From: Euzebya rosea
GTDB lineage: Bacteria; Actinomycetota; Nitriliruptoria; Euzebyales; Euzebyaceae
DNA: 64,000 nt
Assembly: GCF_003073135.1 (NCBI RefSeq)
Contig: NZ_PGDQ01000006.1
Location: 1 to 64,000 of the forward strand
Direction: 5' to 3'
Shown: in pieces, positions 1 through 64,000 of the stretch
Layout: each line of letters begins with the position of its first letter
How positions within the stretch are numbered: position 1 is the stretch's first letter
Notes under the pieces: generated by a model
What the model saw: only the letters and a program-made list of their open reading frames with translations
Told to the model about the DNA's origin: nothing
Database searches by the model: none
Program-made: the position numbers and the translations under genes

Positions 1-225
1 GGAGTGGGTGCCGGTCGAGCCGGGGGTGGTGTGGGCGAGGGTGGTGTTGCCCTGCTCGGTCCAGCCGTTGGTGGTGGCCTCGACGTCCTGCTGGTCGGCG
101 CTCAGCAGGTTCGTCGGAGGTGTGGAGGAGGCTGCGGCCGAGGACGGGGTTGGCCCGGCGAGCAGGACCACTGCCAGCAGGGCGGACAGCACACCGAGGG
201 GGTGCAGGCGGGAGGTTCGTGTCAT
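1..225 (-). CDS. N-terminal part of a secreted protein (runs off the left edge)
   Basis: Only the first 75 codons are present. The ATG at 225 opens a classic Sec signal peptide: a basic start (MTRTSRLHPLG), a hydrophobic core (VLSALLAVVLLAG) and small residues around a likely cleavage site near residues 27-30. The mature start is rich in Thr, Ser and Asn. A GGAG at 236-239 lies ten bases upstream of the start. The protein is expected outside the membrane; its function cannot be told from this fragment. The 199 bases between this start and the next gene show no further gene. Confidence 0.6.
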   Translation of the reverse strand, partial: MTRTSRLHPLGVLSALLAVVLLAGPTPSSAAASSTPPTNLLSADQQDVEATTNGWTEQGNTTLAHTTPGSTGTHS

Positions 226-424
226 GAGGGAGGGACTCCGGTGAGTGGGTCGGGGGATACCCACCGTGTCGACCCTCGTTGTGTCCGGATTTAGCCCGCC
301 CATGCATGCGGAGACCAGAATGACTCAAGGCGACTAGTCATTTCTTCAATGCAGCGTGATGTGGGCGCACCCACAGTCGCGATCCGTGCGCTCCCCGCTC
401 GGCGGTGGCGTTGGACGCCCGCCC

Positions 425-1711
425 CTACTCGCTCCGGGGGGACGGGGACGTCGTCGTGGCCCGCGGGGCGACCCATTCGGTCGGCTGGTGCCGTCGACGA
501 AGGCTCCGGCGGCGGATGCGTCGCACCGTTCCCACCACCGACCGGGCCTTGTCCCGCGGGGACAGGGACAGCCAGAGGTGCCACGCCGGCATGTTGGTGT
601 ACCTCGGAGCCGCCACGCCCAGGAGGCGCGACACGAGGATCCGTGCCCAGACCGCCCCGCGCGTCCGCCGCAGGTTCGGCTGCGACCGCGGGAGCAGGGA
701 CGGGTCGACGCGCGCGGCGACGACGTGGCCGGCCGCGATGGCCTCGGCCAGCGCGGCACGCCCCCGTGGAGTGCGGACCAGGATCAGCGACGAACCCGCC
801 TCGCCCGGGTCGAGCGTGCGGTACCAGGGGTCACCGACGGCGATGTCGGCGAACTCGCCGGTGTGGTCGATGCAGACGTGGCAGCGCCACTGCCGGCGTG
901 ACTGCAGCTGTCCCCACGAGTCCTCGTAGCTCGTCCGCCGCGTCACGACCTGTCCGTCGACGATGCCCCGGACCTCCGCGTCGCCGGGCCAGCCGTTGCC
1001 GCGGTACCGAACCGAGGTGATCTGGCCCGGATCGTCGAAGCCGAGGCGCGCGGCGAGCTCGATCGTCGCGCGGGTCGATGGCGTGCCCGCGCAGAAGATG
1101 CCGACGGTCAGCTGCAGCCGCTCGTCGAGCCGAGGGTCCAGCCGCGCGGCTCGTCGGGCCCCGGCGATGTCGCAGGGCTTGCCGATCATCGCGCACGGAC
1201 CCGGTTCCGCCGCGACGACGCCGAGCCCGTCGCAGGGGCTTGCGGGCGCGTACCGCGATCCGGCCGCCGACACGACCTCCTCGCGAGTCCGGCTGAGGAC
1301 GGTCCGGTTGAGCAGCGGCGCGGTCGGATCGGCTGCCGTGTGCAGGACGCCGCGCATCCCCCCGTCGGTCAGGCAGTGGACCGCCAGCGCCGTGGCGACG
1401 CCGCCGCTGGAGCCCCGGAACCGGATGTCGGGGTCCGCGGCGTGGCCCTCCCAGACCTCCAGCACCGGGCCCCAGTCCGGGAGCAGGTCGGGGTCGCTGT
1501 CGACGGGGTGCGAGGAGGGATGCCCCATCGCGATGCCCGGGCACGCACCCAGGGCTCGGGCGGTGTCGGCGCCCGGGGCCACCAGCGGGCGACGGCCCTG
1601 GTCGACGTCGTTGATCATCCGTATCTCGCCGGGCTGGACGAACGCACACGTGCCGCAGCCAGTGCAGAGGTTGCGGGCAGCCACGTCCTCGATGCCGGCG
1701 ATCGGACTCAC
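425..1711 (-). CDS. Coenzyme F420 hydrogenase/dehydrogenase beta-subunit family protein
   Basis: This 428-residue protein belongs to the FrhB/FdhB family, whose members use an Fe-S centre and a flavin for electron transfer. Near the N-terminus are C16, C19 and C22 (LCTGCGTC), followed by GACPG, as in a ferredoxin-like 4Fe-4S site; the FrhB N- and C-domains fill roughly residues 95-330 (SSGGVATAL, GKPCDIAGARR, CHVCIDHTGEFADI). It starts with GTG at 1711, which overlaps the stop of the pyruvyl transferase-like gene by four bases, so the two are translationally coupled. That pairing recurs in surface-polysaccharide clusters, where the FrhB-like partner has no settled reaction. The C-terminal 50 residues are Arg-rich and poorly conserved-looking. 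The family call is firm; the substrate is unknown. Confidence 0.82.
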   Translation of the reverse strand: MSPIAGIEDVAARNLCTGCGTCAFVQPGEIRMINDVDQGRRPLVAPGADTARALGACPGIAMGHPSSHPVDSDPDLLPDWGPVLEVWEGHAADPDIRFRGSSGGVATALAVHCLTDGGMRGVLHTAADPTAPLLNRTVLSRTREEVVSAAGSRYAPASPCDGLGVVAAEPGPCAMIGKPCDIAGARRAARLDPRLDERLQLTVGIFCAGTPSTRATIELAARLGFDDPGQITSVRYRGNGWPGDAEVRGIVDGQVVTRRTSYEDSWGQLQSRRQWRCHVCIDHTGEFADIAVGDPWYRTLDPGEAGSSLILVRTPRGRAALAEAIAAGHVVAARVDPSLLPRSQPNLRRTRGAVWARILVSRLLGVAAPRYTNMPAWHLWLSLSPRDKARSVVGTVRRIRRRSLRRRHQPTEWVAPRATTTSPSPRSE

Positions 1712-3006
1712 GAGCCTGCCCCCACCAGGCGGTCGACGACGTCGAGGATGGCGTCGCGCTGCGCCACTGCGTGGCCGACGGCCACCGGGACGGACCGCTC
1801 GAGGACCGTACGGATCGCCCGGCGTTCCTCCCACCCCTGCAGGACGGCCGCGACGACGTCCTCGGTACCGTCCCGGCGCGCATCGACCACACGATCGGCC
1901 ACACCGAGGGTGCGGAACACCTCCGCGGTCTTGGGGCTGTAGGCGATCGCGCATGTCGGCACCGATGACGTCAGCGCCGCGATGGTGGCGTGCATGCGGG
2001 TGCCGCAGAAGAAGTCGGTTCGGCCGATGAGCCACTTGGTCTCCGCCGCACCGAGCTCGGTCGGCGCGACGACGAGCCTCCGGTCGTGGACGTCGGCGGC
2101 CAGCGCGCGGCAGGCGACGATGTCGTTGCGGACGTGGGGGACGAGGAGGACCGTCACGCCCGCCTCGAGGAGGCCGACCACGATGCCCCGGACGGTTCGG
2201 TCGTAGTCCACAGCGAGGCCGTATCGCTGCCCTGCATCGGGACGGCCGTACAGGAGTCCGCTGACGTTGACCCCGGCCACGGGCGCCCCGGGAACCATGC
2301 CCCACGTTCGCTCGACCTGCGCCATCACGTCGGGTCCGGGAGGTGTGGGCGGCAGCGTGAACGCCATGTCGACGCCCCGGTGGTGGCGTGCCGGGTCGTG
2401 GTGCGGCCCGAGCATCCTGACCATCTGCCGGTGGCTGTCCGCACCTCGCGCCCAGGCCGCGGTCGCGCCCCGCAACAACGCCGTGGCCTGGTGCAACGTC
2501 CGACGGTGGCGGAACGGCCCGTAGGTCTGCGGCAGCAGCACCAGGGGGCGTCCAGCGGCCAGCGCGAGTCGTTTGCCCGCGGCCGTGGTGGCGAACCGTT
2601 CGCGGCCGTAGAGGTCGGTGAAGCTGTCCCCTGCGGTGAGGTCCAGCACCACGTCAGCGGACAGGACCGCAGCGGCGCCCGGGTTGCCGAGCCCTCCGGC
2701 TCGGGCGGCCACCCGCGTGGTGAGCTGGTTCTCGGGGCGGGTGTAGCGCCGCCCGCCACGGAAGCCGACACAGTCCACCGTCACGGTCCGATCGCCCACC
2801 ACGAACGTGCGGCGACGGGCCCCGAGCCCGTTGTCGAACACGGTGATGACGGCGTCGGGGTGGCGACGGGAGAGTCCGTCGACGGTGGCCAGCATCAAAG
2901 CCGACACCCCGTGGTTGCCCGAGTCCGGAGCCGCGCCGAACAGGCAGATGCGCGGGCCGGTGCCGACGGCTTCGCCGTGGCGGACGGTGCGCGTCCTCGA
3001 GGACAT
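1708..3006 (-). CDS. Polysaccharide pyruvyl transferase family protein
   Basis: A 432-residue protein of the polysaccharide pyruvyl transferase family (PF04230), which moves pyruvate from phosphoenolpyruvate onto sugars of cell-wall or exopolysaccharide; many members are uncharacterised. The glycine-rich N-terminal motif ICLFGAAPDSGNHGVSAL (about residues 20-37), the DVVLDLTAGDSF segment, LVLLPQTYGPF and the late FFCGTRMHATIAAL motif are typical. ATG at 3006 follows the small upstream gene by ten bases, and its stop overlaps the GTG of the FrhB-like gene, so it sits in a leftward operon. The acceptor sugar cannot be deduced. Confidence 0.82.
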   Translation of the reverse strand: MSSRTRTVRHGEAVGTGPRICLFGAAPDSGNHGVSALMLATVDGLSRRHPDAVITVFDNGLGARRRTFVVGDRTVTVDCVGFRGGRRYTRPENQLTTRVAARAGGLGNPGAAAVLSADVVLDLTAGDSFTDLYGRERFATTAAGKRLALAAGRPLVLLPQTYGPFRHRRTLHQATALLRGATAAWARGADSHRQMVRMLGPHHDPARHHRGVDMAFTLPPTPPGPDVMAQVERTWGMVPGAPVAGVNVSGLLYGRPDAGQRYGLAVDYDRTVRGIVVGLLEAGVTVLLVPHVRNDIVACRALAADVHDRRLVVAPTELGAAETKWLIGRTDFFCGTRMHATIAALTSSVPTCAIAYSPKTAEVFRTLGVADRVVDARRDGTEDVVAAVLQGWEERRAIRTVLERSVPVAVGHAVAQRDAILDVVDRLVGAGS

Positions 3007-3016
3007 GGTGGGCCGC

Positions 3017-3493
3017 TCAGCTGCTGGTGTCGTCGGTGAGATCCACGACGACCTGTCGGGTCGGGTCGTGCGTGGGGGCCAGCGCCTCGATGATGGCCGG
3101 CAGGTCGTACACGCTCACGGGGCCGTAGTCGACCGAGCGGTCGAAGCGGTGGAGGTTGACGCGGGTGTTGCCCGAGGTGTCGTTGACCAGCTCGATGACC
3201 AGTCGCAGCGAGATCGTGTCGTCCATGTCGATGGACGTTCGCCCAGGGTCATCAACCGAACGCAAACTCTCCCGCTCGGTGCCGGTGACGGTGCCGGCGT
3301 CGGTGCCCTTGCCGGCGTCGGCTCCGCTGGCCGTGTCGGGGCCGTCGGGTTCGTGGGCCAGGCCCTCGAGGAACGCGCCGAGGTGCTGCAGCGGCATCCG
3401 TGTGGTGGTCCTCGCCCCCCGGACGATGACCTCCGACGGATGTCCGGGTTCTCGGACGAGGCCGAGGACCAGACGGCGGTTCGTGGTGACCAC
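3017..3493 (-). CDS. Hypothetical protein between a SARP regulator and a pyruvyl transferase-like gene
   Basis: About 158 residues if the GTG at 3493 is used. The first half (TTNRRLVLGLVREPGHPSE) and the second half (SLRLVIELVNDTSGNTRV, DLPAIIEALAP) look like two alpha/beta stretches joined by an acidic, Gly/Thr-rich linker (about residues 70-95). No signal peptide or membrane segment is seen and I do not recognise the family. The start is uncertain: no ribosome site precedes 3493, whereas a CTG near 3517 has a GGAG upstream and would add a few residues. It lies 50 bases after the regulator stop and 10 bases before the pyruvyl transferase-like gene, so it is probably co-transcribed. Confidence 0.55.
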   Translation of the reverse strand: MVTTNRRLVLGLVREPGHPSEVIVRGARTTTRMPLQHLGAFLEGLAHEPDGPDTASGADAGKGTDAGTVTGTERESLRSVDDPGRTSIDMDDTISLRLVIELVNDTSGNTRVNLHRFDRSVDYGPVSVYDLPAIIEALAPTHDPTRQVVVDLTDDTSS

Positions 3494-3543
3494 CCATGGA
3501 GCGTTGTCGGCGGTCGTCAGAGGATCGTCAACTCCACGCTGCC

Positions 3544-6500
3544 TCAGGCCACCGAGGCCGGCGTCCGGTTCGTGCCGCGATGACGACGCAGGAACGCCTC
3601 GGCTTCGGCCTCGCGAATCCGCAGCCCCTCCCGGGCCGCGATCGAGCGGGCGGCCTCGGCGAACCCGATCGCCCCCCCGGGTCGCCCGAGTGCGTCCAGG
3701 ACCTCGGCGTGGCACAGGAGCATGACGGTCTGCTCCCGTGGGAACGGCCGCCCCCCGCTGGCAGCGACGGCGCGGCCCAACGACCGGTTCGCCGCATCGG
3801 GGTCGCTCGGGGCCTGCAACGCCGCCAGGCGGGCGTAGGCCTCCGCCAGGAGCAGCGTCGCACCGCTGTGGCTGCTGACCAGGATGCTCTGCTGCACCAT
3901 CTCCGAGGCGTGTTCGTGGTCGCCGAGGGCAGCGTGCGCGCGGGCGAGGAGCAGGTTCAGCCACACGAACTGCATGGCAGGTGCACGCCCCGATACCGCT
4001 GTCGCCGTCTCCAGCCGGCCGAGGGCTGCCGCTGGGTCCCCACGTTCCAGGAGTATCTCGGCCTCGATGGCGTGATGCGGGCTGCGCGGTGCACGATCGG
4101 CTGCACGCGCGGACACGGTGAGCGCGCGGTCGACGTCGTCTGCACCGACCTCGTGCAGCGCCCGGGCGAACCAGCCAGCGGCGATCCCGTTCAGGCGGGG
4201 GTACTCCACTGACATGGTCCAGGCACGTTCGAGCGTCTCCATCGCCTCGGGAGCCTGTCCCACCCACAACCTCGGTGACGCGACGCCCAGCAGGGCCTGG
4301 ACCATCAAGGCTCGCGATCCGGTTCGTTCGGCGATCGCGGCCGCCGTGCGTCCGGCTCTCGACGCGTCCTTGATCCGGCGGGTGGCGAGGTACTGCACGC
4401 CGAGGTGGGAGCGGCTGCGGACCTGCAGCATCGGATCGGCTGCTCGGTCGGCGAGCACGACCGCTGCCGAGGCCGCCTCGGTCGCCCTCGGCACCGACCA
4501 GCGCGCCAGGATGCGGGCCCCCGTCATCTCGACGTGACAGCGCTCCACGACGTCGTTGTCCGGCACGGCACTGCGCGCCAGCTCGTACCAGCCGTAGGGG
4601 TCGTCACCCGGCGCCTGGAGGGCCGCGCGACGCCGGTACAGGCGCGGCAGCAGGTCCGGGGCGTCCGTGCTCGCCATGGCGATCGCCGCATCCAGCGCGC
4701 GGACCATGACGTCCTCCTCGACCCCATCGGAGGCCTCCAGGACCGCAGCGATCCCTGCCAGCCGGTCGGAGGCGCGCGCCCCCTCGGTCAACACCTGCAG
4801 CTCCGTGGGCACGGGGAGCATCCCGCTCGGACCGTCCTTCAGGGAGACGACATCCGGCCGCGAGACGTCCATGCTCCGAACCGGCGCGCCTGCCTCCACC
4901 CAGTGCCCGAGCCGGGCGGTCCTGCTCGTGGGGAAGGCGGTGCACCGGGCGATCCGTCGATGCAGCTGCCGTCGGACGCTGGGGCGCAGCCAGCGGTAGG
5001 CAGCCAGCCGGGTGTCCTCGTCGGCGAACGACCAGCTGCCCTCGTTGCGTTGGAGCACACCGCAGTCCTCCAGGACGTCGAGGGTGCTCTCCACGGCATC
5101 GGTGTCGGGCACCAGGTGGCGGAGGCCCGGTGCGTCGGCCGGAGTCCCCAGCACTGCGAGCACCTCCAGCACCTCCAGCTCGCTCGGGGTCAGGCGCTCC
5201 CTGGCCCGTTCCACGATCTCCTCCGGCCTGCCCTCCGGCGCCACTGACGACGGAGGGTCGACGTCTTCGGACTCGCCGACCAGCTGGTGGCGAACGCACT
5301 CGTCGATCAGCAGCGCGGGGATCCCGCCGGAGCGATCGAGCAAGCCCTGGCGCACGTCGGGATCGGCGGTTCGCTCGAGGACCAAGTCGATCAACCGTGC
5401 CGCCTCGTCCCGTCGCAGCGGGTCGACGCCGACCACGTCGCCCCGGCCGGTCACGTCGTCCCGAGCGGCACCAGCGGTGACCACGGCCAGCGGCACCGAC
5501 AGGTCGGCGAGCTCGTCGGCCAGGAGGGTGAGCGACTGGGTGTCGGCCCACTGGGCATCGTCAACGCACAGCAGGGTGGGCTCCGAGACGGTGATGCGAC
5601 CGTCCTGGCCCACGATCGGCCGGAGGATCCGTTCGTGGGCGCTGCCGGGGGCCAGGCCCTGCACGGAGTCCAGCCTGACCAACGTGGCCACACCGTCGGT
5701 GTACTGCGCGATCTCGTCGAGCAGGCGGCTCTTGCCGACGCCGGGTTCACCGACGAGGTGCACGAGGATCGCGTGTCGCGCGCGGAAGGCGCTGCCGATC
5801 CGTTGCTGCAGGTGCTGACGCAGGACCTGTCGGCCGACGAAGGGCACCGCGGGGCGCGCGGCCACCTTGCGCAACAGCCCGAGGTGGAGCGCATCGGTCC
5901 GCTCCGAGGGGTCGGCGCCCAGCGTGTCGACCAGCGCGTTCCGGCAGCTCTCGTATGCCCGCAGGGCGCGGCCCGTTTCGCCGAGGTGGGCCGAGGACTC
6001 CATGAGGGCGCGGCAGGCTCGTTCGGAGCAGGGGTCGATGCCGGCCGCCCGGTCCGAGAGCATCTGGGCCAGGCGCCAGGCCCCGATCGAGATCGCGGCC
6101 TCGGCGGACTCGACGAGCAGGGACAGGTGCAGCTGGTGCAGGTGCCGCCGCTGCTCGTCGATCCAGTCGGCGCCCGGCCAGTCGTCGGAGATGTCGCCCG
6201 CGAACGTGGCGAGGGCGCTCTGCGCAAGCGCGAGGCCGCTCTCGGCATCCTCCATCATGTACCGGCGGCGCACTCGTGCGACCGAGGCCTCGAAGGCACC
6301 CGCGTCGACCCATGCCTCGCGAAGCACCAGCGTGTCGCCCTCGCGCTGGAGGCAGTTGCTGCCGACGGCCTTGCGGACCTGCGAGGCGGCCGTGCGCAGG
6401 CGCGCCCTCGAGCGGCCGGGATCGACTCCGGGCCAGATGGCCTCGAGGGCCACGTCGACGGGCACGGGGTGCGGGGCCCTGAGCGCCACGAGGGCCAGCA

Positions 6501-6603
6501 GCGAGCGGGTCATCATCGTGCGCCAGTCCGATGCCGCGACGTAGGTCCCGTCGGTCCGCCGCACGCGAAAGGTCCCCAGCAACCGGATCTCGACCAACGC
6601 CAC
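3544..6603 (-). CDS. SARP/BTAD-family transcriptional regulator with AAA ATPase and TPR-like C-terminus
   Basis: A 1019-residue regulator of the AfsR/SARP type. Residues 1-95 form an OmpR-like winged helix (EIRLLGTFRV, SRARLRTAASQVRKAVG), residues about 100-245 the bacterial transcriptional activator (BTAD) domain. A Walker A loop GEPGVGKS at 285-292 and a Walker B-like LLCVDDAQWAD follow, giving a STAND-type ATPase switch. The last 400 residues are Ala/Leu-rich helical repeats resembling TPRs. The start is GTG at 6603, preceded by GAGGGG at six bases. Such proteins usually activate nearby secondary-metabolite or surface genes; the adjacent leftward genes are the natural candidate targets, which is inference. 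Confidence 0.85.
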   Translation of the reverse strand: MALVEIRLLGTFRVRRTDGTYVAASDWRTMMTRSLLALVALRAPHPVPVDVALEAIWPGVDPGRSRARLRTAASQVRKAVGSNCLQREGDTLVLREAWVDAGAFEASVARVRRRYMMEDAESGLALAQSALATFAGDISDDWPGADWIDEQRRHLHQLHLSLLVESAEAAISIGAWRLAQMLSDRAAGIDPCSERACRALMESSAHLGETGRALRAYESCRNALVDTLGADPSERTDALHLGLLRKVAARPAVPFVGRQVLRQHLQQRIGSAFRARHAILVHLVGEPGVGKSRLLDEIAQYTDGVATLVRLDSVQGLAPGSAHERILRPIVGQDGRITVSEPTLLCVDDAQWADTQSLTLLADELADLSVPLAVVTAGAARDDVTGRGDVVGVDPLRRDEAARLIDLVLERTADPDVRQGLLDRSGGIPALLIDECVRHQLVGESEDVDPPSSVAPEGRPEEIVERARERLTPSELEVLEVLAVLGTPADAPGLRHLVPDTDAVESTLDVLEDCGVLQRNEGSWSFADEDTRLAAYRWLRPSVRRQLHRRIARCTAFPTSRTARLGHWVEAGAPVRSMDVSRPDVVSLKDGPSGMLPVPTELQVLTEGARASDRLAGIAAVLEASDGVEEDVMVRALDAAIAMASTDAPDLLPRLYRRRAALQAPGDDPYGWYELARSAVPDNDVVERCHVEMTGARILARWSVPRATEAASAAVVLADRAADPMLQVRSRSHLGVQYLATRRIKDASRAGRTAAAIAERTGSRALMVQALLGVASPRLWVGQAPEAMETLERAWTMSVEYPRLNGIAAGWFARALHEVGADDVDRALTVSARAADRAPRSPHHAIEAEILLERGDPAAALGRLETATAVSGRAPAMQFVWLNLLLARAHAALGDHEHASEMVQQSILVSSHSGATLLLAEAYARLAALQAPSDPDAANRSLGRAVAASGGRPFPREQTVMLLCHAEVLDALGRPGGAIGFAEAARSIAAREGLRIREAEAEAFLRRHRGTNRTPASVA

Positions 6604-6975
6604 GGGCGGCCCCTCACTACCTTGCCCGGCCCCTCCGGTCCGTCGTGCGGTCCCGCCACACGCGGTGTGGAGCCCACTTGTCCGTCGCCCCTCCCACGGG
6701 GCCTCCTCACAGCGTCCCTGGTGCAGGCCCCGCCCTCACGGAGCTCGAACGCACTCAGGAAGACCTTTCGCGGTCAGGTATATAACGGTGCGTATGGCAA
6801 CGCAACAGGGTCAGCCGGTCTTGATATACGCTGCGTAGTGCGAGCTGCCCGTATCGGGTCGAGCCTTTACCTTGTGCGCAGGTGGGTACACCATGCCCTC
6901 GTGGAGGGTGTCCTCCCCGTGCGGCCCAGCGGACGTCCGTGGGTCGCCGTTTCTTGACCCCGAGCTAGGAGAGAT
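6604..6975. other. Intergenic region between divergent regulator and infC
   Basis: This 372-base gap separates the leftward regulator from infC and must hold the start signals of both. It contains AT-rich hexamers that stand out in GC-rich DNA, TATATAAC at 6779-6786 and TTGATATAC at 6821-6829, which could be -10 elements of the infC promoter, but neither has a convincing -35 box at 16-18 bases. Assuming transcription starts near either, infC would have a leader of roughly 140-190 bases. I see no small gene here. Confidence 0.35.
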
Positions 6976-7494
6976 GTGAGCGAACGACTCGCGACGAACC
7001 AAGAGATTCGCGCAAAGGAAGTCCGTTTGATCGGACCCACCGGTGAGCAGATCGGCATCGTGCCGCTGAAGATCGCCATCGATGCGGCCCGCGAGGCAGA
7101 CCTGGACCTTGTCGAGGTTGCGCCCAACGCACAGCCGCCCGTGGCCAAGGTCATGGACTACGGCAAGTACGTCTACGAGCAGGAACGCGCTGCCCGCGAC
7201 GCCCGGAAGAAGCAGAAGGCGAGCGGCCAGAAGGCGATCCGCTTGCGGCCCAAGACCGACGACCACGACTTCGACACGAAGGTCCGGCAGGCCCGCAAGT
7301 TCCTGACGCAGGGCTACAGCGTTCGCTTCCAGGTCATGTTCCGCATGCGTGAGCTGCGTCGCCCCGAGATGGGTCTCGCGCTGCTCGACAAGGTCATCGA
7401 GGACCTGTCCGACGTGGGGACCGTGGAGAACCGCTCCGGTCTGCAGGGTCGTTTCGCGACCATGGTCATGGCGCCCAAGGCAGGCGCCTCGTAG
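6976..7494 (+). CDS. infC: Translation initiation factor IF-3
   Basis: A 172-residue IF-3, which binds the 30S subunit, prevents premature 50S joining and checks the start codon. The N-domain (NQEIRAKEVRLIGPTGEQIGIV), the basic linker with DYGKYVYEQ, and the C-domain (IRLRPKTDDHDFDTKVRQA; FRMRELRRPEMG) are complete. Translation begins at GTG 6976, four bases after AGGAG. An ATG at 6974 overlaps this start but runs directly into TGA. The gene stands alone: rpmI and rplT, its usual partners, do not follow; tRNA-Trp and secE do. Confidence 0.95.
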   Translation: MSERLATNQEIRAKEVRLIGPTGEQIGIVPLKIAIDAAREADLDLVEVAPNAQPPVAKVMDYGKYVYEQERAARDARKKQKASGQKAIRLRPKTDDHDFDTKVRQARKFLTQGYSVRFQVMFRMRELRRPEMGLALLDKVIEDLSDVGTVENRSGLQGRFATMVMAPKAGAS

Positions 7495-7556
7495 GCCATG
7501 ACGGGGGGCGGCCGGGTCGTCATCGGTGATCGGTCCGTTCGGACGTCGTGTCACGG

Positions 7557-7586
7557 TTGCCGATGGGGGTGCAGGCTGCCTATACT
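7557..7586 (+). promoter_or_regulatory. Promoter for tRNA-Trp (and probably secE-nusG)
   Basis: TTGCCG at 7557-7562 and TATACT at 7581-7586 are separated by 18 bases, a good housekeeping-sigma promoter. Transcription would start near 7593, about 60 bases before the tRNA. Confidence 0.7.
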
Positions 7587-7655
7587 CGTCGTTCCATCGC
7601 GTTGGCGGTGGTTTTCCTATGCGGGCAGGTCGCTCTCCGAACGGCCCGTTTGCAC

Positions 7656-7731
7656 AGGGGCGTAGCTCAATTGGCAGAGCGTCGGTCTCCAAAACCGAAG
7701 GTCGTGGGTTCGATTCCCTCCGCCCCTGCCA
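7656..7731 (+). tRNA. tRNA-Trp (anticodon CCA)
   Basis: A complete cloverleaf: acceptor stem AGGGGCG/CGCCCCT, D arm GCTC...GAGC, anticodon stem TCGGT/ACCGA with loop CTCCAAA, so the anticodon CCA is at 7689-7691, and a T arm with loop TTCGATT. The T stem (GTGGG/CCCTC) has one T-T mismatch. The discriminator is G7728 and the CCA end is encoded (7729-7731). A tRNA-Trp just before secE is common in actinobacteria. Confidence 0.95.
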
Positions 7732-7791
7732 CACCAGGCCGGTGGTCCCCTCCAGACGGGTGACCACCCCTGTCGGACCATTCCGGTCCCC

Positions 7792-7812
7792 CACCGCCGT
7801 CCTCCGGCGGTG
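7792..7812 (+). other. Stem-loop between tRNA-Trp and secE
   Basis: CACCGCCG (7792-7799) pairs perfectly with CGGCGGTG (7805-7812) around a TCCTC loop. It lies between the tRNA and secE, with no T tract after it, so it may act in tRNA 3' processing or as a partial attenuator rather than a full terminator. Confidence 0.5.
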
Positions 7813-7845
7813 TTCCCGAGCCAGACCGCGACCCTCAGGCGCACG

Positions 7846-8070
7846 ATGAGCGACACAACCAACACCGGCGGACCCGAGCGCGCCAAGCGCACCGGTCCCG
7901 GCCAGTTCATGAAGGAAGTCCGCGTGGAGCTCCGCCGCGTGGCGTGGCCCTCGCGTCAGGAGGTCGCCCAGTACTCCCTGATCGTCCTGGCCGTGACCCT
8001 CGTGCTCGGCGCCATCATCTTCGGCCTCGACCAGCTGTTCGGCCAGATCGTCTTCTGGATCTTCGGATGA
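7846..8070 (+). CDS. secE: Preprotein translocase subunit SecE
   Basis: A 74-residue SecE, the small clamp subunit of the SecYEG translocon in the inner membrane. A hydrophilic N-terminus is followed by the conserved amphipathic stretch [20 protein letters not shown] and a single membrane segment (about residues 45-70). I chose ATG 7846; an upstream in-frame ATG at 7810 would add 12 untypical residues. Its stop overlaps the nusG start (ATGA). Confidence 0.95.
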
Positions 8071-8936
8071 GTGCGGACGACGTCGAGGACCTGCAGGCTC
8101 AGGCGACCGAGGACGACGCTGCCGACACCCAGGCAGCGCCTGCGGACGCTGCCGAGGTCGAGCCCGAGGCAGAGGACGCCGCTGACGCCGATGCCGACGC
8201 AGACGACGAGGACGGCGACGACCTCGACGACCTGCTGAGCGCGGCTGGTGTCGACGACGAGTCCGACGAGGACGCCGACACCGAGGACGCCGAGACCGAG
8301 GACGTGTCCGCCGAGGCCGACGCCTCCGACGCCGACGAGGCCGCGGAGGAGGAGCCCGTCGAGGTGAAGCCCAAGCGCTTCGACCCGATGCGCCTTCCGG
8401 GCGACTACTACGTGGTCCACACCTACGCGGGCTACGAGAAGAAGGTCCAGGAGAACCTCAACAGCCGCATCCAGTCCATGAACATGGACGACCGGATCTA
8501 CGACATCATCATCCCGACGGAGGATGCGGTCGAGATCAAGGGCGGCAAGAAGCAGCAGGTCAAGAAGAAGGTCTTCCCCGGCTACGTGCTGGTGCGCATG
8601 GACCTCGACGACGAGTCCTGGTACGTGGTCCGCAACACGCCGGCCGTGACCGGGTTCGTCGGTCCCCCCGGTGCACGCCCCGTGCCCCTCTCCCGCGCCG
8701 AGGTCGAGAAGATCCTCGTCCAGCCGGAGGAGGAAGAGGAGACCACCAAGACCAAGAAGACGACGGTCGACTTCGACGTCAACGAGAACATCCGTGTGAC
8801 CTCCGGCCCCTTCGCCGACTTCACCGGGACGATCTCGGAGATCAACGCCGACCAGGAGAAGCTGAAGGTCCTCGTGTCGATCTTCGGTCGCGAGACCCCC
8901 GTCGAGCTGACGTTCGACCAGGTCGCCAAGCTGTAG
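8067..8936 (+). CDS. nusG: Transcription termination/antitermination factor NusG with acidic N-terminal extension
   Basis: A 289-residue NusG. The NGN domain begins near residue 110 ([19 protein letters not shown]) with FPGYVLVRM, and the KOW domain closes the protein ([16 protein letters not shown]). NusG binds RNA polymerase and modulates pausing, Rho action and coupling to the ribosome. The first about 105 residues are almost only Asp, Glu, Ala and Ser, an extension far longer and more acidic than in E. coli (181 residues in total); actinobacterial NusG often has such a tail. ATG 8067 overlaps the secE stop by four bases. Confidence 0.95.
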
Positions 8937-8977
8937 CAACCCCCCGATCCAGGGGCCAACGCCCCCGACCCCCGATC

Positions 8978-9006
8978 CGTGGGAGGGCGCGAATCCCTCC
9001 GCCACG
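8978..9006 (+). promoter_or_regulatory. Leader hairpin before rplK, possible L1-binding site
   Basis: CGTGG-GAGGG (8978-8987) pairs with CCCTC (8995-8999) and CCACG (9002-9006), leaving a two-base CG bulge. The GTGGGAG...CCAC layout resembles the L1 site of 23S rRNA helix 76-77, which L11 operon leaders mimic for autoregulation by L1. The match is by eye. Confidence 0.45.
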
Positions 9007-9044
9007 TGCGGAAGCGCCCACTCGTACCACGAAGGAGACACATC

Positions 9045-9470
9045 ATGGCAAAGAAGGTCATGGGCCTCATCAAGCTCCAGATCCCGGCCGGCCAGGCCAC
9101 CCCGGCGCCCCCCGTGGGCCCGGCGCTCGGCCAGCACGGCGTCAACATCATGGAGTTCTGCAAGGCCTACAACGACAGGACCCAGGCCCAGGCCGGGAAC
9201 GTCATCCCGGTGGAGATCACGGTCTTCGAGGACCGCTCCTTCACCTTCATCACCAAGACGCCGCCGGCGGCCAAGCTGCTGCTGAAGGCCGCCAACCTCG
9301 AGAAGGGGTCGGGCGAGCCGAACCGCAACAAGGTCGGCCAGATCCAGCGTGACAAGGTCCGCGAGATCGCCGAGATGAAGATGCCGGACCTCAACGCCAA
9401 CGACATCGACGCCGCCACGAAGATCATCGAGGGCACCGCCCGCTCGATGGGCCTCGTCGTCGTCGACTAG
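9045..9470 (+). CDS. rplK: Ribosomal protein L11
   Basis: A 141-residue uL11, which forms the stalk base on 23S rRNA and takes part in factor binding and stringent-response sensing. The Pro-rich loop [19 protein letters not shown] and the C-terminal RNA-binding domain ([10 protein letters not shown]) are complete and of normal length. ATG 9045 follows GAAGGAGA; it begins the L11-L1 pair 108 bases after nusG. Confidence 0.97.
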
Positions 9471-9496
9471 CAGGCACCGAAGACCCCGATTCCGAC

Positions 9497-9533
9497 GTGG
9501 GAGGGCGGCCAGCGTGCCGTCCGCCTGCACCAC
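9497..9533 (+). promoter_or_regulatory. Hairpin before rplA resembling the rplK leader element
   Basis: GTGG (9497-9500) pairs with CCAC (9530-9533), and AGGGCGG pairs with CCGCCT inside, leaving an internal loop with GCA on the 3' side. It repeats the GTGGGAGGGCG core seen before rplK, so both genes of the pair carry a similar element ahead of them. A role in L1 feedback is inference. Confidence 0.4.
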
Positions 9534-9548
9534 TCAGGAGACACACCA

Positions 9549-10289
9549 ATGGCAAAGCGTGGAAAGCGTTACGAGGCCGCAGCGGCCAAGATCGACCGTG
9601 ACAAGGTCTACAGCCCGTCCGAGGCCATGACCCTCATCAAGGAGACCACGACCGTCTCCTTCGACCCGACCGTCGAGGTCGCCCTCCGCCTGGGCGTCGA
9701 CCCGCGGAAGGCCGACCAGATGGTCCGGGGTTCGGTCATCCTCCCCTCCGGCACCGGCAAGACCAACCGCGTCGCGGTGTTCGCCGAGGGTCCCAAGGCC
9801 ACCGAGGCCAGCGAGGCCGGTGCCGACATCGTCGGTTCCGACACCCTCGTGGAGATGATCGAGGCCGGCAACCTGGACTTCGACGTCGTCATCGCGACGC
9901 CGGACCAGATGGGCAAGGTCGGTCGCTTCGGCAAGGTGCTCGGCCCGCGTGGCCTGATGCCGAACCCCAAGACCGGCACGGTGACCATGGACGTCGCCAA
10001 GGCCGTCGGCGACGCCAAGGGCGGCAAGATCGACTTCCGCGTCGACCGGCAGGGCAACGTGCACGCCGTGATCGGCAAGGCGTCGTTCGCCGCCAAGGAC
10101 CTGTGGGCCAACTACAACGCCCTCATCGAGGAGCTCCAGCGCCTTCGTCCGGCGTCGGCCAAGGGTCGCTACATCCGCAGCATCGCGGCGTCCACCTCGC
10201 AGGGTCCCTCGATCCGCGTCGAGCCCCGCAGCCGCGACGAGTGGGAAGCCGACGGGGCCGTGGCCTCCGAGGCTGCAGCCACCGCCTAG
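9549..10289 (+). CDS. rplA: Ribosomal protein L1
   Basis: A 246-residue uL1 that forms the mobile L1 stalk at the E site and in many bacteria represses its own operon. Typical motifs are [52 protein letters not shown] and the C-terminal NYNALIEEL. About 15 extra Ala-rich residues end the protein. Gene spacing to rplK is 78 bases with a GGAG-type ribosome site. Instead of rplJ, a methyltransferase gene follows 22 bases later. Confidence 0.97.
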
Positions 10290-10311
10290 CGCGAGAGGAA
10301 CACCCCAGCCG

Positions 10312-11466
10312 ATGAGCTGGACCAGTCTGACGGCCGCCCAGCAGGATTCCCTGCTGAGGCGGCCGTTCGACCATTTCGCCCGGTACCGGCTGGCGGCGGA
10401 GGTCATCTCGGCCACCGTCGGCCCGGATGCCCGCGTCCTGGACCTGGGCGGCGGCCCCGGATCGCTCCAGGCCTTCATGCCGGACGCGACCGTGACGTCC
10501 ACCGACCTGTTCCAGCCGAGCGAGTGGTTCGAGCAGGCACCCCGGCTGGTGCTGGCCGACGGCGCGGCGCTGCCGTTCGCCGATGACGCCTTCGACGTCG
10601 TCGTGTCGATGGACACCCTCGAGCACGTCCGTCCGGAGTCGCGGGCCGCGTTCCTGCGCGAGACCGCACGGGTGGCCGCAAGGTGGGCGTTCGTGCTGTG
10701 CCCGTTCGAGGCGCCCGGTGTGGCCGACGCCGACACCGCGCTGCGGGAGTACGTCGCCAACCGCTTCGCCCCGGACATGCCGACGATCGCCATCCTCGAC
10801 GAGCACCTCGGCTACGGCCACCCGGACCTGGAGGCCAGCCGCGCCCTCCTGGAACCCTTCGGCCCGGTCGCCGTGATGCCCAGCGGCCGCATCGACCGCT
10901 GGTTCGCCGGCATGCTGACGTTCTTCCACCTGCTGGCGATCGGTGACGACGAACCAGTCGAGGTCACGCAGCGCTTCCTCAACCGCGCCTTCTACGAGGC
11001 CGACATCGCCGAACCGGCCTACCGCCACGCGCTGCTGCTGCGGACCGGCGAGGATTCCTCGACCCCCGAGGAGGTCATCGCGCCGTTGCTCCGGCGTGCG
11101 GACGCGCACGCCCATCGCGACGCCGACCTCGACCTGTTCCGCGTCATCCTGCAGGAGGCGCTGGTGCGGTCCACGACCGAGGCGCGACGCGACCGCGCCG
11201 AGGCGCTGGCCCGGCTGGAGGACGTCAGGAGCACCGCCGTGGAGGCCGCACGGGCTGACCGGGATGCGGAGATCGCGGCGTTGCGGGCACAGCTCGATCG
11301 TGTCAAGCAGGACGCGAGGGCACACCGGGAGGCACACGAAGCCGCCGTCGCCCGGGCGGAGGCGGCCGAAGCGGAGCTCGACGCCGTTCGCGGGTCCCGC
11401 AGCTTCAGGGTGGCGCGGACCGCTGCCGGCGCCGCGTCGCGCATCGTGCCCGGCAAGCGGCGGTAG
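10312..11466 (+). CDS. Class I SAM-dependent methyltransferase with C-terminal coiled coil
   Basis: A 384-residue protein. Residues about 20-130 form a Rossmann methyltransferase domain: VLDLGGGPGSLQAF is motif I for S-adenosylmethionine, followed by TDLFQPSE, ADGAALPFADDAFDVVVSMDTLEH and the motif V strand WAFVLCPFE. From about residue 275 a long Ala/Arg/Glu-rich coiled coil (RADRDAEIAALRAQLDRVK) leads to SRSFRVARTAA near the end, the way many glycan-cluster glycosyltransferases and methyltransferases end. The substrate is unknown; surface glycan is a guess from that tail. It lies 22 bases after rplA and is probably read with it. Confidence 0.8.
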   Translation: MSWTSLTAAQQDSLLRRPFDHFARYRLAAEVISATVGPDARVLDLGGGPGSLQAFMPDATVTSTDLFQPSEWFEQAPRLVLADGAALPFADDAFDVVVSMDTLEHVRPESRAAFLRETARVAARWAFVLCPFEAPGVADADTALREYVANRFAPDMPTIAILDEHLGYGHPDLEASRALLEPFGPVAVMPSGRIDRWFAGMLTFFHLLAIGDDEPVEVTQRFLNRAFYEADIAEPAYRHALLLRTGEDSSTPEEVIAPLLRRADAHAHRDADLDLFRVILQEALVRSTTEARRDRAEALARLEDVRSTAVEAARADRDAEIAALRAQLDRVKQDARAHREAHEAAVARAEAAEAELDAVRGSRSFRVARTAAGAASRIVPGKRR

Positions 11467-11486
11467 TCCCACCCGACGTCTGGATG

Positions 11487-11516
11487 TTGGGTGACCGTGG
11501 TCACCGGCCGTAGGAT
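11487..11516 (+). promoter_or_regulatory. Promoter with embedded inverted repeat; leaderless start predicted
   Basis: TTGGGT (11487-11492) and TAGGAT (11511-11516) are 18 bases apart. The inverted repeat GGTGACC-GT-GGTCACC (11490-11505) occupies the -35/spacer region, a place where a repressor would block RNA polymerase. The predicted start of transcription (about 11523) falls on the GTG at 11524, giving a leaderless mRNA. Confidence 0.5.
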
Positions 11517-11523
11517 CAAGGGA

Positions 11524-12786
11524 GTGCTGGATCCCTCCACTTCGCCGCCGTCCGATCCCACGTCCTCCGTCCCCTCCACGGCCGCGACGGACGGACCACC
11601 TGCCGTGGCATGGACCAGCCCGACCGCACAGCTGATCGACCCTCGCTTCTCTGCGGTCGCACGCGCCTTCGAGGCCCTGTACCGCAAGCCGCGCGACGGA
11701 GGTGGGGCGCTGGCGGTCTACCTGCACGGCGAACCCGTGCTGGACGTGTGGAGCGGCTTCGCCGACGTGCACTCCGGCCGACCGTGGCGGTCCGACACCA
11801 TGGCCATGTCGTTCTCCACCACCAAGGGCGTCACGAGCACCCTGGTCCATCGGCTCGTCGCCAGGGGCGTCCTCGACGTCGACGAACCCGTCGCCACGTA
11901 CTGGCCGGCCTTCGCCGCCCGGGACAAGCACGACCTGCTCGTCGCCGACGTGATGACGCATCGCTCGGGCCTGCACCGGGTCCGCGGCATCGCCGAGGCC
12001 AGCGGGGACCTGCTCGACCATCGCCGCATGGCGGACGTCCTCGCCGGGCGACGTCCCGAGGACACCCGCGGGGTGCCGGCATACCACGCCATGACCTACG
12101 GCTACCTGATCGCGGCGATCGTCGAGGGGGCCACGGGCCGACCCTTCGAGGCCGTGCTGGCCGACGAGGTCCGTCGCCCGCTGGGGCTCGATGGCCTGTA
12201 CATCTCCGCGCCCGTGGACCAGCACCAGCGGATCGCCCCGTTCTTCGAGACGATCGCCCCGTTCGGCATGAGCCTGTCCGCCGTCGGGCACTGGGTGAAG
12301 AAGGTCGACCGGTTCCGTCCGTTCGTCGATGCCCTGCTGCCGCACGGCTTCGACGAGATGATGAACTCCCCGGCGATGTGGCAGGCCACCATCCCGGCGG
12401 CCAACGGCATGTTCACCGCCCGGTCGCTGGCCCGGATGTACGGGGCGCTGGCCAACGGCGGGGTCATGGACGGCGAGGAGTTCCTGCCCCATGACGTGCT
12501 GCAGGAGGCCGGCCGGGTGCGCACCAAGGATCGCGACCGGGTCCTCGGGTTCCGGATGCGCTGGCGGCTGGGCTACCACCAGGCCTTCACCGCCGACCGC
12601 CGCAACCAGCCCCGCATGGCCTTCGGCCACTACGGCCTGGGTGGCTCGGGGGCCTTCGCGGATCCCGAGACCGGGCTGGCGATGGCGTTCGTCACCAACA
12701 AGCTCGGCCGCGGGTCCACGCCGGTCGCGGACTTCCGGTTGCCGAGGCTGGCCGCGGTCGCCCTGGCGGCGGTGCGAACGCCCTGA
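11524..12786 (+). CDS. Serine hydrolase, class C beta-lactamase/esterase family
   Basis: A 420-residue protein of the beta-lactamase-related family (PF00144), which includes esterases and D-amino-acid peptidases. The catalytic SxxK is in MSFSTTKGV (Ser-Thr-Thr-Lys), the Tyr motif in AMTYGYLI, and the third motif in FGHYGLGGSG near the C-terminus. No signal peptide is present, so a cytoplasmic esterase is likelier than a true beta-lactamase. The GTG at 11524 fits a leaderless transcript; an in-frame GTG at 11491 is the alternative but lies inside the promoter. The stop codon meets that of the convergent nitrite reductase gene within a 12-base palindrome at 12784-12795. Confidence 0.82.
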   Translation: MLDPSTSPPSDPTSSVPSTAATDGPPAVAWTSPTAQLIDPRFSAVARAFEALYRKPRDGGGALAVYLHGEPVLDVWSGFADVHSGRPWRSDTMAMSFSTTKGVTSTLVHRLVARGVLDVDEPVATYWPAFAARDKHDLLVADVMTHRSGLHRVRGIAEASGDLLDHRRMADVLAGRRPEDTRGVPAYHAMTYGYLIAAIVEGATGRPFEAVLADEVRRPLGLDGLYISAPVDQHQRIAPFFETIAPFGMSLSAVGHWVKKVDRFRPFVDALLPHGFDEMMNSPAMWQATIPAANGMFTARSLARMYGALANGGVMDGEEFLPHDVLQEAGRVRTKDRDRVLGFRMRWRLGYHQAFTADRRNQPRMAFGHYGLGGSGAFADPETGLAMAFVTNKLGRGSTPVADFRLPRLAAVALAAVRTP

Positions 12787-12792
12787 CCGTGG

Positions 12793-14361
12793 TCACGCCT
12801 CCTCCACGACCACCAGTCCCTGCATCCACGGATGCGGCGTGCAGTAGTAGGGGTACTCGCCGGCCTCGTCGAAGGTGAAGGCGAACGTGTCCCCGGGGGC
12901 CATGTCGCCGGAATCGACGCGCCCGTCGGGATCACCCGCCCGGCCGTCGGAGGATCCGGTGGTCACGGTGTGGGGCAGGACGTCGTCGTTGGTCCACGTG
13001 ACCGTCGTGCCGACGGGCACGACGATCGCCGGTGGGTCGTAGGCGCGGTCGCTGTTCTGGGGGTCGAACGCCCCGTCGGGGATGCTGACGGTGTCGGTGG
13101 CCACCGGGTCCGGGGTTGCGCCGTCCGTGGCGGGCGCCTCGGTCGCGCCGGTCGTGGCCGTGGCCCCGATCGCCGCGGCGGCCGTGCTCGTGAACAGCTC
13201 GGCGTTGTCGCGGCCCTCGATGACGACCATCCCGAGGGCGCCCTTGTAGAAGGTCCGGACCAGGGCGTGGTCGACCAGGATGACGGTGCTCGGGACGAGG
13301 CCGACGAGGTCGACGACGGTGCCGCCCCCGGCCACGACCAACGTCGACTGGGAGCCGCGGATCGGGGTGTTGACCTCGTGGGTGGCGGCCTCGGGCCACA
13401 CGGCGTCCCAGTGGCTGCCGATCGGGTGGAAGTTGGAGTCCAGGTTCAGCCCCTCGTTGACCATGTGGATGCGGGCGCGCTGCCCCACCTCCATGCGAAG
13501 GGCGTTGTCGCCAGTCAGCGCGTCGGTCCTGCCGTTGAAGGTGACGTAGCGGGGGTCCTCGGCCATCAGGGCGTCGCGGTCGAGCTCGGCGATCCCGTCG
13601 CCGTCGGGCTCGCCGACGTACCACTCCGACTGCATCACCGCCCACTCGTGGTCGGTGTGCGGCATGGGTGTCTCGGGGTCCACCACGAACATGCCGTACA
13701 TGCCACGGACGATGTGCTCCGGCACGTCACCGAACGCGCAGTGGTACATGAACGCGCCGGGGTACAGCAGCCGGACCTCGATGGTCGCGGCCTCGCCGGG
13801 CAGCACCGTCAGCGCCTCGGCGCCACCGCCCTGACCGGTCACGGCGTGGAAGTCGATGTTGTGGGCCATGGAGTTGCCGGCGAGGTTGGTCAGCCGGATG
13901 CGCGCGACGTCGCCGACGCGGCCGCGCAGGACCGGTCCGGGGGAGCCGCAGACCACGTCGTCGCCGGCGACCCGGTAGCCCCACATCATCGTGCTGACGT
14001 CGTTGGCGGGGTCCAGCGGGCAGACCCCCTCCAGGACCTCCAGGTCGACGTCGAAGACGGCCGGTTCGGTGCGCGCTGCGGCCGGGGGCATCTCCGGGGC
14101 GTAGGCGGTGTGGCGCTCGGAGGAATCGGCCACGGGCAGCGAGGCCCGCGGGACGAGCTCGGGGTGGATGGAGGGCAGCTCGTGACCCGGTGTCCACGTC
14201 AGCGCCGCCAGGGTGGTGGCGGCCGCTTCCTCGCTGGCCATGGCATCGGCGGCGCTGCGCTCCTCCGAGGACATCGCTGAGCAGGCCGCGGCACCGGCGC
14301 CGATCACCAGGGCGCTCATGACCTCGCGTCGACGGAGCATCGGTCCGGTTCGTTCGGGCAT
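12793..14361 (-). CDS. nirK: Copper-containing nitrite reductase with C-terminal cupredoxin domain (NirK type)
   Basis: A 522-residue multicopper protein that should reduce nitrite to nitric oxide outside the membrane. The first 25 residues hold a twin-arginine motif (LRRREVMSAL) and a possible lipobox ending in AAAC, so Tat export and lipid anchoring are likely. Type 1 copper ligands are visible as H167, C208, H216 and M221; type 2 ligands as H172, H207 and H365; the catalytic Asp and His are D170 (HNIDFH) and H317 (GSHWDAVW). A second type 1 cupredoxin (about residues 425-522) has H464, C507, H510 and M513 and may feed electrons to the catalytic part. ATG 14361 follows GGGAGGT. A copper-storage gene lies close by. 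Confidence 0.85.
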   Translation of the reverse strand: MPERTGPMLRRREVMSALVIGAGAAACSAMSSEERSAADAMASEEAAATTLAALTWTPGHELPSIHPELVPRASLPVADSSERHTAYAPEMPPAAARTEPAVFDVDLEVLEGVCPLDPANDVSTMMWGYRVAGDDVVCGSPGPVLRGRVGDVARIRLTNLAGNSMAHNIDFHAVTGQGGGAEALTVLPGEAATIEVRLLYPGAFMYHCAFGDVPEHIVRGMYGMFVVDPETPMPHTDHEWAVMQSEWYVGEPDGDGIAELDRDALMAEDPRYVTFNGRTDALTGDNALRMEVGQRARIHMVNEGLNLDSNFHPIGSHWDAVWPEAATHEVNTPIRGSQSTLVVAGGGTVVDLVGLVPSTVILVDHALVRTFYKGALGMVVIEGRDNAELFTSTAAAAIGATATTGATEAPATDGATPDPVATDTVSIPDGAFDPQNSDRAYDPPAIVVPVGTTVTWTNDDVLPHTVTTGSSDGRAGDPDGRVDSGDMAPGDTFAFTFDEAGEYPYYCTPHPWMQGLVVVEEA

Positions 14362-14560
14362 GGCGCGTACCTCCCTGGGGGCGACCGCCGGATGCGGCCC
14401 TGATGACAGTGGACCGCCGTCGGGCACGTCGGAGGAGGGGCGATCGACCCCCCTGGGGCGGGTCCTGGGTCCTCCTGTCCGGGTTCGATCCTGCGTCCAG
14501 CGGCAGTGGAATGGCCGATCGGCACGTTTCGCCGAACGCAGCGTGACCGAGGATGGGAAC

Positions 14561-15253
14561 GTGGCCGCTTCCCCGCCCCCGCCCCCGTCCGCACGCCCCG
14601 TGCCGGGCGTGCGTCGCCGCGTCCTGCTCGCTGGCCTTCTCGTCGTGGCCCTCGCCCTCGTGCTGCTCGCCGGGGAGGCGCTGGTCGTCGGACGGGCCGA
14701 GTCACGCATCGCCAGCGCCGTCGCCGACCAGCTGGCCGTCGACGTCGAGGTCGACATCACCTCGCGGCCGGCGGCGGTGGGGGTGCTCGCGGGCAGGATC
14801 GACGCGGTCAGCCTGACCGCGACCGACGTACCGCTGGAGGGGCAACCGGTGACCATCGACACGCTGGAGGTCGACGCCAGCGGGATCACCTTCGACGGGG
14901 ACGAGGTCACCGATGGGGCGGCGACGTTCCGGGCGGTGCTGGCGGAGGATCAGGTGCGCGCGGCCGTCCCCGTCCTCCTGGCTGGCCTGCTCGTGGTGAC
15001 CGACGACGCGCTGGTCCTCGACGCCGGCCTGCTGCGCGTCCCCCTCGCCCTGTCCGTCGTCGACGACGCGCTTCGCGTCCGGCCCGACGGCGCGCTCGCG
15101 GAGGCTGCGGGCGCGCTGCTCGGCGACCCGGACGGCTTGGTCGATCCGATCCCGCTGCACAGCCCCGACGGTGTCGTCGTCACCGGCGTCGTCGTCGAGC
15201 CCGAGGGGCTGGTCTTCACCGGCACCCTGGACCCGGTCGTCCTGTCGCGCTGA
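14561..15253 (+). CDS. DUF2993 (LmeA-like) membrane-anchored protein
   Basis: About 230 residues. After a Pro-rich, Arg-ending cytoplasmic start comes one membrane anchor (VLLAGLLVVALALVLLAGEALV, residues about 19-40), then an extracytoplasmic domain resembling DUF2993 proteins, tubular lipid-binding proteins such as mycobacterial LmeA that act in envelope glycolipid assembly. GTG 14561 is preceded by GAGG at eight bases; GTG 14543 is the alternative. It is divergent from the nitrite reductase gene across 199 bases. The family call rests on overall pattern and is moderate. Confidence 0.65.
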   Translation: MAASPPPPPSARPVPGVRRRVLLAGLLVVALALVLLAGEALVVGRAESRIASAVADQLAVDVEVDITSRPAAVGVLAGRIDAVSLTATDVPLEGQPVTIDTLEVDASGITFDGDEVTDGAATFRAVLAEDQVRAAVPVLLAGLLVVTDDALVLDAGLLRVPLALSVVDDALRVRPDGALAEAAGALLGDPDGLVDPIPLHSPDGVVVTGVVVEPEGLVFTGTLDPVVLSR

Positions 15254-15260
15254 ACGGCCA

Positions 15261-15282
15261 CCCGATCTCGTCGCGAGACGGG
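15261..15282. terminator. Bidirectional hairpin between convergent genes
   Basis: CCCG-AT-CTCG / CGAG-A-CGGG with a TCG loop sits between the ends of the DUF2993 gene and the copper-storage gene, a sensible site for a shared terminator. There is no T tract on either side. Confidence 0.45.
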
Positions 15283-15314
15283 CGGCCGGGGGCCGGGAGT
15301 CGAGCTGGTGGGAG

Positions 15315-15707
15315 CTAGCTGGCGACGGCCAGCAGCGCCTCGCAGGCGTCAGCGCATGCGGTGCAGGCCTCGGCGCACTGCTGGCAGTGGTCGTGGTCGT
15401 GGCTGCTGCACTCCGCCGCGCACTCGCGGCAGGTCGCGATGCAGGCCTTGACGATCTCGCGCCAGCTGTCGCCGTTGGGTCCCGGTCGGGACAGGATCTC
15501 GGCGGTGGTCCGGCAGATCGCCGCGCACTGGGTGTCCAGGTCGATGCAGGTCACCATCGACGCGGGGTCGTCACCGTGCAGGCAGGCATCGGCACAGGTG
15601 GCGCACGTCTGGGCGCAGCGCAGGGCCGCGTCGATGGCGGCCGCGAGCTCGTCGAGGTCGAAGGTGTCGCGGGACGGATGGGTCGTGAGCATGTCAGCGG
15701 TGGTCAT
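15315..15707 (-). CDS. Four-helix-bundle copper-storage protein (Csp/DUF326 type)
   Basis: A 130-residue protein with 16 cysteines, nearly all on one face of predicted helices (RCAQTCATCADAC, ACIATCRECAAEC, CQQCAEACTACADACEAL). This is the pattern of Csp proteins, which hold many Cu(I) ions inside a tetramer of four-helix bundles. No signal or Tat peptide is present, so it resembles the cytosolic Csp3 branch. ATG 15707 was chosen over an upstream start because the Csp-like part begins there. It lies close to the copper nitrite reductase gene, suggesting a copper-supply role, which is inference. Confidence 0.85.
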   Translation of the reverse strand: MTTADMLTTHPSRDTFDLDELAAAIDAALRCAQTCATCADACLHGDDPASMVTCIDLDTQCAAICRTTAEILSRPGPNGDSWREIVKACIATCRECAAECSSHDHDHCQQCAEACTACADACEALLAVAS

Positions 15708-15760
15708 GGGGGATGTCCTACCCCGGACCCGCCGGTCGCCAACCGTCCCGCCACGGGGAC

Positions 15761-15913
15761 CTACTGGCTGTCCGGCTCGCACTCCTTGACGTTCTCCACG
15801 CCGATGAAGCGCTGGATCTCGCACGCGGTGGTGGGGACGGGACCGGCGACGGCCGGGCCCGCCAGGACGGCGACGAAGAGGGCGGACAGGGCGAGGGCGA
15901 ACACGCGGGACAT
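15761..15913 (-). CDS. Small secreted protein of 50 residues
   Basis: ATG 15913 is preceded by GAAAGG at six bases and opens a clear signal peptide (MSRVFALALSALFVAVLAG, PAVAG) with a likely cut after AVA near residue 23. The mature peptide would be only about 27 residues, contains two cysteines (TACEIQ, VKECEP) that could form a disulfide, and ends in PDSQ. It lies 53 bases upstream of the copper-storage gene in the same direction, so they may share a transcript. I do not recognise a family. Confidence 0.6.
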   Translation of the reverse strand: MSRVFALALSALFVAVLAGPAVAGPVPTTACEIQRFIGVENVKECEPDSQ

Positions 15914-16116
15914 GGAATGCCTTTCGGCTGGATTGGATGGGTCGTCAGCTGGTTCGTCGCCGGGGCGCGATCTCCTGCTCGACGATCCGCGGCATCGCGC
16001 CGTGTCGGGAACTGCGTCCCCGACGCCGGAGCCCGTGGTCCAGCGGTATCGTCGGCAGGCGCCGGCTGACGGCCACCGGTCGACCCTGCACGGCGTCCCG
16101 ACACGAGGGGGTGTGC

Positions 16117-17835
16117 GTGACCACCTACGTCTCGGTGCTGGCCGGGTTGCGGCTGACCGCCGGCGTCCCCCTGCCCCTGCAGGAGCGCATCGCCGCGCGA
16201 CTGGTCCCCCGACGGCTCGAGGGGGGTCGATGGCTGTTCCGGCAGGGCGACGTGGGAGAGGCCCTGTACCTCGTGCGCAGCGGACGCCTGGAGATCGTGC
16301 GGTCCACCGGCGGCGACGCCCGCGTGGTCGCGGTGATGCAGGCCGGGGACTCCCTCGGTGAGCTGGCGCTGCTGTCGGGCGGGACCCGTTCGGCCGGGGC
16401 CAGGGCGGTCCGGGACTGCGAGCTGCTGGCGCTGCACCAGCGCGACGTCGTGCCGTTGCTGTCGGATCCGGACTTCGCCGGCGCGATGCTCGGCGCCCTG
16501 ACTGCCATGCTGCGGGCCGACCCCCCGGCGCGGGACGCGACCGCCCGGCGCACCGTCATCGCAGTCCTGGCCGACGACCCCCCACGAGGCTCCGCAGTCA
16601 CCGCCGACCTCGCCGAGGCCATGGCGGCCGAGGGGATCCGCTGCGCGACCCTGGTAGATCCGCCGACGTTCGGCCACGACTCCCGCGACCTGCCGCACCG
16701 CATGTCCCGGCGGCTCGATCAGCTCGAGCGCACCCACGACGTGGTCCTGATGGACGGCGGTCCGCCGCGGGAGGACTGGGCACGGACCTGCGCTCGCCAG
16801 GCCGATCGCGTGGTCCTCCTCGTCACGCCGGCGACGGCCGTCCCCACCGACCGGGACGACCTGTCGGGCAGCGACCTGGTGATGCTCGGGGACGACCGAT
16901 GTCCTCCGGCAGTCCTCGACGCGTGGCACGCCGCCGTCGCGCCCAGGGCAACCCACCGGGTCCGTGACGGGCACCGACGGTCAGACCTCGGTCGCCTCGT
17001 GCGACGGTTGACAGGGCGGGCGCTCGGGCTCGTGCTGTCCGGCGGCGGTGCGCGGGCGCTGGCCCACATCGGCGTCCTCGAGGCGCTCGAGCAGGCGGGG
17101 ATCGTCATCGACCGGTTCGCCGGCACCTCCATGGGGTCCTTCGTCGGCGCCCTCGCGGCCACCGGCCGCAGCGCCGCGGACATCCGCGAGGTCGCCACCC
17201 GCGAGCTGGTGGACGCCAGGCCGTTCCGCGACTGGACGGTTCCGCGCACCGCCCTGATCCGCGGCGAGGACGCCGAGCGGATGCTGCAGCGGGTGTTCGG
17301 TGACCTCGACGTCCGGCACCTGGCCCGACCCTTCTTCGCCGTCAGCGCATCGCTGGACCGAGCCACCAGCGTCGTGCACCGCCGCGGGTCGCTGTGGGAT
17401 GCCGTGGCCTGCTCCATGTCGTTGCCCGGCCTGGCCCCTCCCCGCTGGTGGGAGGGACAGGTCGTCGTCGACGGCGGCGTGCTGGACAACCTGCCGGTCA
17501 CGACCATGTGCGCCGAGGACGAAGGCGAGGTCCTGGCCTCCGACGTCACCATGCGCCGCCTGCGGGACCGCGCAGGATCCGACGCCCTGCCGACCATCGT
17601 CGAGACGCTGACGGCCACGATGGCGCTGGCCAGCCACACCGAGGTCGACCGCGGCCGTCGCGCCGCACGCCTGGTCATCGACCCCGTGGTCGACCGGCTC
17701 GACCTGCTCGACTTCGGACAGATGGAGCTGGCCGTTGCCGCCGGCAGGATCGCCACCGAGCAGGCGCTGGAGGCCGCCGGCGACCTGCGCCGACCGGCCG
17801 CAGCAGCCCTGTTGCCCGACGCGGCCCGGGAGTAG
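16117..17835 (+). CDS. Patatin-like phospholipase with N-terminal cyclic-nucleotide-binding domain
   Basis: A 572-residue NTE-like enzyme. Residues about 10-120 form a CRP-type cyclic-nucleotide-binding domain; its phosphate-binding cassette keeps G81-E82 and R91-S92-A93 (LGELALLSGGTRSAG). A linker domain follows, then the patatin domain from about residue 303: SGGGAR (308-313, oxyanion loop), the nucleophile S338 in GTSMG and the Asp of the dyad D452 in VVDGG. It should release fatty acids from phospholipids at the membrane. GTG 16117 has AGGGG upstream; GTG 16111 is an alternative. It begins a three-gene set in which all proteins carry this sensor domain. Confidence 0.85.
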   Translation: MTTYVSVLAGLRLTAGVPLPLQERIAARLVPRRLEGGRWLFRQGDVGEALYLVRSGRLEIVRSTGGDARVVAVMQAGDSLGELALLSGGTRSAGARAVRDCELLALHQRDVVPLLSDPDFAGAMLGALTAMLRADPPARDATARRTVIAVLADDPPRGSAVTADLAEAMAAEGIRCATLVDPPTFGHDSRDLPHRMSRRLDQLERTHDVVLMDGGPPREDWARTCARQADRVVLLVTPATAVPTDRDDLSGSDLVMLGDDRCPPAVLDAWHAAVAPRATHRVRDGHRRSDLGRLVRRLTGRALGLVLSGGGARALAHIGVLEALEQAGIVIDRFAGTSMGSFVGALAATGRSAADIREVATRELVDARPFRDWTVPRTALIRGEDAERMLQRVFGDLDVRHLARPFFAVSASLDRATSVVHRRGSLWDAVACSMSLPGLAPPRWWEGQVVVDGGVLDNLPVTTMCAEDEGEVLASDVTMRRLRDRAGSDALPTIVETLTATMALASHTEVDRGRRAARLVIDPVVDRLDLLDFGQMELAVAAGRIATEQALEAAGDLRRPAAAALLPDAARE

Positions 17836-17878
17836 CATCGGGCGATCAGAGGGCGTGGCTTTCCGGAAGGGGAGCGCG

Positions 17879-19576
17879 ATGGCGAGCAGGCAAGGCGCTG
17901 CGGTTCCGCGGATCGTGTGCATCGGCGGTGGCTACTGCGCGCTGTTCCTGGTCAAGGCGCTTCGCCGGGCAGTGCGCCGGGGTGACGTCGAGCTCGTCAT
18001 CATCAGCCGCACGAACTTCCATGCCTTCCACGGCTTCGTCGGCGAGATGTTGTCGGGACGCATCCAGCCGCAGGCGATCCTCTCGCCAGCCCGCCGGGTC
18101 TTCCAGCCTGCCCGCTTCATGAACGCCGAGGTCACCGCCATCGACCTCGACGACCAACGCGTGACCATCTCCCGGTTGCTCGACGGCCGCGAGCAGGTCC
18201 TGGACTACGACCACCTCGTCGTCTCCGTGGGCGTCGCCGACGACGTGGACAGCTACCCCGGCCTGCGGGAGCACGGGCTGCTGCTGCGCGACTACCGGGA
18301 CGCCTGGCACACCCGCAACCACCTGCTGCAGATGATGGAGATGGCGGCCATCGAACCCGACCCCGTCGAACGTCGACGACTGCTGACGGTGGTCGTGGCC
18401 GGCGGCGGCTTCGGGGGCGTCGAGGTCGCCACGGAGCTCGACGAGTGGGCCAGCCGGCTGTGCCGAAACGAGTTCACCGACGTCGACCGGGACGAGGTGA
18501 ACGTCGTCCTGGTCCACGGTGGCGACCGGATCCTCCCCGAGCTGCATGGTCGCCACGACCGGCTCGTGGACAAGGCCGAACGCTTCATCGCCCGCCGCAC
18601 CCGCCTCGACGTCCGCACCGGCACCCGGGTGGTCGGCGCGACCGCCACCGACGTGCGGCTCGACGACGGCACCTCCATCCCGACGCGGACTGTCATCTCC
18701 TCCACCGGCACCGCCTCCAGCCCGCTGCTGGACCAGCTGCCGGTCGAACGCGACGAGCGCGGACGGGTGATCGTGGACGAGACCGTCGCCGTGCCGGGGA
18801 CGACGGGCCTGTGGGCCGGCGGCGACTGCGCTGCCGTGCCGCACCCCAGGGGCGGGACGTGCCCGCAGCTGGCGTTGTTCGCGATGATGCAGGGCTGGCG
18901 GATCGGCCGGAACATCCTCCGCGTCGAGGCCGGTCGACCACCGAAGCCCTTCGGGTTCACCGAGCTCGGCGACGCCTGCGCGCTCGGACGGCGCCACGCC
19001 GTCGCACACCTGCGCGGCGTCCCCATCACTGGCTTCGCCGGCTGGGTCATGTGGAAGGTGTTCCTGCTGGCGTTCGTGCCCATCTGGGACCGCCGGCTGC
19101 GCCTGCTGCTGGACTGGTCGCTGACGCCGTTCACCGGCCGGGAGATCACCCAGCTGCCGCTCGACGACGCCGTCGGGCTGGACCGGGAACGGTTCGAGGC
19201 CGGTCAGGTCGTCTTCGAGCAGGGCGAGATCGGCCGCAAGCTGTACCTGATCTGGGAGGGGCGCGTCGAGGTCGTCCGGGACGGCCGCGTCGTGGCGACG
19301 CTGGGGCCCGGCCAGCACTTCGGCGAGACCGCGGTGTTCGAGGAGGTCCGGCGGACCGCCAGCGTCCGCGCCCTCACCACCGTCGAGGTCGTCACGATGG
19401 GACGGTCGGGCGCCCGCACGCTGTCGGAGACGCTGGAGTCCTTCGGCGACGTGGTGCGGATGCGCCCCACCGGCCTGCCGCCCGACCCGATCAGCGTCGA
19501 GGTCACCGTCGACGCCGTGGCCGACGAGCACCCGGCCACGGTCGTCGAGGCACACGTCAAGGAGCACGAACCATGA
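17879..19576 (+). CDS. Type II NADH dehydrogenase-like oxidoreductase fused to a cyclic-nucleotide-binding domain
   Basis: A 565-residue protein. The N-terminal 400 residues are an NDH-2-like flavoprotein: FAD loop CIGGGYCALF, NAD loop VVAGGGFGGVEVA, and the second FAD motif GLWAGGDCAAVPHP; a hydrophobic stretch (FAGWVMWKVFLLAFVP) near residue 390 fits membrane association. Residues about 430-545 are a CRP-type cyclic-nucleotide-binding domain with F481-G482-E483 and R492-T493-A494 in the phosphate cassette. It probably oxidises NADH with quinone, gated by a cyclic nucleotide. ATG 17879 follows AAGGGGAG, 43 bases after the patatin gene; its stop overlaps the next start (ATGA). Confidence 0.85.
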   Translation: MASRQGAAVPRIVCIGGGYCALFLVKALRRAVRRGDVELVIISRTNFHAFHGFVGEMLSGRIQPQAILSPARRVFQPARFMNAEVTAIDLDDQRVTISRLLDGREQVLDYDHLVVSVGVADDVDSYPGLREHGLLLRDYRDAWHTRNHLLQMMEMAAIEPDPVERRRLLTVVVAGGGFGGVEVATELDEWASRLCRNEFTDVDRDEVNVVLVHGGDRILPELHGRHDRLVDKAERFIARRTRLDVRTGTRVVGATATDVRLDDGTSIPTRTVISSTGTASSPLLDQLPVERDERGRVIVDETVAVPGTTGLWAGGDCAAVPHPRGGTCPQLALFAMMQGWRIGRNILRVEAGRPPKPFGFTELGDACALGRRHAVAHLRGVPITGFAGWVMWKVFLLAFVPIWDRRLRLLLDWSLTPFTGREITQLPLDDAVGLDRERFEAGQVVFEQGEIGRKLYLIWEGRVEVVRDGRVVATLGPGQHFGETAVFEEVRRTASVRALTTVEVVTMGRSGARTLSETLESFGDVVRMRPTGLPPDPISVEVTVDAVADEHPATVVEAHVKEHEP

Positions 19577-21399
19577 GCAGCGTCGTCGAACCCTCCGCCC
19601 CCGCAGTGTCCGCCACCGCAGTCTCCGCCCCCGCCCTGTCCGCCGCCGCCATGGCCACGTGGGTCGTCGATGCCGCCTGGGAGGACGGTGACCGGATCGT
19701 CACCGCCGGCGACCCCGGGGACAGCTGCCTGTTCCTCGACGATGGGGTGGTGCGGTTGGAGGTCCCCGGGGAGCACCTCGACACCGATGTGGTCCTGGGC
19801 TACCTCGACGCCGGGGAGATCCTCGGCGAGATCGGCCTGCTCGACGGACGGGCCCGGTCGGCCACCGCCATCGCCGAGGGTCCGGTGAGGGGGCGCTGGT
19901 TGACCCGCGACGCCCTGTCCCGCATGACCACGGAAGCGCCCGGCCTGGCCGTGGAGGTCGTGCGGACGATCGCGACGGACCTGGCCGGCAAGCTGCGGGC
20001 GACCAGCGGTCGGCTGGCAAGCGTGCTGGAGTCCGAGGCACCGGACCTGGTCGTGGAGGAGACCGTCGCCCGTGGTGTCGCCGCCCAGCACGCCCTCGAC
20101 GCGATCCCCGAGGACGTGATGGACGCCGTCCTCGCCGACCTCGCGACGGCGTTCGGCGAGGCGTCCGCGGCGCTCGCCGCCAGGACGGTCGAGGTCACCC
20201 ACATCGGCCGCGTCGACCACAAGACGATGAAGAACGCCTGGGCGGCGCTGGGGGTGCACCACTCCATGCAGGGGGCCGTCGGCCGTGGCCCGCTCGGCGA
20301 CAACGACACCGCCACCGTCACCGACGTCGCCGCGCCCGTGGGGGTGGTGTTCGCCATCATCCCGGTGACCAACCCGGTGGCCACCGCGATGTTCAAGGTG
20401 CTGTCGGCGCTGCGGTCGGGCAACGCGATCATCCTGTCCTTCCACCGCATCTGCTTGCCGCTGGCCGACGAGGTCGGGGCGATCGCGCATGCCGTCCTCG
20501 GCCGCCACGGCCTGCCCGTCGACGCCGTGCAGTGGGTGCGCGAACGGGCCAGCCGACAGCGGACCGCCCGCTTCATGGCCCACCCCGACGTCGCGCTGGT
20601 CCTGGCGACCGGCGGCCCCGGCATGGTCCGGGCCGCCTACTCCTCGGGGACCCCCGCGATCGGGGTCGGCCCCGGCAACACCCCCTGCTGGGTGGCCGCC
20701 GACGCGGACCTGGACCAGGCCGCGGGGTCGATCATCGCCTCCAAGAGCTTCGACAACGGCCTGATCTGCGGCGCCGAGCACAACCTCGTCGTCGATGCCA
20801 CGGTCGTCGACGGGCTGCTGGAACGGCTCGCCTCCATGGGTGCGGCCGTCCTCGACGACGACGAGGCCACTCGCTTCGTGGCTGCGGTCGTGACCGAGGA
20901 CGGCGCGGGGTTCCGGCCCGAGGTCCTGGGACAGTCCGCCCAGGCGATCGCCGGGTTCCTCGGCATCGAGCGGCCGCACGAGATCACGGTGCTGGTCTTC
21001 CGGGCCGAGCCCGACCTGTCCTCGCCCGTCACCAGCGAGAAGCTGTCGCCGTTCCTGCCGGTCTTCACCGTCGATGGTGACGAGGAGGCGCTCGCCCTCT
21101 GCCTGGCCCTGCTGGACAAGATGGGCACCGGCCACACCGCCATCGTCCACACCGCCTCGGAGGTGCGGATCGCCACCTTCGCCGACGCCGTCCCCGCGTC
21201 GCGCATCCTCGTGAACTCACCCGGCTCGCAGGGGGTCTGTGGGCTGACCACCGACCTGCCGCCCACGTTGACGCTCGGCTGCGGGACCTTCGGCGGCAAC
21301 TCGACCACCGACAACGTGACGTGGGCCAACCTACGCAACGTCAAGCGCATCGCGCGGGTCACCCCGCCGCACCTGGATCCGATCCTCCACCTGCTCTGA
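19573..21399 (+). CDS. Acylating aldehyde dehydrogenase with N-terminal cyclic-nucleotide-binding domain
   Basis: A 608-residue protein. Residues about 25-140 form a cyclic-nucleotide-binding domain with G85-E86 and R95-S96-A97 in the cassette. From about residue 165 follows a CoA-acylating aldehyde dehydrogenase like the N-terminal half of AdhE: DNDTATVTDVAAPVGVVFAI, the NAD-site GVGPGNTP, and the catalytic C399 in NGLICGAEHN. It should interconvert acyl-CoA plus NADH and aldehyde plus CoA in the cytoplasm. ATG 19573 overlaps the stop of the NDH-2-like gene, so translation is coupled. The iron-alcohol dehydrogenase half of AdhE is absent. Confidence 0.85.
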   Translation: MSSVVEPSAPAVSATAVSAPALSAAAMATWVVDAAWEDGDRIVTAGDPGDSCLFLDDGVVRLEVPGEHLDTDVVLGYLDAGEILGEIGLLDGRARSATAIAEGPVRGRWLTRDALSRMTTEAPGLAVEVVRTIATDLAGKLRATSGRLASVLESEAPDLVVEETVARGVAAQHALDAIPEDVMDAVLADLATAFGEASAALAARTVEVTHIGRVDHKTMKNAWAALGVHHSMQGAVGRGPLGDNDTATVTDVAAPVGVVFAIIPVTNPVATAMFKVLSALRSGNAIILSFHRICLPLADEVGAIAHAVLGRHGLPVDAVQWVRERASRQRTARFMAHPDVALVLATGGPGMVRAAYSSGTPAIGVGPGNTPCWVAADADLDQAAGSIIASKSFDNGLICGAEHNLVVDATVVDGLLERLASMGAAVLDDDEATRFVAAVVTEDGAGFRPEVLGQSAQAIAGFLGIERPHEITVLVFRAEPDLSSPVTSEKLSPFLPVFTVDGDEEALALCLALLDKMGTGHTAIVHTASEVRIATFADAVPASRILVNSPGSQGVCGLTTDLPPTLTLGCGTFGGNSTTDNVTWANLRNVKRIARVTPPHLDPILHLL

Positions 21400-21424
21400 G
21401 GGCGGGTCACGCCTCGGGGGTGGG

Positions 21425-21453
21425 TTGCGTGGGTGACTCGGCCCACGTACCAT
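21425..21453 (+). promoter_or_regulatory. rplJL promoter
   Basis: TTGCGT (21425-21430) and TACCAT (21448-21453) are 17 bases apart, giving a start near 21460 and a leader of about 180 bases. The preceding GGTGGGTTGCG (21419-21429) is repeated exactly at the rpoB promoter. Confidence 0.6.
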
Positions 21454-21478
21454 CCCGGGTCCGCCCGAGACCGTTGGC

Positions 21479-21496
21479 GTTCGCGTGTACGCGAAC
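21479..21496 (+). promoter_or_regulatory. Stem-loop in the rplJ leader
   Basis: GTTCGCG (21479-21485) pairs perfectly with CGCGAAC (21490-21496) around TGTA. It lies about 20 bases into the predicted rplJ leader, where L10 leaders carry an L10(L12)4-binding structure. I cannot identify the kink-turn of that family with certainty. Confidence 0.45.
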
Positions 21497-21640
21497 TGAA
21501 GCGAACCAGCGCAGGTGAGTGAGCAGCACATCGTGTGCGCCCATCACGCCCTGCGCCGTCCTCGGCCGGGGCGTTCGTCGTTCAGGCGTCGAGCCCCGAA
21601 CACACAGATCTCACTCACCCTCCAGCCCTTAGGAGCCCCA

Positions 21641-22162
21641 ATGGGAGCGCGCCCCCAGAAGACCGCCGTGGTAGAGCGGGTCCGCGAGGACCTGTCCGGC
21701 ACCACCGCGACCGTCCTGACCGACTACCGTGGCCTGTCGGTCCCGCAGATGGCCGAGCTTCGCGAGAAGCTCCGCGAGAGCGGCGCGAGCTACAAGGTCG
21801 CCAAGAACACGCTGATCCGCCTGGCCGCCAAGGAGCTCGGGTACGACGTGCCCGACGCGACCCTGAGCGGTCCGACGGCGCTGGCCTTCACCGGCGAGGA
21901 CATCGCGTCCGCCGCCAAGGCCCTCAAGACCTTCGCCAAGGACAACCCGCAGCTCGTCATCAAGGGCGCCATCCTCGAGGGCAACTACCTCGACGCCGAC
22001 GAAGCGGCGGCCCTGGCGGACCTGGAGTCCCAGGAGGAGCTGCTGGCCAGCTTCGCCGGGATGTTCGAGACCATGCTGGCCTACATGCCGCGGATGGTCG
22101 ACGACATGCTCGGCGAGACGGCCGGCCTGATGGAGGCCCTCGAGGCCAAGAAGGACGGCTAG
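21641..22162 (+). CDS. rplJ: Ribosomal protein L10
   Basis: A 173-residue uL10 that anchors the L7/L12 dimers on the stalk. The N-domain (TDYRGLSVPQMAELREKLRE, YKVAKNTLIRLA) and the C-terminal helix for L12 binding are complete. ATG 21641 follows AGGAG at five bases. It is the first gene of the rplJL pair after about 11 kb of unrelated genes. Confidence 0.97.
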   Translation: MGARPQKTAVVERVREDLSGTTATVLTDYRGLSVPQMAELREKLRESGASYKVAKNTLIRLAAKELGYDVPDATLSGPTALAFTGEDIASAAKALKTFAKDNPQLVIKGAILEGNYLDADEAAALADLESQEELLASFAGMFETMLAYMPRMVDDMLGETAGLMEALEAKKDG

Positions 22163-22237
22163 GGCCGTCCGGCTCTTCCACCTCGCACTGCCAGACCCGA
22201 TCACCCCGATCACCCCACACATCAAGGAGTAACTGAC

Positions 22238-22615
22238 ATGGCCATTTCTGTTGACGAACTGATCTCCGCCTTCGAGGAGATGACCCTCCTGGAGCTCAAG
22301 GAGTTCCGCGACAAGTTCAAGGAGCACTTCGACGTCGTCGCCGCCGCGCCGGTCGCCGTCGCTGCCGCCGGTGGCGGTGGCGAGGCTGCCGCCGAGGAGG
22401 AGAAGACCGAGTTCGACGTCATCCTCGAGTCCGCTGGCGACCAGAAGATCAAGGTCATCAAGGAGGTGCGCGGTATCACCAGCCTGGGCCTGAAGGAGGC
22501 CAAGGAGCTGGTGGACGGTGCCCCCAAGCCGGTCCTCGAAGGTGCCAGCAAGGAAGACGCGGAGAAGGCCAAGGAGGCCCTCGAGGCCGTCGGCGCCTCC
22601 GTCGCCCTCAAGTAG
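22238..22615 (+). CDS. rplL: Ribosomal protein L7/L12
   Basis: A 125-residue bL12, the multi-copy stalk protein that recruits translation GTPases. The N-terminal dimerisation part ([19 protein letters not shown]), an Ala/Gly hinge (about residues 33-52) and the globular factor-binding domain ([21 protein letters not shown]) are all present. AAGGAG precedes ATG 22238. Two hairpins follow the stop. Confidence 0.98.
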
Positions 22616-22623
22616 TAGCCAGC

Positions 22624-22681
22624 GCTGGACGGCACAGTCCAGCACCGAACGCCGGGTGGTCATCGCGACCGCCCGGCGTTC
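22624..22681 (+). terminator. Tandem hairpins after rplL
   Basis: A first hairpin, GCTGGAC/GTCCAGC with a six-base loop (22624-22643), is followed by a stronger one in which GAACGCCGGGTGG (22647-22659) pairs with CCGCCCGGCGTTC (22669-22681), 13 pairs with one G-T. Only a weak T-rich stretch follows (GTCGTGTTA), so partial readthrough into rpoB is possible. Confidence 0.7.
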
Positions 22682-22745
22682 GTCGTGTTATCGTTCTCCC
22701 CGGCAAACGCCCTCCAGACGTCGATCGACGTCCCGGACAGGTGGG

Positions 22746-22773
22746 TTGCGCGGCGTGCTCTGCCGTGTATTCT
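22746..22773 (+). promoter_or_regulatory. rpoBC promoter
   Basis: TTGCGC (22746-22751) and TATTCT (22768-22773) are 16 bases apart; transcription would start near 22780. The block GGTGGGTTGCG at 22740-22750 is identical to that at the rplJ promoter. This gives rpoB a leader of about 340 bases. Confidence 0.6.
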
Positions 22774-22861
22774 TCACGTTTGCCAATCTTTCGGGTTCGC
22801 ACCCGGCGAGGGAGTCGTCACGAGCACCAGCACGCTTGACCGCAAGGTCGGGTCTGTATCC

Positions 22862-22890
22862 ACGCAGCACAGGTTCGCCTTGGGCTGCGT
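22862..22890 (+). promoter_or_regulatory. Stem-loop in the long rpoB leader
   Basis: ACGCAGC (22862-22868) pairs with GCTGCGT (22884-22890); inside, AGG and CCT close a TTCG tetraloop. It is the clearest structure in the leader (about 22780-23117), which holds no gene that I can see. An attenuator or processing site is possible. Confidence 0.4.
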
Positions 22891-23117
22891 TGTTGCGTGT
22901 GCGGGTGGTCGTTGCTGCAGTGGGCCGTCCAGGTCCATGACGATGCTCCGAGGTCATGCGAGTCCGGTGTCCACCAGCAGCCCAGGACACGTCACCGCAC
23001 CGCCCTGCCCGGTGACCGGCTAGCGCCCACACGCGCCGGCCGCGAAGACACCTTCTTGCGACCCGAACCCCATGGGGACTGGTCGTCGTGCACACCCGAC
23101 AACCCAGGAGCAAAGCC

Positions 23118-26100
23118 TTGTCGACGCTCTCCAATGCCTCCAGCAAGTCCCGTGGGACTCGCCTGTCCTTCGCCAAGATCCACGAACCGCTGCCGATCGA
23201 CGACCTGGACCTGGTCGCCATCCAGCGCGACAGCTTCGACTGGCTGAAGGAGCACGGCCTGGAGGAGGTGCTCACCGAGCTGTCTCCGATCGAGGACTTC
23301 ACCGGGCAGATGGCCCTGAGCCTGACCGAGCACCAGTTCGAGGCCCCCAAGCACTCCACCGAGGAGTGCCGCGAGAAGGACCTGACCTACTCCGCGCCGC
23401 TGTTCGTCACCGCTGAGTTCGTCAACGCCCAGACCGGTGAGATCAAGCAGCAGAAGGTCTTCATGGGCGACTTCCCCATGATGACGGAGAAGGGCACGTT
23501 CATCATCAACGGGACCGAGCGCATCGTCGTGTCCCAGCTGGTGCGTTCCCCCGGCGTGTACTTCGACGCCGACGTCGACAAGACCACCGGCCGCGACATC
23601 TTCGGCTGCAAGATCATCCCCTCGCGCGGTGCGTGGCTGGAGATGGAGATCGACAAGCGCGGCTTCGCTGGCGTGCGTGTCGACCGCAAGCGCCGCCAGC
23701 ACCTGTCGGTGCTGTACCGCGCGCTGAAGGCCATCGTCTTCAACGCCGAGACCCAGGAGTACGAGCTCGCGGCCCGCGAGGTCCTCGACGAGCCGGTCCC
23801 GGACGACGAGATCCTGGAGTTCTTCGGTGTCCTCGGCGACCCCGAGGGCTTCGACCCGCAGCGTGCCGAGATCCGCGAGATCATGGACCGCACGCTGGCC
23901 AAGGACAACATCGCGACGCCCGCCGACGCGCTGATGGACATCTACCGCAAGCTGCGTCCAGGTGAGCCCCCCACCCCGGACTCCGCCGGCCAGCTGATGA
24001 TCAACTACTTCTTCAACGGCAAGCGCTACGACCTCGCCCGCGTCGGTCGGTACAAGGTCAACAAGAAGCTCGGCCCGGAGCAGGTCCGCCTGGGCCTGCG
24101 CACCCCCGACGAGGCCAAGCCCCGCGTCGACGACCAGATCACCGAAGCGCTGGCCGAGGCCGACGCCGGTGACAAGCGCGACGTCCGCCCCTCTGCCCTC
24201 GTGGGCGAGGACCCGACCCCCATCGGTCACGTCCTCACCAAGGAGGACGTGCTGGCGACGATGAACTACTTGCTGTCGCTGGCCAGCGGCGCCGAGGGCT
24301 ACGCCACCGACGACATCGACCACTTCGGCAACCGTCGCCTGCGCAGCGTCGGCGAGCTGATCCAGAACCAGGTCCGCATCGGCCTGTCCCGCATGGAGCG
24401 TGTCGTCCGCGAGCGGATGACCACCCAGGACGTCGAGACGATCACGCCGCAGACGCTGATCAACATCCGGCCGGTCGTAGCGTCGCTGAAGGAGTTCTTC
24501 GGCGCGTCGCAGCTGAGCCAGTTCATGGACCAGACCAACCCCCTGTCGGGCCTGACCCACAAGCGTCGCCTCTCGGCGCTCGGCCCGGGCGGTCTGTCGC
24601 GTGAGCGCGCCGGCTTCGAGGTGCGAGACGTGCACCCGTCGCACTACGGCCGCATGTGCCCCATCGAGACGCCTGAAGGTCCCAACATCGGCCTGATCGG
24701 CTCGCTGGCCACCTACGCCAAGCTCAACGAGTTCGGGTTCATCCAGACCCCGTACCGCAAGGTCGTCAACGGTGTCGTCACCGAGCAGATCGACTACCTG
24801 ACCGCCGACGAGGAGGGCCGCTACAACGTCGCCCAGGCCAACGCGCCCCTCAACGCCGACGGCTCCTTCACCAACGACCGCGTGCTGGTCCGCCTCCCCG
24901 GTGGCAACCCGCGAGAGGTGCAGCCCAGCCAGGTCCACTACATGGACGTCTCCCCGCGTCAGATCGTGTCCGTCGCCGCGGCGATGATCCCGTTCCTGGA
25001 GCACGACGACGCCAACCGTGCGCTCATGGGCACCAACATGCAGCGCCAGGCGGTGCCGTTGCTCCGCAGCGACTCGCCGTACGTCGGCACGGGCCTTGAG
25101 TCCAAGGCTGCCCGCGACGCCGGTGACGTCGTCATCAGCGAGCAGGGCGGCACGGTGGTCGAGGTGGCCGCTGACCGGATCATCCTCAAGACCCCCGAGG
25201 GAACGCTGGAGAAGCACTTCCTCTCCAAGTTCGAGCGCACCAACCAGGGCACTTGCTACAACCAGAAGCCGACCGTCGACGAGGGTGACGAGATCCTGCC
25301 GGGTCAGATCATCGCCGACGGCCCCTGCACCGACACCGGTGAGATGGCGCTGGGCCAGAACCTGCTGGTCGCCTTCATGACCTGGGAGGGCTTCAACTAC
25401 GAGGACGCGATCATCCTCTCCGAGCGGCTCGTGAAGGAGGACGTCCTGACGTCCATCCACATCGAGAAGTTCGAGGTCGACGCCCGTGACACCAAGCTGG
25501 GCGCGGAGGAGATCACCCGCGACATCCCCAACGTGTCGGAGGAGGTCCTGGCCAACCTCGACGAGCGCGGCATCGTCCGCATCGGTGCGGAGGTCAAGCC
25601 GGGCGACATCCTGGTCGGCAAGGTCACCCCGAAGGGTGAGACCGAGCTGACCCCGGAGGAGCGCCTGCTGCGCGCCATCTTCGGCGAGAAGGCCCGCGAG
25701 GTCCGTGACACCTCCCTGAAGGTCCCCCACGGTGACACCGGCATCGTCATCGGCGTCCGCACGCAGTCGCGTGAGGACGGCGACGAGATGCAGCCGGGCG
25801 TCAACGACCTGGTCCGCGTGTACGTGGCGCAGAAGCGCAAGATCTCCGACGGCGACAAGCTGGCCGGACGCCACGGCAACAAGGGCGTCATCTCCAAGAT
25901 CCTCCCGATCGAGGACATGCCGTTCCTGCAGGACGGGACCCCGGTCGACGTCGTGCTGAACCCCCTGGGTGTGCCGTCGCGCATGAACGTCGGGCAGGTC
26001 CTCGAGACCCACCTCGGCTGGGTCGCCTCCAACGGCTGGGACTTCGAGTCCAAGCCCGAGTGGTTCGACCGCATGGGCTGGGGCGAGGACATGAAGACCC

Positions 26101-26738
26101 ACGCCCCGCAGAAGCTGGCGACCCCCGTCTTCGACGGGTGCCGCGAGGACGAGCTGCAGGACCTGCTGGAGAACACCAACGTCGGTGCCCACGGCGAGCG
26201 CATCGTCGGTCGCGAGGGCAAGGCCGTGGTCTACGACGGCCGTTCCGGCCAGCCGGTCGACCAGGCCATCACCGTCGGGTACATGTACATCCTGAAGCTG
26301 CTGCACCTGGTCGACGACAAGATCCACGCCCGTTCGACCGGCCCGTACTCGATGATCACCCAGCAGCCGCTGGGCGGTAAGGCGCAGTTCGGTGGCCAGC
26401 GGTTCGGCGAGATGGAGGTGTGGGCCCTGGAGGCCTACGGCGCCGCCTACGCCCTGCAGGAGCTGCTGACGGTCAAGTCCGACGACGTCGTGGGCCGCGT
26501 GAAGGTCTACGAGGCGATCGTCAAGGGCGAGAACATCCCGGAGCCGGGCATCCCCGAATCCTTCAAGGTGCTCGTCAAGGAGATGCAGTCCCTCTGCCTG
26601 AACGTCGAGGTCCTCTCGGCGTCCGGTGAGGAGATCGAGTTCCGCGACTCCGACGAGGACGCCTTCCGCGCGGCCGAGGAGCTGGGCATCAACCTGTCCC
26701 GCCCCGAGCGCCAGACCGACGACTTCGCGGCCAGCTAG
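23118..26738 (+). CDS. rpoB: RNA polymerase beta subunit
   Basis: About 1206 residues of the beta subunit of core RNA polymerase. The rifampicin pocket [34 protein letters not shown] is of the sensitive type, and the C-terminal clamp and switch regions ([22 protein letters not shown]) are intact. The start is chosen at TTG 23118, giving [10 protein letters not shown], because AGGAG sits seven bases upstream; GTG 23088 would add ten residues without a ribosome site. It forms an operon with rpoC 36 bases downstream. Confidence 0.96.
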
Positions 26739-26774
26739 GTCAGCCAGATCCGTCCCACAGGAGGACAACAACGA

Positions 26775-30881
<4,107 letters not shown>

Positions 30882-30911
30882 CCCTCCCGCCGCCAGCGCG
30901 AGAGACACCGG

Positions 30912-30938
30912 ACGGCCGGCCCCATCGGGGCCGGCCGT
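30912..30938 (+). terminator. rpoBC terminator
   Basis: ACGGCCGGCCCC (30912-30923) pairs perfectly with GGGGCCGGCCGT (30927-30938) around ATC, 31 bases after the rpoC stop. A short TCCGCATT follows instead of a T run, as is usual in high-GC genomes. Confidence 0.85.
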
Positions 30939-31159
30939 TCCGCATTCCACCGCCCACCGTCAAGGGCTAGTCACTTCTGGTCACGAGGGATGAAATCGTT
31001 TCTGGGACGCACACGGAGTGGCGTCTTCGGATACTGTCCTCCGATCGAGTTCCCCAGGACAGGCGGGAGGGGCGTTCGAGTCGGGACGGCTGGCGGGTCG
31101 GGCCGGCCGGTGGTTGCGCGCGTCCGTATCGACGGACGCTGGAAGGCAGGAGACAACCC

Positions 31160-32710
31160 ATGGATCCGAATCAGCCTCCACAGCCCGGATACGGCGATCA
31201 GCCGCCGTACGGCGGGCAGCCGCCGCAGCAGGGATACGGGGGACAGGCCCCGTACGGCAACCAGCCGCCGCCGGGGTACGGCAACCAGCCGCCGTACGGC
31301 GGGCAGCCGCCGCAGCAGGGATACGGAGGACCGGCCCCGTACGGCGCGCCCCCGCCCGAGAAGGGCGGCAGGGCCGGCAAGGTCGTGCTCGGTGTGGTCG
31401 TGGCGCTGGGCCTGGTGGCCGCCGGTGTGTTCGTCCCGCGGCTGCTGTCGGACGACGACGAGAACGTCGCGCTCGCTGGTGACGGGTTGGAGGTGTTCCT
31501 GGAACCGGCCGAGGAGATGGGGGAGGACCCCTTCAGCGACGCTCCGCTGTCGCCGCCGCCGGATCCGGCGTTCGCCAAGCCGCCGGCGCCGACGATCTCT
31601 GTCGTCGAGCCACCTGCGACGCCGGTGTCGAGCAACCGTGGCGGTGAGCCGGGGCTGTACGGCGGGACCAGGGACAGCGCGTCGTGCGACGCCGCGCAGC
31701 TCGTGGCGTTCCTGCAGGCCAACCCGGACAAGGCCGCCGCATGGATCGGGGCGCTGAACGCCGACTCGGAGCTGAACTGGCCGGGCGGCACGCTGGCCGT
31801 GGCGGACATCCCTGCCTACGTCGAGACGTTGACGTCGATCCTCCTGGCCCGGGACACCCGCGTGACCAACCATGGCTTCCGCAACGGGGCTGCGAACCGC
31901 ATCCAGTCGGTGCTCCAGCGCGGCACCGCCGTCCTGGTGGACGACAAGGGTGTTCCACGCGTGAAGTGCGCGTGCGGCAACCCGCTCATCCCCCCGCAGG
32001 CAGCGGAGCCACGCTACCGCGGGCGTGTCTGGCCCGACTTCGAGCCGGCCACGATCATCGTGGTCCAGCCCGCGCCGGTGGTCATCAACAACTTCATCCT
32101 CGTGGACATCACCACCGGGGTGCCGTTCGAGCGCCCCGCCGGCCCCAACGGCCACCAGAACGACCGGGATGCCCCTCCGGGGACGACGATCCCGCCGATC
32201 CCGGGCCTGCCGACGCCACCCCCGGTGGTCGCCTCGGCCGCCCCGTCGGCCACCCCTGCGCCGACGACACCCCCAGCACCCACGGCGTCGAGCGCGCCCG
32301 CTCCGGCTCCGGCTCCGGCTCCGGCTCCTGCCCCGGCTCCGGCTCCGGCTCCTGCCCCGGCTCCGGCTCCGGCACCTGCTCCGGCTCCGGCGCCTGCCCC
32401 TGCACCGGCGCCCGCGCCCGCGCCACCGCCACCGCCTGCACCGCCGACGTCTGCACCATCGCTCACGCTGGCACGGAACGGCACTGCCAACGACTCCGGC
32501 GAGCCGTTGGTGTACTCCCTGACACTCAGCGGGTACCTCCCGTCGGAGTCGGTCACGCTGACGTGCCACGACCAGGCAGGTGAGGTCTACAGCACCACGG
32601 TGACCGTGGACGGGAACGGCGAGCTGTACATCGCCGACTTCTGCCGGGCGGACAGGGAAGGGATCCTCTTCGCCACCGACGACCAGGGGACGGTGTCGAA
32701 CACCGCCTGA
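31160..32710 (+). CDS. DUF6777-type membrane-anchored protein with Pro-rich tails
   Basis: A 516-residue protein. Residues 1-70 are low-complexity Gly/Pro/Gln/Tyr repeats (QPPYGGQPPQQGYGG) facing the cytoplasm; one membrane segment follows (VVLGVVVALGLVAAGVF, about residues 76-94). The extracytoplasmic domain to about residue 330 matches my memory of DUF6777 of Streptomyces: GLYGGTRDSASCD, DTRVTNHGFRNGAANRIQSVLQ, VKCACGNPL. Then come about 45 residues of Ala-Pro repeats, a wall-spanning type linker, and an Ig-like C-terminal domain (residues about 430-516). AGGAGAC precedes ATG 31160. Function is unknown; a surface role is inferred. The 220 bases before it (after the rpoC terminator) hold no gene. 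Confidence 0.75.
   Translation: MDPNQPPQPGYGDQPPYGGQPPQQGYGGQAPYGNQPPPGYGNQPPYGGQPPQQGYGGPAPYGAPPPEKGGRAGKVVLGVVVALGLVAAGVFVPRLLSDDDENVALAGDGLEVFLEPAEEMGEDPFSDAPLSPPPDPAFAKPPAPTISVVEPPATPVSSNRGGEPGLYGGTRDSASCDAAQLVAFLQANPDKAAAWIGALNADSELNWPGGTLAVADIPAYVETLTSILLARDTRVTNHGFRNGAANRIQSVLQRGTAVLVDDKGVPRVKCACGNPLIPPQAAEPRYRGRVWPDFEPATIIVVQPAPVVINNFILVDITTGVPFERPAGPNGHQNDRDAPPGTTIPPIPGLPTPPPVVASAAPSATPAPTTPPAPTASSAPAPAPAPAPAPAPAPAPAPAPAPAPAPAPAPAPAPAPAPAPAPPPPPAPPTSAPSLTLARNGTANDSGEPLVYSLTLSGYLPSESVTLTCHDQAGEVYSTTVTVDGNGELYIADFCRADREGILFATDDQGTVSNTA
31199..31345 (+). repeat. 60-bp imperfect direct duplication inside the DUF6777 gene
   Basis: Bases 31199-31258 and 31286-31345 are the same 60-base block with two differences by my count, starting CAGCCGCCGTACGGCGGGCA. 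They are in frame (87-base offset, 29 codons) and encode the QPPYGGQPPQQGYGG part of the cytoplasmic tail. Confidence 0.85.
32295..32430 (+). repeat. Ala-Pro codon repeat tract
   Basis: Hexamers of the type GCTCCG, with GCACCT, GCCCCG and GCGCCT variants, repeat over about 135 bases and encode an (Ala-Pro)n linker. Such tracts change length easily by slippage. Confidence 0.85.
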
Positions 32711-32741
32711 CGTCCGTGTGCCCCGCCGGCACCGGCAACCC

Positions 32742-32871
32742 GGATGGAATCGACTCCGATCCAGTGCCCAAGCGCGCGGGATGGAGGCCGTTCCATCCGG
32801 TCGTCCCACGTGCCAGCGGGTTCGTGGGGCTGGCCCGAGGCGATTCCATCCAACGGTGGAGGCGATTCCAT
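32742..32871. repeat. Cluster of inverted and direct GGATGGAATCG repeats
   Basis: GGATGGAATCG-CTC-type copies occur once on the plus strand (32742 on) and twice on the minus strand (ending at 32851 and 32871, 20-22 bases apart). The 10-base arms GGATGGAATC (32742-32751) and GATTCCATCC (32842-32851) are perfect inverted repeats; inside, GGATGGA (about 32780) and TCCATCC (about 32792) form a second, smaller hairpin. The 283-base gap it lies in (32711-32993) has no gene and also holds the start signals of the next gene. Confidence 0.7.
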
Positions 32872-32993
32872 TCGGTGGGAGGCGCGTCCCCACGCGGGCC
32901 CAGGCCCAACGGCTACCGACCGTGATCGGTTACTGAACCATCGGCCAAGTGTCGCCGAAGTAGCTGTACGAATCGGTACCTACCTTCCTCGGA

Positions 32994-34613
32994 ATGCGCA
33001 GTCACCCGGGGGTCAGCCTTGCCGTGGGGGCCACCGTGGTCCTTGCCGCGGCGCTGCGGGTGCCCTCGTTGCTGGTCGGCCTTCCGATGACCCAGCCGGA
33101 CGAGCCGACGGTGATGAGCCGGGCGCAGCTGGTGCTCGACGGCAGCGTCGTCCCCCCGGCGTTCGACTGGCCACTCGGCTCCTCGATCGTGGCCGCGGCG
33201 GGGATCCGCCTGGGGGAGGCCGTCGGTGTCGTCGACCGGTCCGGTTCGGTCGCGGAGGTGTACGGCTGGACCCGCATCGTCTTCGTGCTCGTGGCCCTGT
33301 GCGTCGTCGCGGTGACGGGCCTGCTGGCTGCGGGGATCGGACGGCGGGCGGCGCCGATGGCGGCGTGGGTCGCCGGGACCGTCGTGGCGACCGGCTTCGT
33401 GATGGTCCGCTCGGCCCGGATGATCGGGCCGGACCAGCTGCAGGTGCTGTGCGTCCTGCTCGCCCTCGTCGCCGTGGTCGCAGCGGGGCGTCGTGCACAT
33501 CTGCGCCAGCGCCTGCTGCTGTGGTCGACGGCTGCCCTCTGGGCCGGTGGGGCGGGAGGCATGAAGTACCTGGGCATCACCGTCGTGGTCGTGCCGATGC
33601 TGGCGGTGATGCTGGAGGAGGAGCTGGACTGGCCACGCCGCCTGCTGGCGGCCGAGGCGTTGCTCCTCCTGGCGCTCACGGCGTTCGTCGTCACCACCGG
33701 TGGCTCGGTGCTCAGCCGTGCCTTCGTCGACGGGTTCCTGTGGCAGGTCGACCACCAGGCCACCGGGCACCTGGGCTACGACCACGGCGGACCCACGTGG
33801 TGGCACCACCTGACCGTCACCCTGCCGGGCAGCAACGGCTGGCTGGTCACCGGGCTGCTGGTCGCCGGGGTCGTGTGGGGCGCCTGTCGCGGGGACCGGG
33901 CGACGAAGCTGGTCACCGCCTACGCCGTCGGGTTGTTCGCGGTCATCGGGCTGTCACGCATCGTCTTCCCCCACTACGTCATCGTCGTCCTGCCCGTCCT
34001 GGCTGCCCTCGCGGGCGGGTTGGCCGCGGACACCGCCGACTGGACGTGGCGTCGATGGCAGGGACGGGAGCGCCGGCTGGACGCGGCTGCAGCGGCGCTG
34101 GCCCTCGTGCTGGTTGCGGCAGTCGTGCCGGCCGCCGCGGACGGGGTGCGACTGCTGCGGGTGGGACAGGCCCCCGACACGCGGGACGGCTTCCCCGAGC
34201 GGCTGCAGGAGGTCCTCGTCGTCGAGGGGCTCGCGGACGTGCCGGTCTGGACGGAGTCCTACACCGGCATCGGCGCTGCTGCCGCCGAGGCCACCGGAGG
34301 CCGGCTGGTCTTCGGCTTCGGGGACACCCCCGAGGTCCTCGCGTGCGGGTGCGTCGCCGTCGTGTCCACCTACATGGAGCAGCGGTACACCGCGGACCCG
34401 GCCACCGCGCCGGTGTACACCGCGATGCGGGCACGGGGCCGGATGTTGCTGGACCACCAGCCGAGCATCCCCCTCACCTACCGATGGGACCTGCTGCCGA
34501 CCTGGGGGATCGGCGGGGTGCCGCTCCGGGGACCGGTACCGGCGCTCGGGCCGGGCATGACGGTGCTGGACCTGACCGAGCCGCGTGGTGCGGAGGTCGA
34601 CCCCGATGCGTGA
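32994..34613 (+). CDS. Polytopic membrane protein, dolichyl-phosphate-mannose mannosyltransferase-like (GT39/PMT_2 type)
   Basis: A 539-residue protein with about ten membrane segments (for instance VSLAVGATVVLAAALRVPSL, IVFVLVALCVVAVTGLL, WLVTGLLVAGVVWG, LALVLVAAVVPAAA). The first outer loop carries an acidic pair in QPDEPTVMSR, the place of the catalytic Asp in GT-C glycosyltransferases that use lipid-linked sugars. The last 150 residues are extracytoplasmic. No clear ribosome site precedes ATG 32994. The sugar and acceptor are unknown; two more GT-C-like genes lie 1-4 kb downstream. Confidence 0.65.
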   Translation: MRSHPGVSLAVGATVVLAAALRVPSLLVGLPMTQPDEPTVMSRAQLVLDGSVVPPAFDWPLGSSIVAAAGIRLGEAVGVVDRSGSVAEVYGWTRIVFVLVALCVVAVTGLLAAGIGRRAAPMAAWVAGTVVATGFVMVRSARMIGPDQLQVLCVLLALVAVVAAGRRAHLRQRLLLWSTAALWAGGAGGMKYLGITVVVVPMLAVMLEEELDWPRRLLAAEALLLLALTAFVVTTGGSVLSRAFVDGFLWQVDHQATGHLGYDHGGPTWWHHLTVTLPGSNGWLVTGLLVAGVVWGACRGDRATKLVTAYAVGLFAVIGLSRIVFPHYVIVVLPVLAALAGGLAADTADWTWRRWQGRERRLDAAAAALALVLVAAVVPAAADGVRLLRVGQAPDTRDGFPERLQEVLVVEGLADVPVWTESYTGIGAAAAEATGGRLVFGFGDTPEVLACGCVAVVSTYMEQRYTADPATAPVYTAMRARGRMLLDHQPSIPLTYRWDLLPTWGIGGVPLRGPVPALGPGMTVLDLTEPRGAEVDPDA

Positions 34614-34626
34614 GCGACCCCGCCGG

Positions 34627-35511
34627 TCAGATCAGCCCGAGCTGCTCGGGCTGGGCCTCGCCCGCGGTTCGCTGCGCGACCAGCCCGGCGGGGTCGTCGG
34701 TGGCGGAGGGGCCCGGCTGCAGCTCCAGGTCGAGGTCGGCCAGCAACGGGGCGTGGTCCGACGGCTTGCTGTCGGGAACTCGGGTCGGCTTGCGGAACTC
34801 CCGGTCGATCCAGGCGGCGGTGGCGGTGTCGGCGATCTCCCGGCTGGCCAGGAGGAAGTCGATCCGCAGCCCGAAGCCCTTGTGGAAGGCGCCGCCCCGG
34901 TAGTCCCACCAGCTGTACCCCGTGTCGTCGGGATACAGGGCGCGGAACACATCGGAGAAGCCCGCCTCGAGCAGGCCACGGAACCGCCGCCGTTCGGGGT
35001 CGGTCGCATGGGTGCCGCCGTGCAGGGCCGCGGGGTCCCACACGTCGAGGTCGGTCGGGCACACGTTCATGTCGCCCCCGACCACGACGGGGCCCGCGGC
35101 GGCGAGGGCAGCCATCCGGTCGCTCATGGCCTCGAGGAAGACCAGCTTGCTGGCGTACTGCGGCGAGTCAACACGCTGGCCGTTGGGGACGTAGACGCTG
35201 ACCACGGTGACACCCCCCACTCGTGCCTCGACCCAGCGGGCCTGGTCTGGGTCCGGCTCACCCGGCAGGCCGACGGACACGTCGTCGACGCCGTGCTCGG
35301 CCCGACCCAGCACCGCGACCCCGGCCCAGCGGCCCCCGGACTGGTCGGCAGCCAGGTAGCCGGCCGCGGCCAGCTCGGCGTGCGGGAAGGCCTCGGGGGA
35401 CGACTTGGTCTCCTGCAGCAGCACGACGTCGGGGCGGTGCTCCTCCAGCAGGGCAAGGACCCGGGGCAGCCGGGCGCCGAGCGAGTTGACGTTGTAGGTG
35501 ACCAGGCGCAT
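34627..35511 (-). CDS. xth: Exodeoxyribonuclease III (AP endonuclease)
   Basis: A 294-residue member of the exonuclease III family that cuts DNA at abasic sites and removes 3' blocks. Conserved motifs are in order: MRLVTYNVNSLGARLPRVL, LLQETK (metal Glu), VYVPNGQRVDS, GGDMNVCPTDLDVWDP, YSWWDYRGGAFHKGFGLRIDFLL and the catalytic PSDHAPL. About 30 extra residues end the protein. ATG 35511 is only 32 bases from the divergent ATG at 35544; TAGCCT on the minus strand (35525-35520) would place transcription start next to the ATG, so a leaderless mRNA is likely. Confidence 0.93.
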   Translation of the reverse strand: MRLVTYNVNSLGARLPRVLALLEEHRPDVVLLQETKSSPEAFPHAELAAAGYLAADQSGGRWAGVAVLGRAEHGVDDVSVGLPGEPDPDQARWVEARVGGVTVVSVYVPNGQRVDSPQYASKLVFLEAMSDRMAALAAAGPVVVGGDMNVCPTDLDVWDPAALHGGTHATDPERRRFRGLLEAGFSDVFRALYPDDTGYSWWDYRGGAFHKGFGLRIDFLLASREIADTATAAWIDREFRKPTRVPDSKPSDHAPLLADLDLELQPGPSATDDPAGLVAQRTAGEAQPEQLGLI

Positions 35512-35543
35512 CGCGCCTCAGGCTATCGGCAGGCGAACCGGCC

Positions 35544-36983
35544 ATGATCCACGACCTCTTCTTCTACGGGGCCGGGGTCCCGCGCTACGGCTTGCTCTGG
35601 CTGCTCGTCACCCCGGTGATGACCGCCCTGGCCCACGCCGCCGGACTGCGTGGCCGACGGCTGGCGCTGCTGCTGGCCACGACGCTGCCGACCTTCGGGC
35701 TGCACTTCGCTGCCGTGCCCGGCCTGACGTCGTTCCCCGTGCGATGGGCGATCACCGTGGCCTCGCTGTCCGGCATGATCGTGCTGCTGGTCGACGTCGT
35801 CCGCAACGGCCTGCCGCCGACTGCCCCACCACGGGGGTGGGCGCGCCGTCACGTCCCTGCGATCCCCGCCATGTTCGTCATCGTCATGGGCGCCGTGGCG
35901 ATCAGGGCCGTGTGGGCCTGGGTCGATCCCGGGATCGCGGACATCCCGCAGGCCAGCGAGTACGCCGCCCGGCAGGTCCTCGCCGGCCTGAACCCCTACG
36001 TCGAGGCCAACCCCTACACCTACGCCCCGGTCTACCAGTACCCGGCCGGGACGATCCTGTGGCACCTCCCGTTCGTCGCCCTGGTGCCCGACGGCCTGGT
36101 GCTGGGGGAGACGTTCGTGGCTGCCCGGATGGCGGCGTGGGCGATGGACGCGCTGGGGGCTGGCCTGCTGTGCGTCGGGGGATGGGTGGCCTCCGGGCGT
36201 GGGCGAACCCTGCCGATCCTCGCGCTGCTGCCCGCCGCGCTGTACGGGCTGAACGCCACCCTGGTGCGGGAGGTCGGGCTGACGGGTGCGAACGACGTGT
36301 TGATGGGCGTCCTGCTGGCCGCCTCCGTCTGGCTGCTGGCAGAGGGGCACCGCCCGACCCGCTCAGCGGTGCTGTGGGGGCTGGCGGTTGCGGTGAAGCT
36401 GCCAGCGCTGGCGGTGGCCCCGCTGTTCCTCGTACGGGCGGGTTGGGGGCGCGTGATGCTTGCCGGCGTCGTCGCACTCGTCCTGCAGGTCCCGTTCTTC
36501 GCGTTCCCCGATATCGGCCTGCACGGCCTCGAGGCCATGGCCGAACCGGCTGCGCGTCCAGATCCCTACACCGTCATGGTGAACAGCATCTGGTGGCCGC
36601 TGTATGCCGCGCGAGGGGTCGAGCCGTCGGTCGTCGACGCCATCAGCAGCGGGGTGGTGCTGCTCGGCCTGGCGACGAGCACGTGGGGGGTGTGGTCGGC
36701 CCGGCGGATGGCCTCCGGCCCCGATGCCAGGGAGCGACTCCTCGCCGTATCGGCGTTGGCGGTCGTCGTCATGTTCCTGCTCGCCCCCCAGTGGCGCGTG
36801 AACTTCCAGAGCTGGCACGTGCCTGCAACCGTCGTCGCCGCGGTTGGCTCGCTCGGTGCGGTCGGGACGTCGCGACAGGTCTGGACCAGCGACGACGAAC
36901 GGCGTACGTGGCAGGTCCCGCCGCCCCCGCCCTGCACCCCCGGCGTCGAGCGGCAGGTCCATGTGGCAAAGGAGGCTCGATGA
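35544..36983 (+). CDS. Polytopic GT-C-like membrane glycosyltransferase (GT87/DUF2029 type)
   Basis: A 479-residue protein with about ten membrane helices (LLWLLVTPVMTALAHAAGL, AIPAMFVIVMGAVAIRAVWAW, LAVVVMFLLAP). The stretch YVEANPYTYAPVYQYPAGT and ALYGLNATLVREVGLTGANDVLM resemble the polyprenyl-phosphate-mannose-dependent GT87 family, which builds envelope glycolipids. No strong ribosome site is seen ahead of ATG 35544. Its stop overlaps the start of a second protein of similar design, so the two are coupled. Confidence 0.65.
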   Translation: MIHDLFFYGAGVPRYGLLWLLVTPVMTALAHAAGLRGRRLALLLATTLPTFGLHFAAVPGLTSFPVRWAITVASLSGMIVLLVDVVRNGLPPTAPPRGWARRHVPAIPAMFVIVMGAVAIRAVWAWVDPGIADIPQASEYAARQVLAGLNPYVEANPYTYAPVYQYPAGTILWHLPFVALVPDGLVLGETFVAARMAAWAMDALGAGLLCVGGWVASGRGRTLPILALLPAALYGLNATLVREVGLTGANDVLMGVLLAASVWLLAEGHRPTRSAVLWGLAVAVKLPALAVAPLFLVRAGWGRVMLAGVVALVLQVPFFAFPDIGLHGLEAMAEPAARPDPYTVMVNSIWWPLYAARGVEPSVVDAISSGVVLLGLATSTWGVWSARRMASGPDARERLLAVSALAVVVMFLLAPQWRVNFQSWHVPATVVAAVGSLGAVGTSRQVWTSDDERRTWQVPPPPPCTPGVERQVHVAKEAR

Positions 36984-38437
36984 GCGCCGCTGTCGACCGT
37001 GTTCCCCAGGTACCGGCGCCACCAGCGCAGGGCCGGACCGTTCCGTGGGCCGCTCGTCCTGCGGTCCTGCTGTGGGCGACGGTCGTGATCGCCGTCGCGG
37101 GTCATGCCGTGCTGTGGGACGGACCATTCCGGGAGGGGCAGAGCGCCGGACCGTACTGGTCGGTGGTCACCGCCGGTCTGGCCGTCGCCCTCCCGTTGGC
37201 GGCCGTGGTCGTCGCCGACCACCGGGTCCGCCGATCAGGCAGGGTCGGCCTTCGCCCTGCCACGGTGGTCATGGCGTCCGCGGCGCTGCTGCTCGGCCTC
37301 CTCATCGTGCAGGTCCTTGTCGGTGGCCCCGACGACTCCGACCTGCAGGTCTACCAACGGCAGGGTGTGGCGCTGATCGACACGGGCGGTCTACCCGTGG
37401 ACCAACCCGCGGAGTACCCGCCGCTCGGTGTCATCGTCTTCGGCTTGGCGACGCTGCTCGACCGGGCGCTGCCGATCGGGTTCGGGGTGGCGGTCGGGGT
37501 GCTGCTGGCGGCGCTGTGGACAGGCACGGTCGTCGTGCTGGCTCGACGGGTGCAGCCGTGGGCGGTCGCCACGATGACGCTCTGGCCGACCATCACCCTG
37601 TTCGTGCTGATCCGCTACGACGCCCTCCCCACCGCGTTCCTCGTCGCCGGACTCGCGGTTGCCGCAGGCCTCGACGAGCGACGGGAGGAGGAGGCCGACG
37701 CGCGTCGGGCTGGGAGTGCATCGGGACTGCTGCTCGGTCTCGGCGCGGCCGCCAAATGGACGCCGGGGCTGGCGGCTGTGGTCCTGGCAATCGGGTGGTG
37801 GCGGGCGGGGCGACGACGGCTGGCCACGTGGTTCGCGGCAGCGACCGCTGCCGGATTCCTCCTGCCCCACGTCCCGTTCCTGCTGACCGCGGAACAGCGC
37901 GGTGCAGTAGTGGACGCCTACCGGTTCCATGCGATACGGGAGCTGACCGCGGAGTCCCTCCCGTTCCTGCCCTTGCACCTGCTGGGGTTCGCGCCTCGGC
38001 CGGACCGCCCGTGGGTCGGCGTCGACGGCCTCGACCCGTCCGTCGCCTGGGTCCCGACAGCGGTGCTGCTCGTCGTGGTCATCGGCCCCGCGGTGGCTGC
38101 GTGGCGACGCCCGGACCGCGTCCTCGGATGGGCGCTGCTGGCACCGCTGGCCTTCATGCTCGGCAACCGGATCTACTCCCCGCAGTTCGTCCTGACCTTC
38201 GCTGCACTGTGGGCACTCGGCATCGGCAGCCGCGACCGAACCCCCGCCTGGCAGCGTCTGGCCGTGGTCGGCGGAACTGGCGCAGCCGCCACGATCGGAT
38301 GGGGCATCTGGCCCAACTTCGTTGACTACTGGCTGCCCCTGTCCTGGGCGTTGTTCACCGTCATGATCGCGCTGACCGTGGCGGCAGTGCGGTGGTCACA
38401 GCCGGAATCTCCCCAGCTGCCCGGATCCGGTCGGTGA
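36980..38437 (+). CDS. Second polytopic GT-C-like membrane glycosyltransferase (GT87/DUF2029 type)
   Basis: A 485-residue protein with about eleven membrane helices. The loop YQRQGVALIDTGGLPVDQ, PAEYPPLGVIVFGLATL is the DUF2029-type first loop (Tyr-Pro-Pro motif), and IRYDALPTAFLVAGLAVAAG and SASGLLLGLGAAAKWTPG match the conserved central part. ATG 36980 follows AAAGGAGG and overlaps the previous stop (ATGA). The pair probably works in the same glycan pathway; donor and acceptor cannot be read from sequence. Confidence 0.68.
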   Translation: MSAAVDRVPQVPAPPAQGRTVPWAARPAVLLWATVVIAVAGHAVLWDGPFREGQSAGPYWSVVTAGLAVALPLAAVVVADHRVRRSGRVGLRPATVVMASAALLLGLLIVQVLVGGPDDSDLQVYQRQGVALIDTGGLPVDQPAEYPPLGVIVFGLATLLDRALPIGFGVAVGVLLAALWTGTVVVLARRVQPWAVATMTLWPTITLFVLIRYDALPTAFLVAGLAVAAGLDERREEEADARRAGSASGLLLGLGAAAKWTPGLAAVVLAIGWWRAGRRRLATWFAAATAAGFLLPHVPFLLTAEQRGAVVDAYRFHAIRELTAESLPFLPLHLLGFAPRPDRPWVGVDGLDPSVAWVPTAVLLVVVIGPAVAAWRRPDRVLGWALLAPLAFMLGNRIYSPQFVLTFAALWALGIGSRDRTPAWQRLAVVGGTGAAATIGWGIWPNFVDYWLPLSWALFTVMIALTVAAVRWSQPESPQLPGSGR

Positions 38438-38464
38438 GCGAACGGTCGACCGTCCACCGCCACC

Positions 38465-38725
38465 TCACTCGGGGTCGGAGACGCACACGTCGGAATCGGG
38501 GATCACGACGGGGGCGGCCTCGCGGGTCGTGGTGAAGATGCCGGTGCCCTCCACGCACAGGATGGAGATGTTGGGGTAGGCGTCGGCGTTGCGGATGATC
38601 ACGGCGCTGTCCGGATCGACCGCGCGGACCCCCTCGAGGTCCCGGGTGGCCTCGCACGAGGCGGCCAGGAGCAGCGGTACGGCAACGACGAGCAGCAGCC
38701 TCGTCGCGTGGCGGGAAACAGTCAT
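38465..38725 (-). CDS. Small putative lipoprotein
   Basis: An 86-residue protein with a lipoprotein signal peptide: MTVSRHATRLLLVVAVPLLLAASC, where LAASC is a lipobox and the Cys (residue 24) would be lipidated. The mature part has two further cysteines (ILCVEG and VCVSD) near its middle and end. It is convergent with the glycosyltransferase operon and divergent from the cobalamin riboswitch. I do not recognise a family. Confidence 0.65.
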   Translation of the reverse strand: MTVSRHATRLLLVVAVPLLLAASCEATRDLEGVRAVDPDSAVIIRNADAYPNISILCVEGTGIFTTTREAAPVVIPDSDVCVSDPE

Positions 38726-38843
38726 CGGGGCCTCCGTCGGTTGATCGGCTGTGCCGGACGCTACGCCTCCTCGACCCGTCGGCGCGCCCGGGCCGCGGTC
38801 GTGGCGTCGACGACGGCCGTGCTACGGTGCGCGTCGCTCGAAT

Positions 38844-38989
38844 GCTGCAGTGCACGGGAAGCCGGTGAGAATCCGGCGCTGTCGTCGCAACTGTGACCAG
38901 GGAGCGTCCCGCCAACTGACCACTGGACCTCGTGTCCGGGAAGGCCGGCGACGACGCGTCGATCTGGCAGCCAGGAGACCGGCTGCAGC
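38844..38989 (+). promoter_or_regulatory. Cobalamin (B12) riboswitch
   Basis: The outer stem P1 is GCTGCAG (38844-38850) with CTGCAGC (38983-38989). Inside are the conserved GGGAAGCCGGTGAGAATCCGG block (from 38856, quoted only in part elsewhere), GCAACTGTGACC and the B12 box AGCCAGGAGACCGGC (38969-38983). It should bind adenosylcobalamin and repress the downstream FhuF-like/cobB/cobO genes. Because a ribosome site follows at 39016-39025, control of translation is plausible. Confidence 0.92.
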
Positions 38990-39028
38990 GCAGAGCCCGA
39001 CCATCCGCGACCGACGGAGAGGAGGGCC

Positions 39029-39058
39029 GTGCGGCGCCGCCGCTCGACCGCCCGATGA
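39029..39058 (+). CDS. Possible 9-codon leader peptide between riboswitch and FhuF-like gene
   Basis: GTG 39029 follows the strongest ribosome site in this region (GGAGAGGAGGG, 39016-39026) and opens MRRRRSTAR, ending in TGA 39056-39058, which overlaps the ATG of the FhuF-like gene (ATGA). The FhuF-like start itself has no ribosome site. The arrangement suggests a coupled leader peptide on which cobalamin control could act; a peptide product is unproven. Confidence 0.35.
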   Translation: MRRRRSTAR

Positions 39059-39831
39059 CCCACACCACCGACCACCCTGCCGTGGCCACCGTGCTGTCCG
39101 ACTGCGCCACGTCGTGGATGCCCGTCATGCTCGGCCGTCCACCGACCGAGGTCGACCACCACGGCACCTGGTTCCCCTTCACCACCCTCGTCGAGGAGAC
39201 CCGGCTGGCCCGGAGGGTCCGCGAGATGGCCCCCGACTACGAGGGGCTGGCCGACGTCGCCACGGCGTTCCTCGCCAGCCGCTTCGCCTCGCCGCTGGCG
39301 TTGCTGGCCGGCGCCCCCGTGCACCAGCACGGCGTCGCGGTTGCCTACGCCGTCGAGGACCTGTGGCTGCGCCGAAGCGCCCGCGGCTGGTTCAACGGCA
39401 TCGCCGTCACCGACGCGACCCTCGACACGCCGGACACGGCCGCCCCGCGCGCCGTCGAGCACTACCGGCCCGTCGTCGAGCGCCTCCGCCGGGTCGGCAA
39501 GCTCGGGAAGCGGGCGATGTGGGGACAGCTGGCCGACGCCCTGGCCACCACCGCCGGTCACGCCCACGACGCCGCCGGTGACGCCGAGGCCGCCGCACAC
39601 GGCAGCGCGCTCCTGCTCGAGGCAGCCGACCCGCCGCTGTGGGGCACACCGACCTTCGAGCGCATCGAGGCCGGGGGTGCGGTTGGCCTGGCGTGGCGCC
39701 GGAGCTCGTGCTGCCTGGCCTACCGCTGCGAACGCTACGAGCTGTGCACCGGTTGCCCGCTGACCCCGACGGAGGAGTGGCGCGCCAAGTCCATCGCCTC
39801 GGTCATGCAGCGTGCCGGGTCCCACGCATGA
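39055..39831 (+). CDS. FhuF-like 2Fe-2S protein under cobalamin control
   Basis: A 258-residue protein. Its C-terminus carries the CCx10CxxC signature of the FhuF ferric-siderophore reductase family: C219, C220, C231 and C234 (SSCCLAYRCERYELCTGC), expected to bind a 2Fe-2S cluster. The rest matches the helical, cytoplasmic FhuF-type body. It is the first gene after the cobalamin riboswitch and overlaps cobB (ATGA), so it is read with cobyrinate amidation and corrinoid adenosylation genes. That context suggests reduction of the corrin cobalt, needed before adenosylation, rather than siderophore reduction; this is inference. ATG 39055 was chosen because a GTG at 38932 lies inside the riboswitch. 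Confidence 0.75.
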   Translation: MTHTTDHPAVATVLSDCATSWMPVMLGRPPTEVDHHGTWFPFTTLVEETRLARRVREMAPDYEGLADVATAFLASRFASPLALLAGAPVHQHGVAVAYAVEDLWLRRSARGWFNGIAVTDATLDTPDTAAPRAVEHYRPVVERLRRVGKLGKRAMWGQLADALATTAGHAHDAAGDAEAAAHGSALLLEAADPPLWGTPTFERIEAGGAVGLAWRRSSCCLAYRCERYELCTGCPLTPTEEWRAKSIASVMQRAGSHA

Positions 39832-41246
39832 ACGCCCCCGTGCCGACCGTCGTCGTCGCCGGCACCGCCTCCGGGGTCGGCAAGACCTCCGTCGCCACCG
39901 GCCTGATGGCGGCGCTCCGAGCCGCCGGTCACGTCGTGCAGGGCAGCAAGGTCGGTCCCGACTACATCGACCCGAGCTACCACTCGATCGCCACCGGCCG
40001 GCCGGCCCGCAACCTCGACGTGTGGCTCAGCGGGGCTGACCTGATCGCCCCGCTCGCGCGACACGGCGCGACCGGCGCCGACATCACCGTCGTCGAAGGG
40101 GTCATGGGCCTGTTCGACGGCAAGTCCCCGACCGAGCTGACGGCGTCCACCGCCCATGTTGCACGCCTCCTCGGTGCGCCGGTCCTGCTGGTGGTCGACG
40201 CCGGTGCCATGGCCCGCTCCGCCGCGGCGATCGTGCATGGTTTCGCCACCTTCGACCCGGGCACCCGCCTCGCTGGTGTGGTCCTCAACCGTGTCGGCTC
40301 GCCCGGGCACGCCGACCTGCTGCGGCAGGCGATCGAGCCGACCGGTGTCGAGGTCGTCGGGGTCCTGCCGCGCATGGACGACCTGGCGACACCCTCCCGC
40401 CACCTCGGGCTCGTCCCCGCGGACGAACGCCGCGCGGACGCCCACCGGACCGTCGCTGCGCTGGGGGAGTGGGTCGGAGCCCACCTCGACCTCGACGCGG
40501 TGATGCGGCTGGCCCGGACAGCCGACGTTCCCGACGTGCCGGCATGGTCCCCCGCCCCGACCGACCGCGTCCACGGCCCCCCGGTCGGGGTCGCCATCGC
40601 CGGTGGGCCGGCCTTCTCCTTCCGCTACACCGAGAACCTCGAGCTCCTCGAGGCCGCCGGGGCGACCCTGCTGCCGTTCGACCCGATGCACGATGCGTCG
40701 CTGCCGGTCGGCACCGACGTCGTCTACCTGGGCGGCGGCTTTCCCGAGGTGCATGCCGACGCACTGGCCGACAACACGGCCATGCTCGCGGAGATCCGCG
40801 CCCACGCGGCCGCCGGTCGACCGGTCGTCGGGGAGTGCGGTGGGCTCCTCTACCTCTGCCACGACCTCGACGGCACCCGCCAGGCCGATGTGCTCCCGGT
40901 CACCGCAACCATGGACGCGCGGCTGACGCTCGGCTACCGACGGGCGATCGCCGCGAGCGACTCGATCCTCTGGCGGCGGGGCGAGGTCGTGACCGCCCAC
41001 GAGTTCCACCGCACCGTCACCGATCCGCCCGCCGGCGCCGACCCCGTCGGCACGGAGGGTGATGCCACACCAGGTGTGGCCTGGCGTGTGGAGGACCGGG
41101 ACGAGGGCTTCGTCACCGCGTCGATCCATGCCTCCTACCTGCACACCCACTGGGCGGCGTACCCGCAGGCAGCCACGCGCCTGGTTGCCGCCGCACGCAC
41201 GACTGACCATCCACCGACGTCCCCCACCTCCCTGGAGTCACCATGA
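39828..41246 (+). CDS. cobB: Cobyrinic acid a,c-diamide synthase
   Basis: A 472-residue CobB/CbiA enzyme that amidates carboxyls a and c of the corrin ring with glutamine and ATP. The N-terminal synthetase domain has the P-loop GTASGVGKTS (12-21), KVGPDYIDPSYHS and VVEGVMGLFDG; the C-terminal glutamine amidotransferase domain has the catalytic C337 in GECGGLLYL, and HEFHRT late. It overlaps both neighbours by four bases (ATGA at each end), forming a tight cobalamin operon. Confidence 0.93.
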   Translation: MNAPVPTVVVAGTASGVGKTSVATGLMAALRAAGHVVQGSKVGPDYIDPSYHSIATGRPARNLDVWLSGADLIAPLARHGATGADITVVEGVMGLFDGKSPTELTASTAHVARLLGAPVLLVVDAGAMARSAAAIVHGFATFDPGTRLAGVVLNRVGSPGHADLLRQAIEPTGVEVVGVLPRMDDLATPSRHLGLVPADERRADAHRTVAALGEWVGAHLDLDAVMRLARTADVPDVPAWSPAPTDRVHGPPVGVAIAGGPAFSFRYTENLELLEAAGATLLPFDPMHDASLPVGTDVVYLGGGFPEVHADALADNTAMLAEIRAHAAAGRPVVGECGGLLYLCHDLDGTRQADVLPVTATMDARLTLGYRRAIAASDSILWRRGEVVTAHEFHRTVTDPPAGADPVGTEGDATPGVAWRVEDRDEGFVTASIHASYLHTHWAAYPQAATRLVAAARTTDHPPTSPTSLESP

Positions 41247-41791
41247 GTCGCCGATCGACCCCCCTCCTCCTCGTCAACACCGGACACGGCAAGGGCAAGT
41301 CCTCCTCGTCGTTCGGGGTGCTCAACCGCGCGTGGCACCAGGGCTGGCGCTGCGGGGTGTACCAGTTCGTGAAGTCCGGCAAGTGGAGGATCGGGGAGCG
41401 TGTCGCCGCCGAGACGCTGTCGGCGTCGGAGGTGGGCGGGACGATCGACTGGTTCTCCGTCGGTGACGGCTGGACATGGACCAGCCGCGACCTCGAGGAG
41501 TCCGCCGACCTGGCCCGGGAGGGGTGGGAGGAGGTCAAGCGCCGCATCGCCGACGAGACCTACGACTTCCTGCTGCTCGACGAGTTCACCTACCCGATGA
41601 CGTTCGGGTGGGTCGACACCGCCGAGGTCATCGAGGTCCTGCGGACGCGGCCGGGGCACCAGCACGTCTTCATCACGGGGCGTGATGCACCGGCCGAGCT
41701 GGTCGAGCTCGCCGACCTCGTGAGCGAGGTCACGAAGGTCAAGCACCCCTTCGACGCCGGCATCAAGGCGCAGCCCGGCATCGAGTGGTGA
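41243..41791 (+). CDS. cobO: Cob(I)yrinic acid a,c-diamide adenosyltransferase
   Basis: A 182-residue CobO/BtuR-type enzyme that transfers the 5'-deoxyadenosyl group of ATP to Co(I) corrinoids. The N-terminal P-loop-like NTGHGKGKSSS (12-22) and VYQFVKSGKW, and later LLDEFTYPMTFGWVD and HVFITGRDAP, are typical. It starts with ATG overlapping the cobB stop. Its substrate must be reduced to Co(I), which fits the reductase-like first gene of the operon. Confidence 0.93.
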   Translation: MSRRSTPLLLVNTGHGKGKSSSSFGVLNRAWHQGWRCGVYQFVKSGKWRIGERVAAETLSASEVGGTIDWFSVGDGWTWTSRDLEESADLAREGWEEVKRRIADETYDFLLLDEFTYPMTFGWVDTAEVIEVLRTRPGHQHVFITGRDAPAELVELADLVSEVTKVKHPFDAGIKAQPGIEW

Positions 41792-41841
41792 ACCCGACGC
41801 GGCGACGAACGGATGCCGTGAACGTTGCTCGTGCACAACGG

Positions 41842-41870
41842 TTGTCCGACAGGCGTCGTAGGGCTAGTGT
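41842..41870 (+). promoter_or_regulatory. Promoter of the cell-wall-binding peptidase gene
   Basis: TTGTCC (41842-41847) and TAGTGT (41865-41870) are 17 bases apart, with a start expected near 41877 and a leader of about 78 bases. Confidence 0.55.
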
Positions 41871-41954
41871 CCCCGCGCATTGGAACAACTGACGGGGTGG
41901 ATCGGGGTGGTGCCCGCCGTGGCATGCGCCGACACTCCGACGAAAGGGATTGAA

Positions 41955-44615
41955 TTGACTGCACGTCATTCGCGCTGGGGCATCGCCTCCAGCGCTGCAA
42001 CCGCGGTGTTCCTCGTCCTCGCGCTCGGCCTGGCGATCCTGCCGGCGAACGCGATCGAGGTCATCGACTCCGGCGACTCCGTCCCGGCCATCCGACTCCT
42101 GGGCGGCAGCCGCTACGACACCGCCGCCGACATCGCCATCGACGCCAGCGCGCAGGCGGCCGCGTTCGAGTCCGGCACGGTGATCGTGGCGCTGGGCGAC
42201 AACTTCCCCGACGCCCTCGCCGCGACCTACGCCGCGGGCCTGGAGAACGCGCCGATCCTGCTCGCCCAGCCCGACGAGCTGCCGATCGCGACCACCTCCG
42301 CCCTGGAGGGCCTCGCCCCCGAGCGGATCGTCCTCGTCGGTGGCCCCGCCGCGGTGAGCGACGAGGTCGAGGCCGAGCTGGCCATCTACGGCGAGGTCAC
42401 CCGCGTCGCCGGCACCAACCGTGACGAGACCGCCCTGGAGGTCGCCCGCCTGGGTGACGCCGACGGCGACGGCGCGCTGGACAACGGGGCGACCACCGCC
42501 ATCGTCGCCAGCTCCGGCGACTACGTCGGTGCCGTCATCGCCGGCCCCGTCAGCGCTGCCGCTGGCTGGCCGCTCGTCCTGACCAACCCCGACGAGCTGT
42601 CGCCCGCCGCCAGCACCGCCATCACCGAGCTCGGCATCACCGACGTCATCGTCGCCGGCGGCCCCGGCTACGTCTCCAACGACGTTGCCGGTGCGCTGAC
42701 GGCCCTCGACGGTGTCTCGGTCTCCCGCATCCTCGGCGCCTCGCCGGGCCTGCTGTCGGTCCAGATGGCCCGCTTCGCGGAGTCCGAGCTGGGCTTCACC
42801 CCGGGCCACGTCAACATCGCGACCGGCGAGGACTTCGCCGACGCGCTGGCCATCGGTGCCCACGCGGCGCTGGACTACGACGGTCCCGCTCCGGTCCTGC
42901 TGACCGAGGGCGAGGAGCTCGGCGAGCACGTCACCGCCTTCCTGGCCGAGCGCGCCACCTGCGCGTTCCGTGACCTGCACGTCGCCGGTGGCATCGCGGC
43001 GGTGTCCGACGAGGTCGTCGAGGCCGCCCGGACCGCCGCCACCCCCGCCGAGCCGTGCACCGACGCGGAGAAGGTCATCGCCCGCGCTGACGTCCGCGGA
43101 GGCATGGAGGTCCTCGAGGCCCTTCAGGCCATCGCTGATTCCGTCCCCGCTGCCACCCGCCAGGAGGGCGAGGAGGCCGAGCCGCTGGGTACCCGCGCGT
43201 CGGGCACCGAGGGCTACGAGCTGTCGGTGGACTACGTCCTCGGCGAGCTGGAGGGCACCGGCTTCGAGGTGACCACGCAGGAGTTCGCCTTCTCGCTGTT
43301 CGAGGAGCTCGCGCCCACCGTCGTCACCGTCGACGGCGAGGAGCTGACCGAGGAGCAGGCATCGATCATGAGCTACTCCGGATCCGGTGACGTCACCGGG
43401 GTCGCCGAGCTCGTCGACGCCGACCTCGGCGCCGGCAACCCCGGCACCGGAGAGGCCAACGACGGCGACTCCGACTCGGGTTGCGAGATCGAGGACTTCG
43501 ACGGCTTCACCGAGGGCAACATCGCCCTGATCCAGCGTGGTGGCTGCGCCTTCGCGGTGAAGGCTGCCAACGCGCTCGAGGCCGGGGCCGCTGCGGCCAT
43601 GGTCTTCAACCAGGGCTCCGACGAGGGCACCCAGGACGTCGTCCTCGGCACCCTCGGCGGCGAGGTCGACCCCGACTTCGTGACCATCGGCCTGGACTTC
43701 GCCACCGGCCTCGCGCTGGCCGGCGACCCGGACGCGGAGATCACCATCGAGGCGACCACCTCGGTCACCCCGCAGACGAGCTCCAACATCATCGCCGACT
43801 GGCCCGGGACCAACCCCGACAACGTCGTGATGCTGGGGGCTCACCTCGACAGCGTCCCGGAGGGTCCGGGCATCAACGACAACGGCTCCGGCAGCGCCGC
43901 CATCCTGGAGGTCGCCCGCGAGCTCGCGTCCAACGACATCCAGACCGAGAACACCGTGCGGTTCGCATGGTGGGGTGCGGAGGAGAGCGGCCTGGTCGGC
44001 TCGGACTCCTACATCTTCGGTGACGGCGACATGCTGGAGGGCATCAGCGACGAGGAGTACGAGCGGATCAAGCTCTACCTCAACTTCGACATGGTGGCCT
44101 CGCCCAACTTCATCCGCGGTGTCTACGACGGCGACGGTGATGCCTTCGAGCTCGAGGGTCCCCCCGGCTCCGACGACATCGAGGAGGCCTTCGAGGACTT
44201 CTTCACCTCCATCGACGTCCCCTCGACGCCGACGGAGTTCAGCGGTCGCTCGGACTACCAGGCGTTCATCAGCGTCGGTATCCCGGCCGGTGGCCTGTTC
44301 ACCGGTGCGGAGGGCATCAAGACCGAGGAGGAGGCCGAGCTGTTCGGCGGCACCGCCGGCGAGGCGTACGACTCCTGCTACCACCAGGCGTGCGACGACA
44401 TCGACAACCTCGACCTCGGGGTCTTCGGCGACAACATCGGGGCCATCGCCTCGGTGACGATGCAGTACGCCAACTCCCTGGAGGGCATCCCGGCCCGCGA
44501 CACCGAGGAAGCGTTCGCTGCCGCCAGCGCCGCGCACTCCACGACCGTCCACGTGGCCTACGACGCCGAGCACGCCCACGGCCACGGCGACTACAACAAC
44601 CGGTTCGCGTCCTGA
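41955..44615 (+). CDS. Secreted M28 metallopeptidase with cell-wall-binding type 2 repeats and PA domain
   Basis: An 886-residue exported protein. TTG 41955, five bases after AAAGGGA, opens a signal peptide (MTARHSRWGIASSAATAVFL, cut near NAIEV about residue 34). Residues about 45-345 hold three cell-wall-binding type 2 repeats (IRLLGGSRYDTAADIA, VTRVAGTNRDETALEVA, VSRILGASPGLLSVQMA). The M28 aminopeptidase domain starts near 370, is interrupted by a protease-associated domain (about 460-580, GNIALIQRGGCAFAVKA), and carries zinc ligands H630, D642, E676/E677, D712 and H810. It is strongly acidic. It should trim peptides while attached to the wall. The upstream extension to 41880 lacks a ribosome site. 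Confidence 0.85.
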   Translation: MTARHSRWGIASSAATAVFLVLALGLAILPANAIEVIDSGDSVPAIRLLGGSRYDTAADIAIDASAQAAAFESGTVIVALGDNFPDALAATYAAGLENAPILLAQPDELPIATTSALEGLAPERIVLVGGPAAVSDEVEAELAIYGEVTRVAGTNRDETALEVARLGDADGDGALDNGATTAIVASSGDYVGAVIAGPVSAAAGWPLVLTNPDELSPAASTAITELGITDVIVAGGPGYVSNDVAGALTALDGVSVSRILGASPGLLSVQMARFAESELGFTPGHVNIATGEDFADALAIGAHAALDYDGPAPVLLTEGEELGEHVTAFLAERATCAFRDLHVAGGIAAVSDEVVEAARTAATPAEPCTDAEKVIARADVRGGMEVLEALQAIADSVPAATRQEGEEAEPLGTRASGTEGYELSVDYVLGELEGTGFEVTTQEFAFSLFEELAPTVVTVDGEELTEEQASIMSYSGSGDVTGVAELVDADLGAGNPGTGEANDGDSDSGCEIEDFDGFTEGNIALIQRGGCAFAVKAANALEAGAAAAMVFNQGSDEGTQDVVLGTLGGEVDPDFVTIGLDFATGLALAGDPDAEITIEATTSVTPQTSSNIIADWPGTNPDNVVMLGAHLDSVPEGPGINDNGSGSAAILEVARELASNDIQTENTVRFAWWGAEESGLVGSDSYIFGDGDMLEGISDEEYERIKLYLNFDMVASPNFIRGVYDGDGDAFELEGPPGSDDIEEAFEDFFTSIDVPSTPTEFSGRSDYQAFISVGIPAGGLFTGAEGIKTEEEAELFGGTAGEAYDSCYHQACDDIDNLDLGVFGDNIGAIASVTMQYANSLEGIPARDTEEAFAAASAAHSTTVHVAYDAEHAHGHGDYNNRFAS

Positions 44616-44676
44616 TCCGGTGACCATCCGGTAGGGGACCCGTCCCACGGGCCCCCTGACCGAACGGCCAACGTCT

Positions 44677-44704
44677 GGGCCGGCTGCCTTCGGGTGGCCG
44701 GCCC
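44677..44704 (+). terminator. Terminator after the M28 peptidase gene
   Basis: GGGCCGGCTGCC (44677-44688) pairs with GGTGGCCGGCCC (44693-44704) around a stable TTCG tetraloop, followed by TTTC. Twelve pairs, two of them G-T. Confidence 0.85.
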
Positions 44705-44731
44705 TTTCGCCGTTCCGAGGACCTTCTCCGG

Positions 44732-44760
44732 TTGACACCCACCGGTGCACGACCTACTCT
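44732..44760 (+). promoter_or_regulatory. str operon promoter
   Basis: TTGACA (44732-44737, perfect consensus) and TACTCT (44755-44760) with a 17-base spacer. Transcription should start near 44767 and leave a leader of about 350 bases before rpsL. Confidence 0.8.
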
Positions 44761-44770
44761 CTTGGATCCG

Positions 44771-44787
44771 CGCCCGGGTTCCGGGCG
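44771..44787 (+). promoter_or_regulatory. Hairpin at the 5' end of the rpsL leader
   Basis: CGCCCGG (44771-44777) pairs with CCGGGCG (44781-44787) around GTT, a few bases after the predicted transcript start; a 5' stem of this kind can protect mRNA. The rest of the leader, 44788-45117, holds no gene that I can support. Confidence 0.45.
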
Positions 44788-45117
44788 TGTCTGTGTGTGA
44801 CTGCCGAGCACGGCACGACCGCCGCAAGCTCAAGCACGAGTCCCACAACACCGGCGCAACCGCTGGCCCAGCGCCACGGTGCAGTGTCGCAGCCGCCATC
44901 AGGCCCACTGCAGCCAACAGATTCCCCACTCAAAGATCACCCACGCCCGTCGGGTCACGGTGATCGCTGCGCCACGACACGGCGCACCACATACGAAACG
45001 CCCGACTGCGTGAGTCGGACGAACAAGACCTGCCGAGCCCTCGGGCCCGGCTTTCCCCACAAGTCCGACCTCCAGAACGCATTCCGGTCGGAGACGCACG
45101 CTCGAACGAGGAAGCTC

Positions 45118-45489
45118 ATGCCCACCATTCAGCAGCTGGTCCGCAAGGGCCGGCAAGCGAAGACGGACAAGGCCAAGACTCCCGCGCTGAAGGGTTCGCC
45201 CCAGCGCCGTGGTGTCTGCACCCGCGTGTACACCACGACCCCGAAGAAGCCGAACTCGGCGCTTCGCAAGGTCTGCCGTGTCCGCCTGTCCTCCGGTATC
45301 GAGGTCACGGCCTACATCCCCGGTGAGGGTCACAACCTCCAGGAGCACTCCATCGTGCTGGTCCGTGGTGGTCGTGTGAAGGACCTCCCCGGTGTCCGCT
45401 ACAAGGTCATCCGCGCGGCGCTGGACGCCAGCGGTGTCCGTGACCGCAAGCAGGCCCGTTCCAAGTACGGCGCGAAGAAGGAAGGCTAG
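45118..45489 (+). CDS. rpsL: Ribosomal protein S12
   Basis: A 123-residue uS12 of the decoding centre. The streptomycin-site lysines lie in [11 protein letters not shown] and [13 protein letters not shown], wild-type in both. ATG 45118 gives the normal N-terminus [11 protein letters not shown]. It is the first gene of the str operon, two bases before rpsG. Confidence 0.97.
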
Positions 45490-45491
45490 AC

Positions 45492-45962
45492 ATGCCTCGC
45501 AAGGGTCCCGCCCCGAAGCGCAAGACCGTCGCCGACCCGAAGTACCACTCGGTCGGAGTCACCCAGCTCATCAACCGTGTGATGAACGACGGCAAGCGCT
45601 CCACCGCCGAGAAGATCGTCTACGACGCGTTCGAGGGCATCCGCGAGCGCACCGGCGCCGACCCGGTCCAGGTCTTCAAGAAGGCCCTGGAGAACGTCTC
45701 GCCGGCGCTGGAGGTCAAGTCCCGCCGTGTCGGTGGTGCCACCTACCAGGTCCCGATCGACGTCAAGCCCGCCCGCGCCAACACCCTGGCGCTTCGCTGG
45801 CTGGTCACCTTCGCCCGTGCTCGTCGCGAGAAGAGCATGTCCGAGCGCCTGACCAACGAGCTGCTGGACGCGTCCAACAACATCGGCGCCGCGGTCAAGC
45901 GTCGCGAGGACACCCACAAGATGGCCGAGGCCAACAAGGCCTTCGCCCACTACCGCTGGTAG
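45492..45962 (+). CDS. rpsG: Ribosomal protein S7
   Basis: A 156-residue uS7 that nucleates folding of the 16S 3' major domain and touches the E-site tRNA. It is full length, from [11 protein letters not shown] to AFAHYRW, with the conserved VNKVM-like stretch [18 protein letters not shown]. It lies directly after rpsL and 72 bases before fusA. Confidence 0.97.
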
Positions 45963-46034
45963 CCCGGGCAACCCCCGGCACACCGACGAACCTCCGGTTC
46001 GACTGACACCCTCAACACCGAAGGCAGCAACGCA

Positions 46035-48188
46035 ATGGCGAAGCGAACTCACCCCCTCGGCAAGGTCCGCAACATCGGGATCATGGCGCACATCGACGCG
46101 GGCAAGACCACGACGACCGAGCGCATCCTCTTCTACACCGGCAAGAACTACAAGATCGGTGAGGTCCACGACGGCGGCGCCACGATGGACTGGATGGAGC
46201 AGGAGCAGGAGCGTGGCATCACGATCACGTCCGCTGCGACGACCTGTTCCTGGAACGACCACGTCATCAACATCATCGACACCCCCGGCCACGTCGACTT
46301 CACCGTCGAGGTCGAGCGCAGCCTGCGCGTGCTGGACGGTGCCGTCGCGGTGTTCGACGCCGCCACCGGTGTGGAGCCCCAGTCCGAGACGGTGTGGCGC
46401 CAGGCCGACAAGTACAACGTCCCGCGCATCTGCTTCATGAACAAGATGGACAAGATGGGCGCGGACTTCCTCATGGCGGTCGGCACCATCGAGGAGCGCC
46501 TCGGTGCCAAGCCGGTCCCGATGCAGATCCCGATCGGTGCGGAGTCCAGCTTCGTCGGCATCGTCGACCTGATCGACATGGAGGCCCGTATCTGGGAGGG
46601 CTCCGGCGACGACCACGGCGCCAAGTTCGAGACCGTCCCGATCCCCGACGACATCAAGGATGTCTGCGAGGAGTACCGCGCCAAGCTGGTCGAGGCCGTC
46701 GCGGAGTCCGACGAGTCGCTGCTCGAGGTCTACCTCGAGGAGGGCGACCTGACGACCGAGCAGATGATGCCCGCCATCCGTGCGGCCACCATCAAGGGCG
46801 AGTTCATCCCCGTCTACTGCGGCTCGGCGTTCAAGAACAAGGGCGTCCAGATGCTGCTGGACGCGGTCGTGTCCTTCCTGCCGTCCCCCAAGGACGTCGC
46901 CTCGGTCCAGGGCACCGACCCCAAGACGGGTGAGAAGATCACCCGCGAGGCATCCGAGGACGCGCCGTTCAGCGCCCTGGCCTTCAAGATCATGACCGAC
47001 CCCTTCGTCGGAAAGCTGACCTACTTCCGGGTGTACTCCGGCCAGGTCGAGCAGGGCACGTCGGCCATCAACTCCACCAAGGACAAGAAGGAGCGGTTCG
47101 GCCGCATCCTGCAGATGCACGCCAACTCGCGGGAGGACCGCGAGGCAGCGTTCACCGGTGACATCGCCGCCGCCGTGGGCATGAAGCACACGACGACCGG
47201 TGACACCCTCTGCGACCCGGACAACCCGGTGATCCTGGAGTCGATGACCTTCGACAAGCCGGTCATCCACATCGCCATCGAGCCCAAGACCAAGGCCGAC
47301 CAGCAGAAGATGGGCACCGGCCTGCAGAAGCTGGCGGAAGAGGACCCGACCTTCACCGTCCACACCGACGAGGAGTCCGGCCAGACCATCATCGGTGGCA
47401 TGGGCGAGCTCCACCTCGACATCATCGTCGACCGCCTGCGTCGCGAGTTCAAGGTCGAGGCCAACATCGGCAAGCCGCAGGTCGCCTACCGCGAGACCAT
47501 CACCAAGCCGGTCGAGGGCCACCTGCTGCGCTTCAAGCGCCAGACCGGTGGTTCGGGCCAGTTCGCCGAGGTCGTCATCTCGCTGTACCCCACCGGCGCC
47601 TTCGCCCCCGAGGACGAGCGCCGCGTGGTGCTCGACGAGGACGGCAAGGAGACCGGCGAGGTCGGCGGCTACGAGTTCGACGACCAGATCAAGGGTGGAG
47701 CGATCCCCCGCGAGTACATCAGCTCCGTCGACAAGGGCATCCAGGACGCGATGGAGGGCGGCGTCATCGCCGGCTACCCCCTCGTGGACGTGCGTGCCAG
47801 CCTGACCGACGGTTCCTACCACGACGTCGACTCCTCGGAGATGGCGTTCAAGATCGCCGGTTCCATGGCGCTCAAGGAGGCCGCCAAGAAGGGCAAGGCC
47901 GTCCTGCTCGAGCCGGTCATGGACGTCGAGGTCGTCACCCCCGAGGACTACATGGGTGACGTCATCGGTGACCTCAACGCTCGCCGCGGACAGGTCAGCT
48001 CCATGACCGCCCGCGGTGCCGCCCAGGTCGTCTCGGCCCGGGTCCCGCTGAGCGAGATGTTCGGCTACGTCGGCGACCTGCGGTCCAAGACCCAGGGTCG
48101 CGCCACCTACACGATGCAGTTCTCCGGCTACGAGCAGGTCCCGGGCCAGCTCGCTGAGGAGATCGTCGCCAAGGTTCGCGGCGAGTAG
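46035..48188 (+). CDS. fusA: Elongation factor G
   Basis: A 717-residue EF-G GTPase that drives translocation. G1 [14 protein letters not shown]2/G3 ERGITITSA and [10 protein letters not shown]4 NKMDKMGAD and G5 GSAFKNKG are intact, followed by domains III-V to [12 protein letters not shown]. Codon use is C-ending like the ribosomal genes beside it, in contrast to tuf downstream. Confidence 0.97.
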
Positions 48189-48250
48189 CCGCCAACCACC
48201 CCCGCAACACACCCCCGAAGACTCAACACAGTCACCCACAGGAGACAGAC

Positions 48251-49438
<1,188 letters not shown>

Positions 49439-49446
49439 TTCTCGCA

Positions 49447-49467
49447 CGGGGGGCCACGAGCCCCCCG
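49447..49467 (+). terminator. Terminator after tuf
   Basis: CGGGGGGC (49447-49454) pairs with GCCCCCCG (49460-49467) around CACGA, nine bases after the tuf stop. It separates the str from the S10 genes, although no clear S10 promoter is seen beyond it, so readthrough may feed S10. Confidence 0.7.
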
Positions 49468-49489
49468 CGCGTTCCTCCCCCAGACAGCG

Positions 49490-49574
49490 GTGCGCCCAGG
49501 CGCACCCACCCTCTGTTCCGACCGACCGGGCCGTCACCGCCCGGATCGGTCCGTGAAGGGGGGAACCCCCCTTC
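49490..49574 (+). promoter_or_regulatory. Three strong hairpins in the S10 leader
   Basis: In order: GTGCGC/GCGCAC (49490-49505), GACCGACCGGGC pairing with GCCCGG-A-TCGGTC (49520-49551), and GAAGGGGG/CCCCCTTC with a GAAC loop (49555-49574). They fill most of the 178-base gap between tuf and rpsJ. In enterobacteria the S10 leader is the target of L4; whether this one is equivalent is unknown. Confidence 0.55.
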
Positions 49575-49616
49575 GCCAACCCCCCTACGGGGAGACCGAG
49601 TACAGGAGCCCCAGAG

Positions 49617-49925
49617 ATGGCTGAACAGAAGATCAGGATCCGCCTGAAGGCCTACGACCACGACGTCATCGACCGCTCCGCGCGGAAGATCGTCGACACG
49701 GTCGAGCGGACCGGCGCCCGGATCACCGGCCCAGTGCCGTTGCCCACGGAGAAGAACGTGATCTGCGTGATCCGTTCCCCGCACAAGTACAAGGACAGCC
49801 GCGAGCACTTCGAGATGCGCACGCACAAGCGGCTGATCGACATCCACGAGCCGACCCAGAAGACGGTGGACAGCCTCATGCGGCTGGACCTGCCGGCTGG
49901 TGTCGACATCGAGATCAAGCTCTAG
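49617..49925 (+). CDS. rpsJ: Ribosomal protein S10
   Basis: A 102-residue uS10 (also NusE). [20 protein letters not shown] and the NusB-contact loop [12 protein letters not shown] are typical. CAGGAG precedes ATG 49617. It opens the S10 operon behind a structured leader. Confidence 0.97.
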
Positions 49926-49998
49926 TCGCACGCGGGCCACGGCCCTCGTGGACCCCCAAGGACCCAACAGAGGTCTGTCAGGCAGGGAGTTCAAACCA

Positions 49999-50646
49999 AT
50001 GACCAACAAAGCCATCCTTGGCACGAAGCTGGGCATGACCCAGGTCTTCGACGACGACGGGCGCGTGCTGCCCGTGACGGTCGTCAAGGCCGGTCCGTGC
50101 CCCGTCGTGCAGGTTCGCAGCGCAGAGCGTGACGGCTACATGTCCGTGCAGATCGGCTTCGGGACCACCAAGAAGGTCAACAAGCCGCTCGCCGGACACT
50201 TCGCCCGCGCCGGCGTCGAGCCGACCAAGCGCCTCATGGAGGTGCAGCTCGACGGCGAGCACGAGCCCGGTGACGTGATCACCGTGGACCTGTTCACCGT
50301 CGGCGAGTACGTCGACGTCACCGGCAAGAGCAAGGGCAAGGGTTTCGGCGGTGTGATGAAGCGTCACGGCTTCGCCGGCCTGGGCGCCGGTCACGGCGTC
50401 CACAAGGTGCACCGCTCGCCGGGCGCCATCGGCGCCTGCGCCACCCCCGCCCGCGTGTTCCCCGGTACCCGCATGGCGGGTCGCTACGGCAACGAGCGCG
50501 TCACCACCCAGAGCCTGCAGCTCGTCGGCGTCGACGCCGAACGCAACCTGCTGCTGATCAAGGGCGCTGTCCCCGGATCCAACGGCTCGATGGTGCTGGT
50601 CCGCAACGCCACGAAGCGTCCGGCCGCGAAGGGAGCTGACTCCTGA
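49999..50646 (+). CDS. rplC: Ribosomal protein L3
   Basis: A 215-residue uL3 near the peptidyl-transferase centre. [30 protein letters not shown] and [14 protein letters not shown] are conserved. ATG 49999 gives the normal start [10 protein letters not shown]. The stop shares one base with the rplD start (TGATG). Confidence 0.97.
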
Positions 50647-51296
50647 TGGCAAGCGTTGATCTCTACACATCCGCCGGTACCGCCTCCGGTAGCGTCGAGC
50701 TGGATGACGAGCTGTTCGGCATCGAGCCGAACGTCGGCGTCATGCACCAGGTCGTCGTCGCCCAGCAGGCTGCGGCCCGCAGCGGCACCTCCAAGGTCAA
50801 GACCCGGGCCGAGGTCCGTGGTGGTGGCCGCAAGCCGTGGCGCCAGAAGGGCACCGGCCGCGCCCGTCAGGGCTCGATCCGTGCACCGCACTGGTCCGGC
50901 GGTGGCGTTGCCCACGGCCCCAGCGGCGAGCAGAACTTCACCAAGCGCGTCAACAAGAAGCTGAAGCGCCTCGCGCTGCGTTCCGCCCTGTCGGACCGCG
51001 CGGCATCCGGCGACATCCGGGTCATCGAGGGCTTCGACATGGACGCCCCGAAGACCAAGGCCGCGCGTGCGCTGCTGGAGACGCTGGAGACCGGTGACCG
51101 TCGTGTCCTGCTGGTCCTCGCCGGCTACGACGCCAACGTGGTCAAGAGCTTCCGCAACCTCCCCCGCGTGCACACGCTGACGGTGGACCAGCTCAACACC
51201 TACGACGTGCTCGTCAGCGACGTCGTCGTGTTCGAGCAGGGTGCCTTGGAGCTCATCGGCTCCGGTACCCGTACCGACCTGAAGGAGAACGCCTGA
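50646..51296 (+). CDS. rplD: Ribosomal protein L4
   Basis: A 216-residue uL4 lining the exit tunnel. The long tunnel loop [20 protein letters not shown] is intact. It overlaps rplC and rplW by one base each, a tightly coupled series. Confidence 0.97.
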
Positions 51297-51586
51297 TGCG
51301 TTACGCACACGACGTGATCATCTCCCCGGTGGTCAGCGAGAAGAGCTACGGGCTCATGGACGAAGGTCGTTACACCTTCATCGTGCACCCGAGCGCCAAC
51401 AAGACCGAGATCAAGAAGGCCGTCGAGACCATCTTCGGCGTCAAGGTCACCAAGGTGAACACCTTGATCCGCAAGGGCAAGGCCAAGCGCTTCGGCCTCA
51501 AGATGGGCCAGCGCAAGACCACCAAGCGCGCCATCGTCACGGTGGCCGCCGGTGAAGAGATCGACATCTTCGCGGGAGGTGCCTAA
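51296..51586 (+). CDS. rplW: Ribosomal protein L23
   Basis: A 96-residue uL23 at the tunnel exit, docking site for SRP and trigger factor. [17 protein letters not shown] and [13 protein letters not shown] are typical. ATG 51296 overlaps the rplD stop. Confidence 0.97.
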
Positions 51587-51589
51587 CCA

Positions 51590-52417
51590 ATGGGCGTCCG
51601 TCGTTACAAGCCAACAACTCCTGGCCGTCGTGGGATGTCGGTGTCGGACTTCGACACCGTCACCACCGACAAGCCCCTGAAGTCGCTGACGTCGTCCAAG
51701 CCCAAGCAGGCTGGCCGCAACGTCTCCGGCAAGATCACCACGCGTCACCGCGGTGGTGGGCACAAGCAGAAGTACCGCATCATCGACTTCCGTCGGAACA
51801 AGGACGGAGTCCCCGCCAAGGTTGCCGAGATCGAGTACGACCCCAACCGGTCCGCTCGCATCGCCCGGCTGCACTACCTCGACGGTGAGAAGCGCTACAT
51901 CCTGGCCCCCAACGGCCTCTCCGTGGGCGACATGGTCGTCTCCGGCGAGGGTGCCGACATCAAGGCGGGCAACGCCCTGCCGCTGGTGAACATCCCCGTC
52001 GGTACGCAGGTCCACGCCGTGGAGATGCGTCCCGGTGGCGGCGCCAAGCTGGGTCGCTCGGCCGGTACCTCCGTCCAGCTCCTGGCCAAGGAAGGCGACA
52101 CCGCTGCCCTGCGCCTGCCCTCCGGCGAGATCCGCCTCGTGCAGAACAGCTGCCGGGCCACGATCGGCACCGTCGGCAACGCCGAGCACTCGCTGATCTC
52201 CGGCGGCAAGGCCGGCCGCACCCGCTGGAAGGGCGTCCGCCCGACCGTCCGTGGTGTGGTCATGAACCCCGTCGACCACCCCCACGGTGGTGGTGAGGGT
52301 CGCACTTCCGGTGGTCGTCACCCCACGAACCACAAGGGCAAGCCCGAGGGCAAGACCCGCAAGCCCCAGCCGTCCGACAAGCTCATCCTGCGCCGCCGCG
52401 GCAAGCGCCGCCGCTAA
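51590..52417 (+). CDS. rplB: Ribosomal protein L2
   Basis: A 275-residue uL2 needed for subunit joining and peptidyl transfer. [12 protein letters not shown], the His-containing [14 protein letters not shown] near the C-terminus and a basic tail are present. It follows rplW by three bases, with GGGAGG ahead. Confidence 0.98.
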
Positions 52418-52435
52418 GCACCGAGGGAGTAACCG

Positions 52436-52723
52436 ATGCCTCGCAGCCTCAAGAAGGGCCCCTTCACCGACCATCACCTTGCACGCAAGGTGGAGTCGTT
52501 GAACGCCAGCAACCAGAAGCGCGTGATCAAGACCTGGTCCCGTCGCTCCGAGATCAGCCCGGACATGGTCGGTCACACCATCGCGGTGCACGACGGCCAG
52601 AAGCACGTCCCGGTCTTCATCAGCGAATCCATGGTCGGGCACAAGCTCGGCGAGTTCGCGCCCACCCGCGCCATCAAGTGGCGCGGTGCCGGCGAGAAGC
52701 AGGCCACCAAGGGGAAGCGATAA
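52436..52723 (+). CDS. rpsS: Ribosomal protein S19
   Basis: A 95-residue uS19 of the 30S head, from [15 protein letters not shown] to a Lys-rich end; [27 protein letters not shown]-type core is conserved (shown in shorter form: [17 protein letters not shown]). It sits in normal order between rplB and rplV. Confidence 0.97.
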
Positions 52724-52726
52724 GAC

Positions 52727-53131
52727 ATGCGTATTTCATCCCCCAACGAAGCACGGGCGGTCAGCCGTCACGTGCGCGTGTCCCCCTACAAGGCCCGTCA
52801 GGTCGTGCAGGGTCTCCGTGGCATGCAGGTCGAGGCTGCCCAGCGCACCCTGACCTTCTCCAACAAGGGCGCTGCCCGTCCGGTCCTGAAGACCCTCCAG
52901 TCGGCGATCGCCAACGCGGAGCACAACAAGGACCTGGACGCCGACGACCTCTTCGTCCTGGCCGTGACCGTTGACGAAGGCCCGACTCTCAAGCGGTTCC
53001 AGCCCCGGGCCATGGGTCGTGCCTACAGGATCCGCAAGCGCACCAGCCACATCACGGTGACCGTCGGCATCCCTGTTCCCAAGACCAACGACACGACGTC
53101 CAGCGACTCCGCTGCGACCGAGGAGAGCTAG
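52727..53131 (+). CDS. rplV: Ribosomal protein L22
   Basis: A 134-residue uL22 whose hairpin reaches into the exit tunnel. [19 protein letters not shown] and [17 protein letters not shown] are conserved. The last 20 residues are a Ser/Thr-rich tail. It is three bases after rpsS and two before rpsC. Confidence 0.97.
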
Positions 53132-53133
53132 AC

Positions 53134-54153
53134 ATGGGTCAGAAGGTTCACCCGTACGGGTTCCGCCTCGGCATCATCAAGGACCACAAGTCCAAGTGGT
53201 TCGCCGGGAAGAAGGAGTACGCGGCCTACGTCCAGGAGGACTACGAGCTGCGTACCTACATCCGTGAGCGTGTTCGTCACGCTGGCATCAGCCGGATCGA
53301 CATCCAGCGCACCCGCGACCGCATCACGGTCGACGTGCGCGCGGCTCGTCCCGGCATCGTCATCGGCCGTCGTGGCGCGGAGGCAGACGCCATCCGCGAG
53401 ACGCTGCAGAAGATGACCGGCAAGCAGATCAAGCTGAACATCAACGAGGTCAAGAACGCCGAGCTCGACGCCCAGGTGACGGCCCACAACGTGGCCGAGC
53501 AGCTGAAGGGTCGTGTGTCGTTCCGTCGTGCGATGAAGCGTGCGACGCAGAACGCCATGAAGGCTGGCGCCAAGGGCATTCGTGTCCAGTGCTCCGGTCG
53601 TCTGGGCGGCGCCGAGATGAGCCGCACCGAGTGGTACCGCGAGGGCCAGGTGCCCCTGCACACCCTCCGTGCCAACGTCGACTACGGCTTCGACGAGGCC
53701 CGCACGACCTACGGCCGCATCGGCGTCAAGGTCTGGATCTACACCGGCATCGTCCTCCCCCAGGGCGAGGACCGCGAGGAGCGCTTGGCCCGTGCCCGCG
53801 CCCGTCGCGAGCGCGAGCGCCTCGAGACCGAGGCACGTGCGGCCCAGGCCGCCGCGCAGCAGGCTGCTGCCGAGCAGGTCACCGCACAGGTGGCCCGCCA
53901 GATGGCCGCCGCCGAGGAAGAGGCCCCCACCGGCACCACGCCGGCCGGCCCCGACCCCACCACCGCTCCGGCTTCCGAGCCGGCGCAGCAGTCGGAGATC
54001 ACCGGCAACGACGCCCAGGCGATGGACGCGTCCGTCCCCGCCCAGGAAGCCGTCCCCCAGCCGGTCGACCCCGACCCGTCATCCGCACCACAGCCCACGA
54101 CCCCGCAGCCCGACGCGGCTGACGAGTGGTCCGAGGCACTGGACGAAGGGTAG
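53134..54153 (+). CDS. rpsC: Ribosomal protein S3 with long C-terminal extension
   Basis: uS3 of the mRNA entry tunnel. The KH domain ([17 protein letters not shown]) and C-domain ([18 protein letters not shown]) end near residue 215. Another about 125 residues follow: a basic/acidic helix ([16 protein letters not shown]), then an Ala/Gln and Pro/Thr/Asp-rich acidic tail ending in WSEALDEG. Total length 339, against about 230 in E. coli. Confidence 0.97.
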
Positions 54154-54159
54154 TCAACG

Positions 54160-54582
54160 ATGCTTGCACCGAAGCGCGTCAAGTACCGCAAGCCCCACCG
54201 CGGGCGCAAGCGCGGCCTGACCAAGGGTGGATCCGAGATCACCTATGGCGACTACGGCATCCAGGCGCTGACCGCGTCCTGGGTCACCAGCCGCCAGATC
54301 GAGGCCGCTCGTATCGCCATGACCCGCTACATGAAGCGTGGCGGAAAGGTGTGGATCAACATCTTCCCGCACAAGGCCTACACCAAGAAGCCGGCCGAGA
54401 CCCGCATGGGTTCCGGCAAGGGTTCTCCCGAGGGCTGGGTCGCGGTCGTCAAGCCGGGCCGTGTGATGTTCGAGATCTCCGGTGTGTCCGAAGAGGTCGC
54501 CCGTGAAGCGATGCGCCTGGCCGGCAACAAGCTGCCGGTGAAGTGGCGCTTCGTGGTTCGTGAAGGAGTTGAGTCCGCATGA
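54160..54582 (+). CDS. rplP: Ribosomal protein L16
   Basis: A 140-residue uL16 that positions tRNA in the A site. [16 protein letters not shown] and [17 protein letters not shown] are typical. Its stop overlaps the rpmC start (ATGA). Confidence 0.97.
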
Positions 54583-54800
54583 GGGCCGAAGAGCTGCGTG
54601 AACTGTCGGACTCCGAGCTGGACGAGAAGCTCGAGGAGTTCAAGTCCGACCTGTTCAACCTTCGTTTCGAGCTGGCCACCGGGCAGCTGGACAACTACAA
54701 GCAGCTGCGCGTCACGCGTCGGGACATCGCCCGCGTCATGACCGTGCAGCGCGAACGCCTGAGCAAGGCCGCCGCATCCACTGCTGAGGAGACCAACTGA
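54579..54800 (+). CDS. rpmC: Ribosomal protein L29
   Basis: A 73-residue uL29 at the tunnel exit, two helices with [20 protein letters not shown] and [14 protein letters not shown]. Overlaps rplP by four bases and rpsQ by one. Confidence 0.96.
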
Positions 54801-55075
54801 TGTCGGAAGCCACTACTGAGTCGGGCCGCGCGGCCCGCAAGGTCCGTGACGGGATCGTCGTGTCCGACAAGATGGACAAGACCGTCGTCGTCCTGGTCGA
54901 GCGTCGCGTGAAGCACCCCAAGTACCACAAGACGGTCACCAAGTCGAAGCGCATCAAGGCGCACGACGAGACCAACGACGCCGGCATCGGCGACCGCGTT
55001 CGCATCGTCGAGACCCGCCCGCTGTCCAAGGACAAGCGGTTCCGCGTGGCCTCGATCCTCGAGCGCGCCAAGTAG
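54800..55075 (+). CDS. rpsQ: Ribosomal protein S17
   Basis: A 91-residue uS17, an OB-fold early-assembly protein. [18 protein letters not shown] and [13 protein letters not shown] are conserved. The 112 bases after it hold a hairpin, and rplN follows. Confidence 0.97.
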
Positions 55076-55090
55076 TCAAGCAAGGGGGCC

Positions 55091-55112
55091 AGGTGCACGA
55101 ACCCGTGCACCT
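55091..55112 (+). terminator. Hairpin between rpsQ and rplN
   Basis: AGGTGCAC (55091-55098) pairs perfectly with GTGCACCT (55105-55112) around GAACCC. It lies at the S10/spc boundary and may lower readthrough. No T tract follows. Confidence 0.5.
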
Positions 55113-55187
55113 CGCCGTTCCCCCGGCCCCGATGGGGTCACCACCTAGTCCCCTCGACGGGCAGAGCACTCCCTCAGGAGAAGACCA

Positions 55188-55556
55188 ATGATTCAGCAGG
55201 AGTCCCGCCTCCGCGTCGCCGACAACTCCGGCGCGCGTGAGGTGCTGTGCATCCGCGTGCTGGGCGGGTCCGGTCGGCGCTACGCCGGCGTGGGCGACGT
55301 GATCGTCGCGACCGTCAAGCACGCGATCCCGCAGGCCAACGTCAAGAAGGGTGATGTGGTGAAGGCCGTCGTGGTCCGCACCGCCAAGGAGCGTCGTCGC
55401 AAGGACGGCTCCTACATCCGGTTCGACGACAACGCGTGCGTGATCATCGACAACAACAACAACCCGCGAGGCACCCGCATCTTCGGCCCGGTCGGCCGTG
55501 AGCTGCGCGACCGCAAGTTCATGCGGATCGTCTCCCTCGCCCCGGAGGTGCTGTAG
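55188..55556 (+). CDS. rplN: Ribosomal protein L14
   Basis: A 122-residue uL14 at the subunit interface. [19 protein letters not shown] and [14 protein letters not shown] are conserved. CAGGAG precedes ATG 55188; two bases separate it from rplX. It begins the spc group. Confidence 0.97.
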
Positions 55557-55558
55557 CC

Positions 55559-55879
55559 ATGATGCGGATCAAGCGCAACGACGAGGTCGTCGTGATCGCC
55601 GGCAAGGACAAGGGCAAGACCGGCCGCGTCGTCAACGTCTACCCCAAGCGTGACAAGGTCATGGTCGAGGGCGTCAACATCGCCACCCGGCACCGTGCGG
55701 TCTCCATGAGCAACCGCGGCGCCCGCGAGGGCGGCATCGAGCACGTCGAGATGCCCATCCAGGCCTCCAACGTCATGCCGATCTGCCCCGAGTGCAACGA
55801 GCCGACCCGTGTCGGATCGACCTGGGTGGACGGCGTCAAGTACCGGCAGTGCCGCAAGTGCGAAAGCGAGTTCGAGTAA
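55559..55879 (+). CDS. rplX: Ribosomal protein L24
   Basis: A 106-residue uL24 with a KOW motif ([16 protein letters not shown]). The C-terminus has a four-cysteine zinc ribbon, [11 protein letters not shown] and [12 protein letters not shown] 55559 or 55562 may start it. The stop shares one base with the rplE start. Confidence 0.96.
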
Positions 55880-56568
55880 TGAGCGCCGAAGACACCACCG
55901 AGCAGCAGATCGCGGACCTGCCCTCAGAGCAGGACCCGACGGTGGACGAGTCCACCGCGGCTCCGGTCGAGGGCGACACCTACGTCCCGCGCCTGAAGGC
56001 CCTGTACAACGACACCATCAAGGGTGAGCTCACCGAGCAGCTCAACATCTCCAACGTCATGGAGATCCCCAAGCTGGTCAAGATCGTGGTCAACGTCGGC
56101 GTCGGCGAGTCCGTCGGTGACTCCAAGGTCATCGAGCGTGTCATGGGCGACCTGACCCAGATCACCGGTCAGAAGCCCCAGGTCCGCCTGGCCCGCAAGT
56201 CCATCGCGACGTTCAAGCTCCGTGAGGGCATGGCCGTCGGTGCACGCGTCACCCTCCGCGGTGAGCGCATGTGGGACTTCCTGGACCGCCTGCTGACCCT
56301 GGCCCTGCCCCGCATCCGTGACTTCCGCGGCCTGCCGGCGAAGTTCGACGGTGCCGGCAACTACACGCTGGGCGTCACCGAGCAGCTGATCTTCCCGGAG
56401 ATCGACTACGACAAGATCGACGCCATCCGCGGCATGGACATCACGTTCGTGACGAGCGCCAAGGACGACGAGGGCGGCCGTGCGCTGCTCGACGCGTTCG
56501 GGTTCCCGTTCAAGCGTGCCGAGGGCGAACCGGCTCCCGAGCCGCTGCAGCGCCTGCAGTCCGTCTAG
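55879..56568 (+). CDS. rplE: Ribosomal protein L5 with N- and C-terminal extensions
   Basis: A 229-residue uL5 that binds 5S rRNA. The conserved part begins at [11 protein letters not shown] (about residue 35) and includes [14 protein letters not shown] and [19 protein letters not shown]. About 33 acidic/Thr residues precede it and about 15 follow the usual end, against a normal length near 180. rpsN does not follow. Confidence 0.96.
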
Positions 56569-56676
56569 CACCATTCTCATCCGGCCCGACACCCGGGCCA
56601 CCACCCACGAAGGGAAGTACCGGGCCTTCGCCACCAGCGACAGGTCCCGGCAACCCCCAAGGAGCGCATCACCACA

Positions 56677-57075
56677 ATGACGATGACCGACCCGGTGGCC
56701 GACATGCTCACGCGGATCCGGAACGCCAACATGGCGTACACGGAGCTGCTGGAGATGCCGTCCAGCAACCTCAAGGCCAACATCGCGGAGATCCTCAAGC
56801 AGGAGGGTTACATCCGCGACTTCCTGGTCGAGCCCACCACCCCCCAGGCCACCCTCAAGGTGGCACTGAAGTTCACCAAGGACCGCGAGCGCGTCCTGAC
56901 GGGCATTCGCCGCATCTCCAAGCCGGGGCTGCGCGTGTACGCCAAGGCCGAGGAGCTGCCCCGCGTGCTGGGCGGCCTCGGTGTGGCGATCGTGTCCACG
57001 TCCAAGGGCCTGCTGACCGACCGAGACGCCCGCAAGGCCGGCGTCGGTGGCGAGATCCTCGCCTACGTCTGGTAG
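56677..57075 (+). CDS. rpsH: Ribosomal protein S8
   Basis: A 132-residue uS8, 16S central-domain binder and, in E. coli, repressor of the spc operon. [16 protein letters not shown] and the C-terminal [10 protein letters not shown] are conserved. The 108-base gap before it, where rpsN is expected, is too short for that gene. Confidence 0.97.
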
Positions 57076-57091
57076 CGGAAGGAACACGACC

Positions 57092-57628
57092 ATGAGTCGC
57101 ATCGGCAAGAACCCAGTCGAGATCCCCAGCGGGGTCGACGTCAGCATGACCGCTGACCAGATCACCGTGAAGGGACCCAAGGGCACCCTGACCCAGACCC
57201 TCAACCCCGGCATCGACGTCAACGTCGAGGACGGGCAGGTCGTCGTCAGCCGTCCCAACGAGACCCGCGAGGCCCGTGAGCTCCACGGCCTGTACCGCAC
57301 CCTGGTCGCCAACATGGTGATCGGCGTCACCGACGGCTTCGCCAAGAAGCTGGAGATCGTCGGCGTCGGTTACCGCGCTGCCGCCCAGGGCAAGGGCCTG
57401 AAGCTGCAGCTCGGCTTCTCCCACGACGTCGTCATCGACGGCATCGACGGCATCGAGTTCGAGGTTCCCTCGCAGACCGAGATCGTCGTCAAGGGCATCA
57501 ACAAGCAGCAGGTCGGCCAGGTGGCCGCCAACATCCGCAAGCTGCGGCCGCCGGAGCCCTACAAGGGCAAGGGCGTCAAGTACGCCGACGAGACGATCCT
57601 CCGCAAGGCCGGAAAGGCTGCTGGTTAG
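57092..57628 (+). CDS. rplF: Ribosomal protein L6
   Basis: A 178-residue uL6 near the factor-binding site. [28 protein letters not shown] and [13 protein letters not shown] are typical. GGAAGGAA precedes ATG 57092; rplR starts two bases after the stop. Confidence 0.97.
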
Positions 57629-57630
57629 CA

Positions 57631-57993
57631 ATGGCAAAGACTGACGCACGACGCGCCGGCCGCGACCGTCGCCACTTCCGCCTTCGCAAGAAGGTGCGTG
57701 GTGACGCCGCTCGTCCCCGGCTCGCTGTCTACCGCTCCAACACCCACATCTACGCCCAGGTCATCGACGACCGCGCCGGTGCCACGCTGGCCGCCGCGTC
57801 GTCCGCCGAGGCATCCTTCGCCCCCGAGGGCGACGGCAAGATCGGCGCCGCCAAGGCCGTCGGCAAGCTCGTCGCCGAGCGCGCCAAGGACGCCGGCGTC
57901 GACAAGGTCGTGTTCGACCGTGGCGGCAACCGCTACCAGGGCCGCGTTGCGGCACTGGCCGACTCAGCCCGCGAAGCCGGGCTGGAGTTCTAG
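57631..57993 (+). CDS. rplR: Ribosomal protein L18
   Basis: A 120-residue uL18, 5S rRNA-binding. [32 protein letters not shown] and the end [15 protein letters not shown] are conserved. rpsE follows ten bases later. Confidence 0.97.
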
Positions 57994-58003
57994 GAGTACT
58001 GAC

Positions 58004-58633
58004 ATGGCATACGCACCCCCGAACAACCCGCGCGGTGGCGGCCCCGGTGGCCGTGGTGGCCGCGGCGGTCGTGACGGTGGCCGTGGCGGCCGCGGTGGCC
58101 GTGGTGGCCGCCAGGAAGAGAAGAGCCCCTACGAGGAGAAGGTCGTCGCGATCAACCGCGTCGCCAAGGTCGTCAAGGGTGGCCGTCGGTTCTCCTTCAC
58201 CGCCCTCGTCGTCGTCGGTGACATGAACGGCACCGTCGGCGTGGGTTACGGCAAGGCCAAGGAGGTCCCCGCCGCGATCCAGAAGGGCGTGGAGATCGCG
58301 AAGAAGAACTTCTTCCAGGTCCCCATGATCCAGAAGACGATCGTGCACCCCATCATCGGCGTCCACGGCGCCGGCCGGGTCGTCCTCAAGCCCGCCGCTC
58401 CCGGTACCGGTGTCATCGCCGGTGGTCCGGTCCGCGCGGTCCTCGAGGCTGCCGGGATCACCGACGTGCTGGCCAAGTCGCTTGGCACCCCCAACGCGAT
58501 CAACGTCGTGCACGCCACCGTGAACGGCCTGCAGAACCTCAAGCGTCCCCAGGACGTCGCGACCAACCGCGGCCTGGAGATGGAAGAGTTCATGCCGCCG
58601 AAGATGTACGCCAACATGACCGGGAAGGGCTAG
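58004..58633 (+). CDS. rpsE: Ribosomal protein S5 with RGG-rich N-terminus
   Basis: A 209-residue uS5 (fidelity, mRNA helicase). The double-stranded-RNA-type fold starts near [34 protein letters not shown] and the C-domain are normal. The first about 35 residues are Gly/Arg repeats ([18 protein letters not shown]), longer than in E. coli S5 and RNA-binding in character. ATG 58004 follows AGGAG. Confidence 0.96.
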
Positions 58634-58637
58634 GGCC

Positions 58638-58973
58638 ATGGCGCTGCAGATCACCCAGAGGCGCAGCACCAACGGTGCGCAGGCGAACCAGATTCGCACC
58701 CTGCACTCCCTTGGCCTCAAGCGCATCCGTCAGACCGTCGTCGTTCCCGACCGTCCCGAGATCCGGGGGATGGCCCACAAGGTCACCCACCTGATCACCG
58801 TGGAAGAGGTGTCCGACGAGCTGCTGCCGAACGGCGGCAAGTCCAAGTACCGCGATCGCGGCCAGGGCCCCATCACCTCCCAGAAGGTGACCCTTGCCAA
58901 CGCTGACGCGGTCGACCCCGACGGCACCGTCGACGAGGACGCCCTCGCCGACACCGCCGACGAGGAGGAGTGA
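58638..58973 (+). CDS. rpmD: Ribosomal protein L30 with acidic C-terminal extension
   Basis: The first about 60 residues are a standard uL30 (QITQRRSTNGAQANQIRTL, HSLGLKRIRQTVVVPDRP). They are followed by about 50 residues not found in the usual 60-residue protein, ending in an Asp/Glu-rich tail (TADEEE). There is no frameshift or stop between. GTG of rplO follows four bases later. Confidence 0.93.
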   Translation: MALQITQRRSTNGAQANQIRTLHSLGLKRIRQTVVVPDRPEIRGMAHKVTHLITVEEVSDELLPNGGKSKYRDRGQGPITSQKVTLANADAVDPDGTVDEDALADTADEEE

Positions 58974-58977
58974 CCTC

Positions 58978-59475
58978 GTGAAGATCCATGACCTCAAGCC
59001 CGCTGCCGGCTCCACCAAGCGCAAGACCCGCAAGGGTCGCGGTGAGGCGGCTGGCAAGGGCAAGACCGCCGGCCGCGGTACCAAGGGCACCGGCGCCCGC
59101 AAGAACGTCCCCCTCGGGTTCGAGGGTGGCCAGATGCCCCTGCAGCGTCGTCTGCCGAAGCTGCCGGGCTTCAACCCGCGCAACCGGGTCGCCTACCAGG
59201 GGATCAACGTGTCCCAGCTGGACGCCCACTTCGCCGACGGTGACGTCGTCACCCCGGTCGAGCTGGCCGACAAGGGCCTGATCCGCAAGCCCAGCGAGCG
59301 GGTCAAGATCCTCGGCGACGGCGACCTCACCACCAAGCTGACCGTCAGGGCCCAGGGCTTCTCGAAGTCCGCAGAGGCCAAGATCACCGAGGCAGGCGGC
59401 TCCGTCGAGCGCCTGGCCCGCGTGCTCTCCGGCACGGCCGACCAGCCTGCCGACGAGGCCAGCACCACCGAGTAA
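58978..59475 (+). CDS. rplO: Ribosomal protein L15
   Basis: A 165-residue uL15. MKIHDLKPAAGSTKRKTRKG, the Gly-rich early part (RGTKGTGARKN) and GFEGGQMPLQRRLPKLPGF are typical. It starts with GTG 58978, which gives the family's normal N-terminus, and has a GAGGAGG site upstream inside rpmD. Confidence 0.96.
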   Translation: MKIHDLKPAAGSTKRKTRKGRGEAAGKGKTAGRGTKGTGARKNVPLGFEGGQMPLQRRLPKLPGFNPRNRVAYQGINVSQLDAHFADGDVVTPVELADKGLIRKPSERVKILGDGDLTTKLTVRAQGFSKSAEAKITEAGGSVERLARVLSGTADQPADEASTTE

Positions 59476-59484
59476 CCTCACGAC

Positions 59485-59510
59485 CGCTCCTCCGCACTCG
59501 CGGGGGAGCG
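59485..59510 (+). terminator. Hairpin between rplO and secY
   Basis: CGCTCCTCCGC (59485-59495) pairs with GCGGGGGAGCG (59500-59510), 11 pairs with one T-G, around ACTC, followed by TTTCGTGT. Its form is that of an intrinsic terminator; inside an operon it would be an attenuator that lowers secY and adk relative to the ribosomal proteins. Confidence 0.65.
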
Positions 59511-59592
59511 TTTCGTGTCAGCATGGGGGGCCGCGCCTCGACGACATCGTCATCGATGTCCGGGGAACGCCCTGCCGGCCACAGGAGAACGC

Positions 59593-60885
59593 ATGTTCCG
59601 CGCATTCGCGAACGCCTTCAAGATCCCCGATCTGCGGGGCAAGATCCTCTTCACCCTGGGGATCATCGCCGTGTACCGCCTGGGTTCGGTCATCCCGATC
59701 CCGGGCGTTGACTACTCGGTGCTCAACAACATCCTCGACCAGGCCGAAGCCAGCGGCGTCGCCCAGCTGCTGAACCTCTTCAGCGGTGGGGCCCTGACCC
59801 AGCTGGCCGTCTTCGCGCTCGGGATCATGCCGTACATCACGGCGTCGATCATCATGCAGCTGCTTGCGGTGGTGATCCCGAAGCTCGAGGAGTGGCAGAA
59901 GGAAGGCGCCACCGGCACGGCGCGGATCACGCAGATCACGCGCTACGTCACCGTCGTCCTGGCCGTCCTGCAGTCGACGGGCCTGATCGTGCTGATCCAG
60001 TCCGGTCAGCTGTTCGGCAACGCCGGCATCGACACCAGCGCGCTGATCCCCGACGACTCGGTGCCCAAGCGCGCCCTGATGATCCTGACCCTCACCGCGG
60101 GTACGGCCTTCATCATGTGGCTGGGCGAGCTGATCACCCAGCGCGGTATCGGCAACGGCATGTCGATCATCATCTTCGCGGCGATCATCGCGGCGCTGCC
60201 CGGCCAGTTCTCGGCCATCTACCAGCAGTCGCTGCCGCTGTTCATCGCCTTCGTGATCGTCGGCCTGATCCTCATCGTGGGCGTGGTCTACGTCGAGCAG
60301 GGCCAGCGCCGCATCCCGGTGCAGTACGCCAAGCGGCAGGTCGGTCGTCGCCAGTACGGCGGCCAGCAGACCTACATCCCGCTCAAGGTCAACCAGTCCG
60401 GCGTGATCCCGATCATCTTCGCCTCGTCGCTGCTGTACCTGCCGACGCTGGCGGCCTCGATCGTCAACAACGACGCGCTGACGAACTTCACCAACCGGTA
60501 CTTCCAGTCCGGCGCCCACCCCGTGTACATCATCACGTACCTGGCGCTGACCATCTTCTTCGCGTTCTTCTACACGGCCATCACGTTCAACCCGATCGAC
60601 GTGGCCGACAACATGAAGAAGTACGGCGGCTTCATCCCCGGCATCCGTCCGGGCCGGCCGACCGCGGAGTACCTGGACCGCGTGCTGACCCGCATCACCC
60701 TGCCGGGTTCGCTGTACCTGGGTGCCCTGGCCATCCTCCCGCTGGTCGTGCTGAGCTTCGGCGACGCGCTGTTCCCGCTGGGCGGCGCCACCCTCCTCAT
60801 CGTGGTGGGTGTGGGCCTGGAGACCATGAAGCAGCTCGAGTCCCAGCTCATGCAGCGCCACTACGAGGGCTTCATCCGCGGCTAG
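59593..60885 (+). CDS. secY: Preprotein translocase subunit SecY
   Basis: A 430-residue channel subunit of the Sec translocon with ten membrane helices. AVYRLGSVIPIPGVD, LGIMPYITASIIMQLL, the loop GITQRGIGNGMSIIIF-type segment (seen as QRGIGNGMSIIIFA) and GFIPGIRPGRPTAEYLDRV are conserved. ATG 59593 follows AGGAGA. A perfect hairpin and a long non-coding repeat region follow it. Confidence 0.97.
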   Translation: MFRAFANAFKIPDLRGKILFTLGIIAVYRLGSVIPIPGVDYSVLNNILDQAEASGVAQLLNLFSGGALTQLAVFALGIMPYITASIIMQLLAVVIPKLEEWQKEGATGTARITQITRYVTVVLAVLQSTGLIVLIQSGQLFGNAGIDTSALIPDDSVPKRALMILTLTAGTAFIMWLGELITQRGIGNGMSIIIFAAIIAALPGQFSAIYQQSLPLFIAFVIVGLILIVGVVYVEQGQRRIPVQYAKRQVGRRQYGGQQTYIPLKVNQSGVIPIIFASSLLYLPTLAASIVNNDALTNFTNRYFQSGAHPVYIITYLALTIFFAFFYTAITFNPIDVADNMKKYGGFIPGIRPGRPTAEYLDRVLTRITLPGSLYLGALAILPLVVLSFGDALFPLGGATLLIVVGVGLETMKQLESQLMQRHYEGFIRG

Positions 60886-60900
60886 CCCGAGAACCCTGTC

Positions 60901-60929
60901 GAACGCACACACCCCTGGTGTGTGCGTTC
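60901..60929 (+). terminator. Terminator after secY
   Basis: GAACGCACACACC (60901-60913) pairs perfectly with GGTGTGTGCGTTC (60917-60929) around CCT, 15 bases after the stop. Confidence 0.8.
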
Positions 60930-60974
60930 GTCGTTGTCGGGGTCCGTCGGGGTCGGTGTGGCCTGTCTGGTGGC

Positions 60975-61077
60975 GGGTGCGCGCGGGCGTGGGGTGCGTC
61001 GGGTGCGTGGCTGCGGCGTGTGCGGCGAGTGCGCGCGGGCGTGGCTGCGGTGCGGCGGTGGGTGCGCGCGGGCGTGG
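60975..61077 (+). repeat. Three copies of an 18-base GC-rich repeat
   Basis: GGGTGCGCGCGGGCGTGG occurs at 60975-60992 and 61060-61077, and with one change (GAGTGC...) at 61027-61044. The first two are 52 bases apart, the same period as the hairpin array that follows. The stretch 60930-61112 holds no credible gene. Confidence 0.75.
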
Positions 61078-61112
61078 GGTCGACCGCGGCCCGAGGGGCC
61101 GGGGGCAGCGGC

Positions 61113-61499
61113 GTGTGGCATGGCCGCCCGCGGGGGAGGGGGATCGCACACGGGGCAGGCCGACGTGTGGCATTGACTCCTCCCAGGGGTGGGGACCGCA
61201 CACGACGGGGCAGGGCGTGTGCGATGCCCGGCGCTGCGGGGTGGTCATCGCACACGGCAACGGGTTCACCGTGCGGCGGCGGGTGCGTCGGGCCCGGGCC
61301 ACACCGTGCGGCGGGTGCGTGGGTCCACCGCGGGCCGAGGGGCCGGGGGCAGCGGCGTGTGGCATGGCCGCCCGCGGGGGAGGGGGATCGCGCACGGGGG
61401 AGCCCGATGTGTGGCATTGACTCCTCCCAGGGGTGGGGACCGCCCACGACGCCCCGGGGCGTGTGCCATGCGCGGCCCCGGAGGGAGGGCATCGCACAC
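61113..61499. repeat. Array of six 39-bp elements with inverted-repeat ends
   Basis: Six elements, each exactly 39 bases, start at 61113, 61165, 61217, 61357, 61409 and 61461. Each begins GTGTG and most end in GCACAC; in the third, GTGTGCGATG and CATCGCACAC are perfect inverted repeats. Within each group of three the elements are separated by exactly 13 bases (period 52). The second group is an offset copy of the first (244 bases away): elements 1/4 and 2/5 differ by one base, while 3/6 share only the ends. The insides are G-rich on the plus strand. No gene is supported in 60930-61590. Confidence 0.9.
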
Positions 61500-61590
61500 G
61501 TCCAACAGGGGCCGGGCCGTTTCGCCCGCTGGGCGTACCGGCCGGTAGGCTCGTCGGAACTATCGCGACGCCACACGAGGAGACGGACGC

Positions 61591-62166
61591 TTGAGACTGG
61601 TACTGCTGGGACCGCCTGGGGCGGGCAAGGGGACCCAATCGGCGATGATCTCGGAGACCTTCGCGATCCCGCACATCTCCACGGGCGACATCTTCCGTGC
61701 CAACGTCAAGGGCGAGACGCCGCTGGGCAAGGAGGCCAAGGGGTACATGGACAAGGGCGAGCTCGTGCCCGACTCCGTGACCAACCGCATGGTCGCCGAC
61801 CGCCTGCGCCAGCCCGACGCCGAGAAGGGGTTCCTCCTCGACGGCTATCCCCGCAACGTCGCCCAGGCCCACACCCTCAACGGGATGCTGGCCATGCTCG
61901 ACGAGACGCTCGACACCGTCCTGCACTTCTCCGTGCCCGACGACGAGCTCGAGGCGCGCATCGCCAAGCGGCAGTCGGAGGAGGGGCGCGCCGACGACGA
62001 CGCAGCCGTCTTCCAGCGTCGCATGCGTGAGTACCGCGCCCAGACCGAGGACCTGATCCCGTTCTACCGCGAGGTCGGCATGCTGGTCGACGTCGACGCG
62101 GTCGGCTCCATCGACGAGGTCCAGGAACGCGTCCTGACCGCCTGCCGCCAGGCCTCGACCGCCTGA
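61591..62166 (+). CDS. adk: Adenylate kinase
   Basis: A 191-residue short-type adenylate kinase (AMP + ATP to 2 ADP). P-loop GPPGAGKGT (7-15), STGDIFRANV, LLDGYPRNVAQA and a short lid without zinc cysteines. TTG 61591 is the start; GAGGAGA lies eight bases upstream. Since the 0.7-kb repeat region separates it from secY, it probably has its own promoter (TAGGCT at 61546 is a weak candidate -10). Confidence 0.95.
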   Translation: MRLVLLGPPGAGKGTQSAMISETFAIPHISTGDIFRANVKGETPLGKEAKGYMDKGELVPDSVTNRMVADRLRQPDAEKGFLLDGYPRNVAQAHTLNGMLAMLDETLDTVLHFSVPDDELEARIAKRQSEEGRADDDAAVFQRRMREYRAQTEDLIPFYREVGMLVDVDAVGSIDEVQERVLTACRQASTA

Positions 62167-62188
62167 GAGCCTCCGGGCAGGGGGAGTG

Positions 62189-63037
62189 GTGACGGCCGCA
62201 CGCCCGGGGAACGTCGGCTCGGAGAGTCGGCCAGCAGGCATCGTGACCGACCTCGACGGCACGTTGTGGCACGGCGACGGCGAGGTCCATCCGGCGACGC
62301 TCGAGGCCGTGGCGGAACTGCGGCGTCGCGACGTCCCGTTGCTCATCGCGACCGGCCGCCGGGGCACGGTCGCCACCGAGCGGTTGGCCCGTCACGACCT
62401 GCTCGGCCCCGCGGTCCTGCTCGCCGGGGCGGTGGGCGCTGATCTGCACACCGGCCACGAGTGGCATCGGCAGGCGTTCTCCGTCGAGGCCGGCCGCCGC
62501 GTCCTGGACGCGTTCCTCGTCGAGGGGCTGTCACCGGTGGTGCACGTCTCCTCCGCCGAGGTCGACGCGGTGATCGCGCCGGAATGCCCCACCAGCGACG
62601 TGCACCGGGCCCAGTTCGACATGACGACGGTGCCGACGGACCCGCACGTGCCCGTCGAGGCGGGTGTGGCGGTGGGGTTCGCCCTGCTCGGCCTGCCGGA
62701 CCGGCTGGCCCCGGCGGCCCATCGGGTGGCGGCCGCGATCACCCGCGACGCCACGGTGACGTGCGGGCTCGACATCACCTTCGGCGGCACCACGATGCTG
62801 GCCGCGCCGCACGGCGTGACCAAGGTCACGGGCATCCAGCGGTGGGCTGCCGTCCACGGGTTGTCGGCAGCGGACCTGCTCGTCGTCGGCGACGGGGAGA
62901 ACGATCTGGACATGCTGGCCTGGGCAGGGCACGCCGTGGCGGTGGAGGGCAGCGTCGCCCATGCCGCAGGGTTCGACCAGGTCATCGCCCCACCGGAGCG
63001 CGGCGGGTGGGCCTCGTTGCTGGACCTGCTGGGCTGA
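62189..63037 (+). CDS. HAD-superfamily hydrolase, Cof (IIB) type
   Basis: A 282-residue cytoplasmic phosphatase of the Cof/YidA class. Motif I is D21-L-D23-G-T, motif II includes LLIATGRR, the IIB cap lies between about 85 and 185, and motif IV is VVGDGENDLDML near the end, with GVTKVTGI (motif III Lys) before it. The substrate, probably a sugar phosphate or nucleotide-like compound, cannot be told. GTG 62189 is preferred over GTG 62186 for spacing to AGGGGG. It lies 22 bases after adk. Confidence 0.82.
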   Translation: MTAARPGNVGSESRPAGIVTDLDGTLWHGDGEVHPATLEAVAELRRRDVPLLIATGRRGTVATERLARHDLLGPAVLLAGAVGADLHTGHEWHRQAFSVEAGRRVLDAFLVEGLSPVVHVSSAEVDAVIAPECPTSDVHRAQFDMTTVPTDPHVPVEAGVAVGFALLGLPDRLAPAAHRVAAAITRDATVTCGLDITFGGTTMLAAPHGVTKVTGIQRWAAVHGLSAADLLVVGDGENDLDMLAWAGHAVAVEGSVAHAAGFDQVIAPPERGGWASLLDLLG

Positions 63038-63104
63038 TTCGGCGCACCGATCAGCGGGCGCTGCGCCCGTGAACGCCCCACGTGCGGCGCGTACCCTCCT
63101 CCCC

Positions 63105-63941
63105 ATGATCATCCGCAAGTCCCCAGCCGAGATCGAGATCATGGCCCGCTCGGGCAAGATCATCGCCGACATGCACGAGCTGGTCGCCGAGGCCGTCCGG
63201 CCCGGCGTCTCCACCGGCGAGCTCGACCGCCTGGCCGAGGACTACGTCCGCAGGCAGAACGCCGTCCCCGCCTTCCTCGGCTACGGCGGCAGCGGGTCCC
63301 GTATCCCGTTCCCCGCCACGCTCTGCGCGTCGGTCAACGACGAGATCGTGCACGGCATCCCCTCCCCCGACACCGTCCTGCAGGAGGGCGACCTGATCAA
63401 GATCGACGCCGGCTGCGTGCTGGAGGGCTACTACTCCGACTCGGCGGCCACCTGGATCGTCGGCGGTGAGGACACGGTGGCTCCCGAGGTCGCCCGCCTG
63501 GTCCGGACCACCCGCGAAGGGTTGTGGGCCGGACTGATGGAGGCCAGGCCCAAGCAGCGGGTCGGCGACATCTCCGCCGCCGTCGAGGCCGTCGGACAGC
63601 GCGAGGGCTACGGCATCGTGCAGGAGTACGTGGGCCACGGGGTCGGTCGTGCCCTCCACGAGGACCCCCAGGTGCCCAACCACGGCCGCGCCGGTCGTGG
63701 GCCCAAGCTGGCCAACGGGCTGGTCCTCGCGGTGGAGCCGATGTTCAACCTGGGCACGGAGGAAACCGAGACCCTCGAGGACGAGTGGACCGTGGTCACC
63801 GCCGACGGCGCGCTGTCGGCCCACTGGGAGCACACCGTGGCCATCACCCCCGACGGGCCCTGGGTACTGACGGCACGCTCCGACGAACCCGCCCGACCGC
63901 TGGAGGACCCCTCCCGCGTCCCCGTTCCCCTGGCGGGCTGA
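63105..63941 (+). CDS. map: Methionine aminopeptidase, type I
   Basis: A 278-residue enzyme removing the N-terminal Met from new proteins. The five metal ligands are visible: D101, D112 (IDAGCVLEGYYSDSAATW), H178 (GHGVGRALHEDP), E211 (AVEPMF) and E242 (HWEHT). About 20 Pro/Arg residues extend the usual C-terminus. TACCCT (63092-63097) is eight bases before ATG 63105, with GTGAAC 17 bases further up, so a leaderless transcript is possible; no ribosome site is seen. Confidence 0.95.
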   Translation: MIIRKSPAEIEIMARSGKIIADMHELVAEAVRPGVSTGELDRLAEDYVRRQNAVPAFLGYGGSGSRIPFPATLCASVNDEIVHGIPSPDTVLQEGDLIKIDAGCVLEGYYSDSAATWIVGGEDTVAPEVARLVRTTREGLWAGLMEARPKQRVGDISAAVEAVGQREGYGIVQEYVGHGVGRALHEDPQVPNHGRAGRGPKLANGLVLAVEPMFNLGTEETETLEDEWTVVTADGALSAHWEHTVAITPDGPWVLTARSDEPARPLEDPSRVPVPLAG

Positions 63942-64000
63942 CCCTCCTGTCCACGGGTCGGTCACCGGCGCGTCCAGGTGATCCCCGAGGCCGGCTGAGG
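63942..64000. other. Right edge, nothing identified
   Basis: The last 59 bases after map show no recognisable gene start or hairpin. Confidence 0.3.

Follow-up and report, generated by a model that had tools for sequence, protein, structure and literature searches.

A FhuF-like protein gene in a cobalamin riboswitch-headed cobB-cobO operon of Euzebya rosea encodes a candidate corrinoid reductase of B12 salvage

The analysed stretch of DNA, here called the window, comprises 64,000 nucleotides of the Euzebya rosea genome (assembly GCF_003073135.1, contig NZ_PGDQ01000006.1, positions 1 to 64,000; genome G000 in our set). It carries a three-gene operon behind a predicted cobalamin riboswitch (Table 1). 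The match to the Rfam model RF00174 spans the full model (positions 1-189) with 92.4 bits, compared with a gathering score of 31.5, and ends 53 nt before the start codon of the first gene on the same strand. The folding energy of the riboswitch leader was no better than that of shuffled sequences (z 0.58); the predicted riboswitch is called from the family model, not from folding energy. Overlaps of 4 bp (ATGA) join the FhuF-like gene to cobB and cobB to cobO. The cobB product matched NF002204 at 507.6 bits (cut-off 254) and the cobO product matched TIGR00708 at 203.5 bits (cut-off 167.75). The original prediction, made from the sequence of this region, had described these overlapping genes behind a cobalamin riboswitch and a CCx10CxxC motif in the first product; the arrangement was confirmed, and the four cysteines had the predicted spacing and positions.

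Table 1. Features of the riboswitch-headed operon (positions in the window)
Feature	Coordinates	Strand	Remarks
Cobalamin riboswitch aptamer (RF00174)	38808..39001	+	heads operon; 92.4 bits
FhuF-like [2Fe-2S] protein gene, 258 aa, candidate corrinoid reductase	39055..39831	+	family profile, G003 relative
CCx10CxxC codons (C219, C220, C231, C234), putative [2Fe-2S] ligands	39709..39756	+	cysteine spacing
cobB, cobyrinic acid a,c-diamide synthase	39828..41246	+	NF002204
cobO, corrinoid adenosyltransferase	41243..41791	+	TIGR00708

The first gene product scored above the cut-off of Pfam FhuF_C (PF11575; 21.9 versus 20.5 bits). It fell below those of Pfam FhuF (PF06276; 21.0 versus 25.2 bits, E 5e-4) and of TIGR03951, the equivalog family of the siderophore-iron reductase FhuF (38.9 versus 63.85 bits, E 9e-10). 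Up to E 1, it matched neither the flavin-reductase domain of the CobR type (PF01613) nor any sequence in the PDB. An AlphaFold2 model, computed from an alignment of only two sequences, had a mean pLDDT of 35.2. No other FhuF match was found in G000. A phage origin of the gene was rejected, as a PHROGs search with the protein matched nothing, and a chance open reading frame was rejected because of its conservation in the congener G003 and the selection on it.

The order riboswitch-FhuF-cobB-cobO recurs in G003, where the FhuF-like protein is 87% identical to that of the window and the leader, including the riboswitch, aligns as almost identical. Between these two genomes, the FhuF-like gene had dN of 0.085 and dS of 0.304 (dN/dS about 0.28), and it is under purifying selection. 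The recurrence, the near-identical leader and the purifying selection together indicate that the arrangement is not due to chance. Neither the FhuF-like gene nor cobB/cobQ is present in the other two congeners examined. Among the four genomes the FhuF-like gene thus follows cobB/cobQ (2/2 versus 0/2). The exact FhuF-cobB-cobO order was seen in only two genomes, which counts against a role as corrinoid reductase.

The rest of the genome resembles that of a corrinoid salvager, as judged from its gene content. A search limited to the TP_methylase family found only a uroporphyrinogen-III methyltransferase and RsmI in G000, and likewise just two members in G003, compared with seven and six in the related genomes G004 and G006. 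G000 has a second riboswitch-headed set of genes, for a BtuF-like protein, a BtuC-like protein, an ABC ATPase, CobQ and CbiZ, and a third riboswitch heads genes of an ECF-type transporter including a CbiQ-like subunit. Because of this salvage-type gene set, imported corrinoids would be a likelier substrate of the FhuF-like protein than newly made cobyrinate diamide. cobB itself is kept in a genome with no ring methyltransferase beyond the uroporphyrinogen-III one, an observation that counts against the corrinoid-reductase reading.

We compared these results with FhuF loci of the actinobacterial family f29, which we take to be Mycobacteriaceae; a PPE protein encoded in the f29 genome G348 partly supports this assignment. 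A co-directional cobalamin riboswitch lay less than 6 kb upstream in 32 of 53 f29 FhuF matches. A home-made regular expression recognized just 5 of 19 sources with a riboswitch, so RF00174 and a riboswitch model, R1, were used instead. Since some of these loci had gone into building R1, the positions were verified against RF00174: 31 of the 32 riboswitches were among the RF00174 matches listed, and the remaining one passed RF00174 separately. The riboswitch model used on f29 detected none at 40 further FhuF loci from the phylum-wide search (Rfam was run on eight); some of these loci are cut short by contig ends (for example L104, 7.2 kb), so that a riboswitch farther out would escape. A Fisher test of this difference (32/53 versus 0/40) gives P 4e-11, but it does not compare independent samples: the loci are related to one another, and the query used in f29 was taken from a riboswitch locus. 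Of the 43 other phylum-wide matches to the window protein, only 2 were near a riboswitch, which counts against the corrinoid-reductase reading. When genome contigs were scanned with an alignment of four sequences, the pattern matched 56 times and a single distant relative was confirmed, identical to the G183 protein.

For 26 of the 32 riboswitch-linked f29 loci, the riboswitch was 2.8-3.5 kb from the FhuF match, and BtuC-like and BtuD-like matches lay between them in all 26. The BtuC was at least 59% identical to that of G348 in 16 of these loci. For the remaining 10, identity of the BtuC-like protein to the G348 one was just 26-38%, and B12 specificity there is inferred from the riboswitch alone. 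In nine f29 loci, every one behind a riboswitch, FhuF is joined in an intact reading frame to a BtuD-like ATPase. The criterion for such a fusion was a Walker A pattern in the open frame that also encodes FhuF; the Pfam scan was applied to the G348 fusion only. The BtuC proteins of G000 and G348 share 53% identity. The ATPase part of the G348 fusion is 47% identical to the BtuD of G000, and its FhuF part and the window protein align over residues 6-241. By these alignments, the fusion unites what G000 encodes as two genes. Five of the 21 f29 matches without a co-directional riboswitch within 6 kb adjoin bluB (low-identity BluB matches of 29-42% were excluded from this count), the FhuF gene being retained beside bluB at these five loci without riboswitch and transporter. 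Among the remaining 16, L210 and L212 are near BtuC/BtuD-like genes and L221 is near a SIP siderophore reductase gene. No relative of cobB or cobO was found at the f29 FhuF loci.

In a tree of these proteins, the window protein fell outside the f29 group, with a support of 99/88 for the separating branch. L171, L223 and L247, whose chosen frames lacked the motif, and G509:C10 were left out, as were L109, L124, L132, L142 and L172 of the phylum-wide set (partial or with an internal stop). Because of this position, the B12 link of FhuF probably arose at least twice, so that a FhuF-family protein was probably recruited to imported B12 at least twice in actinobacteria. The f29 cases are analogous to the window protein in setting, not orthologous to it.

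Our preferred reading, which we regard as somewhat probable, makes the FhuF-like protein a [2Fe-2S] corrinoid reductase of the cytoplasm that serves B12 salvage and hands the corrinoid to CobO. In its favour are the riboswitch operon and its conservation in G003, the joint presence or absence with cobB/cobQ in the genus, the salvage-type gene set, and the riboswitch-linked, transporter-linked, fused and bluB-adjoining FhuF genes of f29. The tree position, the ten divergent BtuC-like proteins and the 21 f29 matches without a riboswitch count against it. CobO-type enzymes require a Co(I) corrinoid. The cobalt of an imported corrinoid would be Co(III) and would carry an upper ligand (water, cyanide or alkyl). 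With a potential near that of Escherichia coli FhuF, the cluster would give one electron, so that Co(III) is reduced to Co(II) and this ligand leaves. CobO would then bind the Co(II) corrinoid and, after a second electron had produced Co(I), add the adenosyl group. Either the FhuF-like protein or a general donor could supply the second electron. A point against this reading is that E. coli FhuF has too high a potential to reduce Co(II) further in free solution. Abundant adenosylcobalamin (AdoCbl) would turn the operon down through the riboswitch, which is of the AdoCbl type. In f29, a FhuF domain fused to the importer ATPase would meet the corrinoid on its entry.

The protein might instead be an ordinary ferric-siderophore reductase that landed in a B12 operon and, like E. 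coli FhuF, releases iron from siderophores after their import, the B12 link being accidental or reflecting cross-regulation of related importers. Its membership in FhuF_C, its being the sole FhuF match of the genome, the lack of a riboswitch at most FhuF loci elsewhere in the phylum, and the SIP neighbour of one f29 FhuF gene all agree with this, as does a SIP-like match about 6.6 kb off at the riboswitch-linked locus L246. So do four Peripla_BP_2 proteins that G000 has outside the B12 locus. Against it stand the riboswitch control, the linkage to cobB and cobO, and the other FhuF proteins linked or fused to riboswitch-controlled transporter genes; moreover, the congener G001 has five Peripla_BP_2 proteins yet no FhuF match. 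We consider this explanation unlikely. The original prediction had named a CobR homologue, together with siderophore genes co-varying with this subfamily, as what would speak against it. G000 and G003 each have one PF01613 protein; for that of G000, the one compared, the nearest solved structure is component B of nitrilotriacetate monooxygenase, and no match to a structure named CobR was obtained. Peripla_BP_2 proteins numbered 6 and 6 in the congeners with the FhuF-like gene and 5 and 2 in those without it, counts that neither match nor clearly contradict a siderophore link. The combination named was thus not observed in that form, although it may still exist.

In its first form, the proposal was that of a dedicated cob(II)yrinate a,c-diamide reductase acting between CobB and CobO in biosynthesis. 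The gene order and the good family membership of CobB fit it, but no endogenous cobyrinate is expected where no ring methyltransferases were found (G000 and G003), and the partner of FhuF in f29 is an importer, with no cobB or cobO relative found there. What stands of that proposal is a FhuF-type protein tied to corrinoids and CobO, backed by the riboswitch-transporter loci and fusions of f29; its main substrate is unlikely to be cobyrinate a,c-diamide made by the cell itself. There is a similarly small chance that the protein donates electrons or removes ligands in another B12 step, such as reactivation, dealkylation or corrinoid repair, with CobB and CobQ re-amidating degraded corrinoids. 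This would account for the retention of cobB and cobQ without ring methyltransferases and for the FhuF genes beside bluB, whereas the nine importer-ATPase fusions point to freshly imported corrinoid. Least credible, and very improbable, is a reductase of Co(III) chelates (cobalt-siderophore) supplying cobalt: FhuF chemistry acts on metal chelates and the ECF-type genes with the CbiQ-like subunit would suit such a role, but a bacterium that does not make the corrin ring would hardly need cobalt for B12.

More broadly, it is quite possible, if still short of probable, that many actinobacteria routinely assimilate B12 with the help of FhuF-derived [2Fe-2S] corrinoid reductases or decyanases, which act in trans beside CobO in the genus of the window, are fused to BtuD elsewhere, and reduce the Co(III) corrinoid and strip its upper ligand on entry. 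In passages of a 2025 review of Mycobacterium tuberculosis cobamides, decyanation is marked as not determined (PMC12713380), and a 2021 study of Mycobacterium smegmatis, which names the btuFCD operon of that species, considers that the conversion probably needs no specific enzyme (PMC8088520). The term FhuF is absent from the main texts of both, and our literature searches found no paper linking FhuF-type proteins to B12. If true, the broader reading would supply the dedicated reductase or decyanase that these mycobacterial papers leave undetermined or regard as dispensable, and would add corrinoids to the ferric siderophores known as substrates of the FhuF family. The identity of the protein that reduces incoming cobalt is open in many bacteria; a B12-controlled FhuF-type protein whose gene accompanies cobO in one lineage and is joined to that of BtuD in another is a concrete and testable candidate for this little-understood step of B12 use.

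Among known systems, CobR, a flavoprotein with the flavin-reductase fold, reduces cob(II)yrinic acid a,c-diamide in a flavin-dependent manner. The window protein would fill the same step before CobO but is of the FhuF iron-sulfur type. CblC/MMACHC is a decyanase, as is BtuM (PMC12713380). As with these two, the proposed outcome would be removal of the upper ligand before adenosylation, although their proteins and chemistry are unrelated to the window protein; that of BtuM is cysteine-mediated, according to a title cited in PMC12713380. For E. coli FhuF, passages of PMC8068687 describe four cysteine ligands of a [2Fe-2S] cluster in a C-terminal CCx10CxxC, a potential of -0.36 V at pH 7.4 and binding of ferrichrome. 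The window protein has the same C-terminal motif and a significant FhuF_C match, but it is below the TIGR03951 cut-off and its gene shares a cobalamin riboswitch with cobB and cobO. The BtuD-FhuF fusions and transporter-linked FhuF proteins of f29 share with it a FhuF domain under cobalamin riboswitches, but form a separate group in the tree, and their genes lie with an importer, not with cobB and cobO.

The arrangement in the original prediction, a cobalamin riboswitch ahead of overlapping genes for a FhuF-like protein, CobB and CobO, was borne out by profile scores, motif positions and gene joins. The FhuF-like/cobB and cobB/cobO joins are ATGA overlaps of 4 bp, and the first therefore places the cobB start at 39828. 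Both downstream products scored well over their family cut-offs. The C-terminal part of the FhuF-like protein (SSCCLAYRCERYELCTGCPL) carries CCx10CxxC at C219, C220, C231 and C234. The protein was over the Pfam cut-off for FhuF_C (21.9 vs 20.5 bits) and below that for FhuF (21.0 vs 25.2 bits); it matched TIGR03951 with an E value of 9e-10, yet below the equivalog cut-off (38.9 vs 63.85 bits).

Positions of the riboswitch and the genes behind it in the window
Feature	Position	Strand	Basis
Cobalamin riboswitch, full length	38808-39001	+	RF00174, 92.4 bits
FhuF-like protein, 258 aa	39055-39831	+	Profile matches
cobB	39828-41246	+	Family score well over cut-off

Any match to the window protein was found in only six of 61 genomes (E. 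rosea, G000, itself included, and 60 relatives), and the sole close match was in the congener G003 (87%). There too a riboswitch precedes the FhuF-like gene, and cobB and cobO follow. The two operon leaders are near-identical when aligned and cobO is 99.5% identical; dN/dS comes to about 0.28 in the FhuF-like gene and 0.18 in cobB. No match to the FhuF-like protein was found in two other congeners, G001 and G002. Strong cobB/cobQ (PF07685) matches, of which G000 has two (161 and 108 bits) and G003 two (162 and 101 bits), were absent from both of these congeners: their matches reached 31.5 bits at most and covered short profile stretches, some just above the cut-off of 27, and similar weak matches also occur in G000.

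Each of these four genomes encodes two TP_methylase proteins; G004 and G006, relatives of G000 at family and order level, encode seven and six. The two in G000 are RsmI and a uroporphyrinogen-III C-methyltransferase that carries a fused HemD-like part, so the corrin ring is probably not made, judging from this protein family. A second riboswitch in G000 (C4:281533) is followed by genes for BtuF-like and BtuC-like proteins, an ABC ATPase, CobQ, a putative HemB-like product, CbiZ and a second binding protein; CobS is also present. With two TP_methylases and import genes, G000 looks like a corrinoid salvage genome. For this reason the reduction of cobyrinate a,c-diamide that was originally proposed loses ground, while the wider idea of a corrinoid reductase is partly supported: the window protein is likely to have that role, acting mainly on salvaged corrinoids. 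CobB, together with CobQ, CbiZ and CobO, is retained without an evident source of cobyrinate. Might it re-amidate degraded corrinoids? A third riboswitch (C2:85872; locus L060, 9673-16854) lies ahead of genes for a cell-wall-binding-repeat protein and an ECF-type transporter, which may together serve to capture corrinoids at the cell surface.

A CobR homologue, together with siderophore genes co-varying with this subfamily, had been named as evidence against a corrinoid role. We found one PF01613 protein in G000 and one in G003; the nearest solved structure to that of G000 is nitrilotriacetate monooxygenase component B. Peripla_BP_2 proteins numbered six, five, two and six in G000, G001, G002 and G003. 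Two of those in G000 are in the B12 locus and four lie elsewhere, so siderophore uptake may exist, and G001 has five and lacks FhuF. This four-genome comparison does not decide between a B12 link and a siderophore link.

Across the phylum, 39 of 396 genomes had matches to the window protein. Outside G000 and G003, a riboswitch lay within 6 kb of two of 43 matches, in G348 and G407, both of another actinobacterial family, f29. The riboswitch model R1, which was built from 28 known copies and found the riboswitch in 13 of 13 control loci chosen for their riboswitches, detected none in 40 other FhuF loci of the phylum-wide set (L103-L142 minus L108, plus L172). Rfam found none in the eight of these that were scanned, and the RF00174 listing had none on the contig of a further locus, G207:C53. 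In G348 the riboswitch is followed by genes for a BtuF-like and a BtuC-like protein, then for a 585-aa protein with an ABC ATPase in front and FhuF_C at its end (30.4 bits), and last for a DUF7676 protein.

The FhuF part of this fusion, used as query, gave 54 matches in 46 of 201 f29 genomes, of which 53 were analysed (G509:C10 was left out). A co-directional riboswitch lay less than 6 kb upstream of 32 by R1 and RF00174, two of them (both in L238) sharing one copy; RF00174 listings include 31, and the remaining one, L232, passes at 33.0 bits. For 26 of the 32 the distance was 2.8-3.5 kb, always with BtuC- and BtuD-like matches in between; the other distances were 46, 143, 431, 1148, 1522 and 4982 bp. 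In 16 of the 26, BtuC was at least 59% identical to that of G348, accompanied by a BtuF relative (at least 52%) and a DUF7676 protein. In the other ten the BtuC-like protein was just 26-38% identical and, by sequence alone, could be a siderophore permease; the riboswitch is the sole B12 sign there. All nine intact BtuD-FhuF fusions in f29 had a riboswitch ahead, and a tenth, in G407 (L171, 7986-8921), has one in-frame TGA within the match.

Some further features of these loci were observed. In 16 f29 loci of the riboswitch-BtuFCD type (L108, the G348 locus, at 10365-10940, and 15 others) the FhuF part is followed by DUF7676 (PF24724) or a tblastn relative, which links this family of unknown function to the uptake of B12. 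Adjoining the BtuD-FhuF operon of L108, a cobalamin riboswitch (12759-12940, minus strand) precedes a PPE-family gene; similar copies of this riboswitch occur in L237 (11234-11415) and L171 (11471-11652). A FhuF subgroup with the motif CCHWYAAPDGxxCSWC (L228, L229, L230, L233, L235, L238, L213 and L210) has a co-directional cobalamin riboswitch upstream in seven of eight cases.

For the remaining 21 of the 53 f29 matches, the 6 kb upstream held no riboswitch in the same direction. In five (L244, L245, L247, L248 and L249), where Rfam found no riboswitch, the FhuF gene adjoins genes for a CobW-family GTPase and BluB. Scans of L245 and L248 gave BluB scores of 213 and 217 bits (cut-off 150), and BluB in the other loci was 94-98% identical to the L245 protein; the L247 FhuF match has an in-frame TGA. 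Three loci from the genus of these five, L239, L242 and L243, have this gene pair next to an intact riboswitch-BtuF-BtuC-BtuD-FhuF operon. The simplest reading is that the five lost the transporter and retained the FhuF part. The eight loci form a natural deletion series for the riboswitch-btuFCD part within one genus. Among the other 16, FhuF adjoins a SIP siderophore reductase in L221, and a riboswitch lies in another orientation in L210, L212 and L227, with BtuC- and BtuD-like genes close by in the first two. L236 is a fragment. The gene-panel search found no panel genes in the rest except a low-identity BluB match in L216.

In the proposed mechanism, the FhuF-like protein would reduce Co(III) to Co(II) and the upper ligand would come off; the second electron, to Co(I), may come from this protein or from a general donor. 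In solution, reducing Co(II) to Co(I) is far more difficult, at about -0.6 V, and the adenosyltransferase is thought to assist it. E. coli FhuF has a pH-dependent potential of -0.36 V at pH 7.4 (PMC8068687). Since this value suits the step from Co(III) to Co(II), Co(III) reduction with ligand release would be the likelier part of the role. Passages of PMC12713380 and PMC8088520 treat corrinoid decyanation and reduction as open or thought to be non-enzymatic, and the term FhuF is absent from the main text of both. No FhuF-corrinoid connection was found in passages of PMC7689651, PMC4531530 and PMC7870966, or among the papers listed by searches of the open-licence PMC library, beyond which most subscription papers and preprints lie.

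The riboswitch label was clustered on a tree built from 87 FhuF domains, with 14 changes against a shuffled mean of 26.8 and no shuffle out of 500 reaching so low a count. The window protein and its counterpart in G003 are separated, by a branch supported at 99/88, from a group that holds every one of the 50 rows contributed by the f29 search, along with two rows of family f23 (L139 and L140); L127 and L129, f29 rows that came from the phylum-wide search, fall on the window protein's side. The exact position of the window protein and its counterpart is uncertain because several end branches are long. Their separation from the f29 group points to at least two origins of the association of FhuF with B12 riboswitches, or to its spread by transfer.

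The btu operon of G000 resembles that of G348 (BtuC 53% identical; BtuD 47% identical to the ATPase part), and residues 6-241 of the window protein align to the FhuF half of the G348 fusion (28%, single-pair E value 2e-12). What is one BtuD-FhuF protein in G348 is divided in G000 between two operons, each under a riboswitch, and cobO belongs to one of these. Because the FhuF halves belong to different tree groups, the likeness is evidence of a shared role and not of one inherited system.

Follow-up and report, generated by a model that had tools for sequence, protein, structure and literature searches.

What kind of signal lies between secY and adk in Euzebya rosea, where six short elements with palindromic ends follow one another within the 64,000-nucleotide stretch of DNA that was analysed here (hereafter, the window)? 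The locus is laid out as follows, in window positions:

59593-60885, + strand: secY, the upstream neighbour (SecY homologues in all 21 genomes searched)
61083-61112, no strand: left flank, matching 61327-61356 at 29/30 and belonging to the duplicated segment
61113-61151, no strand: dyad element 1 of triad 1 (39 bp; 12/12 core positions)
61152-61164, no strand: linker of 13 bp, triad 1
61165-61203, no strand: dyad element 2 of triad 1
61204-61216, no strand: linker of 13 bp, triad 1
61217-61255, no strand: dyad element 3 of triad 1
61256-61356, no strand: inter-triad gap of 101 bp, interrupting the 52-bp period
61357-61395, no strand: dyad element 1 of triad 2, the tandem duplicate (38/39 identical to 61113-61151)
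61396-61408, no strand: linker of 13 bp, triad 2
61409-61447, no strand: dyad element 2 of triad 2 (38/39 identical to 61165-61203)
61448-61460, no strand: linker of 13 bp, triad 2
61461-61499, no strand: dyad element 3 of triad 2 (31/39 identical to 61217-61255; 12/12 core positions)
61591-62166, + strand: adk, the downstream neighbour, with the adenylate kinase P-loop GPPGAGKG

The first-pass annotation had described six elements of exactly 39 bp bounded by GTGTG...CACAC, and this description stands, with a single end change in elements 4 and 5. The strict 52-bp period that it had also reported holds inside each group of three, where the linkers are 13 bp long, but not across all six, elements 3 and 4 being separated by 101 bp, and the spacer is better described as two triads (3+3; 61113-61255 and 61357-61499). 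Triad 2 duplicates triad 1 in tandem (126/143 positions identical), and the duplicated segment takes in ~30 bp of left flank, in which the two copies agree at 29 of 30 positions. Elements 3 and 6, at first thought to have diverged almost completely, are still identical to each other at 31/39 positions; drift is confined to this pair (elements 1/4 and 2/5 are each 38/39 identical), and all 12 core positions, as defined below, are intact in each of the six elements. Just after secY (60901-60932) lies a hairpin, CGAACGCACACACCCCTGGTGTGTGCGTTCG, which carries the same half-site facing outward and has no T-tract, and a similar hairpin also trails secY in E. pacifica. An 18-base repeat upstream of the triads, GRGTGCGCGCGGGCGTGG, had been credited with the same 52-base period, but it occurs three times (60975, 61027 and 61060) at spacings of 52 and 33 bp; this GC-rich tandem repeat contains no dyad and is probably unrelated to the triads.

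Taken alone, the ends of the elements are weak evidence, because the loose pattern GTGTG-N29-CACAC (one mismatch) is expected 3.9 times per shuffled window. The genome-wide search proposed in the first-pass annotation favours a fuller pattern: GTGTGNNAT-N23-CGCACAC (≤2 mismatches) has 129 forward matches in the 5.5-Mb genome vs. 5-8 in a reversed control. Weighted detection without any spacing rule recovered 211 elements from 1.09 Mb of Euzebya DNA and 0 from shuffled sequence. Among neighbours 39-120 bp apart in this 1.09 Mb, 110 of 126 are spaced by exactly 52 bp and nine by 104 bp, and runs of exact period comprise 47 of three elements, 16 of two and none of four or more. A full triad is 143 bp long, and several Euzebya loci have a second triad ~210-450 bp from the first. 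Whole-triad tandem duplications, 83-98% identical and apparently recent, occur in this genome at the locus in the window and at others such as L029, L031, L038, L043, L071, L073, L075 and L077, which are mostly single-triad loci in E. pacifica. Four contigs of this genome (C1, C11, C13 and C22) have their start or end no more than about 130 bp from triad elements, and the triad that opens C11 is 91% identical, in inverted orientation, to the one that opens C22; this suggests that the assembly breaks near these repeats and that copies may be missing.

Across 130 non-redundant elements, the dyad core consists of G1, G3, G5, T9, C13 and C16 and their mirror G24, G27, A31, C35, C37 and C39, with positions 2, 4, 6-8 and 10-11 restricted and positions 14-15 and 17-23 weakly so. 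The dyad is of odd length, with a single central base and seven weakly conserved bases between C16 and G24, and the G-runs, for which quadruplexes had been suggested in the first-pass annotation, lie outside the conserved core. That annotation had also proposed, from the window alone, selection on two ends kept a constant distance apart, of the sort seen in dimeric protein sites, and this idea gains from the larger sample, in which the constraint extends inward to T9, C13 and C16. No covariation was detected between mirrored pairs (i with 40-i) at the variable positions of these 130 elements, nor between pairs over whole triads above a column-shuffled null, so that the symmetry is best understood as that of a pair of half-sites that vary independently, such as a protein dimer would contact. 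A G at position 2 is found in 49% of the linker-facing arms of outer elements vs. 4% of all other arms, and from this bias the triad is one symmetric unit. A negative correlation between half-site deviations was non-significant in middle elements and was therefore set aside.

The triads hold their places between species. Of the 25 triad loci fetched from E. pacifica, 23 are syntenic with triads of this genome (one of these at a contig end of this genome); for the remaining two, the stretches fetched for comparison held no counterpart. Over 16 orthologous triads, identity reaches 95-99% at positions 1, 3, 5 and 16 and 85% at positions 9 and 13, vs. 50-56% at the centre and 73% in the linkers; at the level of sequence, the dyad core is under purifying selection. 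The intergenic flanks, once aligned, agree at 74% of positions and contain 69 gap events in 2,743 bases; the orthologous triads were aligned ungapped, since detection required 52 bp, and independent support for a constant triad length therefore comes from the free spacing test above rather than from this comparison. The first-pass annotation had asked whether relatives might have unrelated DNA of variable spacing at this place, and E. pacifica has the same geometry there: a single triad in the same secY-adk spacer, whose variable letters are 46-48% alike to those of the window, vs. 46 ± 6% for unrelated triads. In Euzebya G002 and G003 this spacer is short and triad-free, and arrays are absent genome-wide. 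One E. pacifica locus holds an apparent worn remnant of a triad.

All 53 array loci are intergenic. Array-bearing gaps are convergent in 25 cases, tandem in 25 and divergent in none, vs. 8, 60 and 50, respectively, for array-free gaps of at least 150 bp at the same loci (Fisher p about 9e-10 for convergent enrichment and about 4e-10 for divergent depletion, with genes called by a custom codon-usage script and the gap background drawn from array-bearing loci only). The neighbouring genes are of mixed functions and have no Pfam family in common, no convincing array-adjacent protein family was found to be common to Euzebya and Bifidobacterium, and searches near the arrays and through family tests found no cognate protein.

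Bifidobacterium enters the comparison through an exact scan for two generic elements, run on one genome per species, in which the sole match was Bifidobacterium rousetti (the query's own and very near genomes being possibly excluded), sitting in the same architecture as the Euzebya arrays. An order-wide scan found arrays in 2 of 30 genomes, both Euzebya; no further carriers were found in 396 genomes of the phylum or in 396 genomes of the Bifidobacterium order, which yielded one two-mismatch match without array character, and neither viral contigs with arrays nor plasmid records containing the window spacer were found. Within Bifidobacterium, 4 of 112 species carry 39-bp dyads, with arms GCGAGAG-RT...CTCTCGC, in arrays of 2-6 elements whose spacing alternates between 53 and 51 or 53 and 52 bp, i.e., 104-105 bp per two elements. 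This corresponds to ten helical turns, as 52 bp does to five turns at 10.4 bp. Bifidobacterium and Euzebya dyads have G1, G3, G5, T9, C13 and C16 in common. In the Bifidobacterium arrays a single pair covaries (15/25, z 4.7; T..A or C..G) and, when the arrays are read by eye, tracks species, the pattern that a trans-acting factor should leave if its specificity drifts. Several array positions are common to these species, lying in orthologous neighbour clusters. Bifidobacterium G101, the nearest relative of the array-rich G102 (one protein compared, 91%), has no arrays, and at one of these common positions its spacer is short and contains an ordinary hairpin in place of the array. Arrays are thus present as a whole set per genome or not at all, which suggests a trans-acting factor whose loss frees all sites.

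Our best reading of these sequences, to which we give a probability of roughly two in three, is that each triad is a dispersed, cooperative and helically phased binding array for a putative dimeric protein, probably architectural or insulating. Each 39-bp element would be the site for a dimer, or for a dimer of two-domain subunits, with a half-site of ~16 bp and three predicted contact patches (G1/G3/G5, T9 and C13/C16). With five helical turns from each of the three sites to the next, the bound protein would lie on the same face of the helix, and same-face binding could allow cooperative assembly into one symmetric 143-bp complex. Dozens of intergenic gaps at the 3' ends of genes would hold such complexes, which would serve no particular genes. 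The placement at gene ends, the lack of a gene-specific function and the conserved positions together suggest an architectural or insulating role, either DNA bridging or an insulator or roadblock between converging transcription units. The restriction of the arrays to a few species of two distant genera counts against this reading, as does the failure of the searches described above to find a cognate protein.

Other explanations fit parts of the same evidence. Mobile palindromes of the REP/BIME kind, which a transposase (REPIN/RAYT or MITE-like) would have dispersed and which would since be decaying, would account for the dispersed intergenic copies, for some paralogous triads that are 80-97% identical at different loci and for the tandem triad duplications of this genome. 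REP/BIME elements are imperfect palindromes with a GTAG or CGTC head that form stem-loops with complementary stem changes, and GTAG families are associated with a Y1 tyrosine transposase, which CGTC families lack (PMC3733652); binding of several proteins has been reported, and roles in chromosome organisation and termination suggested (PMC2817692). Like their enterobacterial and Pseudomonas counterparts, the triads are dispersed, intergenic, high-copy and regularly arrayed, with palindromic units in the 20-40 bp range. Unlike them, they form strict sets of three 39-bp dyads at 52 bp, their variable positions are about half identical between loci, and they have no GTAG or CGTC head in the consensus and no compensatory stem changes. 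The transposase that the first-pass annotation had proposed to look for is missing from every array-bearing genome: no Y1_Tnp (PF01797) was found in G000 (this genome), G001 (E. pacifica), G030, G047, G102 or G104, nor in any of 12 genomes in total, vs. 5 positives among 14 control genomes. The RAYT form is largely refuted, and with synteny at 23 of 25 loci and a core that is under purifying selection rather than decaying, we consider mobile palindromes in general improbable. Core-type sites of a site-specific tyrosine recombinase, in which a free 7-bp overlap (positions 17-23) would have a 16-bp arm on either side, are suggested by the odd-length dyad and the seven weakly conserved central bases between C16 and G24, a match that may be coincidence. 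An active recombinase site, another early suggestion, sits poorly with the conserved gene order that flanks the arrays at 23 loci in the two species and with stable triads, and heptamers at the element centres show no diversification within triads of the kind that selection for overlap heterology would maintain, leaving this explanation with little likelihood.

Repressors typically combine dimeric dyads with helical phasing and cooperativity, features that would suit operator arrays through which one transcription factor controls the adjacent genes. Convergent gaps are enriched and divergent ones absent, however, the neighbours are functionally unrelated, and no sigma-70-type promoter match was found in the window spacer, all of which makes operators an unlikely identity for the triads. 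Finally, dyads that are able to fold and that lie at gene 3' ends could belong to a structured RNA or to tandem terminators, and a folded RNA had been among the first proposals. Neither the elements nor the triads covary, the elements have no Rfam match, their predicted folds are mostly unremarkable, and a search of the window locus found no terminator match (GC-rich stem followed by a T-tract); an RNA role is highly improbable. Serine recombinase res or att sites were also rejected: these sites need an even-length dyad, cleaved around a central dinucleotide, vs. the 39-bp dyad with a single central base found here. Likewise rejected was a link to Wadjet, as JetD, present in G000 (weakly), G030, G104 and G127 and absent from E. 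pacifica, G047 and G102, does not track the arrays.

The protein-binding array that we favour can also be set beside characterised nucleoprotein sites. The F plasmid centromere sopC comprises 12 tandem 43-bp repeats that contain inverted repeats and to which a dimer binds cooperatively. It resembles the triads in layout, with dyad-bearing units in tandem and of similar length, and is one long plasmid array, unlike the many chromosomal triads here. The res site of Tn3-type resolvases packs three dyads into a compact site with a centre distance close to 52 bp between sites I and II, as in the triads, whose dyads, unlike those of res, are equal and have a single central base. NBS of Noc, SBS of SlmA, matS of MatP and parS are short single dyads that occur by the dozen across chromosomes and are not tied to gene function; the triads resemble them in number and in independence from gene function, and differ from them as phased sets of 39-bp dyads. 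Each known family tested fails a defining feature, by which novelty of function is not proven, and we found no published description of these arrays in the open-access literature. With confidence just short of even, it is tempting to speculate that they represent an undescribed class of chromosomal nucleoprotein site, in which a patchily distributed protein family would build phased arrays of 39-bp dyads, as triads or 4-6-mers, at gene 3' ends; its oligomer geometry would be conserved between distant actinobacteria and its sequence specificity would drift, and arrays would be kept with the protein and lost genome-wide without it. It is uncommon for a bacterial sequence signal to hold its exact geometry at dozens of loci when most of its letters have changed. 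The recurrence of the 39/52-bp layout, written in other letters, in a distant genus provides a starting point for identifying the protein and for studying how neighbouring transcription units are kept apart on chromosomes, and the arrays offer a natural record of DNA-binding specificity drifting along with all its sites.

In E. pacifica, dnaA lies at the contig start and the gene-strand bias switches near 2.8 Mb, the presumed terminus. Its contig C1 is triad-free for 1.41 Mb (1.04-2.44 Mb; p about 0.02 under uniform placement). Terminus avoidance of the Noc/SlmA type was considered and rejected, as this gap is off-centre from the presumed terminus, near which triads occur at 2.44, 2.66 and 2.81 Mb, so that there is no clear terminus exclusion.

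Further repeats occur in Bifidobacterium. Arrays of 39-41 bp dyads with a 51-bp period and other arms (GGTACGAC...GTCGTACC and TCACAAC...GTTGTGA) lie in G102 (L118:498-795) and B. rousetti (L128:10690-10936), and may represent a second family of motifs with this architecture. The spacer of the G102 array also holds three tandem palindromes of ~45 bp with a period near 61 bp (L118:300-470; CGAGAA...TTCTCG outer, CCGCTG/CAGCGG inner). At another B. rousetti locus (L135), 3' of a gene ending at 2019, two adjacent half-elements, with ~14 bp of loop between the arms, compose a perfect inverted repeat, GATATGACGAATCCGTCTCGC, a partial form of which is present at the same locus in G047 (L134).
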